The translations under genes and the position numbers were made by a program. DNA of 33,302 bases, from positions 1-33,302 of the IMG/VR virus record IMGVR_UViG_3300020404_000751; one strand, 5' to 3'. Numbering within the stretch: position 1 is the stretch's first letter; each line of letters starts with the position of its first letter. Under the pieces are notes generated by a model that saw only the letters and a program-made list of their open reading frames with translations, was not told the DNA's origin and searched no databases. The DNA comes from a virus. Of the stretch, positions 1 through 33,302 are shown piece by piece.

Positions 1-102
1 GTTCCCTGGTGCGTATGCCTGCGCCCACCTCTTCAGCAGTCATCCGCAAGCCTACATTCGGCCTGCCAGATGAGCCGTACCATTCACGGTATCTGATAAG
101 CG
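1..102. repeat. Terminal direct repeat, left copy (circle overlap)
   Basis: Bases 1-102 recur at 33201-33302 with a single difference (C at 26, T at 33226). The terminase frame is continuous from position 1 into 33200, so this is an overlap of a circular assembly, not a gene duplication. The difference is synonymous (Val GTG versus GTA). Confidence 0.95.
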
Positions 103-1006
103 CACCGTCAGGAAAATCAGCATCATCGTCTGCCACAGCCCACCAGCCCACAGAAAACGGTGACGCGCTGCCCCAATCGAATGATCGAAACTTTGTCCAG
201 TGCTCTGGTATCTCAAACGGCCTGATAACGTGCAAATCACGTTTCCAAACATCGCCAAAAAACGAGCCTACAACTAAATCCCAATCACCTTCACGCAAAG
301 CCCTGCCCAGTTCTTCAGGCAGCGCACTGAAACTTGAGGCGTATGAAGGGTCAATATATTTATTATCCTGCATTTTTGCAGGGATATACATGGTGAGCCA
401 ACCCCTGTCTTTTTCGTTGTTGGGGTCACGCATGGTGTGGTCGTAGAAGTAACTTTCTGCCGGTGCAGGGTCGATATATAACGCTTTTAAAAAATTATGG
501 CTCTGACCGCCTGGGTTAGCTGTCATAACCAGGCGCGGCAAAAACTCTTTTTGTTTTGGCTCAAAACCACCCAGTCTCATACGCGATTTGATATAGCCCA
601 ACTGATACGGCGTAAGCTGCCCAGCCTCATCCACCAGGGCAATGTGTATTTCTGTCCCTTGGATGCGGTCACAGTCTGAGTCTCTTTCGAGATACTGAAA
701 CTGTATAGAACTGCCATTGAAAAACTCATATCGTTTGCGTGTCTCGTTAAAACTGCCTAACTCTTGCGGTAGTTCACGCTTCAAAGGTTGTATGTGGTTT
801 GCATCCAGTTCTGGCAGGCTGCGTCTGAAGATAAACGCTTGCAGACCAGGGTTTTCAAGGCAGAACCCAATGATATCCCAGCGTCCAGCGTGGCTTTTAC
901 CACCGCCAGCCGCACCACCGAACAAAACCTGCTTTGCCTTGCATTTATGCAGCAACGCCTGCTTTGGTTGCGGCGTGTACTCAAGTTTTATGGTTTTCTG
1001 GGCCAT
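1..1006 (-). CDS. terL: Terminase large subunit, N-terminal part (gene spans the circle junction)
   Basis: This is the motor of DNA packaging: an ATPase that drives DNA into the prohead, joined to a nuclease that cuts the concatemer. The reading frame starts at ATG 1006 and is open to position 1. Joined to 33200-32770 it gives a 478-residue protein, a normal TerL size. Visible motifs are a Walker A loop GGAAGGGKS at residues 30-38 and a Walker B with the catalytic glutamate, LVDEA, at residues 124-128. A SFDWGSAS segment looks like the first acidic strand of the RNase H-fold nuclease. The start codon overlaps the stop of the upstream zincin gene (TAATG), so the two are probably translationally coupled. 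The C-terminal part is annotated separately at the other end of the window. Confidence 0.95.
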   Translation of the reverse strand, partial: MAQKTIKLEYTPQPKQALLHKCKAKQVLFGGAAGGGKSHAGRWDIIGFCLENPGLQAFIFRRSLPELDANHIQPLKRELPQELGSFNETRKRYEFFNGSSIQFQYLERDSDCDRIQGTEIHIALVDEAGQLTPYQLGYIKSRMRLGGFEPKQKEFLPRLVMTANPGGQSHNFLKALYIDPAPAESYFYDHTMRDPNNEKDRGWLTMYIPAKMQDNKYIDPSYASSFSALPEELGRALREGDWDLVVGSFFGDVWKRDLHVIRPFEIPEHWTKFRSFDWGSASPFSVGWWAVADDDADFPDGALIRYREWYGSSGRPNVGLRMTAEEVGAGIRTRE

Positions 1007-2946
1007 TAGTCTTTAAAAAACCCGCCCTGCTGCCTCAAGGTGTTTTCCAATCCAAATGGCGGCGGGGTGTCCATTTGATCTATAAACTGGTCAGGCGGGA
1101 AGTAAGACCGTGTGAAACCATATTTTTCAGGGCCGAACGCCCTTGCCTGCACACCTCTTGCCTCAACCTCGCCAAGCGAATCCAAATAAATATTCATCTG
1201 TTTGTTTGGATTATTGCCAGAATATCTGCCGCTTGCCTCGATTTGGTCTAAACTACTTCTTGCGTTGCGAAACTGTGCAAATGCCTCATAGTTTTTGTCA
1301 GCAAGGCGACTGGCCTTGCCGTATTGGCTTTTTATCTCTTTCATGCTCAAGGTATCTGCAAGCCGTGCAGATGCTGGCATAGCGTCTCGTTCTTTTTGAG
1401 CTAGCTTTGCAAAAGCTGTTGAAATCCACAATTCCCGCTTCGGGCTTTTGCGCTTATTGTATTCAATACCCAACTCTTCACGGATTTCACGCCTTATGTC
1501 ATCGCCGTATTTGTACCAGTTCGCCTGGTTGAACAATAAACGTGGTTGGTGGCTGTCAAGAAGCGATTTTTGCTCATAATATTTTATGCGCTCTGCACCG
1601 CCCAAGTTAACTAAATCTGCTCTGGCAGTGTTGTAGGTATTATAACCAACCTGGTTGTTTGCTATTATTTTCTTTTTTGACCTTACGGCCTGAACTACCG
1701 CAACGTCTGCATTTGAGACATTTGGGTTTGAACCCCTGGCAAAACCCTCAATCTCTTGAACAGCATGTTGTATTTCATGCACCAATGTTGATTTTATGTT
1801 TCGTTTCAACGCCCTGCCCTTGGTTGAAATCCCGCCCATAATTGGACGCATGTCAGCAAGGTTGATGGTTATTTGCTTTGTGCGCGGATTGAAAGAACCT
1901 CTACTTGCATCATTGGTGTCAAACTTTATTTTAACAGGGTAGCTTTTAAGCTGTGGGTATGCCTTAAACAACTCTGGGTGGTCTAAAAAATCAGCAAGCG
2001 GTTTTGTTACACCAGCTTCTGTCCTGGGCAACGCACGTTCTAAAGCATCGCCTGTTATTTCGCTAAACAGCGCATCAGCGTCATCGTCAATGTCTAACTT
2101 AACGGTTGCTGGCCTGTCATCAATCTCAAACCTAAACTGATTGTCAGGCATTTTAAACAAGCCGCCTTTGCCTTCATCATCCTGCGTCATTCTGAAGATG
2201 GTGCGCTCGTCCGTGCCAGCAAACTTAGCTTCGAGTTCTGCGTCAGCCTGTTTTTGTAACTCCCCAACTTTGGATGTATTCGCATCCATCTGATCCATAA
2301 GAGCCCTTTTTCTGGCTGCAAGCTCTTCTGTACGCTCATCGCCCAGGCTCATGCGCCCCTTGGTAAGCTCAAAGTTAACGCCGTCATACTCCTTAATTAA
2401 TTTTTGTTGCTCTTCAATAACCTGTTGTCGAGCCTGTAAATTTTCACCCTTACGAGGAAACGTAGCGGCTGACTTACCAGCAAATATGCCAATAGCACCC
2501 TCTGGGATGCTCTGACGCAACAAATTAGCACCTGTTAGACCCATGCCTGCTGTAGACATGCCAACATTTGCAAGCTCATCGGCAGCAGATTGCGGTAACG
2601 GCCCGAACTGTGGGTTAAACCTGGGATCACCCTGCAAAACCTTCTTGCCTGTCTGATAAGCATCAACCAGACCCTTTGCAGCCCCTTGAACCATGCCTGG
2701 AACCGCTGGCACTACGTTGCCCTCTGGCGTTGTGCCAATAGGCAAAAACATGAAACTGTCTACTTTATTGCGGCCTAGCATGGCATCGCCTAAACCTTCA
2801 GCAAAGTTTGGCTGCTCTACATCACGCACAGACGGGCGCACCTTGCCAGCAAAGAACGGGCTATCACTAAACTCGTTGCCTAGCGCATCTGTCATAAGCT
2901 GCTGCGCCATCATGCGGCGAGCAAATCCAAGCGGTCTTTCAGCCAT
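1006..2946 (-). CDS. Polyvalent protein with a zincin (HEIQH) metallopeptidase-like domain
   Basis: A 646-residue protein lying between small and large terminase genes. The N-terminal third is Gly/Ala/Pro-rich with a hydrophobic stretch around residues 75-155, followed by a charged, probably coiled-coil segment (about 165-240). The C-terminal half carries FRFEID near 270, then LVHEIQHAVQEIEGFA with the HExxH zinc-binding signature at about 390-394. A LGEVEARGVQ segment near 592-600 could supply a third (Glu) ligand. This arrangement resembles the large polyvalent protein-associated domains, probably LPD23-like, of phage proteins delivered into the host. I chose ATG 2946 because CAGG lies four bases upstream; an ATG at 2958 has its AGG touching the start codon. 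Substrate unknown. Virion delivery is inference from the family and from its place in the packaging module. Confidence 0.7.
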   Translation of the reverse strand: MAERPLGFARRMMAQQLMTDALGNEFSDSPFFAGKVRPSVRDVEQPNFAEGLGDAMLGRNKVDSFMFLPIGTTPEGNVVPAVPGMVQGAAKGLVDAYQTGKKVLQGDPRFNPQFGPLPQSAADELANVGMSTAGMGLTGANLLRQSIPEGAIGIFAGKSAATFPRKGENLQARQQVIEEQQKLIKEYDGVNFELTKGRMSLGDERTEELAARKRALMDQMDANTSKVGELQKQADAELEAKFAGTDERTIFRMTQDDEGKGGLFKMPDNQFRFEIDDRPATVKLDIDDDADALFSEITGDALERALPRTEAGVTKPLADFLDHPELFKAYPQLKSYPVKIKFDTNDASRGSFNPRTKQITINLADMRPIMGGISTKGRALKRNIKSTLVHEIQHAVQEIEGFARGSNPNVSNADVAVVQAVRSKKKIIANNQVGYNTYNTARADLVNLGGAERIKYYEQKSLLDSHQPRLLFNQANWYKYGDDIRREIREELGIEYNKRKSPKRELWISTAFAKLAQKERDAMPASARLADTLSMKEIKSQYGKASRLADKNYEAFAQFRNARSSLDQIEASGRYSGNNPNKQMNIYLDSLGEVEARGVQARAFGPEKYGFTRSYFPPDQFIDQMDTPPPFGLENTLRQQGGFFKD

Positions 2947-3008
2947 GCAACCTGACATCCTGTAATTTTGTATAGACGGGCGTGTTTATATATCGGCTTC
3001 GTCTGCCG

Positions 3009-3074
3009 CCAGCCCAGGGGCTGGGGGTGTCGGCCAGGGGGCCAGATGAATCGTGACCCGCCACTAAAAGGCGG
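3009..3074. other. Cluster of short hairpins between terS and the zincin gene
   Basis: The 207-base gap at 2947-3153 holds no gene. It contains a 6-bp stem with a 4-base loop (3009-3024, CCAGCC/GGCTGG), a weak GGCC pair (3032-3043) and a CCGCC/GGCGG stem with a 7-base loop (3058-3074). None is followed by a T-run on the minus strand. They could form a leader structure, a processing site or part of a packaging site beside terS; nothing decides between these. Confidence 0.4.
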
Positions 3075-3133
3075 TAACACAGAGCCAGCAAACCGTTGCT
3101 GTGCCTTGCGTTGCTGTAAGACTTGTTACTACT

Positions 3134-3163
3134 AGTCCAGGTTTAGTCCAGTTTTAATTGGAC
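3134..3163. repeat. AGTCCAG repeats resembling the attP arm sites
   Basis: Two copies of AGTCCAG at 3134-3140 and 3145-3151 are spaced 11 bp, with an opposed TGGAC at 3159-3163. On the minus strand this reads ACTGGACTAAACCTGGACT, nearly the same as the paired repeats flanking the attP core at 12159-12179 and 12385-12400. It overlaps the stop codon of terS. Its role here is unknown. Confidence 0.55.
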
Positions 3164-3771
3164 ACAACCACAGGATCGCCGTCGCGCACGATGTTTATCT
3201 GTACTGCCACCCCACCACTTTTATGAGCATCAGAGCCAAACGTGGCGCGTTGTGTGCGCTCTAAATACCAGCTATCGGCTCGCCAGTCCTTTTCGCCTGC
3301 CCTGCCAATCCGCTGCACCCTGAGAGCCACAGCCGCGCTTTCAGCCGCGCGTGCCTTTTCACCAAACTCACTGTCATCATTCAACCATCTAGTCAGCGTG
3401 TTCTCATGCACTCCCACAGCTTGTGCCGCATGTAGCTTAGGCACTCCATCTGCAAGCAGGCCAAGCACTGCTGACTTCTTATCTTCCCTAACAGCCACGG
3501 TTGCACTCTGCGCTATCGGTTGCACATCTGTGCTTGGTTGCACTGGTTGCACTTCTGCAACTGGTTGCATAGCCTGGTTGCGCTTGTGCAACTGACGCCT
3601 TACCGCTGTCGTGATAGGCTTATCTGCAACCCAGCCCTCTTTCTTGCACCGCTTCTGTATAGCCTGACGGCTCACTTCATAGTCACGCGCTACTGCTGTG
3701 AAGTTCTCGCCATGAACCACACGCTGCTTTATCTCATCCCAATCTACCTGGGCTGGTTGATACTTACGCAT
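3154..3771 (-). CDS. terS: Terminase small subunit
   Basis: This is the DNA-recognition subunit of the packaging terminase. At 205 residues it has an N-terminal helix-turn-helix (ENFTAVARDYEVSRQAIQKR, about residues 22-41). A Gln/Pro-rich linker (residues 65-85) follows, then a second HTH-like region around VGVHENTLTRWL. The segment DWRADSWYLERTQRATFG is characteristic of TerS-type proteins. The upstream frame is open to 3816, but ATG 3771 has AGGA six bases ahead and begins the recognisable domain, so I chose it. Unusually, large terminase does not follow directly: a 646-residue zincin gene intervenes. The linker DNA contains five GGTTGCA heptamers (listed separately), a possible packaging recognition site. 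Confidence 0.85.
   Translation of the reverse strand: MRKYQPAQVDWDEIKQRVVHGENFTAVARDYEVSRQAIQKRCKKEGWVADKPITTAVRRQLHKRNQAMQPVAEVQPVQPSTDVQPIAQSATVAVREDKKSAVLGLLADGVPKLHAAQAVGVHENTLTRWLNDDSEFGEKARAAESAAVALRVQRIGRAGEKDWRADSWYLERTQRATFGSDAHKSGGVAVQINIVRDGDPVVVSN
3499..3582. repeat. GGTTGCA heptamer array inside terS (candidate pac site)
   Basis: Perfect GGTTGCA copies begin at 3499, 3518, 3536, 3545 and 3563, with a near copy (GGTTGCG) at 3576. Spacings are 19, 18, 9, 18 and 13. Most copies encode Gln-Pro on the minus strand, but the copy at 3499 sits in a different reading frame (Ser-Ala-Thr). The DNA word itself may therefore be what is kept. Some phages, such as P22, have their pac site within the small terminase gene. 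Confidence 0.5.
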
Positions 3772-3909
3772 AACTATCCTGTGAAGAGTGAAATGCCCCA
3801 ACACAAAGGCCATCATTGCGCTGGCGATGACGGTTGCTTAGGTTAGGACATTTCGGATGATATCTACATATTGTGCGATGTGAGCGGTTTGCCCCCACAT
3901 CTTAGAAAA

Positions 3910-3937
3910 ATGATACACGATTTCGCGCACTTCGCAA
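3910..3937 (-). promoter_or_regulatory. Candidate promoter upstream of terS
   Basis: On the minus strand TTGCGA (3937-3932) is separated by 16 bases from TATCAT (3915-3910), a good sigma70-type match. It lies in the 199-base gap between the DUF6362-like gene and terS, where a promoter for packaging and structural genes would be expected. It is the best promoter-like pair I saw between 3.8 and 4.0 kb. Confidence 0.5.
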
Positions 3938-3970
3938 CCCCCTTGATGTAAAAAATCAATATTTGTTGCA

Positions 3971-4354
3971 TTAAAGTTGATAGTGCAACCGAACAAGTGC
4001 ATCCATATAACGCCGCTTCACAGCCCTGCCATCCATGCCTAACCCCATAATCCTGGCTAGTTTTGTCCAGGGTGCGCCCCTAGCTTTAAACGCTGCGCTG
4101 TGTGCAACCGCCCAGACCAGCTTACGGTCATCTTCTGGCATTACTGTAGTCAGCCGCAAGGCTTCATCATACTCGCTTATCTGCCTGGCTGTAGGCCGCA
4201 AGACTGTCTCACCTATCTGCGTCCAGCCATACCCATGCCAATCCTTAACCACTTCAGGCCATGCTGCCAGCTTTGCTTTGCGTGTGGCTGGCGGTAAGCG
4301 TCTGTCTGTCTCTGCTGCTCCTAAGAACAAGTCATGCAGTGCGTTCACGTTCAT
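3971..4354 (-). CDS. DUF6362-like phage protein with C-terminal HTH-like segment
   Basis: A 127-residue protein. The pattern RLPPATRKAKLAAWPEVVKDW, followed by RPTARQISEYDEAL, DRKLVWAVAHSAAF and a closing HTH-like stretch (APWTKLARIMGLGMDGRAVKRR), matches my memory of the DUF6362 family. That family is found in alphaproteobacterial phages and prophages, often just upstream of terminase genes. Its biochemical role is not known. DNA binding is inferred from the C-terminal segment and from its place between a palindromic repeat cluster and terS. The start overlaps the end of the upstream gene by 23 bases. Confidence 0.7.
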   Translation of the reverse strand: MNVNALHDLFLGAAETDRRLPPATRKAKLAAWPEVVKDWHGYGWTQIGETVLRPTARQISEYDEALRLTTVMPEDDRKLVWAVAHSAAFKARGAPWTKLARIMGLGMDGRAVKRRYMDALVRLHYQL

Positions 4355-4619
4355 GGTAGGCTTTCTCCATCCCCTCTATAAACTTGCGTTGCTGAAAAAG
4401 GTGGCTCTCGAAATAGGCTTGCTGCACCTCTTTATAACGCTCAACAGACATTTGCTTTCGCATTTGCCTAAACACCTTTGCCTGTCTATCGCCCCAACTA
4501 TTTACTTTGCGCCGCTCAACAGCTTGCTTGTAACGTGGATTAGTGCGCTTTGCTGTGCGCTCAACCACAGAACGAATTGTTGATGGGTCTATTTTTGGGG
4601 TTGACGGATTTTCAAGCAT
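4332..4619 (-). CDS. Small basic helical protein, unknown function
   Basis: A 95-residue, Lys/Arg/Glu-rich, mostly helical protein that I do not recognise. It ends in the DUF6362-like gene and begins just downstream of the TAGCTAAGAT palindrome cluster, so it is the first gene after that control region. The start is uncertain: ATG 4619 has AAGG about 11 bases upstream, and an in-frame GTG at 4631 is also possible. Being adjacent to iteron-like repeats, it is one of two candidates in this genome for a repeat-binding protein, but no motif shows this. Confidence 0.6.
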   Translation of the reverse strand: MLENPSTPKIDPSTIRSVVERTAKRTNPRYKQAVERRKVNSWGDRQAKVFRQMRKQMSVERYKEVQQAYFESHLFQQRKFIEGMEKAYHERERTA

Positions 4620-4644
4620 CGATAAAATCACCTTCGGTGTTAAC

Positions 4645-4729
4645 GCTATCTTAGCTAAGATAGCTAAGATGAATCTTAAAAAATATAAAACGGTATGAGA
4701 TATCTAGCTAAGATATCTTAGCTAAGATA
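4645..4729. repeat. Palindromic/iteron cluster built on TAGCTAAGAT
   Basis: Four direct copies of TAGCTAAGAT start at 4652, 4661, 4705 and 4719. They sit inside a perfect 20-bp palindrome (4645-4664) and a perfect 16-bp palindrome (4714-4729). A third, imperfect palindrome (about 4698-4718) overlaps the second. The whole lies in the 132-base gap between the methyltransferase stop and the next start, in AT-rich DNA. It could be an operator array or an iteron-type replication origin. Confidence 0.8.
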
Positions 4730-4751
4730 CGGCCCCTTTTCCTGTTTGAGT

Positions 4752-5954
4752 TCAAAACATATTTGGCTGTACCCATGTTTTGTTAATTCTATCTGTGGCT
4801 ATGTCAAAATATTCTTGCTCCCGTTCTATGCCGATAAACTCCATGCATTCTGTCTTTGCGGCCAGTCCTGTTGACCCACTGCCCATGAATGGATCAAGAA
4901 CGGTTCCCCCCTTGGGTGTCACAAGCCTGCATAAATATCTCATAAGCTCTACGGGCTTGACTGTGGGATGAGTATTTCGCGCCACTGATTGATTACGTTG
5001 ATACGGGTTTTCAATTTGTTTATTTCTGCCATCACAACTATATTGACCAGCCTCTCTGCCGATTAGTCCAGTGTTACGCTCTTCTGTTGATGTCTTTGGG
5101 CAATAAAAGTATCTTGCCCACTCTTCTTGCAATCCATCGTGTATTACGTTTGCTGGGTATCTTCCAAGCGGATTATCTTCTTTCGGTTCTCTTGCGTAGT
5201 TTTTCCCACTCATTGAGTTGTTGTCTGATTCCTTTGATCCAGATTTTGACCAACCAGATACATCATCCGTTGGGTCTACTCTGCACTCATCAATATTCAA
5301 CGCACCAGTGCCATGCTTGACCACGTTATCTGCTATGGATTTCTCTGATATTGGCTTCCTTGCAAGCACTATAGGCTCATGGGCTGGCTTCAATGCTGTT
5401 CCCCAGCCTTCCCAATCACTTTGCCCTTTTGTTACTGTCCTTGTTCTGATAACTGATTGTGCGCCGCCCCCGAATGAATTGCTTGGCCTCATATCTCTAG
5501 TTTCGTGTTTTACAAATTCTCTTTCATTTCCCTCAATTTTATCAACGTACTTGCCAACATTCAGGCTTTTTGGAAAGCCAGAACCATATATCCACATGAT
5601 CTGGTCACGAATATCAAACCCTGCATCCTCTATTGCTACCGCCATGCGGTGGTAGGTGCGACTGCCAGAAAAGGCCAGTAAGTGTCCCCCCGCCTTCAGT
5701 AATTCAAAGCATAAACCCCATGTCTCTTTACGGAACGCAATGTCTCCCCCGTCCCATTCTTTGCCCATAAAACCCTTTGATGCCCTGACGAAAGCCCCGT
5801 CTTTCTGATATTTTGCTGGTGCGGAGCCTTCTTTGCCGTATCGCTCTGTCATGGATTTCAGGTGATATGGTGGATCGGTCACGACTGCGTCCACCGTCAC
5901 ACCTTCACCAATCAACCTCTTCATTTGGCTCAGGCAATCGCCATGAATTATCAT
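4752..5954 (-). CDS. Orphan DNA adenine N6-methyltransferase, beta class
   Basis: This enzyme transfers a methyl group from S-adenosylmethionine to a base in DNA. At 400 residues it has the catalytic motif TDPPY at residues 26-30, a THPTVKPVEL motif near 329 and the AdoMet-binding DPFMGSGSTG at about 354-363. DPPY before the FxGxG-type motif is the beta-class order, and DPPY rather than SPPY favours adenine. The middle carries a long variable region (about 140-300), presumably target recognition. ATG 5954 is preceded by GGAG at a good distance; the upstream gene overlaps by 50 bases. No cognate restriction enzyme is recognisable, so it probably protects phage DNA or marks it for regulation. 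The target sequence cannot be read from this window. Confidence 0.9.
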   Translation of the reverse strand: MIIHGDCLSQMKRLIGEGVTVDAVVTDPPYHLKSMTERYGKEGSAPAKYQKDGAFVRASKGFMGKEWDGGDIAFRKETWGLCFELLKAGGHLLAFSGSRTYHRMAVAIEDAGFDIRDQIMWIYGSGFPKSLNVGKYVDKIEGNEREFVKHETRDMRPSNSFGGGAQSVIRTRTVTKGQSDWEGWGTALKPAHEPIVLARKPISEKSIADNVVKHGTGALNIDECRVDPTDDVSGWSKSGSKESDNNSMSGKNYAREPKEDNPLGRYPANVIHDGLQEEWARYFYCPKTSTEERNTGLIGREAGQYSCDGRNKQIENPYQRNQSVARNTHPTVKPVELMRYLCRLVTPKGGTVLDPFMGSGSTGLAAKTECMEFIGIEREQEYFDIATDRINKTWVQPNMF

Positions 5955-6102
5955 CAACTTTCTCCATTATGACACTGTAAACACCATGATTGCCATAAAT
6001 ATGACTAGCGAATATGTATCCCTTCGCTTCATACTTTTGGATATCCTCATGCGATACAAACCTAAAAATTTGCCTATTCTTGCATTGATCTGTTTGGCTC
6101 AT
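5905..6102 (-). CDS. Small phage protein, unknown function
   Basis: A 65-residue protein. SHEDIQKYEAKGYIFAS followed by GNHGVYSVIMEKV resembles small early phage proteins that pair an 'EDIxxYxAxGY' segment with a 'GxHGxYSVLM' strand; no function is known for these. It starts with an ATGA overlap to the gene upstream. Its 3' end overlaps the methyltransferase by 50 bases and supplies that gene's ribosome-binding site, so the two are co-expressed. Confidence 0.65.
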   Translation of the reverse strand: MSQTDQCKNRQIFRFVSHEDIQKYEAKGYIFASHIYGNHGVYSVIMEKVDDNSWRLPEPNEEVDW

Positions 6103-6389
6103 AGATTTGTTTTTCCATACATTTTGACAATTTGCTGACTCATTTGCTCAAGCAGATAAGGCTCTGTAAGCAGCCCCCTGCCCCTCACATATTTTGGTAA
6201 AGCAACCCAAACACGGTCAGCATCCATCTGATCCTGGTGCGCTAAGTACATCGGCTCAATGTCCCAGGCTTCAGCAATCAGGAATATGCCCATGCCCTGC
6301 CTGATAAGCCGCCCATACTCTTGCTGGGCTATTCTGTAAGCCCATGCGCTTATATCCAACCCAACTTTATGGCGTTTACTAATGGACAC
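6099..6389 (-). CDS. Unknown protein
   Basis: A 96-residue protein that I do not recognise, with a mixed helical composition and no clear motif. The start is uncertain. The frame is open up to 6434, inside the upstream gene. GTG 6389 has GGGGAG about ten bases upstream and reduces the overlap to 11 bases, so I prefer it. It ends with an ATGA overlap into the next gene, consistent with a real member of the operon. Confidence 0.55.
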   Translation of the reverse strand: MSISKRHKVGLDISAWAYRIAQQEYGRLIRQGMGIFLIAEAWDIEPMYLAHQDQMDADRVWVALPKYVRGRGLLTEPYLLEQMSQQIVKMYGKTNL

Positions 6390-6612
6390 AGGCCGGTATC
6401 TCCCCGTTAAACACCGCAGCCTCATACTCGTCATCCGTCAAGTCACGGTAGCCATCACCTGAACAGTCATCGCAATCACCTTTGCCTGTTATGAGATAGC
6501 CGCCGTTCATAAAATCAATGACAGGCACTTCTGTCTCAACGCTGCCTGTGCCCTCACACACCTCGCACTCTGCAAAGTATTCCCAAACACCAGGGCGGCG
6601 CATGACTTTCAT
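6379..6612 (-). CDS. Small DnaJ-type zinc-finger protein
   Basis: A 77-residue protein with two CxxCxGxG-like knuckles, CEVCEGTG (Cys16, Cys19) and CDDCSGDG. Together they make the four-cysteine zinc site seen in DnaJ central domains and in many tiny phage proteins. No J-domain or chaperone core is present, so it is probably a small zinc-stabilised binding protein rather than a chaperone. I chose ATG 6612 because AAGGTGG lies eight bases upstream; the frame also permits GTG 6636. Confidence 0.65.
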   Translation of the reverse strand: MKVMRRPGVWEYFAECEVCEGTGSVETEVPVIDFMNGGYLITGKGDCDDCSGDGYRDLTDDEYEAAVFNGEIPACVH

Positions 6613-6616
6613 CACA

Positions 6617-7033
6617 TCAACCACCTTGAGCCTCACAAAGCTGCTGTGTAATTCTAGCTTGCGGCGTGTCGCGTAAATGCAGCAAAGGTTGCAGATATGC
6701 CTGCACCTGAGACAAACGCTTGGCTGTAACGCAGTAAACGCCGCAACAGCGCAATCTTTCTTGAATATCTTTTTGCTTGTCTGTAAGCCTGCCGCCCTTA
6801 GGCCGCTTTAGCTCGAACATGATTGGCCCTTTACAAGCCAGGTCAATCCAGCCTGTGTCTGGAACGAATATTTCGAGGTCAGGCCAGCCAGTAACCATCC
6901 CCAGGCTTTTCAACCTGACTTTATAAGCAACGTGCCGCTGACCTTCATTTGGTGAATGATGTACAACTGACCCCATCGGCAGGCTTGCCTTCAGCCAATC
7001 AACTACATGCTTTTGCAGTTCATCCTCTGTCAT
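6617..7033 (-). CDS. VRR-NUC domain nuclease
   Basis: A 138-residue protein of the VRR-NUC branch of the PD-(D/E)XK nucleases, which act on DNA and often on branched structures. Residues in order: Glu30 in PNEGQR, Asp52 in GWPDL, Glu74 and Lys76 in FELKRP, and Gln87 in LTDKQKD. All are in the positions expected for an intact active site. Stand-alone phage VRR-NUC proteins are about this size and are thought to process recombination or packaging intermediates. ATG 7033 overlaps the end of the Cro-like gene by 14 bases. No strong ribosome-binding site is visible, so translation is probably coupled to the upstream gene. Confidence 0.85.
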   Translation of the reverse strand: MTEDELQKHVVDWLKASLPMGSVVHHSPNEGQRHVAYKVRLKSLGMVTGWPDLEIFVPDTGWIDLACKGPIMFELKRPKGGRLTDKQKDIQERLRCCGVYCVTAKRLSQVQAYLQPLLHLRDTPQARITQQLCEAQGG

Positions 7034-7244
7034 CAGGCATCGCGCCGTAAAAATCGTTTGGCTGAACCGCACCATTCGAATAATCAAGAATGGCAGACAT
7101 ATAGCGTGGGCTTGGTATCAGTGACTGTGGATGCCCCTGCGGTAAACACCACCGCCGCACGACAGTAGCATGTGGTGCGCCAAGCTCACGGGCCAAAGCT
7201 GAGAGGCTCAACCCTTTATTTTTTCTAAATTCATCAAGTCTCAT
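7020..7244 (-). CDS. Cro-like HTH regulator
   Basis: A 74-residue DNA-binding protein, first gene of the leftward operon and divergent from the repressor gene. An HTH is visible at LSLSALARELGAPHATVVRR (about residues 12-31). The tail IPSPRYMSAILDYSNGAVQPNDFY is typical of small Cro-type regulators in alphaproteobacterial phages. ATG 7244 is chosen because the domain begins there; the frame also runs upstream to 7271. No Shine-Dalgarno sequence precedes 7244, and the predicted transcription start lies within a few bases of it, so the message may be leaderless. It presumably competes with the repressor for the shared operators. Confidence 0.75.
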   Translation of the reverse strand: MRLDEFRKNKGLSLSALARELGAPHATVVRRWCLPQGHPQSLIPSPRYMSAILDYSNGAVQPNDFYGAMPDDRG

Positions 7245-7250
7245 GTATTC

Positions 7251-7281
7251 ATTATGTAACAACATTGACATATCCAGTCAA
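7251..7281 (-). promoter_or_regulatory. Leftward promoter of the Cro-like gene
   Basis: On the minus strand TTGACT (7281-7276) is followed after 17 bases by TACATA (7258-7253), or after 19 bases by CATAAT (7256-7251). The -35 box lies within the operator-like inverted repeat at 7263-7283, so repressor binding would block it. The predicted start is at or next to the ATG at 7244. Confidence 0.55.
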
Positions 7282-7283
7282 TG
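7263..7283. promoter_or_regulatory. Operator-like inverted repeat O1
   Basis: Perfect 7-bp arms CATTGAC (7263-7269) and GTCAATG (7277-7283) are separated by seven bases, with total length and symmetry typical of a dimeric phage repressor site. It covers the -35 box of the Cro-like promoter. A related half-site, GACAATG, recurs at 7317-7323 and 8123-8129. Confidence 0.7.
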
Positions 7284-7300
7284 CTATTACACATTAAAAT

Positions 7301-7330
7301 GATTGTGACGTAAACCGACAATGCTATAAT
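7301..7330 (+). promoter_or_regulatory. Repressor promoter with overlapping operator-like site O2
   Basis: TTGTGA (7303-7308), a 16-base spacer and a consensus TATAAT (7325-7330) drive the repressor gene. Overlapping them is an inverted repeat, ATTGT (7302-7306) and ACAAT (7318-7322). It shares TGACGTAA-N3-GACAATG with the site in front of the exonuclease operon at 8112-8129. This suggests autoregulation. Confidence 0.6.
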
Positions 7331-7340
7331 GGAGCTTTAA

Positions 7341-8087
7341 ATGGTTTGGGATGTAGTAATGGCAAATAATTTAGATAAAATGATTCGCCGTAGCGGAATG
7401 ACCAACAGGGCAGTCGCAGAAGAAAAAGGGATCAAGCCTGAAACGCTCTCGCGTCATAAGTCTGGTGCAATTAATATTACAAGGGACGATGCAGAAGAGT
7501 ACGCGCAGATCCTTAACTGTTTACCTCAGATGATTATGTATCAATCCAGCCCAATACCCTGCTTAGGAAAAATAGCTCAAACAAAAACTGGACATTGGCA
7601 CATCGAACGCGATCCGGATTCATACTTTTTTTCTGACAGGGAAACAATGCCTTGCCTTTTTTTGAACGCATATTTCCAACAATACACTGTCTGCCTGCAA
7701 TGGCAGCAAGAAATCGAGGGGATTTATGAGTGGATGGCTGGTGCTTATTTCATTTTTTCTATGGACAAAGCGCGACATAATAAAGTGGACCAAGAGGCTA
7801 TTATGTACAACGCCCTCAGCCGTGATGGTGAAACAGGCAAAATCTTGATGGGTAAAATTTACCCGCAACCAGGTTCCAAAAAGTTCACAGTCTACAACGG
7901 TGACGGTGAGTTTGAAACTTACAAAGATGTAAAATTAGATTGGGCAGCACCTTTAATGAGCGCGTTATACAGACCAGACTTACGGGCAGCAGAGATTGTA
8001 GAGGTTAAAAAAGATGACATGTGGGGTGGCAAGTTTTGTAATGCTGGGCCACATTGGACAGAAGTTAGAGACTTTAAATACGGCTAA
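7341..8087 (+). CDS. CI-like phage repressor (HTH plus beta-rich C-terminal domain)
   Basis: The 248-residue candidate lysogeny repressor. The N-terminus has an HTH (NRAVAEEKGIKPETLSRHKSG, about residues 22-42). The C-terminal half (about 75-245) is rich in aromatic and beta-forming residues, with MGKIYPQPGSKKFTVYN and a closing RPDLRAAEIV. It looks like an S24-type dimerisation domain, but I see no convincing Ser-Lys protease dyad, so RecA-stimulated self-cleavage is doubtful. ATG 7341 has GGAG six bases upstream. That GGAG would lie before the predicted transcription start, so the message may be leaderless, or ATG 7359 may be used. It is divergent from the Cro-like gene. Confidence 0.75.
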   Translation: MVWDVVMANNLDKMIRRSGMTNRAVAEEKGIKPETLSRHKSGAINITRDDAEEYAQILNCLPQMIMYQSSPIPCLGKIAQTKTGHWHIERDPDSYFFSDRETMPCLFLNAYFQQYTVCLQWQQEIEGIYEWMAGAYFIFSMDKARHNKVDQEAIMYNALSRDGETGKILMGKIYPQPGSKKFTVYNGDGEFETYKDVKLDWAAPLMSALYRPDLRAAEIVEVKKDDMWGGKFCNAGPHWTEVRDFKYG

Positions 8088-8110
8088 TTTGTCTTCTGCA
8101 CGAAAATAGC

Positions 8111-8139
8111 TTGACGTAATATGACAATGTAGCTAACTT
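8111..8139 (+). promoter_or_regulatory. Early-operon promoter with operator-like site O3
   Basis: TTGACG (8111-8116), 17 bases, then TAACTT (8134-8139), a weak -10. The -35 is part of TGACGTAATATGACAATG (8112-8129). This matches 15 of 18 bases of the element overlapping the repressor promoter at 7306-7323. The early recombination operon is therefore probably repressed by the same protein. Confidence 0.5.
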
Positions 8140-8158
8140 CATCGATACAGAAGTATTG

Positions 8159-9094
8159 ATGGAGTTTTTTTTGTCTGCGCCCTTTGATCAAACATTTGCC
8201 ACCAGCAAACATTATTTTCATCACAGCGTACCAAACAAGCCTTTGTGCGCGGTCATGCACGACAAATGTGTAGTTCGGCCAGAGCGTGATCAATGTTACT
8301 TGATTTTAAAAGGCGAGGTAGCTGGCGATAAAAATCTAGCACGGCAACGCCTTAGTGTTTTGAACAATGACAATGCCAAAATGGCGGCTGGCCGTATCAC
8401 GCAAACTGGCACAAATATGCACCTAATTGAGGGGCGAGAGATCAATGAAGTTATTCGCCATTGTGCCAGCTTATTTGATGAGTTCAAACCGCGCACATGG
8501 GATCAGGGACAGGATGAAGCTCAGCTTGAGGTTGTGCGTGATGAATATACAGAAGTGTTGCGTAACGCCATCAAGGGCGTAGAGGCGGCGCATAAGCAAC
8601 TTGGCCTCAACCGCATCGAAGGCGAAAGTGAAATATTCGCCAGCTTTCCTGGCTTAAAACTTAAATACAGCGGCTTCCCTGATTTTTCGCAGAGGGTGGA
8701 ACTTAAAACAAAGTGGTCATCAGTTTCAGATAGAACAAAATCTGGTAAACGTGCAACATCCCTGCCCTCAACACCTGATTGGTCACATGTCTGGCAAGTA
8801 GCCGGTTATTGGCACGGCACTGGTTTGCCGCAAACAATCGTTTACGCAAATGCCCGTGAATATAGGGTGTTTAATTCACAGAACTGTGAACGGCTGACAG
8901 ACGAAAGCATGGCGGCTGCACTCAATATGATGATAGCTAAATTAGCCGTCAGAGAAAACTTACTTCAAATTACCAAGGGCAAATCAATTCAGGACATGCT
9001 GCGCCTGATTGAGCCTGATTTCAGCCACCATTGGGCCTGGGATATGCACCCCGCCCTTGTTGAGCAAGCCAAACATCTATGGGGGGTCAAATGA
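8159..9094 (+). CDS. PD-(D/E)XK exonuclease of the recombination module
   Basis: A 311-residue nuclease expected to resect double-strand ends for the ERF annealing protein encoded downstream, like lambda exonuclease with Beta. The core shows Asp175 in GFPDF, Glu181 and Lys183 in VELKTKW, and a QVAGYW motif (Gln213, Tyr217). Together these are the Cas4/RecB-type signature. The upstream region (residues 75-160) is helical and charged. Start ATG 8159 has AGAAG five bases upstream; a TTG directly before it is possible. It is the first gene of the rightward early operon and ends in an ATGA overlap with a small membrane protein. Confidence 0.8.
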   Translation: MEFFLSAPFDQTFATSKHYFHHSVPNKPLCAVMHDKCVVRPERDQCYLILKGEVAGDKNLARQRLSVLNNDNAKMAAGRITQTGTNMHLIEGREINEVIRHCASLFDEFKPRTWDQGQDEAQLEVVRDEYTEVLRNAIKGVEAAHKQLGLNRIEGESEIFASFPGLKLKYSGFPDFSQRVELKTKWSSVSDRTKSGKRATSLPSTPDWSHVWQVAGYWHGTGLPQTIVYANAREYRVFNSQNCERLTDESMAAALNMMIAKLAVRENLLQITKGKSIQDMLRLIEPDFSHHWAWDMHPALVEQAKHLWGVK

Positions 9095-9267
9095 TCAAAA
9101 ATAAGTACCTCGAACTGCATTTCAGAGCCAATGAACTGCGCCAACAGCATCGCAAATATAAAATGTTTTTAATCGCATTAAAATATTTTTGCGGCGTTGG
9201 CTTCATGACCGTTTGGCTATGGGCAGTGATAGCTTTTGTTTTTGCAGCGCATCCAGGGAGCTACTGA
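9091..9267 (+). CDS. Small single-pass membrane protein
   Basis: A 58-residue protein. A basic, helical N-terminal half (LHFRANELRQQHRKYKMF) precedes one hydrophobic segment (about residues 35-52), giving an N-in orientation by the positive-inside rule. ATG 9091 overlaps the exonuclease stop (ATGA) behind a G-run that can serve as ribosome-binding site. Its stop overlaps the next start (TGATG). Function unknown. Small early membrane proteins of phages sometimes act in superinfection exclusion, but nothing here shows that. Confidence 0.65.
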   Translation: MIKNKYLELHFRANELRQQHRKYKMFLIALKYFCGVGFMTVWLWAVIAFVFAAHPGSY

Positions 9268-9602
9268 TGCAACAAAATTTATTTGAGGCATTAAGTGTGC
9301 CGCGCAATATCCGTGAAGCGCAGTTTGTAAAGTTTCATCAAGAAAACCCAAAGGTTTACCAGCTTTGGGACAGGTTCACAAAAGAGGCCATTGCAAAAGG
9401 CCACACAAAAATAGGCTCTGCAATGATTTTAGAGCGAATACGTTGGGAGACATCTGTAGCAACAGTCAACGCTAGGCCAGACGGTGAACCGTTTAAATTA
9501 AACAACAATTTTAAAAGTTATTATGCGCGGCTGTGGATGTCTAAAAACCCGCAACATAAAGATATTTTTCCAACCAAGAAAGTTGAGGGTGACAATGAGT
9601 GA
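9267..9602 (+). CDS. Conserved early phage protein, unknown function
   Basis: A 111-residue protein. The pattern QFVKFHQENPKVYQLWDRF, then GSAMILERIRWETSVAT, then KLNNNFKSYYARLWM is a recurring arrangement in early regions of temperate phages, frequently next to recombination genes. The function of this family is not known to me. Start ATG 9267 follows GGGAG and overlaps the preceding stop (TGATG); the longer upstream frame is a shadow of the membrane protein gene. It overlaps the annealing protein gene by eight bases. Confidence 0.75.
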   Translation: MQQNLFEALSVPRNIREAQFVKFHQENPKVYQLWDRFTKEAIAKGHTKIGSAMILERIRWETSVATVNARPDGEPFKLNNNFKSYYARLWMSKNPQHKDIFPTKKVEGDNE

Positions 9603-10200
9603 AATGGCTAAAGCGTTTGCGGCGTTCCAAAAAGAAAATTCTGGCCTTGCGGCTGACAAGCAGGGTCAGCGGTCAAAATATAGTTCTGTTGGGGCCATAA
9701 TGACCAAAGTAAAAATGGCGGCAGCGCACGGCCTAAGTGTAAGCCAGGTTGTTGATAGGGACGAGCATGGTGCGTTTCTCAAAACCATTGTCATGCACAC
9801 ATCTGGTGAAGAGCCCATCATTGGTAAATATCCGATAATTGTTCAAGACCCATCAAATTCACAGCAAATGGGGTCTGCTGTGTCTTATGCGCGGCGTTAC
9901 GCGCTTATGGCTGCGTTAGGGCTGGCTACAGGCATACAAGAGCTAGATGAAGATGATGACGATGACGGTGAGGCTAATGGCCTGTTAGATGACCCGCCAA
10001 GGGAACTAACATTGCAAGAGCTAGAGGTTAAATGCAAAGAGCTGAAAACTTTGGTCAGCCTCAACGCCTGGATTAATCAAATCAATCCACAACTCCACAA
10101 AATGTCTACAGAAAAACCTGATGACTACAACCGATTTTATGCTGTGTGGAAACAGCATGAAGAAAACCTATCCGAACCGTTTGAAAAAGGAGACAGATGA
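9595..10200 (+). CDS. erf: ERF-family single-strand annealing recombinase
   Basis: A 201-residue protein that binds single-stranded DNA and anneals homologous strands, working with the exonuclease at 8159. The ERF signature is clear: SKYSSVGAIMTKVKMAAAHG near residues 24-45, then QQMGSAVSYARRYALMAALG near 90-109, followed by an acidic run DEDDDDDGE. The C-terminal third is helical and charged and may contact partner proteins. ATG 9595 follows GAGGGTGACA, a good ribosome-binding site; the frame extending upstream is a shadow of the previous gene. Such a module can circularise or recombine phage genomes independently of host RecA. Confidence 0.9.
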   Translation: MSEMAKAFAAFQKENSGLAADKQGQRSKYSSVGAIMTKVKMAAAHGLSVSQVVDRDEHGAFLKTIVMHTSGEEPIIGKYPIIVQDPSNSQQMGSAVSYARRYALMAALGLATGIQELDEDDDDDGEANGLLDDPPRELTLQELEVKCKELKTLVSLNAWINQINPQLHKMSTEKPDDYNRFYAVWKQHEENLSEPFEKGDR

Positions 10201-10201
10201 C

Positions 10202-10531
10202 ATGGCAAAACCAGAGTTTAAAGCATCAGTAAAACCTGAAATGCTCAAACGAGGGTTGCAGATAGATGAATCTTTGCAGATTTCATTTTGGTTCAACATT
10301 AGTGACCCTGCCCTGAAGGCTCAACTTGAGGCTTATTATGCGGCAAACAAAGCTGATTGGCGCAGCAGGCCCAGCATTGAGTTACAGGTTAAAACGCCGT
10401 CAGGGTTTGAAAAAATAGTGAACAGCGGCCTGTTCTTGAACGATGGCGCACCAATGCAGTCACCAGTCCCGTCAGAGGCTCCTGTAGCACCGCCACCACC
10501 ACCGCCGCCAGGATGGCAAGCTAATGACTGA
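10202..10531 (+). CDS. Unknown early protein with polyproline tail
   Basis: A 109-residue protein, not recognised. The N-terminal 75 residues (ASVKPEMLKRGLQIDESLQI and following) look globular and mixed. The C-terminus is a flexible tail with a run of seven prolines ending GWQAND. It sits where many phages place a single-stranded DNA-binding protein, straight after the annealing protein. However, the tail lacks the DDDIPF-type end and no OB-fold signature is evident. The start lies one base after the erf stop; GGAG is about nine bases upstream. Confidence 0.65.
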   Translation: MAKPEFKASVKPEMLKRGLQIDESLQISFWFNISDPALKAQLEAYYAANKADWRSRPSIELQVKTPSGFEKIVNSGLFLNDGAPMQSPVPSEAPVAPPPPPPPGWQAND

Positions 10532-10763
10532 ACCGCTGCTCTACACGCTTGAGGAAGCTTGTCAGGTGTTGTTTTCTGAAGGGTACAGTGATGCGGCCCG
10601 AAAGCGCATTAGAAAATGGATAAAAAACGGCATCATACAAGCCATGAGGGATGGCAGACGCTGGTATATTCCAGCCGTTGAATTGCAAAAATTTGGGAGT
10701 AAACAATGGGAAAAAGATGGCAATGGACAGAGGAGCAAAAAGCCGCTCACTCTGCACGTTTGA
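10524..10763 (+). CDS. Excisionase-like MerR-type HTH protein
   Basis: A 79-residue DNA-binding protein. YTLEEACQVL, then RKRIRKWIKNGIIQAMRDGRRWYIPAVELQKF, has the helix-wing-helix layout of the excisionase/HTH_17 family, including the Gly-Arg-Arg-Trp-Tyr wing before the ILxxEL-like end. Its position next to the integrase gene supports a role as recombination directionality factor, binding attP to favour excision. The start overlaps the preceding gene by eight bases. The last 58 bases overlap a small downstream gene. Confidence 0.75.
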   Translation: MTEPLLYTLEEACQVLFSEGYSDAARKRIRKWIKNGIIQAMRDGRRWYIPAVELQKFGSKQWEKDGNGQRSKKPLTLHV

Positions 10764-10843
10764 GAAAATATTGGGCCAACCGTAGGAAGGCTAAACAATC
10801 ATTTTGGCAGCAAGTATGGGAGAGGGTTAAAGGGGCTTTTTAA
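10706..10843 (+). CDS. 45-residue basic protein at the end of the early operon
   Basis: A short reading frame with a strong ribosome-binding site (GGGAG, eight bases before ATG 10706). The product is rich in Trp, Lys and Arg. WTEEQKAAHSARLRKYWANR resembles a recurring short helix motif in phage and homing-endonuclease-associated DNA-binding segments. It overlaps the excisionase-like gene by 58 bases in another frame, and its stop codon lies in the loop and stem of the terminator. Function unknown. Confidence 0.6.
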   Translation: MGKRWQWTEEQKAAHSARLRKYWANRRKAKQSFWQQVWERVKGAF

Positions 10844-10854
10844 GCCCCTTTTTC
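10829..10854. terminator. Bidirectional terminator between early operon and integrase
   Basis: A perfect 9-bp stem, AAGGGGCTT (10830-10838) with AAGCCCCTT (10842-10850), has a three-base loop and a T-run on the plus strand. The complementary strand also ends in Ts after an A-rich lead. It separates the converging early operon and integrase genes. Confidence 0.9.
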
Positions 10855-12078
10855 CTATGCTAATATTGCCGCTGCTGCCTCACGCTTACGTTGCTGCTTT
10901 TCCTCATCAACAATATAATGACCATACTGCTTGCGCGTAAAGTTAGCGTTTGTATGACCCATCGATTCGGAAACCTCTGCCCAATTTGCTCCAAGCTGAT
11001 CAATCAAGTTACTTGCAAAAGCATGGCGCAAATCACTCCACACAAATCTCAATGGCTTGCCTGTTTCATCAACAAAAGGGCAATTCAATCGAAACGGCTC
11101 ACAAATGTCTGTAAAGTCGTTTTTACGCAACGGTGTGCCTGCATCACATGGGAATATATAATGGTCAGCTTCTGTAAACTTTGTGCTAGTTCTGTGCTGG
11201 TCAAGCATCTGACAAATCACTGAGGGCAGTTCAATGTCACGATCCTGTGACTGATCTGTTTTCGCCTTGCCCCGTTTCTGAGTTCCATGTTTGATTGCAC
11301 CAGACACTCTTATCATTTGCCTGTTAGGGCTGTAATCACTCCATTTGAAGGCTCTCAATTCACCCTGGCGACAGCCGCAAGTAAGAGACAACTGCAACAT
11401 CAACTGAAGTGTTTTAGGATGTATTCGCGGCCTCTTACATTGACCAGCAGATGTACGGCCCGAATTTGTATAGGCTTCTATGTAAGCTGTTAGTCCCGCA
11501 GTTTGCAACCACCTCACAAACTCTTTTTGAACGCGAGGTGCGCGGCTATCAACTTTAGACTTAACAGGCAGTTTCATTTTTTCTAGGGGATTAAAGTCTA
11601 TCCAGCCTGAAATAGCAGCATGTTGCAGGAACTTGCCCCAATGCTTCCGCCGCCTTTCCATAGTATCAATGCTCTGACCTTCAGCAGTGATGGCCCTGGT
11701 TGCAGTGTTTTTGAAAGATATACGCGCTGCTTTACTGCCTAAATATTCCATCTGGTGTTTGCCTACAGCCGTGCCTTCAAAAACAATTTTTTGCAGCAAC
11801 TGAAGGTTATGTATTTGCTCTTGATGATATGGCTCTGTCTGCATAAGTTTTTCTTGTTCCAAATAAACACCAATCGCATCATTGACAGAAAACAACTCAG
11901 TGACGATATCATCCTTTGAGGGTAAACCAAGTTGAAATCTTGCAAGCATCCTTGCCGCTTCTGCCTCTGCTTCTCCCTCTGTTTCGAAACCGCCCTCTTT
12001 ACTTGACAGCCCTATGCGCTCTGCATTGATACACCACTTTTGGTTGTCTTTTCGTTGCTTTACAATCAAGGCTTTCAT
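10855..12078 (-). CDS. int: Tyrosine-family site-specific integrase
   Basis: A 407-residue recombinase that inserts the phage into, and with the excisionase removes it from, the host chromosome at a tRNA-Glu gene. The catalytic domain shows Arg237 in CGCRQGEL, Arg351-His352 in WSDLRHAFAS, His375 in SMGHTNANF and the nucleophile Tyr385 in KQYGHY. The usual His of the HxxR box is Ser348 here, an unusual but clear substitution in the sequence. The N-terminal 80 residues form the arm-binding and SAM-like regions. ATG 12078 follows GGGAGAG, which fixes the start; the longer frame to 12126 lacks support. The attP site lies immediately upstream, the usual arrangement. Confidence 0.92.
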   Translation of the reverse strand: MKALIVKQRKDNQKWCINAERIGLSSKEGGFETEGEAEAEAARMLARFQLGLPSKDDIVTELFSVNDAIGVYLEQEKLMQTEPYHQEQIHNLQLLQKIVFEGTAVGKHQMEYLGSKAARISFKNTATRAITAEGQSIDTMERRRKHWGKFLQHAAISGWIDFNPLEKMKLPVKSKVDSRAPRVQKEFVRWLQTAGLTAYIEAYTNSGRTSAGQCKRPRIHPKTLQLMLQLSLTCGCRQGELRAFKWSDYSPNRQMIRVSGAIKHGTQKRGKAKTDQSQDRDIELPSVICQMLDQHRTSTKFTEADHYIFPCDAGTPLRKNDFTDICEPFRLNCPFVDETGKPLRFVWSDLRHAFASNLIDQLGANWAEVSESMGHTNANFTRKQYGHYIVDEEKQQRKREAAAAILA

Positions 12079-12105
12079 GCTTCTCTCCCGTGTAAAATTG
12101 ACTCT

Positions 12106-12137
12106 TCTACACCATAACCTTAACACATTACGTCAAG
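12106..12137 (-). promoter_or_regulatory. Candidate integrase promoter carrying the TTGACGTAAT box
   Basis: On the minus strand CTTGACGTAAT (12137-12127) repeats exactly the box at the early-operon promoter (8110-8120). TTGACG can act as the -35; the best -10 (TGTAGA, 12111-12106) is weak and 19 bases away. The shared box suggests control by the same repressor. Confidence 0.4.
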
Positions 12138-12158
12138 ATTTACAAGATTTTGCCATAA

Positions 12159-12179
12159 AAAACTGGACTAAAACTGGAC
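12159..12179. repeat. attP arm-type repeats, integrase side
   Basis: Two copies of AAAACTGGAC (12159-12168 and 12170-12179) are spaced 11 bp, one helical turn, between the integrase gene and the tRNA-like core. Related pairs occur on the other side of the core (12385-12400) and near the end of terS. Their pairing and position fit integrase arm-binding sites. Confidence 0.6.
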
Positions 12180-12181
12180 GA

Positions 12182-12222
12182 GAAACAAAAAAATAGCCCC
12201 CAGCCTCAAGGGCCAGGGGCTT
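12182..12222 (-). terminator. Intrinsic terminator of the long leftward (late) operon
   Basis: AGCCCC (12195-12200) pairs with GGGGCT (12216-12221), with an inner GCC/GGC pair. On the minus strand it is followed by TATTTTTTTG. It lies after the last small late gene and the attP core, and stops late transcription before the integrase gene. Confidence 0.85.
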
Positions 12223-12253
12223 ATAACTTATTGTAATTATTTGCTAAACAGTG

Positions 12254-12297
12254 TGGCATCCCGTACGGGATTCGAACCCGTGTTGCCGCCGTGAAAG
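12254..12297 (-). other. attP core: 3' half of a tRNA-Glu(UUC) gene
   Basis: Read on the minus strand, this segment runs from the anticodon loop (CTTTCAC, anticodon TTC) through the T-arm (ACGGG-TTCGAAT-CCCGT) to the acceptor strand ACGGGAT, then GCCA. No 5' half is present, so it is not a functional tRNA gene. It is the attachment core that rebuilds the host tRNA-Glu after integration. The sequence matches the alphaproteobacterial form of this tRNA as I remember it. Confidence 0.9.
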
Positions 12298-12384
12298 CTC
12301 GGTTTTGGGCGGTATCTGGTGGTATTTTCAGCAGTTTTAGGGGACTGATTGAGACGCTATGGGAGCCTGTGGTAGCCCACGGCC

Positions 12385-12400
12385 TGGACTAAACTGGACG
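12385..12400. repeat. attP arm-type repeats, distal side
   Basis: Two CTGGAC words (12385-12390 and 12395-12400) are spaced 10 bp, followed by GAGA as on the integrase side. With the pair at 12159-12179 they flank the core, the classic P-core-P' layout. Confidence 0.55.
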
Positions 12401-12416
12401 AGATTTACCGTGCCGA

Positions 12417-12659
12417 TCAGGTGAAGGTCGCCACGTTGGTCGGCTTGCCGCCAACACCCTGTCGCTTTGCCCTTTTTCTACTTACGGCTGAATCGCGTTG
12501 CGCCTTTGTCATGCGTCCAGCTTTAGCAGCGGGAACACATTTCGGATATTTGCGTTTGCTACCCTTTGACGATCCACGCCCACACTTTTGAAACCCGCCG
12601 CCTTTTTTGGGCGCACCGATATCAACCCAATCTTCACGGAACCATTTCTTCAAACTCAT
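12417..12659 (-). CDS. Small basic phage protein (DUF5872-like)
   Basis: An 80-residue, strongly basic protein, last gene of the late operon. MSLKKWFREDWVDIGAPKKG, then CGRGSSKGSKRKYPKCVPAAKA and KRAKRQGVGGKPTNV, is a pattern I recognise from marine phages and giant-virus-like contigs, catalogued as DUF5872. Two Cys residues might bind metal. Function unknown; nucleic-acid binding is inferred from charge. The start overlaps the stop of the next gene upstream by four bases (ATGA). Confidence 0.8.
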   Translation of the reverse strand: MSLKKWFREDWVDIGAPKKGGGFQKCGRGSSKGSKRKYPKCVPAAKAGRMTKAQRDSAVSRKRAKRQGVGGKPTNVATFT

Positions 12660-12832
12660 GCTGGTTTTTTACCTTTGTATTTACCACCGCGCTTTTTGTA
12701 CTCACGAACCAGCCATGCGTTTGCGTAAGCTGAAGGGTAGACATCAAACTTGCGTTTTGCCGCAGCCTTGACCCTTGAATACAAAGCAGGGTTTGTGGGT
12801 GTTGGCCCACTGGTCTTTTTCTTTTTAGGCAT
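12656..12832 (-). CDS. 58-residue basic phage protein
   Basis: A small protein with a lysine-rich start and TNPALYSRVKAAAKRKFDVY, then SAYANAWLVREYKKRGGKYK. The 'NPALYxRVK...YPSAYANAWLVxEYKKRGG' pattern recurs in many phage genomes without known function. It is preceded by GAGG and ends in an ATGA overlap with the DUF5872-like gene. Confidence 0.75.
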   Translation of the reverse strand: MPKKKKTSGPTPTNPALYSRVKAAAKRKFDVYPSAYANAWLVREYKKRGGKYKGKKPA

Positions 12833-12929
12833 ACCTCATGCCTCTTTTCATTTTCTTCTTTTTTGCCGCTGCTTTAACAGGCTTGGCTTTTTTCTTCATG
12901 GCAGGGGTTTTGTACTTCATTCCAGGCAT
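12825..12929 (-). CDS. 34-residue Lys/Met-rich protein
   Basis: A very short frame with a strong ribosome-binding site (AGGAG, six bases before ATG 12929). The product starts MPGMKYKTPAMKKK and is almost half basic residues. Similar mini-proteins occur in this position in related marine phages. It overlaps the next gene by eight bases. Function unknown. Confidence 0.6.
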   Translation of the reverse strand: MPGMKYKTPAMKKKAKPVKAAAKKKKMKRGMRYA

Positions 12930-12938
12930 GTCACTCTC

Positions 12939-13100
12939 CTACTTGCCGACTCTACGCATCGCCGCTCGATGCGCTTCTGTAAATGTCTTTCCCGCTCGCA
13001 TAGACCGCCTCATATCAGCCATGTGCTTTGCGGTGTGATGGACGCTGTGACGCTTCAAAGCAGCTTGCTGCCGCTTTGTTAAAGCCTTGGGCTTCTTCAT
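12939..13100 (-). CDS. 53-residue Lys/Arg/His-rich protein
   Basis: ATG 13100 follows AGGAG about nine bases upstream. The product reads MKKPKALTKRQQAALKRHSV, then HHTAKHMADMRRSMRAGKTF and AHRAAMRRVGK. It is a helical, highly positive protein of a type I recognise from alphaproteobacterial phages, function unknown. It lies in the same late cluster of tiny basic genes. Confidence 0.75.
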   Translation of the reverse strand: MKKPKALTKRQQAALKRHSVHHTAKHMADMRRSMRAGKTFTEAHRAAMRRVGK

Positions 13101-13102
13101 GA

Positions 13103-13363
13103 CTATGATCTCCTAGATTTTTTACCCGAACATTTCCAACGCTTGCGTGACAACCTCAAAGGGCTGTTTGGATTTTTTGCTGCCTTTGGGTTTTTCTTCA
13201 TTTGACCAAAAGAACGCGCACAATAGCTATCACCCTTGCTCGTGCCTGGTCGAACTCTTGGGCCGCCGCCTTTTGCTTTGCCAGCCTGCCCGTAGCTCAC
13301 CTTCTTACCACTGGCTGTAATCTTTACCTTTGCCTTGCCCTTGGCTGGTTTTGCTCTAGCCAT
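13103..13363 (-). CDS. 86-residue basic conserved phage protein
   Basis: A Lys/Gly-rich N-terminus is followed by KVSYGQAGKAKGGGPRVRPG, GDSYCARSFG and NSPLRLSRKRWKCSGK. The 'GGPRVRPGTSKGDSYCARS...SRKRWKC' arrangement is a recurring small phage family without known role; two conserved Cys could bind metal. The start overlaps the end of the peptidase gene by eight bases. A ribosome-binding site AGGGG is nine bases upstream. Confidence 0.75.
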   Translation of the reverse strand: MARAKPAKGKAKVKITASGKKVSYGQAGKAKGGGPRVRPGTSKGDSYCARSFGQMKKNPKAAKNPNSPLRLSRKRWKCSGKKSRRS

Positions 13364-13817
13364 CCTTCAACAACCCCTGGCGATAGCCTCTAGCCTTGCT
13401 GTAGGTCAGCGTTTCTTTACGGCCTTTGTCTGCGTATGAGCAATGAACCCAGCCAGAATTGCCGCCCTCATAACACTCAAGAATCAACTGATCAAAAGGC
13501 AGATTTTGTTCTATCCACACAGCCAGGTCATAGTTGTCTACCATCGGCACTTCAAAGTCAGCGGCTGCGTGTTTCCCATCTGTGCAACAATGCTGTGACG
13601 TTGGCTTTGAACCAATGGCGGCACATAGCTCAGGGCTTCTAAACCCAGATGAAACCATGAACGGGCCGTGTACGTCCCTGACAGGCTGCAAAATGTATTT
13701 GCACAGCTTTTCCAACGCTTCAATTTCGTCAGTGTTTGGCAAATTGGGTATGCCGCGCCGTGCCGCTGTCTGGCTTTTAATAAGCTCATCCAGCGTAAAA
13801 TTTGGTGATAGCTTCAT
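13356..13817 (-). CDS. M15-family peptidase endolysin
   Basis: A 153-residue peptidoglycan endopeptidase expected to cut peptide cross-links of the cell wall at the end of infection. Zinc ligands are visible: His76 in TSQHCC, Asp87 in AAADFEV and His125 in GWVHCSY, the M15A (D-Ala-D-Ala carboxypeptidase-like) layout. The N-terminal FTLDELIKSQTAARRGIPN is the usual lead-in of phage M15 endolysins. There is no signal peptide, so it needs the holin encoded nearby (13939-14310) to reach the wall. The ATG overlaps the stop of a 41-residue gene (ATGA). Confidence 0.9.
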   Translation of the reverse strand: MKLSPNFTLDELIKSQTAARRGIPNLPNTDEIEALEKLCKYILQPVRDVHGPFMVSSGFRSPELCAAIGSKPTSQHCCTDGKHAAADFEVPMVDNYDLAVWIEQNLPFDQLILECYEGGNSGWVHCSYADKGRKETLTYSKARGYRQGLLKDG

Positions 13818-13939
13818 GCTTTACGTTTTTTCTTTGTTTTCTTTTTTAAAGCCTTAAAATCAGCACCAGTGATTTTGTTTCGCGGTTTTGCTGCCGCCGC
13901 CAATCTTTTTTGTTTCGATGAATATTTTGTAAATGGCAT
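13814..13939 (-). CDS. 41-residue Lys-rich protein between holin and endolysin
   Basis: A short frame with overlaps at both ends (TAATG from the holin gene, ATGA into the endolysin gene), which supports translation. The product has TKYSSKQKRLAAAAKPRNK followed by ITGADFKALKKK, a short-protein pattern seen repeatedly in marine phage lysis regions. Function unknown; not spanin-like, since no membrane segment or lipobox is present. Confidence 0.7.
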   Translation of the reverse strand: MPFTKYSSKQKRLAAAAKPRNKITGADFKALKKKTKKKRKA

Positions 13940-14310
13940 TACTTTTTCCCCTTCACTTTGCCAACCACGCCTTCAATCATGCCGCCTCCAAAATAAAACG
14001 CCAGAATAGTCAACATCGCTTCACCTAGATAAAAATCATCAATGACCTGTTTTATGTCTGGTATGTTGGTTTTGCCCATAAGGGTCATTACAAGCACCAG
14101 AAAGAACGATGATAGAAAGGTTGCAGTAAACATCAGAGCCAAATACCGCTGCGCTACCTTGAAGGGCGCGTATGCCTGCATTGTTTGGATTTTAGTTTCG
14201 GCTTTAAGCCGCTCCATTTCCTCATCTGAGCTATGCACCTGGTCAATTAAGTCCATACCTTTTTCGATTACCTTGGCGTTGCCCAGGATGCTTGTTAGTA
14301 TGCCAATCAT
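13939..14310 (-). CDS. Holin of the 3TM (GTA-holin-like) family
   Basis: A 123-residue membrane protein thought to open the inner membrane so the endolysin can act. An amphipathic N-terminus and charged segment (residues 20-45) lead to two clear hydrophobic spans. These are around YLALMFTATFLSSFFLVLVM (57-76) and AMLTILAFYFGGGMIEGVVG, with a basic C-terminus KVKGKK. Length, layout and place beside the M15 peptidase match the holin family first noted in gene transfer agents. Its stop overlaps the next start (TAATG). Confidence 0.85.
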   Translation of the reverse strand: MIGILTSILGNAKVIEKGMDLIDQVHSSDEEMERLKAETKIQTMQAYAPFKVAQRYLALMFTATFLSSFFLVLVMTLMGKTNIPDIKQVIDDFYLGEAMLTILAFYFGGGMIEGVVGKVKGKK

Positions 14311-14525
14311 TAGCTTTCATCCTTTTTGTTGACCAAAGCGGGGTAGCATTGAAATAAAATTTTATAGTGTTCGTTATTGTTGTGATGGTTCCAGCTTTGT
14401 GCGTTTGCTAACTGCTCACACTGCGTCTGGCTGAAGGTTTGTTTTAAAACTGATTGATTGCCTATAAAAACCCATTCAATTCCTGTGTGGCCCCACATTG
14501 AGATCACCAGAACAAACTCTTTCAC
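14310..14525 (-). CDS. 71-residue conserved small protein in lysis cluster
   Basis: It begins MKEFVLVISMWGHTGIEWVF and continues IGNQSVLKQTFSQTQCEQLA. 'EFVLVxSMWGxTxxxWVYIGNQ...' is a short conserved phage and prophage protein family near lysis genes whose function is not known. The hydrophobic first ten residues are too short for a membrane span. It is coupled by overlaps to both neighbours. Its last 20 residues (HHNNNEHYKILFQCYPALVN) are polar. Confidence 0.7.
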   Translation of the reverse strand: MKEFVLVISMWGHTGIEWVFIGNQSVLKQTFSQTQCEQLANAQSWNHHNNNEHYKILFQCYPALVNKKDES

Positions 14526-14842
14526 TTTCTGTCCATCCAGCTTGTAAAGCCCATATATGCGCCAACAACGCCCGACAGACTGATGTAAAGCAACGGGCTG
14601 ACTTCTTTGAGCAGTTCTATGCGGCTGTCTGGTATGAAGGGCATAAACAACAAAATTGTGTAGACACCGATACCGATTAGGGAGAAACGGGCTAAACGCA
14701 ACTGCGCTAGATGCTTGCGGCTTTTGTCCTCTGTTTCTCTTATTTCTTTGGCTCGTGTTATTTCTTCATCAGACACAACGCCATCTGCATCCAAATCATA
14801 TTTTTCGAAATCACTTGATGGCTCTAGCTTTTTCTGGGTCAT
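14522..14842 (-). CDS. Membrane protein with an EF-hand calcium-binding loop
   Basis: A 106-residue protein. Residues 16-27 (DLDADGVVSDEE) are a textbook EF-hand loop: acidic or oxygen ligands at positions 1, 3, 5, 9 and 12 (Asp16, Asp18, Asp20, Ser24, Glu27) and Gly at 6. A charged helix (28-48) follows, then two hydrophobic spans (about 49-68 and 80-99) and a short basic end. It lies between the largest internal-virion candidate and the lysis genes. It may be a lysis accessory or an infection-stage membrane protein that senses calcium; neither is shown. Confidence 0.75.
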   Translation of the reverse strand: MTQKKLEPSSDFEKYDLDADGVVSDEEITRAKEIRETEDKSRKHLAQLRLARFSLIGIGVYTILLFMPFIPDSRIELLKEVSPLLYISLSGVVGAYMGFTSWMDRK

Positions 14843-16842
14843 TGTTGGCCCATCAAATTTGCCTGAAGATTCAGCATAAATGCGTTTACAGCCTCTGCAA
14901 GTTCACCATCTTTTCCAGGTAAAGCAGCTAATCTGCCAAACTGAATAGATAGTGGGTTTACACCAGCATTTGCTGCTTGGGCTGATGTTTTGAGCCACCG
15001 CAAAAACTTGGGGCTAGTCATTAATTTAGCCGCATAACGTGGTGCTAAAACTGTAGGCACTGCCGCTGCTAAGGCCGTTTGTCCCGCCTCTGGAAACCCA
15101 AAAAGGAATAAACCACCAGATGCAGCCAAAGGGCCAAGTTGTGATAATCCTGCAACTACATTGCCTGTGCGCGATCTGTTGTCCAAAGCAGAGCGTTCTG
15201 CTGAAACCTTAGCAAGCCTTGCTAGGCTGTCTAATTCTTTTGCGGCCTCTTTAAAACGAGGTGAGCCGAATAGAATCCGCTTGGCGTTTTTATCCATACG
15301 CTGCCAATTCGTTAAAAATGTGTTTGCTGACCACTCTGCGCCCTCTGAGGCGTTGCCTCTGTACCCCAACTGTGAAAGTACGCTTGCGCTTACAGCATCG
15401 CGCTCATCGCGCTTCAAATTAGCAAACACTTGTCTAATGCGTTGACCGCCTTTTTGTTGCCCGAACAACGCAAAATCGAAAACCTGACTGTCCAAATTCT
15501 TTTTTTGTATGCTTTCAATAAGCGGTAGATTTTCGCCTGCGTTGAATTTGGTGTATCTATCAGCCTTGTCCAACAACCGCTTGGCTTGTGGACTAGCAGC
15601 AGACACGGCGGCTGCAATATCATCTGATAAGGCTGCATAAATGCTGGGCAATCGCTCATCGCCAGCTTTATATACTTTGATGCTACCTGGCGTTGGCCTG
15701 CCAATGGTTTTTCCGATGTTGGTTCTAATGGCTCGCAAAGTTTGCAAGGGCAAAGTGCCGCCAGCTTGTTGAGCATCTTTTAGCACCGTATCAATTTGTT
15801 GGATTGCTGGGCCTAAAATACTTTTCAAAGTTGCAGGTGCTTGTGCGAGCTCTGTTTCTAACTCAGCTTTCAACGCTCTGACTTTGCCAAGTGGAACAGT
15901 TATTTCACCAGCCGCATCATAAGCTGCATCGTATAACTCTGTTTTTTTAGCTTGTATTCTGTCAAAAGCTGCTTGTGTGCCAGAACGTATTACAGAGCCA
16001 ACTTCTTCTTTGCTGCCTGCTGGTGCGCCAAACTTACGGGCTATTTTTTCGTTTTGGTCAGCAAGTTGCCGTGCCAGCTTATCGCGGCTTTCTCCGATAA
16101 TATCGGCTGCAAACAAAGTTGTGCCTAAAGTTTCTTCAAGGTTTGCCACAGACGGCCTGCCTGTTAGTGTTGCTGCCGTGCCTTCAATGCCTAAACTCGC
16201 CATGTCTTCGGCGCGTTGTCCTGGGCCAATGCCAGACAAGCGTTGCACGCCTTTTTGCACCCCTGTTCTGAGACCACGCATGGTTGCGTCACCAATACGG
16301 CCCCCTGCAAACTCAACAGCTAAATTTTGCGCTGTTTGGCCTGCCTGTTCGACAGGGCCACCCCTGTCTATGCCACCAGGTGTCATAAATGAAACGGTCT
16401 GATCATAAATATTCCCAGCAGTTTCCGCGCCTAAAGCAGCCGCTAATGGCACAGTGTAGATTTCTTCTGGCGTTGCAACTTGCGGCCCTGCCTGTCCTGC
16501 AAGAACGGCTGTTGCAGTGCCTAAACCCCCGCCAATCATCGAGGCAACGTCACGCCCACTTTCAACAATGTCGCCTACATCCACGCGAGGGGGAAAAACC
16601 GATTGAATAAAGCCAGGTGGATCAACCAGTTTCATTGTACCTTCATCTAGATAGAAAAGCTGATCTGGGCCGCCTAAATCATTTATTTTCAACTCAGGAT
16701 TTGCAGCAATAAATTCTTCAGCCGTAAACACTTGCGGAAAATATCTTGATAAAATTGATTTGCGTTGGTTTTTCGGCGCAGATGCTAGTTGCTGGCGAAT
16801 TGCAATCGGTGCGCCTGATTGGTCAATTTGTGCTTTTGCCAT
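14839..16842 (-). CDS. Large internal virion / DNA-ejection protein candidate
   Basis: A 667-residue protein in the late operon behind the fibre genes, where short-tailed phages encode proteins carried inside the capsid and injected with DNA. Features: Gly/Ala-rich hydrophobic segments near residues 105-150 and again around 560-610 (QLGPLAASGGLFLFGFPEAG), with long charged helical and coiled-coil regions between about 250 and 540. No lysozyme or transglycosylase motif was seen. Membrane-active Gly/Ala segments plus coiled coil fit an ejection-channel protein, but this is inference. It follows the 424-residue gene with one base between stop and start. Confidence 0.6.
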   Translation of the reverse strand: MAKAQIDQSGAPIAIRQQLASAPKNQRKSILSRYFPQVFTAEEFIAANPELKINDLGGPDQLFYLDEGTMKLVDPPGFIQSVFPPRVDVGDIVESGRDVASMIGGGLGTATAVLAGQAGPQVATPEEIYTVPLAAALGAETAGNIYDQTVSFMTPGGIDRGGPVEQAGQTAQNLAVEFAGGRIGDATMRGLRTGVQKGVQRLSGIGPGQRAEDMASLGIEGTAATLTGRPSVANLEETLGTTLFAADIIGESRDKLARQLADQNEKIARKFGAPAGSKEEVGSVIRSGTQAAFDRIQAKKTELYDAAYDAAGEITVPLGKVRALKAELETELAQAPATLKSILGPAIQQIDTVLKDAQQAGGTLPLQTLRAIRTNIGKTIGRPTPGSIKVYKAGDERLPSIYAALSDDIAAAVSAASPQAKRLLDKADRYTKFNAGENLPLIESIQKKNLDSQVFDFALFGQQKGGQRIRQVFANLKRDERDAVSASVLSQLGYRGNASEGAEWSANTFLTNWQRMDKNAKRILFGSPRFKEAAKELDSLARLAKVSAERSALDNRSRTGNVVAGLSQLGPLAASGGLFLFGFPEAGQTALAAAVPTVLAPRYAAKLMTSPKFLRWLKTSAQAANAGVNPLSIQFGRLAALPGKDGELAEAVNAFMLNLQANLMGQQ

Positions 16843-16843
16843 C

Positions 16844-18118
16844 TTATTGTGTCCCTGGGATGTTTACCATAGAAGGGGAAGCTGTAGCTGGTGCGTTTGC
16901 TGATTGGTTTGAAGTTTGCGGTATGTTAATTGTGGTTAGCCCAGGTATGTTGCGCCCAGCACCAAAAGCTGTTACGTTTGCGTTGAATTCTTCAATTAGT
17001 CTAGCAATTCTAGCACGTTGCGTGTCTCCCCTGGTTGTAATGCCTGGTGTAACTGCATTTAAATAGTTTTCTATTTCTTGTTGGTTAGCAGTTGCACCAG
17101 TTCTGTCCCTAAGCCGCAAATCGACAAGGTTACTTAAAGCGTCAAATAATCTTTGTGCATCACCGCTTGTTGTTCTGCCGATTGCGCTTCCTGACAAGAT
17201 AGCTATGTCTTGATTGTATTCACCACCTTGCAAATCACCATTAAACATGATGTCAATAACTGTGTTCAAATCATTCTGAGCGGAGGCTAAATTTGACACA
17301 AAACGCGCTTCAGTAGCTGATAATTGGGCTGGCTCTTGCCCAATAACAGTTCTTTCATCAGTTTCTGCAACCGCATCACCGGCTTGAGCGGGTGCAGGCT
17401 GTGCTGCGCCATTCATCCCTAAAGTTGCAAGTGCATCAAAACCAGGTTGCAAAACTTGCTGTGTGCCGCCTCGCCCGTCACCTATAGTTACAGGGGTTGG
17501 TTTTTTAATAAACTCATTCAAAAAAGTCATTCGCCTTGTTTGCTCTGACGTTCTGTTGGACAAGTTTGCTAAGTCATAAAGTTCAGCTAATGCTGCGCCT
17601 GCTGTAAGGGACGGTGGTGATCCTGTAGTGCCAGAAATGCTAGCAATTTGACGAGTTACATCATTTTGTTGATAAACTTGGCCTTTGTCCGTGGGTAAAC
17701 CTAACGCTGCTGCCTGTTCAGTTGATAAAATTGTTTGCGTTTGCGTTTGCGTTGGCTGTTTTCTCGCCCTGGCTACAGCCAAATTTGTCTCAAGCCCTAA
17801 TGCAGCAGGCAGAGCTTGTTCTGGACTTACTTGTGCTAGGGCTTGCAGGCTTGGGACTGCGCTTAAATTCATACTAGACAGAGCTTGTGTCAAATTGTCT
17901 CTGTATTTGTTTTCACGCTCTGCTAGTTGGTCACTGGCCTTGCGTTGTAGATAAGCACCTACAAGCGCATTAGACAGCCTGCCAAGCCCTTGTAAAGGGC
18001 TTTGCACAGGTGCTGTGCTTACACCTTGCTGCATAAGTGCCTGACCTAATACACGGCGAGGGTCTGTCTGATATGCGCGGTTCAGTTGCTGAAACTGCAT
18101 TGTTGGTCTAAGTGCCAT
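16844..18118 (-). CDS. Virion-associated protein, probable internal/ejection protein
   Basis: A 424-residue protein, low in Cys, rich in Gln, Ala, Thr and Asn, with a conserved-looking start (MQFQQLNRAYQTDPRRVLGQ at residues 7-26). The long helical middle includes KLxx-type turns such as DQLAERENKYRDNLTQALSS. I recognise no enzyme domain. The ribosome-binding site (AGGGGG, four bases before ATG 18118) is one of the strongest in the operon, arguing for high expression. Its position between two other large Gln/Ala-rich genes suggests a component of the ejected core. Confidence 0.55.
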   Translation of the reverse strand: MALRPTMQFQQLNRAYQTDPRRVLGQALMQQGVSTAPVQSPLQGLGRLSNALVGAYLQRKASDQLAERENKYRDNLTQALSSMNLSAVPSLQALAQVSPEQALPAALGLETNLAVARARKQPTQTQTQTILSTEQAAALGLPTDKGQVYQQNDVTRQIASISGTTGSPPSLTAGAALAELYDLANLSNRTSEQTRRMTFLNEFIKKPTPVTIGDGRGGTQQVLQPGFDALATLGMNGAAQPAPAQAGDAVAETDERTVIGQEPAQLSATEARFVSNLASAQNDLNTVIDIMFNGDLQGGEYNQDIAILSGSAIGRTTSGDAQRLFDALSNLVDLRLRDRTGATANQQEIENYLNAVTPGITTRGDTQRARIARLIEEFNANVTAFGAGRNIPGLTTINIPQTSNQSANAPATASPSMVNIPGTQ

Positions 18119-18127
18119 ATTACCCCC

Positions 18128-19306
18128 TTATGCTAACAAGTAAGCTGAACCCAGGCTGCCAGCCAAGCCAAACAACCCGCCAAGGTCAGCAGAACGTGAT
18201 TGCATCGCTTGGTTAAATGCGTTTTGTTGCGCTGCCTGTTGCGCTGCAAACGCGCCTTGTGTGTCAATCATGCCAGGTGCAAAAAACGATGCCTGCTGTA
18301 TCTGTGGGCCACCAAGCAGCGCAGAAAGCTCGTTGAACTGTTGACCGCGCAGTGCAGTGCGCTCTGCTATTTCTCGTTGACGTTGTTGATTTGCAAGTTG
18401 GTTTGAAAGCAACTGTGTTGCAATTGCGTCTTGCCTTGCTGCGTTTGCAAGTTGCACATTGGCTGCCTCTTGGGAGAAACCTTGACCTTGTGAGGCCAAA
18501 CCAAACTCGCCCTGTGCGGCAGATTCACCAAATTGTTGCGCCCGAACGTTCCTGGCCTGATCTACTAGTCTATCGGCTTCTTGACCGGCGGCAAGGGTTG
18601 CTTGCTGTGCTAATCTTTGTCTTTGTTCACCTTGTTGAGCTTCAAGGCGGTTTATAGCGTCATTGTAACCCTCTGAGGTAATGGGCATGCCTCTATCTGC
18701 CAGGTTTTGCTCTAACTGTTCTCTTTGCCTCGTAAATTCTGGCTGTAACAAACCTAATTGCCTGTCAAACAGTGTTTGTTCAATAGTGCTTCTAAAGGTT
18801 TCTGGGTCACTTATTAAATCGGTTAGATTTTCGGTGTTGATAGCTGTGGGGCGTAAATCTGTTGTTGAAATATCGCTGGTAAATGCTGGCAGATTAGCCG
18901 CCATAGTCGGGTCAATGTTTTGTGCAGCACTAATGTCTGCAAGAGACGGCGCAGTTCTAAATGGATTTTGAAAATCTGGGTCATCTTGGTAGATAGGATT
19001 GCCAGCCGCATCCTGTCCTATCACTGTGCGTCCAGAAACGCGCTCAAAAGCAAGATTGCCTAAACCTAATCCCGTTCCCTCTTGTGCAGCCCGTAATTGC
19101 GCCTGGAACGGCGTTTCTTGTGTAAATGCCGCTGCCCTGCCATCGTCTGGCACTGCGCCTTCAACAAACTGGCCTTGGTCGCCAACAAAGCCAAAGCGCA
19201 AGTTTCCATAAGGCGTAAACTGCGTGATACGATTAGCCTGGGACTGAGCATTTATTAGCTCATTTGGATCAGGTGTTGGCGGCGGTGTTGGCCTGCTTTT
19301 GCCCAT
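18128..19306 (-). CDS. Gln/Ala-rich virion protein, probable internal/ejection protein
   Basis: A 392-residue protein. The Pro-rich start (SRPTPPPTPDPNELINAQSQ) and a QANRITQFTPYGNLRFG segment are features I associate with a structural protein family common in marine short-tailed phages. The central part (about 190-345) is almost entirely helical, very rich in Gln and Ala, with heptad-like spacing, followed by a short Gly/Leu-rich C-terminus (GGLFGLAGSLGSAYLLA). It starts inside the acetyltransferase gene (38-base overlap) behind AAGGAG. Role in DNA transfer is inferred. Confidence 0.6.
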   Translation of the reverse strand: MGKSRPTPPPTPDPNELINAQSQANRITQFTPYGNLRFGFVGDQGQFVEGAVPDDGRAAAFTQETPFQAQLRAAQEGTGLGLGNLAFERVSGRTVIGQDAAGNPIYQDDPDFQNPFRTAPSLADISAAQNIDPTMAANLPAFTSDISTTDLRPTAINTENLTDLISDPETFRSTIEQTLFDRQLGLLQPEFTRQREQLEQNLADRGMPITSEGYNDAINRLEAQQGEQRQRLAQQATLAAGQEADRLVDQARNVRAQQFGESAAQGEFGLASQGQGFSQEAANVQLANAARQDAIATQLLSNQLANQQRQREIAERTALRGQQFNELSALLGGPQIQQASFFAPGMIDTQGAFAAQQAAQQNAFNQAMQSRSADLGGLFGLAGSLGSAYLLA

Positions 19307-19721
19307 GACGGTTGCTCCTTAACCATTTGCACTCGTTTTGCAACATGCCCCAGACGATGCCGTCATGCGGCGGGTATAGTTGCCTTAGTACACCCTCTTG
19401 AGTAAATCCAAGCTGGTGGTTCATTTTCATTGCTTTTTTATTTGATGCGTCACAAGTGACTAGAATGCGATTAACCCCTACTTGCTGAAACGGAAACGCA
19501 AAAATCGTGTGCAGGACAGATCGAGTAGCCCATGCACGGGAGGAGGTCGCAATGCTTGCCTCGATCTGCCCATCTCGCCAATCGTGATAAACCACGCCGC
19601 CCACAAGCTGGCTGTCACGCTTTATTCCGATTGCAACTGATGGCCCGAACCCTTCAATGTTTAGCCTTTTTGCAACCCAATCTTTTATAAAATCATCTGC
19701 GCCGAAAACGGTTGTTATCAT
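19269..19721 (-). CDS. GNAT-family N-acetyltransferase
   Basis: A 150-residue enzyme expected to transfer an acetyl group from acetyl-CoA to an amine. The sequence covers a GNAT core: GPSVAIGIKRDSQLVGGVVY (beta2-3), a degenerate pyrophosphate loop SSRAWATRSVLHTIF, and VNRILVTCDASNKKAMKMNH leading to LGFTQEGVLRQLY. Phage GNATs of this type recur next to tail and internal virion genes; their target is unknown, with virion protein modification or host control both possible. It overlaps both neighbours, ATGA at the start and 38 bases at the end. It is the second acyltransferase in the virion operon besides the HlyC-type gene. Confidence 0.8.
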   Translation of the reverse strand: MITTVFGADDFIKDWVAKRLNIEGFGPSVAIGIKRDSQLVGGVVYHDWRDGQIEASIATSSRAWATRSVLHTIFAFPFQQVGVNRILVTCDASNKKAMKMNHQLGFTQEGVLRQLYPPHDGIVWGMLQNECKWLRSNRHGQKQANTAANT

Positions 19722-20185
19722 TTAGCGAACGCAATCATCAGAACAAAAGAGCCGCCCATTAGCACCAAAATCAAAAAGATAAGCATGACTTGTTTAAGAG
19801 TTTCCATCATCGCGTGATGCTCTTTGTTTCTTTTTATTTGTTCTTGCTTGGCTTTAAGTTTTTGTTCTTGTATGCGTCTTGCCCGTTCATGCACTATTGA
19901 CGCAAAAGTGCCAGGCCCAAAACGTAAATCAATCATGGTTGACAACTGTTGGCGTTGTTCTGCCGCAAGTTTTCTGTCTATAACCTCTTGTGCTACAGAT
20001 TTTAAACTTATGTCTGTTGCGCCTGCTTTTTTGTTAGCAGCGCGATTTACCTCTTGCTCACCATTAAAAAACTTATCAATTTCTTGCGCTAATTCTGAAA
20101 CGTCTTTTGCAGTGTTTACGCCTTTTTTAATTGCCTCAAATGCGCTTTTACAAAGCGCAATGCCAGCCAAAGTTTCTGCAAACAT
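19718..20185 (-). CDS. Coiled-coil protein with C-terminal membrane anchor
   Basis: A 155-residue protein. An N-terminal Ala-rich segment precedes a long charged helix (about 95-130, HERARRIQEQKLKAKQEQIK). One C-terminal membrane span follows (LKQVMLIFLILVLMGGSFVL), giving a tail-anchored layout. I chose ATG 20185 because it overlaps the preceding stop (TGATG); a TTG at 20197 is less likely. Proteins with this layout accompany tail genes of many marine phages; a role in virion assembly at the membrane or in lysis is possible but unproven. Confidence 0.65.
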   Translation of the reverse strand: MFAETLAGIALCKSAFEAIKKGVNTAKDVSELAQEIDKFFNGEQEVNRAANKKAGATDISLKSVAQEVIDRKLAAEQRQQLSTMIDLRFGPGTFASIVHERARRIQEQKLKAKQEQIKRNKEHHAMMETLKQVMLIFLILVLMGGSFVLMIAFAK

Positions 20186-20355
20186 CAGCCTCGCCAAACC
20201 ACCGCTAACAGCAACAAAATAATTGCACCAGCAGACGCAATCATGATGCTTTCCATGCGTTTAATTCGCATAATCGTTTCTGTCCATCGCTCGTCTGAAA
20301 CAGCAATATGCTTTTCCAACTCCACATGGATTGATTGTATGGTTGGCTTGCTCAT
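20185..20355 (-). CDS. XhlA-like small membrane protein
   Basis: A 56-residue protein. The amphipathic N-terminal helix (ELEKHIAVSDERWTETIMRI) is followed by one C-terminal membrane span (MIASAGAIILLLLAVV) and a short basic end. This resembles the XhlA/haemolysin-associated family of phage membrane proteins, which cooperate with holins or bind other membrane proteins. The stop overlaps the next start (TGATG), supporting a real gene. It lies in a three-gene group with the tail-anchored coiled-coil protein and the GNAT enzyme. Confidence 0.65.
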   Translation of the reverse strand: MSKPTIQSIHVELEKHIAVSDERWTETIMRIKRMESIMIASAGAIILLLLAVVWRG

Positions 20356-20362
20356 GGTTTAC

Positions 20363-20740
20363 TCACGAATAAGGACTATCGCCAAGCAAGCTGGTATCCC
20401 AACACGCCTTAAGTTCAGCAATCGTTGAAGCTGAACCAATTGCAGATGCGGCTGGTGCATCACGCAGAGCGTTTTTCTTTGTTACAGAAGCTGTCTTGGC
20501 AGATGCGTCATCCGCTTCCATTGCCTTCATATACACAACGTCTTCTGCCTCAAGCAAAGGCTGACGCACCTCACGAATTTTTTCTTTGAATAACTCTTTG
20601 GCTTTCGTCATGTCTTCTGAAATAACCTTGCCAGACAGAGACCATGCTCCTCTGAAATCACGGTTGCTTGGGATAGATGTAGCTTCTGCTTTGTCTATCT
20701 GATTACCGTCTTTGTCCACGATATACGTTGTTACAGCCAT
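20363..20740 (-). CDS. Tail-region protein, possible fibre-assembly type
   Basis: A 125-residue protein with a beta-type start (MAVTTYIVDKDGNQIDKAEA) and SIPSNRDFRGAWSLSGKVIS. A long helical middle (residues 42-80) and an end STIAELKACWDTSLLG follow. The 'PxxRxFRxAWxLxGxxI' pattern with a trailing helix recurs in phage proteins encoded just after tail fibres. It may be a chaperone or a structural piece. A strong AGGAG precedes the ATG by six bases. Confidence 0.65.
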   Translation of the reverse strand: MAVTTYIVDKDGNQIDKAEATSIPSNRDFRGAWSLSGKVISEDMTKAKELFKEKIREVRQPLLEAEDVVYMKAMEADDASAKTASVTKKNALRDAPAASAIGSASTIAELKACWDTSLLGDSPYS

Positions 20741-20749
20741 GTCTTTCTC

Positions 20750-21202
20750 CTATGCTGCTTTGCTTATGCGCCAAGCGTTTCGCCAGACACGAGTTTCTGG
20801 TAACTGGTCACGTTTACAAATAACCATTTTTGGGCTGTTACCCTCATCCCACGACTGCCATACAGACTGTGGTATGTCCTTCATAATTAGATATTCGATG
20901 CATTCCTTTTCCGACATCGCTGGCATTGGCTCAGTTTTATGCAACAGATAGCCACGAGTATGCTTCTTGAAGTCAGGCTGTGATTCGTCTTTGGCTAATT
21001 CCCAATAGACCCACACTGGCGGTAAGATACCGCCCTGCATAGCTGCCGCCATCCAGTTGGGGTCTGGAACAAGTATCTTAGCGCACTCATCTATGCTGTC
21101 TTCGTATACCACACGGTACTCTGACTGATAGCCTTCTAAGTTTTCTTTAGCCCAGCACAGCCTATCCCAGAGATGTGTGCCTTTGAATGAGGGTGTGTCC
21201 AT
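20750..21202 (-). CDS. Conserved tail-region protein, unknown function
   Basis: A 150-residue protein beginning MDTPSFKGTHLWDRLCWAKE, with VPDPNWMAAAMQGGILPPVW, KHTRGYLLHKTEPMPAMSEK and SPKMVICKRDQLPETRVWRN. It has a mixed alpha/beta composition rich in Trp and resembles small proteins located downstream of fibre genes in marine phages. No catalytic motif was recognised. Start ATG 21202 overlaps the stop of the preceding fibre-like gene (TGATG), so the longer frame to 21232 is not used. Confidence 0.65.
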   Translation of the reverse strand: MDTPSFKGTHLWDRLCWAKENLEGYQSEYRVVYEDSIDECAKILVPDPNWMAAAMQGGILPPVWVYWELAKDESQPDFKKHTRGYLLHKTEPMPAMSEKECIEYLIMKDIPQSVWQSWDEGNSPKMVICKRDQLPETRVWRNAWRISKAA

Positions 21203-21579
21203 CAGGCTAAATCCCCTATCATTTTGAAACACTGAAAATGAGGGTCTGTGTTTGTTGTGTAAACTCTACACTCTGTTGTTCTGGGTCTGTAAACTTTAGT
21301 TGCAGCTTCACCAACATTATCAGTGCCGTTCGAGTTATTGTTACCGCTTGCTGTCGCACACTGACCAGTCGCAGTAGAAGCATTGTTTGTGTAGTTAATA
21401 GTGTTTACTGTGGTTCCGTCATCATTCAATGATGATACGTTGAATGAGTCGTTGGGGCTTCCTGTGTTAGCCATGTCCCATGAACACCACGCCTTGGTGC
21501 TACCCTCAACAACGAAATTTGTCGAAATAGACCCTGCGGATGAATGGGTCAGTGTATCCGCTGCGATTGTACCAGCCAT
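21202..21579 (-). CDS. Small beta-rich tail/fibre protein, paralogue 3 of 3
   Basis: A 125-residue Ser/Thr/Asn/Gly-rich protein. With the two genes upstream it shares a core: KAW (STKAWCSWDM here), a DSFNVSSLNDDGT segment, an 'INYTNNAS' strand and a C-terminal 'GDLA'. Its middle (NNASTATGQCATASGNNNSN) has diverged most. It probably forms part of the tail tip or a receptor-facing decoration, by position after the fibre gene. It begins immediately downstream of paralogue 2 and its stop overlaps the next start. Confidence 0.65.
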   Translation of the reverse strand: MAGTIAADTLTHSSAGSISTNFVVEGSTKAWCSWDMANTGSPNDSFNVSSLNDDGTTVNTINYTNNASTATGQCATASGNNNSNGTDNVGEAATKVYRPRTTECRVYTTNTDPHFQCFKMIGDLA

Positions 21580-21580
21580 T

Positions 21581-21967
21581 TTATGCTAAGTCTCCATGTA
21601 CTGAACCATGTTTAACGCCATCAGCAGAACTTCCAGATGAGTTTACTGTTCTTAATCTATACACGCTTGTTGACTGCGCTCTGCCGTGGTAGGGATAGCT
21701 AGTGTGGGCGGTAGACATTACACAATAATCGTCTGCGCTCATGACACTGGTTATTGTGTGGTCGCTGCTTCCTGTCCCAATATCTGTAAACCCGCTTGTG
21801 TTAAATGTATCTCCAGCAACGCTTTGTGAGCTGTCAGTTGCTTTTGCAACCCACGCCTTTGCCAACCCCTGTTGAAGATTAGTTGTTGTGCTGTTACCTT
21901 CACCTGTTACAGCAATAGAGCCAGCAGTGCCTGTACCTGTGAGTTTGTTTGTTTTTACCTCACTCAT
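21581..21967 (-). CDS. Small beta-rich tail/fibre protein, paralogue 2 of 3
   Basis: 128 residues. An N-terminal 'MSEVKTNKLTGTGTAGSIAV' strand leads into LAKAWVAKATDSSQ, DTFNTSGFTDIGTGSSDHTI, TSVMSADDY and a closing HGSVHGDLA. Shared with paralogue 1: KAWV, xFNxSxxTDxGTG, the MS-D segment and VHGDL. The N-terminal 'KTNKLTGTGTAGSI' type is typical of marine phage fibre-tip proteins. It overlaps paralogue 1 by four bases. Confidence 0.65.
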   Translation of the reverse strand: MSEVKTNKLTGTGTAGSIAVTGEGNSTTTNLQQGLAKAWVAKATDSSQSVAGDTFNTSGFTDIGTGSSDHTITSVMSADDYCVMSTAHTSYPYHGRAQSTSVYRLRTVNSSGSSADGVKHGSVHGDLA

Positions 21968-22341
21968 GTTAAGTCTCCGTGTACTGCAACTTGATTAAAA
22001 GCCACATCTCTTTGTGCCGCATCATAATTATTTACGTTTACTAAAGAAGCAGTTTCTAAAATAGATTGTATATGAGTGTTTCTAAAACCTGAAATAGGTG
22101 CTTGTTGTGCATTTGAAACGCAAGTTACTTGGTTTGCGTCGGACATAGCATTGGTTAAATTTATGTCATAGTTGCCTGTACCGTTGTCTGTCATGCTAGA
22201 GTTGTTGAAAGAATCCCTAGATGCCGCACCAGAAGCAGTTCCATCAAAATTTACCCAAGCCTTTGCCGCACTCTGCTTGGTCAGCGTAACAGGGCTAGAG
22301 CCGTCTGACGCTACAATTGTATCTGCTTTTAACGTACTCAT
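21964..22341 (-). CDS. Small beta-rich tail/fibre protein, paralogue 1 of 3
   Basis: 125 residues. It starts MSTLKADTIVASDGSSPVTL, continues SAAKAWVNFDGTASGAASRD, SFNNSSMTDNGTGNYDINLT and NAMSDANQ, and ends VAVHGDLT. The 'KAWVNFDGT...SFNxSSxTDNGTGxYxxxxTxxMS' pattern is common in marine phages directly behind the tail fibre. It is the best preserved of the three tandem copies. The start abuts the fibre stop codon. Role inferred: tail-tip or receptor-binding accessory. Confidence 0.7.
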   Translation of the reverse strand: MSTLKADTIVASDGSSPVTLTKQSAAKAWVNFDGTASGAASRDSFNNSSMTDNGTGNYDINLTNAMSDANQVTCVSNAQQAPISGFRNTHIQSILETASLVNVNNYDAAQRDVAFNQVAVHGDLT

Positions 22342-23883
22342 CTAAACCACCGTATAAGTTTCACCGCTGCCAACCGTGACTGTAACGCCGCTGTTGATTG
22401 TTATAGGCCCAGCACTCATTGCATTTTTGCCATTCGTAATTGTGTAGTCTGTAGTGACGTTCTGACCATTTTCATAAAACACCTCGTCTGAGCCACCGCC
22501 AGTTGCACCGCCACCAGCCGCTATGCCAGTAAGGTTGCTACCGTCAATGGCTGGTAACGTGCCAGTAATATTGGCTGCTGGTATGTTTGTAAGGTTGGCA
22601 GCAGATGACGCTGGTAAGGTTGCTGGCAGTGCAGTAAGACTAGCTCCGCTAATCGCTGGCAGCGCACCAGTAAGTTGTGACGCTGCTATACTTTTATTTG
22701 TTAATGTTTGTGAACTGCTTAAATCAACTAAGGTAGCATCCGTTACAGCAGTGTTAAACTGTGCAAACGTGCCAGAAACAGTATTGCTTCCCAGGGCTAT
22801 GGTTTTGTTAGTAAGTGTTTGTGTGGCTGCTATTCCAGCTATTGTGTCTGCTGTAGCTGGCAGGGTAAGCGTTATGTCCCCACTAAAATCCGCATGTGCA
22901 GGTGCTTGTAGTTGGGCATAATGTGCGTTACTAGATTCGCAATAAAATCGTATATAAGATTGTGCGCCAGAATTTTTGATGGAAATCGCTCCGGATTCCA
23001 TATCGATGCCATTTGAACCGTCTACACGCACAACCCCTGTCCCATTCGGCGTGAGCGTGATGTTCCCGTTGGAAACACTAACTATATCCTCGCCATTAAC
23101 ATCAAGCGATCCCCCAAGCTGGGGACTAGAATCATCAACCACATTTGATATTGCGCTTGATGTAGCAAGCCCTGCAACAATCGCGCTGCGTTCAATCTTT
23201 TTCAAACCGCCGCCAGAAGTATCTACAGCCAGAAAAACATCATCATTAGCAACAGACGATATAGATGACAGGCTTGTGATACTAACAGGGTTGAAGTTTG
23301 TGCCATCAGCAATGAGCAAATGACCGGCTGTGTTTGTTGACATGGTTATGTCATCACCAGTTACAGTCAAATCTCCAGTTATTGTTACATCACCCCCAGC
23401 AGTCAGATTGCCGCCTATCGCTGTGGTGGAGCTTGCAACCGTGGCGTGAGGGGTGTGTGTAAAGTAACTAACAAAACTGCCAGATATTTTAGAATCAAGT
23501 GTTAGTGTGCCGCCATCTGCAATCGTCATTTTATGATGATCTGCGTTGTCATCGCCCTGATCAGCTTTCAATACTATACCAAGCGCGGCACCTTCTACGG
23601 CTGCTGCTATCTCTAAACTGTCGTTGGTTGTCTCATCATATTGGATTGTGATATCTGAGTTTGTGCCAAGGGTGATGGTTTTGTTGTCAGGCAAAGTGAT
23701 GCCTTCAGCAAACGGTATAGCGGCTGTGCAAGTCTGACTGCCATCCTTCAGGATTGTTGTTGTCAGGCCAGTTGCAAAGCCATCAAGTTCAGTATCAAAC
23801 TTGCTCGCAAGAATTTTAACGCCATTATCTCTGTCTGTTGTGCAGTCAAATGTGCGCGTGAAAGTTCCTGATGAAAAAGGCAT
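22342..23883 (-). CDS. Tail fibre protein with repeated beta motifs
   Basis: A 513-residue protein, beta-rich throughout. Residues 1-40 (TFTRTFDCTTDRDNGVKILA) form a conserved N-terminal segment expected to attach to the tail. The shaft contains GHLLIADGTNFNPVSI, VANDDVFLAVDTSGGGLKKI, two QTLTNK(T/S)I repeats and repeated '(L/I)TxxLPAI(S/D)G(A/S)xLT' units (about 395-450). It ends DEVFYENGQNVTTDYTITNG and an 'SGVTVTVGSGETYTVV' cap, a C-terminus I recognise from marine phage fibres. It probably binds the host surface. The three paralogous small tail genes follow it directly. Confidence 0.85.
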   Translation of the reverse strand: MPFSSGTFTRTFDCTTDRDNGVKILASKFDTELDGFATGLTTTILKDGSQTCTAAIPFAEGITLPDNKTITLGTNSDITIQYDETTNDSLEIAAAVEGAALGIVLKADQGDDNADHHKMTIADGGTLTLDSKISGSFVSYFTHTPHATVASSTTAIGGNLTAGGDVTITGDLTVTGDDITMSTNTAGHLLIADGTNFNPVSITSLSSISSVANDDVFLAVDTSGGGLKKIERSAIVAGLATSSAISNVVDDSSPQLGGSLDVNGEDIVSVSNGNITLTPNGTGVVRVDGSNGIDMESGAISIKNSGAQSYIRFYCESSNAHYAQLQAPAHADFSGDITLTLPATADTIAGIAATQTLTNKTIALGSNTVSGTFAQFNTAVTDATLVDLSSSQTLTNKSIAASQLTGALPAISGASLTALPATLPASSAANLTNIPAANITGTLPAIDGSNLTGIAAGGGATGGGSDEVFYENGQNVTTDYTITNGKNAMSAGPITINSGVTVTVGSGETYTVV

Positions 23884-25430
23884 TACATTGGCCCCCCTTG
23901 CTCAAAGGTATAGTGTGCGCTGATAAAGCTGATGGTTTGTGTGTTTGTTGCTACTTTGACCCGCAAAGCTGCGCTATATCCAAGCTGGTTGATTGCTTTA
24001 CGCCGCCTGGTTGTGCCTGCACCAGCAGAATCAGCCCAGAAAAAATCGTCATAGGTTGCAACGTCCCAGGTTGCAAGATTGCTTGCAAAAGTCACTGCTG
24101 CAACCTCAATAGTGCTAGGTGGTTTCTGATCAACACCTACGCCAAAACTGAAGTCTACGTCTGTCAAACCTTCAAGCATTGGCTGCACAGAACTGAACCT
24201 TTTGATGCCAGCCCTGTCATTGAAATAGTTGTAACTGGTGCTTAAATCGCCAACGATGTTTTCATCATTGTCTGAGTCACCACCTACCTTGAAAACCTTG
24301 CCATCTGAACTGCCAAAAAAGGTGTCGCCGTTAAACTGGCCCCAAACATGTGAGGCCATATTTTCGAATATGCACCAGGCTCTGATGATTGGATTAAAAA
24401 CATGCTGGTTAAAGGGGTCGTTTGTATCGGTTGTTGGATAGTTGAAATATACCTTGTCGCCATCTGGGCTTACAAAAATCTGCCAGCCCGTGCTTGTGCC
24501 TGTTAGCTTTACTTGATTAATAACAGTGCCTCTTATCTTTTCAGATATGGCCTGTGCTTTGTTGCCTATTAAATCCTGTCGTACAACCTGGCTAAGTGGC
24601 AGATAACCCTCTCTGGTCATCACAATCACATCGCCGCCCAGCTTCGCAATTCCACGCTTTTCATTGACAGGTTCTGCTATTCTAAACGTACCAACCAGCG
24701 CAAAATCACTGCTGGGGTTAGAGCCGCTATAGATAAGCACCTCACCTGAAGTCATTATGATGGCAAGCAAGTCATCAACGCCCTCACCGCCATCTATAGA
24801 CAGGCTGTTGATTGACAAGATGTTGCCACCGAATGTGCCAACAAGCCCAACAGGAAACTTCGTGAAGTTGCCCTGGAAGGTGTCTACAGACGCGCTGTAA
24901 TAAAAGTTTTGGCTCGTGCCTGTCCAATAATACACACGGTTTTTATGAGCATGGACACCTGTAAGTGTGTTCGGGTTCACACTATCAGACAGTGTGATAG
25001 ACAAGTCTGACGCACTAGAGCCATTCCAGCTAAACGGCACGTTTGCGCCGCTTGGCACAACAACAGACACGTTATTAAACTCAATATGCTCTGCGCGTCC
25101 ATTTGCAAGGCCAGTTTTTTTGCTAACCGCTGATCCTGTGTCTATCTGGTACAGAACGCCATCAGAACCAATAGCCAGAAGCTGCCTGTTTGCGCCAGCA
25201 TTATGCTCAATCAGTGTTTCAACATTGCCTGACCCTATTCCTGTGCAAAACTGTGTAAAGCCATCGCGCAGGGTCACTTTTTCAACGGTTGGGAAAAAGT
25301 TTGACATTATGATGGCATCTGTCGGAGCCATAGCGTCAATACTGTCACGGCTGTTCAAACCGCCCACAGGGGCTGGTATCGAAACAGCTTTGACCCTGAA
25401 TCGATTTGATGACTGTAACGCTCTTAGCAT
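23883..25430 (-). CDS. Tail hub / packaged-DNA stabilisation protein (P22 gp10-like role)
   Basis: A 515-residue beta-propeller-like protein. The start SIPAPVGGLNSRDSIDAMAP, then IIMSNFFPTVEKVTLRDGFT, is the hallmark of a podovirus tail-hub family that closes the portal channel. Repeated strands follow, such as LLAIGSDGVLYQIDTGSA, LLAIIMTSGEVLIYSGSN and GDVIVMTREGYLPLSQV. The length suits that family. It is encoded between the connector-like gene upstream and the fibre gene downstream, the usual order. The start overlaps the preceding stop (TAATG). Confidence 0.8.
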   Translation of the reverse strand: MLRALQSSNRFRVKAVSIPAPVGGLNSRDSIDAMAPTDAIIMSNFFPTVEKVTLRDGFTQFCTGIGSGNVETLIEHNAGANRQLLAIGSDGVLYQIDTGSAVSKKTGLANGRAEHIEFNNVSVVVPSGANVPFSWNGSSASDLSITLSDSVNPNTLTGVHAHKNRVYYWTGTSQNFYYSASVDTFQGNFTKFPVGLVGTFGGNILSINSLSIDGGEGVDDLLAIIMTSGEVLIYSGSNPSSDFALVGTFRIAEPVNEKRGIAKLGGDVIVMTREGYLPLSQVVRQDLIGNKAQAISEKIRGTVINQVKLTGTSTGWQIFVSPDGDKVYFNYPTTDTNDPFNQHVFNPIIRAWCIFENMASHVWGQFNGDTFFGSSDGKVFKVGGDSDNDENIVGDLSTSYNYFNDRAGIKRFSSVQPMLEGLTDVDFSFGVGVDQKPPSTIEVAAVTFASNLATWDVATYDDFFWADSAGAGTTRRRKAINQLGYSAALRVKVATNTQTISFISAHYTFEQGGPM

Positions 25431-26146
25431 TAGATACCAAAACCTGTGTCGGGTAGATTATAACTGTAAGGATTAACCAGAAACCGCCGTGCGTCATCTA
25501 GCTGAATGATTGGTGCGCCGCCAGAGCGGCTTATGGCCTGCCTTAATTCAAGTTGGTATTGCCTAAAGTCCTCATCATATGTCAGGCCGTGAGCCTGCTT
25601 AAAACGCCAGGTAACACCCATTTCAACGATGGTTTCATCTAAAATTCCCGTGTCAGTATCAGCTGCCATAGCCGCTTGTGATGAACCGCCGCTGGTCTGG
25701 TTCCAATGGCTGCTGACATACTCAAAACCAATAGTCTCTGTTGCTGACGGTGTTGGCGTGATGTCAAACTTCAGCGCGTTGCTTGACGGCTTTAAGCGAA
25801 ACCGTTGTGTGATGCCAACAGAAGCTAAACCGTGCCTGTCGTTTTGAAATTGTTGCGGTGTGATTGGGCCAACCATTTGCTCCAAATCGCTGCGGTTGTA
25901 CATGGTATCGCCAACTGAGCGATCATAGTCACTTGGCAAGTCATAGCTTTGCGTACCGCTTGAGGTGCTAAAAGTATGCTCTTTTAATAGAATGGGCCAG
26001 TTGTGTGACCGCATTAGCTGCTTGCCCTCACGATTAATAAATACAAGCAGTTGCCGTGCTATTGGGTCTGAATTACCGACAACCGTGGTAGGCCGTTCAA
26101 AACCTGTAAAATCAGCTACGTTTTGCGCTATGGATAGCAGGCTCAT
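25430..26146 (-). CDS. Head-tail connector / tail tubular A-like protein
   Basis: A 238-residue protein. SLLSIAQNVADFTGFERP, then ARQLLVFINREGKQLMRSHN, WPILLKEHTFSTSSGTQSYD and LPSDYDRSVGDTMYNRSD, forms the pattern of the short-tailed phage adaptor family (T7 gp11 or P22 gp4-like roles). A helical N-terminus is followed by a beta-rich platform. It sits between capsid genes and the tail hub, the expected place for a ring joining portal and hub. It overlaps the preceding gene by 35 bases. Confidence 0.75.
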   Translation of the reverse strand: MSLLSIAQNVADFTGFERPTTVVGNSDPIARQLLVFINREGKQLMRSHNWPILLKEHTFSTSSGTQSYDLPSDYDRSVGDTMYNRSDLEQMVGPITPQQFQNDRHGLASVGITQRFRLKPSSNALKFDITPTPSATETIGFEYVSSHWNQTSGGSSQAAMAADTDTGILDETIVEMGVTWRFKQAHGLTYDEDFRQYQLELRQAISRSGGAPIIQLDDARRFLVNPYSYNLPDTGFGI

Positions 26147-26567
26147 TTGTCACCTCTTCAGCCAGGGATTGGGCAGCCACCGCAACCTCAACAACCAAGT
26201 CATCTTTTTGCTTGGATGCGTTAACTTGCAGTTGGGCTATTTTGGCAAGCTCAACATATGGCTCACCTATATCTCTAAGGGTGGTTTCCTGTGCAGATGC
26301 TAATTGCTCTACAGTTTCAATGTCATTCAACTCAAGCTCACAGCGGCGCGGCTCTGTCATACCAGGCAACTCTTTTAAAGCTGTGCCTTTAACCTTTGGC
26401 TTTTTCTTTTTGCCTTTGTATGCCTTCCAGGCATCTGCAAACCGTTTTAAATCTTCAGGCCGTGCAGGCCCTTCCCACACATCGCGCATACCCGCAATTT
26501 CTATTCGGCAAAAGTCTTTGACTTCGCCGTTTAGTTCGCGTTCAAAAAATGTGGCTTTTTCTGTCAT
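26112..26567 (-). CDS. HhH-containing protein between capsid and connector genes
   Basis: A 151-residue protein. The N-terminus (TFFERELNGEVKDFCRIEIA) is followed by a short basic run KGKKKKPKVKG. A helix-hairpin-helix-like segment comes next, LKELPGMTEPRRCELELNDI plus ETVEQLASA (about residues 65-94). HhH motifs bind DNA backbone without sequence specificity, so it might contact DNA in the head or portal. A role as a small head-completion protein is also possible. The ribosome-binding site is GGGAGAG. It is the first gene after the mid-operon terminator. Confidence 0.6.
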   Translation of the reverse strand: MTEKATFFERELNGEVKDFCRIEIAGMRDVWEGPARPEDLKRFADAWKAYKGKKKKPKVKGTALKELPGMTEPRRCELELNDIETVEQLASAQETTLRDIGEPYVELAKIAQLQVNASKQKDDLVVEVAVAAQSLAEEVTNEPAIHSAKRS

Positions 26568-26579
26568 GTCTCTCTCCCG

Positions 26580-26610
26580 TTAAAAAGGGGGCAAGTTGCC
26601 CTGCCCCCTC
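26580..26610 (-). terminator. Mid-operon intrinsic terminator after the capsid genes
   Basis: A perfect 8-bp stem, AGGGGGCA (26586-26593) with TGCCCCCT (26602-26609), has an 8-base loop. On the minus strand it is followed by TTTTTAA. It lies just after the capsid and decoration-like genes. It would let those two be transcribed most, with partial readthrough to tail genes. Confidence 0.85.
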
Positions 26611-26614
26611 TTCA

Positions 26615-27088
26615 TTACATTGGAAAATCACAAATGATTTCCTTGTCAGACGCATCGCCTGCAAATGCACAAACATGGCTTGTAACATCGGCAGTAACAT
26701 CCAGCTTACCGTCAGATGACCCTGTTGGGGTCAACGGATCGCCATCTGCGCCAGCAGTCAATGCTGCTGCCATGGTGGCTGCACCTTTAATCTGAACCCA
26801 GCAATACTGCCCGTCTGTTGGGGCTGACTGCAAAATGCCTGCACCGATTTCAACGGAGTCAGACAGGTCAGACGTTACCTGGTTATTTTTGTAACCATCT
26901 AAGGTGTAATAGTAAGCGGCGTTACCACTGGTTGCCGCCACAGAGCCTGCGCCTGTGTCATACTGCACATATTTGTAAATGCGCGTGCCATTGGTATCGT
27001 CAATGATTGCGCCAAGCTGACCCAACTGAAACTCAGGTGTGTCAGCAACGGCTGTGGGGTCAATCCCCATTACTGCTGCAATAGTCAT
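26615..27088 (-). CDS. Head decoration-like capsid protein
   Basis: A 157-residue Ala/Gly/Thr-rich beta protein: FQLGQLGAIIDDTNGTRIYK, then YVQYDTGAGSVAATSGNAAY, and GQYCWVQIKGAATMAAALTA followed by a Gly/Asp-rich loop. The pattern resembles small capsid-stabilising proteins encoded immediately after the major capsid gene. AAGGAG lies eight bases ahead of the ATG, a strong site consistent with a highly expressed structural protein. The stop is followed at once by the intrinsic terminator. Confidence 0.7.
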   Translation of the reverse strand: MTIAAVMGIDPTAVADTPEFQLGQLGAIIDDTNGTRIYKYVQYDTGAGSVAATSGNAAYYYTLDGYKNNQVTSDLSDSVEIGAGILQSAPTDGQYCWVQIKGAATMAAALTAGADGDPLTPTGSSDGKLDVTADVTSHVCAFAGDASDKEIICDFPM

Positions 27089-27100
27089 GCAAAAGTCTCC

Positions 27101-28042
27101 TTATATGTGGATCACGCCTTGGAGCGCACGGTTTGAACAAGTCAGGTTTCCTGACCAGAACATTGGTGTCACCATAGCGTCTTGGTTTACTGACATTTTC
27201 GCTTCACCAGGCACAAAGTCCCGTGATGCTGCAACTTCCAAACGCAGATAATCTGTGTTTAGGAAGTACATGCGGTTTGTGTTACAAGCTGAATCAAACA
27301 CAACATCAGAGTTGAGATACTGGACGCTGGTGAAACCAGAGTTTGCCAGATCGTCTGATGTGATGCGCTGGATTGCCTGCAAGCTACCCAGAAACGCCTT
27401 ATAGGCATTTGTGCCAGCCATAACGAGGTCAGGGCTGTCTGCGCCGCGAACGAGTTGCAGATAAATATTATTCATATCTGCTTGAACGTTTGCTGTGCTA
27501 AATGCACTCGACGTTGCTGTGGTCTGGACGTTTTGCCAGAAAGTAAAGGTTGATGAATTAATGCCACCAACTGTACCTGTACCAGCATCTGCCACGATAA
27601 GCTGCAAGCCGCCTACTTCTTTACCAGATGAACCAGTGCCATCTGAATAAATTGATGTAGACAGGCTGTTCATCATTGACTTTTCAAGCACGTTAATACG
27701 CGCCTCAAGCAGATTGATAATAGCTTGCTCACCTGAGTTTTTAACTTGCTCTAGGCCAGAAATAGTGACGTTACCAGCCAGCTGCTTATAATCGAACACA
27801 GCAGCTGATAATACGTCTGACGGTGAAACATCTAGTGTTTCATAGCCATTGTAAAACTGCACTGTACCGTTATCGGCATATTCTAGCTCACGCACAATGT
27901 CACGGCCTGTGACAGAGGTTTGGTTGCCATTCTCACGCAACCGGCGCAACAATGCGTTGTGGTTGCTTACGTTGTCTGAGAGCGTCCGGCTGCGATTACG
28001 CAGGGTGGTCGTGACGATCTCTGAAAGATTTGGACTAGCCAT
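27101..28042 (-). CDS. Major capsid protein
   Basis: A 313-residue shell protein, probably of the HK97 fold. Pattern: IVTTTLRNRSRTLSDNVSNH at the N-terminus, GRDIVRELEYADNGTVQFYN, GYETLDVSPSDVLSAAVFDY, a spine-helix region EQAIINLLEARINVLEKSMM (about 120-139) and a closing PMFWSGNLTCSNRALQGVIH. Length, position between scaffold and decoration-like genes, and a very strong ribosome-binding site (GGAAGGAG) all fit. Related capsid genes occur in short-tailed temperate phages. It starts two bases after the scaffold stop. Confidence 0.85.
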   Translation of the reverse strand: MASPNLSEIVTTTLRNRSRTLSDNVSNHNALLRRLRENGNQTSVTGRDIVRELEYADNGTVQFYNGYETLDVSPSDVLSAAVFDYKQLAGNVTISGLEQVKNSGEQAIINLLEARINVLEKSMMNSLSTSIYSDGTGSSGKEVGGLQLIVADAGTGTVGGINSSTFTFWQNVQTTATSSAFSTANVQADMNNIYLQLVRGADSPDLVMAGTNAYKAFLGSLQAIQRITSDDLANSGFTSVQYLNSDVVFDSACNTNRMYFLNTDYLRLEVAASRDFVPGEAKMSVNQDAMVTPMFWSGNLTCSNRALQGVIHI

Positions 28043-28044
28043 TA

Positions 28045-29130
28045 CTAGCTCCTTCCATTTTCAAGTTGTCGAATTGACGCCGCGATGGTGTCACGAATAG
28101 ACGCATTTGCGGGGAGCGCGGGTGCGGCTGGTTTTGCACTGCCTCTGACCTTTGACCGTTGCGCTTTTTTTGCCTTGGCTACCGCATCAGATTGCACTGA
28201 TGTTTGTGCCTGGCTTTTTGCGTAGCTATCGAGTTTTTCCTGCCGCAGCTTAGGGTCAGCCATTACAGCCATGTCATAAGCGGTTGCCAGGTCAGGGGCG
28301 ACATTGTTTTGAATCAAAACGCCCATGTGGTTCGATACTGCATCAAAATGCGGATGCGCTGGGTTGCCCTTGTCATCCTTTTCTTGTGCAAACTGGTCAA
28401 TCAGAGACTGCGTGCTTGCCTGTACTTGGCTCTGCTGCTGTGTCTGTTGATTTTGTATAAAGCCTGTTAGCTGGGCCACTTGCTGCTGTAGGGCTTTAAC
28501 GGTTGGATCTGTGTAGTCGTCCTCTGCCGCTGGGTCATTACTGACTGCCGCCATATCCACGCCATACTGGTTTGCAAGCCAGGAGATAGCGTTTTGAGGG
28601 TCTTTACGCAGATAATCATGCGCGGCTAACAGTTGCCTGATAGCTGCCACATCATCCATACCAGCACGCTCAAAGTCACCCCTGAACGGCTGCATGATTT
28701 CATCAAACTGCTCTTGCCTTTTTTTGTATTTGGCAATGCCTTGTGTCTTTTGTGTGTAGTCACCTTCCATCTGCTTATAGCGTTGCATAAACAGATGCTG
28801 CGCCTCTGGCGGCATGGTGCTAAATTCTTTTGCAAAATCTTTAGGCCAATGCGAAGGGGCTTCAAGTGGCTCTAACTCAGCCGCTTCTTGCTCTTCTTCT
28901 TCATCATCAGCCTCATCGAGCTGTTCAGCCTCTTCTGCTTCTTCTGGCTGTTCTTCAGCCTCTGGCGGCTCTGACAATGTTTCTTCTTCTGCCTCTGCCT
29001 CACCTTCAAATGATTGTAATGTCTTAGCCAGTGTCTCAGCTACAGTTTCGGGCCTTGCTGGCTGTTGCGGGATGGATGCGCCTGCATCAACCCCAGCTTC
29101 AGTGCTATCAAGCTGTTGTGTGTCTGTCAT
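28045..29130 (-). CDS. Scaffolding protein
   Basis: A 361-residue protein guiding prohead assembly. It has an extremely acidic N-terminal third (Glu/Asp-rich, about residues 40-93), a central helical region with WPKDFAKEFSTMPPEAQHLF, and a Gln-rich coiled coil near 215-245. A basic C-terminus (AKAKKAQRSKVRGSAKPAAP) follows, the part that usually binds the capsid protein in scaffolds. It lies immediately upstream of the major capsid gene, the usual position. I see no protease domain, so the scaffold is probably released or cleaved by something else. Confidence 0.85.
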   Translation of the reverse strand: MTDTQQLDSTEAGVDAGASIPQQPARPETVAETLAKTLQSFEGEAEAEEETLSEPPEAEEQPEEAEEAEQLDEADDEEEEQEAAELEPLEAPSHWPKDFAKEFSTMPPEAQHLFMQRYKQMEGDYTQKTQGIAKYKKRQEQFDEIMQPFRGDFERAGMDDVAAIRQLLAAHDYLRKDPQNAISWLANQYGVDMAAVSNDPAAEDDYTDPTVKALQQQVAQLTGFIQNQQTQQQSQVQASTQSLIDQFAQEKDDKGNPAHPHFDAVSNHMGVLIQNNVAPDLATAYDMAVMADPKLRQEKLDSYAKSQAQTSVQSDAVAKAKKAQRSKVRGSAKPAAPALPANASIRDTIAASIRQLENGRS

Positions 29131-29339
29131 GTCAATAAATGATTTTGCTCATTCCCTATTTCTACAAAGTTATTGCGCCGTAAAAACTCACGGTGCTGTG
29201 AACGGCTGGTTATCCAACCGAAATCCTTCATGTTCTGGTAAGGCTCGATGTCCCTCATAATAGAAAGGCCAGCTTCGCGGCTGGCCTCTTCTTTAGGAAC
29301 TAACTTACCGTCCCTTACCACAAATGTTTGTTTACTCAT
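29127..29339 (-). CDS. 70-residue head-module protein, unknown function
   Basis: MSKQTFVVRDGKLVPKEEAS, then DIEPYQNMKDFGWITSRSQH and REFLRRNNFVEIGNE. The 'PYxxxxDxxxITSRSxHREFLRRNxxVEIG' segment recurs in small phage proteins encoded next to scaffold genes, without known function to me. It overlaps both neighbours by four bases, indicating coupled translation with the scaffold. Confidence 0.7.
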   Translation of the reverse strand: MSKQTFVVRDGKLVPKEEASREAGLSIMRDIEPYQNMKDFGWITSRSQHREFLRRNNFVEIGNEQNHLLT

Positions 29340-29548
29340 CGCATCAACATCCCTGCTGCCATGCGCCGCTGTGCCGCGTCCATCTTACGGCGCGGCTTGT
29401 TAAAACTTCCCAACGCGCTCATCAAGTTTGGAAACACCTTGCTCAATACTGATGCTAACGGGCTATCCATTGCCTCACGGATCAACTCGCGCTCTTGTTC
29501 AGTCAAGCTTTGATATGCGCTCTGCGCGTCTTCTAAATCAATTTGCAT
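29336..29548 (-). CDS. 70-residue helical head-module protein, unknown function
   Basis: A helical protein: MQIDLEDAQSAYQSLTEQER, then MDSPLASVLSKVFPNLMSAL and a basic tail RRKMDAAQRRMAAGMLMR. I do not recognise it. Start ATG 29548 overlaps the preceding stop (TGATG), and the stop overlaps the next start. Its acidic front and basic end suit a small assembly factor, but no role is shown. Confidence 0.65.
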   Translation of the reverse strand: MQIDLEDAQSAYQSLTEQERELIREAMDSPLASVLSKVFPNLMSALGSFNKPRRKMDAAQRRMAAGMLMR

Positions 29549-30414
29549 CACATAAAGTCCCTTGGATTTGCAAACAGGCCAAGCGTGTCAGCCTGCTGTG
29601 GTTGTCTCATGCCCCTGCTTTGCAACAGGTCAACAAGTGTGCCTGCAGCAAAGCCATAGGGGTTGTAAAGATTGCCTTGTCCTGAATATAGGTAAAACGG
29701 GTTTTGCAGATAATTAATAGCCGCATCATCAATCGTTTCTGGTGTGGTTGTGCCAGGGTCTTGCGGGTCGCCGGTAGATGGCGGCATTTGTTGCATAGGC
29801 TGTGAATCATCGCTTGAAATAAGGGGATTCGGGTTTAGGCTCTGATCTCCAACAAAACCGCCTAGCGGGGTCATAGCACCTTGAATCATGCCCTGGTCAT
29901 CTGTAAAAGGCGTGCCGCCTGCAAGAATTTGTTGGCGAATACCCTGCGCCTGTCTGTTTTGTATTGCCCTCGATAAGTTGCCTATGGGGTCGTTAAAAAA
30001 ACTAAATTGGTTGTTTGCTTGAACACCCTCTCCTGGAGTAATGCGTGAACCAGCCGCAAATCCACGGGCCAGCAAGTCATCAATAGCTGCCTCTGATATC
30101 GTGCTGCCTCTCTGGTCTGTTGTAGCATCCCCAAAAAATGTTTCGCGGCGTTCCTGGCGTGAATCTTCGTCACCAGCTTGATTCATATCGTCAATAGCTT
30201 GTTGAGAGACTGTAAAATTTACTGTGCCGCCGCCTGCTGATTGTCTACTTGCTCTGCCTACATCTGGAGTGAGCAAATTGCCGCGCTCTTCTATCTCTAT
30301 ACGCTCATCTTCATCTGCCCCTGTTGGGTCTTCACCGCCATCACCGACAAAGCAGAAAAGCCGTTGCTCAAAATTAAACGGATCGCCGTCAAACTTCAGG
30401 TACTTACTAGACAT
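29548..30414 (-). CDS. 288-residue head-module protein, unknown function
   Basis: A Gly, Gln, Asp and Pro-rich protein with few lysines (only Lys4 and Lys7, near the N-terminus MSSKYLKFDG). The N-terminal part is very acidic (DGGEDPTGADEDERIEIEER). The rest is low-complexity with short repeats of 'xQxMxx' and 'Gx(L/I)' type, ending in a Tyr/Gly-rich patch (YLYSGQGNLYNPYGFAAG). It looks largely disordered and virion-associated. It is encoded directly after the HlyC-type acyltransferase, with a 19-base overlap, and is the natural first candidate for that enzyme's partner. Confidence 0.6.
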   Translation of the reverse strand: MSSKYLKFDGDPFNFEQRLFCFVGDGGEDPTGADEDERIEIEERGNLLTPDVGRASRQSAGGGTVNFTVSQQAIDDMNQAGDEDSRQERRETFFGDATTDQRGSTISEAAIDDLLARGFAAGSRITPGEGVQANNQFSFFNDPIGNLSRAIQNRQAQGIRQQILAGGTPFTDDQGMIQGAMTPLGGFVGDQSLNPNPLISSDDSQPMQQMPPSTGDPQDPGTTTPETIDDAAINYLQNPFYLYSGQGNLYNPYGFAAGTLVDLLQSRGMRQPQQADTLGLFANPRDFM

Positions 30415-30797
30415 GTTTTGCCCCTGTATTTACGCCAGCCTCGAAAAAACATCTTTGGCCCATATTCGTTGCGTAGATGCTGCCGCGCTTCACGCACCAT
30501 TTTACCTACTGAACCAAACGGCCCCACAAAATCAATCACATACGGTATATGCCCACTATTCCAATCATCTGGCGTAATTTGTCGCTCACCAGACAAATAT
30601 CCCTCTTCAACTTCCTTGCTGAAAAAAGCCCAGGTCATAAACCCTAGCGGCTTTGTGTCTGCTTCCCAGAGCCGATATTGACCCAACGCTATAGGCGGCA
30701 GATATAGCCTATGCATGTCAGCAATGTTGAATTTTTTATGTATATCGCTATACCCGCTCAAAACAATGAAACGAGCTAGTGCCTCATCGTTTCTCAT
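30396..30797 (-). CDS. HlyC/RtxC-family toxin-activating-type lysine acyltransferase
   Basis: A 133-residue enzyme of the family that, in bacteria, attaches fatty acyl groups from acyl-ACP to lysines of RTX toxins. The diagnostic core is present: LPPIALGQYRL (33-43), FMTWAFFSKEVEEGYL (53-68) and DDWNSGHIPYVIDFVGPFG (77-95). Aligned on the LPxI and QY blocks with E. coli HlyC, the catalytic His23 and Asp92 correspond to His20 (SDIHKKF) and Asp89 (VIDFVGPFG). It is slightly shorter than HlyC at the C-terminus. No RTX repeats occur in any predicted protein here, so its substrate is presumably a phage virion protein or a host protein. The ATG overlaps the portal stop (ATGA). Confidence 0.85.
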   Translation of the reverse strand: MRNDEALARFIVLSGYSDIHKKFNIADMHRLYLPPIALGQYRLWEADTKPLGFMTWAFFSKEVEEGYLSGERQITPDDWNSGHIPYVIDFVGPFGSVGKMVREARQHLRNEYGPKMFFRGWRKYRGKTCLVST

Positions 30798-32770
30798 CCT
30801 GTCGTCACAACCTTGGCTGCATCAATATCCAGCTTCTGCTGCTTAAACTGAGCGTCAGTAGCCGCACGTTGCTGGTCAAGCTGCAACCTGGCAACCTTGA
30901 CTTGTGCGTCTGCCGCTGCCTGGTCTGCTTGTGCCTGTACCTTGGCGGCCTCTACCTCAACCAGCTTGTCTGCTGGGTTTGGCTGTGGCTGTGGCGGCTC
31001 GATAGCCTCAAGTGTCTCTTCCAGGTCGCGTGAGCCTGGGAATGACCTAGCGGCAAACAACAGCATTTGTTTTGCCTGTTCAAAGCCGACGGCACCTGAC
31101 TGCACAATAGGCCCGATTGCCTGCAAAAACTGCGTCATTCCTATCAAAAAGTCTGTTCTGCTTTTTTGCTCACTAGCTGAATCTATTGCGCTGCTTTCGT
31201 CAGTATCAACTGATACTTTATAGTTACGCAGCCGCTCATCACGCATAAGCGCAACCGCTTCTGGTGTGATGTTAATTCCAGTTATGCGCGACAGCAGGCG
31301 TGGCTCTAGGTTTTCAACCATCAACTCAGCTTTGAGTTCCATAATGCTGTCCAGGAACTGCTCAATGCGCCGTTGCCTGTTGACAAGCCGCATGGCCCCA
31401 AATTGGCCTTTTATGCGCTGGGCTGTAGCTGTTTCGCGGCTGGCTGACTGCCCCCGCATAATATCCGAAATGCCTGTGATTTCGTAGATTGTCTGTATGG
31501 CAATCTGCCGCGACTGATAAAGCTGCGCCAGGGCTTTTATTATCCCGTCAAGCGGTGCTTCTTGCATAACATTGGCTAGACCACCGCCCGCTTGGAGCAT
31601 TGCCATATTATCAACTGGTATGAAAGTGTTGTCTCCAGCATCGGACAGTCTAACCAACTCTTGGAACGATGCGTCATAGACACCTCGCCTTTTCAAGGCT
31701 TCTGTGAGGTTTGCTATGCGCTGCGTAATGAGGTCAAGTTCAAATAACTGATCTTCGTATGTCAGTATTTCTGGCACAGGCCGTGTGGTGTCTGTGGTAG
31801 AGATTGCATAGAGCGGCTCTGGCATAGGCCAGAAATCATCTAAGTTGTAAGGGTCGTCAAACTCTTCTAAGATTTCATTGTAATCGCCAGCAATGAATAT
31901 CTGCTTGCCTGTACGCCTGTCCCAGATTTCGAATATTTCAGCCATATCAGGCTGACCGTCATCATCATACCCAGACATTTCACCGCGATATGTCAGCGGT
32001 ATCGCCTCGCCCTTTTGCTTGTAATAGTCAACAAGTTCCTGGCGTGTCATCAGATGCCTAAAGCTAATCCAACTTACATCATCCCAACACCGTGCGGGCG
32101 ACATTGTGAAGTCTTCCCAATACACATATTCGCAACGCACGGATTGTTCACCAATAAACTCAACAGGGTCGCCATCCATATATGCGCCTTGAGCGTCCTG
32201 TTTGACCATTGCCATATCTACAGGATTGCCGTCTGGGTCAACAAATGACTGCCCAACTTGTACATCCCCAAGCTGGCCTGGTGCAACCTCACCTATGCCT
32301 GTGACGGAATTGACGGTTACTGGAATGCGTTCTGGATCACCTTCAACCAGTAACGGCTCATAAACCATACGCAGCACACCGCGCCCAACTATAAGCATGT
32401 CCTCAATGGCACGGCGCACATTTACGTCAAAATCATAGTCATCAAGCTGAAACTGCAAGCCGCGCTCTATGACGGTTGCTACAGTACGCGCTACAGGGTC
32501 GCTGTCTTTAAACCTACGCTTTACCCTTGGCTTTGGCGTTTTGAAGTATAACGCAGATTTGAGTGTATCAACATTGCTATAAAAAATGTTCATGCGCGTT
32601 TCACGCATCAGCCGCTCTGGGTTGTCATCCCTGTACCGCTCAACGATATCGTGGCAGCGGTCACGCCAGGTTTCCTCAAACCGCCGTGCTTTTTTTATCT
32701 GGTCGTTCCAGTATGCCGCTCTGTCTGCCTGTTTTTTAGGCTCACGGTCAAATGTGTACGAATCAACCAT
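30794..32770 (-). CDS. Portal protein
   Basis: A 658-residue protein forming the dodecameric gate at one capsid vertex through which DNA enters and leaves. The N-terminal part (WNDQIKKARRFEETWRDRCH) leads to the wing region. The central part has VRCEYVYWEDFTMSPARCWD, DVSWISFRHLMTRQELVDYY, and the helical IYEITGISDIMRGQSASRET followed by TATAQRIKGQFG, a strongly conserved portal motif. The C-terminal 80 residues (about 575-655) are an Ala/Gln-rich coiled coil, as in P22-like and BPP-1-like portals with a barrel. It follows large terminase with a TAATG overlap. Confidence 0.9.
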   Translation of the reverse strand: MVDSYTFDREPKKQADRAAYWNDQIKKARRFEETWRDRCHDIVERYRDDNPERLMRETRMNIFYSNVDTLKSALYFKTPKPRVKRRFKDSDPVARTVATVIERGLQFQLDDYDFDVNVRRAIEDMLIVGRGVLRMVYEPLLVEGDPERIPVTVNSVTGIGEVAPGQLGDVQVGQSFVDPDGNPVDMAMVKQDAQGAYMDGDPVEFIGEQSVRCEYVYWEDFTMSPARCWDDVSWISFRHLMTRQELVDYYKQKGEAIPLTYRGEMSGYDDDGQPDMAEIFEIWDRRTGKQIFIAGDYNEILEEFDDPYNLDDFWPMPEPLYAISTTDTTRPVPEILTYEDQLFELDLITQRIANLTEALKRRGVYDASFQELVRLSDAGDNTFIPVDNMAMLQAGGGLANVMQEAPLDGIIKALAQLYQSRQIAIQTIYEITGISDIMRGQSASRETATAQRIKGQFGAMRLVNRQRRIEQFLDSIMELKAELMVENLEPRLLSRITGINITPEAVALMRDERLRNYKVSVDTDESSAIDSASEQKSRTDFLIGMTQFLQAIGPIVQSGAVGFEQAKQMLLFAARSFPGSRDLEETLEAIEPPQPQPNPADKLVEVEAAKVQAQADQAAADAQVKVARLQLDQQRAATDAQFKQQKLDIDAAKVVTTG

Positions 32771-33302
32771 TAAAGTCTCCTGGACGCAGGCTTAGACGCA
32801 TAATCTAGGCCAGCCATCATTTCGTCTATCGTTGGGGGCCGAAAAGGGTCTTCTTCAAGCTCCGGTACACGGCGTTGGAACGGTCTTGCCATACACGCAT
32901 AGCGGATGTCATCCGCTGCATGATCTTCTTGCGTGGTATCAATGTCCTCAACGCGATGCTTATCATGAGTAAGGACAGGTAACGTGCGGATCGTGTCCAC
33001 ACATTCTGAAAAAACGTAAAGCATCGGGATACCATCATCACCTATCAGCCTTTGTCTTACCTGATCCCAGCCAGCCACACGGCTGTTGTCTGCGCGGCGC
33101 ATTCTTACGCCCATTTTGCTCAACCGCTCACCTATCGAGGGGCCACCGTCAAACTTCCAGATACTAGGGTCGCCAACGCTGAAATCTATGCGCTCATGGC
33201 GTTCCCTGGTGCGTATGCCTGCGCCTACCTCTTCAGCAGTCATCCGCAAGCCTACATTCGGCCTGCCAGATGAGCCGTACCATTCACGGTATCTGATAAG
33301 CG
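32770..33302 (-). CDS. terL: Terminase large subunit, C-terminal part
   Basis: This is the continuation of the gene that begins at 1006 and crosses the circle junction. It contains the end of the RNase H-fold nuclease: DGIPMLYVFSECVDTIRTLP, then VEDIDTTQEDHAADDIRYAC. The HAADDIRYA segment carries the last catalytic acidic residue of TerL nucleases. Bases 33201-33302 duplicate 1-102. The stop codon overlaps the portal start. Confidence 0.92.
   Translation of the reverse strand, partial: LIRYREWYGSSGRPNVGLRMTAEEVGAGIRTRERHERIDFSVGDPSIWKFDGGPSIGERLSKMGVRMRRADNSRVAGWDQVRQRLIGDDGIPMLYVFSECVDTIRTLPVLTHDKHRVEDIDTTQEDHAADDIRYACMARPFQRRVPELEEDPFRPPTIDEMMAGLDYASKPASRRL
33201..33302. repeat. Terminal direct repeat, right copy (circle overlap)
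   Basis: Identical to 1-102 except T at 33226 where the left copy has C at 26. The change falls on a third codon position of a Val codon in the terminase gene, suggesting population variation in the source rather than sequencing noise. Confidence 0.95.

Follow-up and report, generated by a model that had tools for sequence, protein, structure and literature searches.

An iteron-like array of palindromic words around an A/T-rich core in an uncultured temperate phage: a putative protein-binding site and a possible replication origin

An iteron-like putative protein-binding array with an A/T-rich core was found in the genome of an uncultured temperate phage (an IMG/VR record of 33,302 bp, analysed as a whole and hereafter called the window). 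In our opinion, this array may work in the manner of a lambda-type origin of replication, a reading which is preferred here only tentatively. Related phages carry different words in the same place, as is expected of a protein-binding site, be it an origin or an operator, although neither use is proven. The findings that point to an origin are the array itself, its position in the early operon downstream of cro, its conservation in close relatives, its core of low stability and the occurrence of such sites at the same position in most lineages.

The record is apparently complete, and it is probably the whole genome because it has a 102-bp terminal direct repeat (99%) at 1–102 and 33201–33302. 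The portal protein gave matches of <32% identity, and the phage is without a close cultured relative. Transcription on the - strand passes the cro-like gene, the nuclease-like gene, several small genes and the methyltransferase gene, and then the array region, P1, P2 and the gene of the small terminase subunit, terS (Table 1). The same gene order, minus the methyltransferase, is found in the relatives. The methyltransferase gene precedes the array in the window and in the contig L002 and is missing there in L003 and L004; since the last two have the array all the same, the array is independent of this gene and a link between them was rejected.

Table 1. Features of the array region and of the neighbouring genes (positions in the window)
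Feature	Position	Strand	Remarks
Promoter-like element GTTGCGAAGTGCGCGAAATCGTGTA	3914–3938	-	Unique in the genome; between P2 and terS in most relatives
terS, small terminase subunit	3154–3816	-	Linker with GYGCAACC array (3499–3583)
P2	3971–4354	-	127 aa, DUF6362 (PF19889)
P1	4332–4631	-	99 aa, probably GTG start at 4631; MILS... start shared with several relatives
Palindrome GCTATCTTAGCTAAGATAGC	4645–4664	none	20 bp, perfect; perfect only in the window genome and L002
Element 2	4648–4670	-	Offset inverted repeat ATCTTAGCTA-TCT-TAGCTAAGAT (4648–4657 / TCT / 4661–4670)
Least stable 40-mer of the whole genome	4651–4690	none	Nearest-neighbour dG -41.6
TAGCTAAGAT, copy 1	4652–4661	+
TAGCTAAGAT, copy 2	4661–4670	+
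A/T-rich spacer between elements 1 and 2	4676–4691	-	Freely diverging in relatives
Element 1	4692–4735	-	44-bp block, identical in four versions; includes AGATATCTTAGCTAGATATCT
Tandem repeat	4698–4729	+	Period 14, 2.4 copies of AGATATCTTAGCTA (Tandem Repeats Finder)
TAGCTAAGAT, copy 3	4705–4714	+
Palindrome TAGCTAAGATATCTTAGCTA	4705–4724	none	20 bp, perfect; the second one, not stressed in the preliminary description
Palindrome TATCTTAGCTAAGATA	4714–4729	none	16 bp, perfect; overlaps 4705–4724
TAGCTAAGAT, copy 4	4719–4728	+
DNA methyltransferase gene	4752–5957	-	Directly before the array region
Nuclease-like gene	6617–7087	-	After the cro-like gene; followed by a few small genes
cro-like gene	7020–7271	-	First in the order of transcription given here
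Repressor gene (CI)	7341–8087		Divergent from the - strand genes

Nested palindromes and four repeats in AT-rich DNA between genes had been noticed in a preliminary description of this genome. Both observations hold, the gap 4632–4751 being 120 bp long with 35% GC, and two inverted copies of the word and a second 20-bp palindrome are to be added. The word TAGCTAAGAT is exact on the + strand at 4652, 4661, 4705 and 4719 (four copies in 77 bp) and on the - strand at 4648 and 4715, in all six copies within the 81 bp of 4648–4728; the word AGATATCT occurs at 4698 and 4711 within the tandem repeat. Among 200 dinucleotide-shuffled genomes, no 10-mer exceeded 3 copies per 120 bp, compared with the 6 observed. 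Shuffling of the intergenic sequence itself gave at least four copies of the word in 0 of 20,000 cases and a 20-bp palindrome in 10 of 20,000. A lone palindrome of 20 bp is unremarkable on the scale of the genome, where shuffles gave up to 30 bp; it is the array that is remarkable, having the top score among 1660 stretches of 120 bp and being unique in the genome.

The region is shared by five IMG/VR contigs (L002, L003, L004, L005/L022 and L007), and four distinct versions of it can be recognised, namely window/L002, L003, L004/L005 and L007 (lineage A). Element 1 is identical at 44 of 44 positions across all four, although the gene upstream of the array differs among them, and the A/T-rich spacer beside it is identical at 10–13 of 16 positions in the three versions measured. 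The ends of the 44-bp block are asymmetric, which argues for an action of selection besides mutation. Element 2 varies. The offset dyad around TCT is retained in L003, L004 and L007 via paired changes, and the palindrome 4645–4664 keeps 7 of its 10 pairs in L003 and L004. Conservation of the palindromes in relatives, proposed earlier as a check, was found for element 1 and for the offset dyad, but not for the palindrome 4645–4664.

Some 50 further contigs encode relatives of P2, nearly all with 53–79% identity, and retain the locus. Short words which are repeated, often palindromic and specific to the lineage stand before P1 in most of these lineages: TACTAGTA in lineage C, AGAGGCTTC in 12-bp steps in E, AGGCCTAC in F, AGATATCT in G and H, AAGGCCATC in I, GACATGTC in J and AAGGATAAGCCTT in K. 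The P1 frame of lineages D, J and K is extended at the N-terminus and encloses the array. When 180-bp stretches at the locus were compared with the rest of each contig, the window's own lineage being excluded, repeated or palindromic words were enriched at the locus over 10 lineages combined (Fisher P 1.6e-7, contig ranks); the enrichment was weak or lacking in lineages B, D and I, which individually were not significant against shuffles. Tandem periodicity of 9–16 bp was also found at the locus, with P 4e-5 against shuffles and 1.5e-3 by contig ranks.

Lineages A and H have AGATATCTTAGNNAGATATCT in common, which is present in no other IMG/VR contig, and AGATATCTTAGCTAGATATCT of element 1 recurs in H with 19 of 21 positions matching. 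Proteins specific to the lineages with AGATATCT (A, G and H) were not found in the contigs compared. A search for a motif common to the lineages gave a 12-mer, AGCTAGCNAAGA, that beat all 30 shuffle sets, and a 10-mer that did not; this weak result was not used. No deposited phage proved to be related to the region or to P1 and P2, one of the searches giving chance-level matches only, no relative was found in the bacterial genomes searched, and a scan of the collection with P1 of lineage H returned only the loci already known. The locus shows replacement of words between lineages at a fixed position, together with signatures of template switching.

As at a lambda-type origin, several near-identical sites with dyad symmetry adjoin an unstable A+T-rich tract (4651–4690) in the early operon, downstream of cro as judged from synteny in the relatives. 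The rank of this tract as the least stable of the genome is marginal (dG -41.6, the next one having -42.2). Over 11 lineages the array region has a lower stability than the remainder of its own contig (Fisher P 1e-5), which partly reflects its intergenic position, and in other lineages the contigs have additional places as unstable as the array locus. The origin words of lambdoid phages are specific to the phage type, and lambda ori sits inside gene O. The words of the array likewise differ between phage types, and some relatives have an array that overlaps with the coding frame beside it. In lambda, near-perfect inverted repeats bind O dimers beside a 40-bp A+T-rich tract (PMC5043065, PMC7466680); near-perfect inverted repeats by an A+T-rich tract, in the early operon 3' of cro, are what is seen here as well. 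The differences are that the phage is without a recognised O or P homologue, that the words of the array, 8–14 bp long and spaced 9–15 bp, are shorter than the 19-bp lambda iterons, and that its sites stand on both sides of the A/T-rich core. Iteron origins of plasmids (R6K, plasmid P1, pSC101) also combine direct repeats with an A+T-rich region, but the array has no Rep protein or DnaA box and its repeats are much shorter.

The phage proteins scanned include no O-type replication initiator and no helicase loader, in agreement with the earlier statement that the genome has no recognisable initiator. No DnaA box similar to TTATCCACA is present near the array, and matches over the whole genome are at chance level. 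The cumulative GC skew, suggested earlier as a check, gave no support for an origin: the curve passes 4.7 kb without an inflection and turns with the direction of transcription. The iteron-type origin considered in the preliminary description is nevertheless compatible with the array and its AT-rich core. If the array acts in this way, copies of one small initiator would bind the near-palindromic words and would wrap or bend the DNA of the array, upon which the adjacent A/T-rich core could open and admit the host helicase. The initiator would be P1, whose gene is immediately downstream, or another small early protein, and its iteron words would be specific to the phage lineage, as in lambdoid origins. 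We infer that a protein binds to the array, that P1 may be this protein and that initiation of replication may be the outcome. Were the array an origin, the adjacent P1 would become a direct candidate for a new type of initiator in phages which have no recognised one.

CI, P2 and P1 were considered as readers of the array. The CI repressor was excluded, because its operators have another sequence: in nearly all lineages with the region available, the operators of CI and Cro have the form TTGAC-n-GTCAA, which is unlike the array words. Moreover, CI has 66–69% identity among the relatives while element 1 stays identical. The earlier supposition that the binder differs from the lysogeny repressor was correct in this respect. 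The product of 3971–4354 (P2), named earlier for binding assays, is unlikely to be the reader, since its C-terminal helix-turn-helix is almost invariant across lineages with differing words. The best match of the AlphaFold model of P2 is the antiterminator Q21, and sigma region 4 is matched as well. The similarity to Q21 (VIA Z 6.8, 112 residues aligned, rmsd 3.7, 8% identity; Foldseek E >1) is below the level that would settle a relationship. P2 is probably the late regulator and not the reader of the array. The literature collection searched contained no paper on DUF6362.

P1 is predicted as an all-helical protein of five helices, without a helix-turn-helix. It has no family match and no fold match in the PDB, and the sole match in a fold search was one viral model, A0A516LVE7. 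It diverges fastest in the interval, with 21–56% identity between most lineages in comparison with 53–85% for P2, and is the neighbour best placed to track the changing words, that is, a candidate reader. This idea is weakened because P1 is nearly the same in lineages E and F, whose words are only partly alike; in addition, lineages A and H have a common word though their P1 proteins are only ~40% identical. A broader proposal, in our view rather doubtful, is that P1 and its relatives are new minimal initiators (~95 aa, all-helical) that co-evolve with lineage-specific iterons beside their own gene and would represent a lineage-wide system of replication initiation unrelated to O/P, Rep and DnaA.

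The origin reading is closely rivalled by another, which is also quite possible, namely that the array holds the operator and promoter of the P1-P2 operon. The dyads flanking a promoter in the A/T-rich core would then be bound by a small regulator, which may be an autoregulatory P1 or another early protein and which would so time the expression of the Q21-like P2. Between the sites there is indeed a possible - strand promoter, TAGCTA-17-TATATT, whose hexamers recur in lineage D; nevertheless, this match is weak, did not come up in the consensus scan and is lacking in most lineages. The evidence for a protein-binding site (conservation, shared word, enrichment and periodicity) fits an operator equally well, and the downstream pair ends in a Q21-like protein, a natural point of control, but CI is excluded and P2 unlikely as the reader. 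Operator arrays of temperate-phage repressors similarly consist of several dyads flanking a possible promoter, with lineage-specific words, although this phage has its CI/Cro operators elsewhere and of another sequence. The Q21 system offers a further comparison: P2, with its Q21-like predicted fold, is encoded just downstream of the array, and the gene has a conserved promoter-like element behind it, in the position that the late promoter takes relative to Q. On the other hand, the palindromes precede the P2 gene, and by sequence P2 is a DUF6362 protein. As an operator of P1-P2, the array would exert control upstream of a late regulator that resembles Q.

A structured leader RNA is unlikely. 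In this case two hairpins of the transcript before the P1 start would serve as an element of mRNA processing, stability or antitermination, and the structure would matter rather than the sequence. In the window's lineage the local fold of the sense strand is strong (z -2.7 to -5.9), but that of the antisense strand is equally strong, so the signal reflects symmetry and not a sense RNA. Three base pairs are changed on both sides among three sequences, two in element 2 and the third in the base of element 1, a result that is suggestive only, as the sequences are few and 35 of 500 shuffles equal it. A 97% identical alignment of lineage B includes an 11-bp inverted repeat in which two of the pairs change jointly (L009/L012). 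Such compensation can come from template switching (PMC8794818, PMC8604942); besides, element 1 is conserved letter by letter and not by compensation, and the tandem direct words of E, K and B2 alone form no hairpins. A search of the window against Rfam at the gathering score gave no match, and no intrinsic terminator (G+C-rich stem with a T run) was found within 4632–4751.

Homogenisation of arms and inversion of spacers are marks of template switching (PMC8604942, PMC8794818). Since such marks are present at the locus, the paired changes are no proof of an RNA hairpin. The same marks could suggest that the region is a weakly constrained spacer which binds nothing, its palindromes and repeats being generated and homogenised by template switching and slippage in replication, an explanation we consider improbable. 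An 11-bp inverted repeat of L008 (4191–4218) has identical arms in L010, where its 6-nt spacer reads as the exact inverse (CAGTGA to TCACTG), and the pairs that changed in lineage A did so by transversion, without a G-U intermediate. Homogenisation of arms, however, could not maintain the asymmetric ends of the 44-bp block, lineages A and H have the same element in common, and most other stretches of the contigs are less enriched than the locus. The palindromic character of the locus may be maintained partly by mutation.

A pac/cos site or an operator of the packaging module is very improbable, although the array is ~0.9 kb upstream of terS: TerS is 50–80% identical between lineages while the array words change, so that these words are not conserved along with TerS as those of a terminase pac site would be, GYGCAACC inside terS is the stronger candidate for pac, and it is at 3914–3938 that a conserved promoter-like element precedes terS. 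The packaging operator suggested in the preliminary description is disfavoured on the last two grounds. Direct repeats of GYGCAACC occupy 3499–3593 (- strand) in the part encoding the TerS linker and recur in nearly every lineage that was checked and has terS. The peptide which they encode differs between lineages (QP, AT or RN) and the word is kept, which argues for a site at the DNA level, perhaps pac. The element at 3914–3938 has the consensus GTTGCRAA-TGC-GAAAT-TGTA and, by analogy with Q (PMC7171158), is a putative Q-type late promoter and a likelier target of P2.

Two minor observations were made outside the array. Paired TGTCTCACACTGAGACA dyads, ~36 bp apart, form an operator-like set between P2 and terS in the contigs L047 (~1595–1655) and L049, and CATGTGTCACAGTGGCACA sites related to these dyads are found in L013, L018 and L038. 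In the window, an attP-like region at 12159–12398 adjoins the integrase gene (10855–12126). It contains direct repeats of AAAACTGGACT, which are likely arm sites, and GGGATTCGAACCCGT at ~12267–12281, which resembles the 3' end of a tRNA; the region is probably attP, and a related word recurs in inverted form at 3123–3155.
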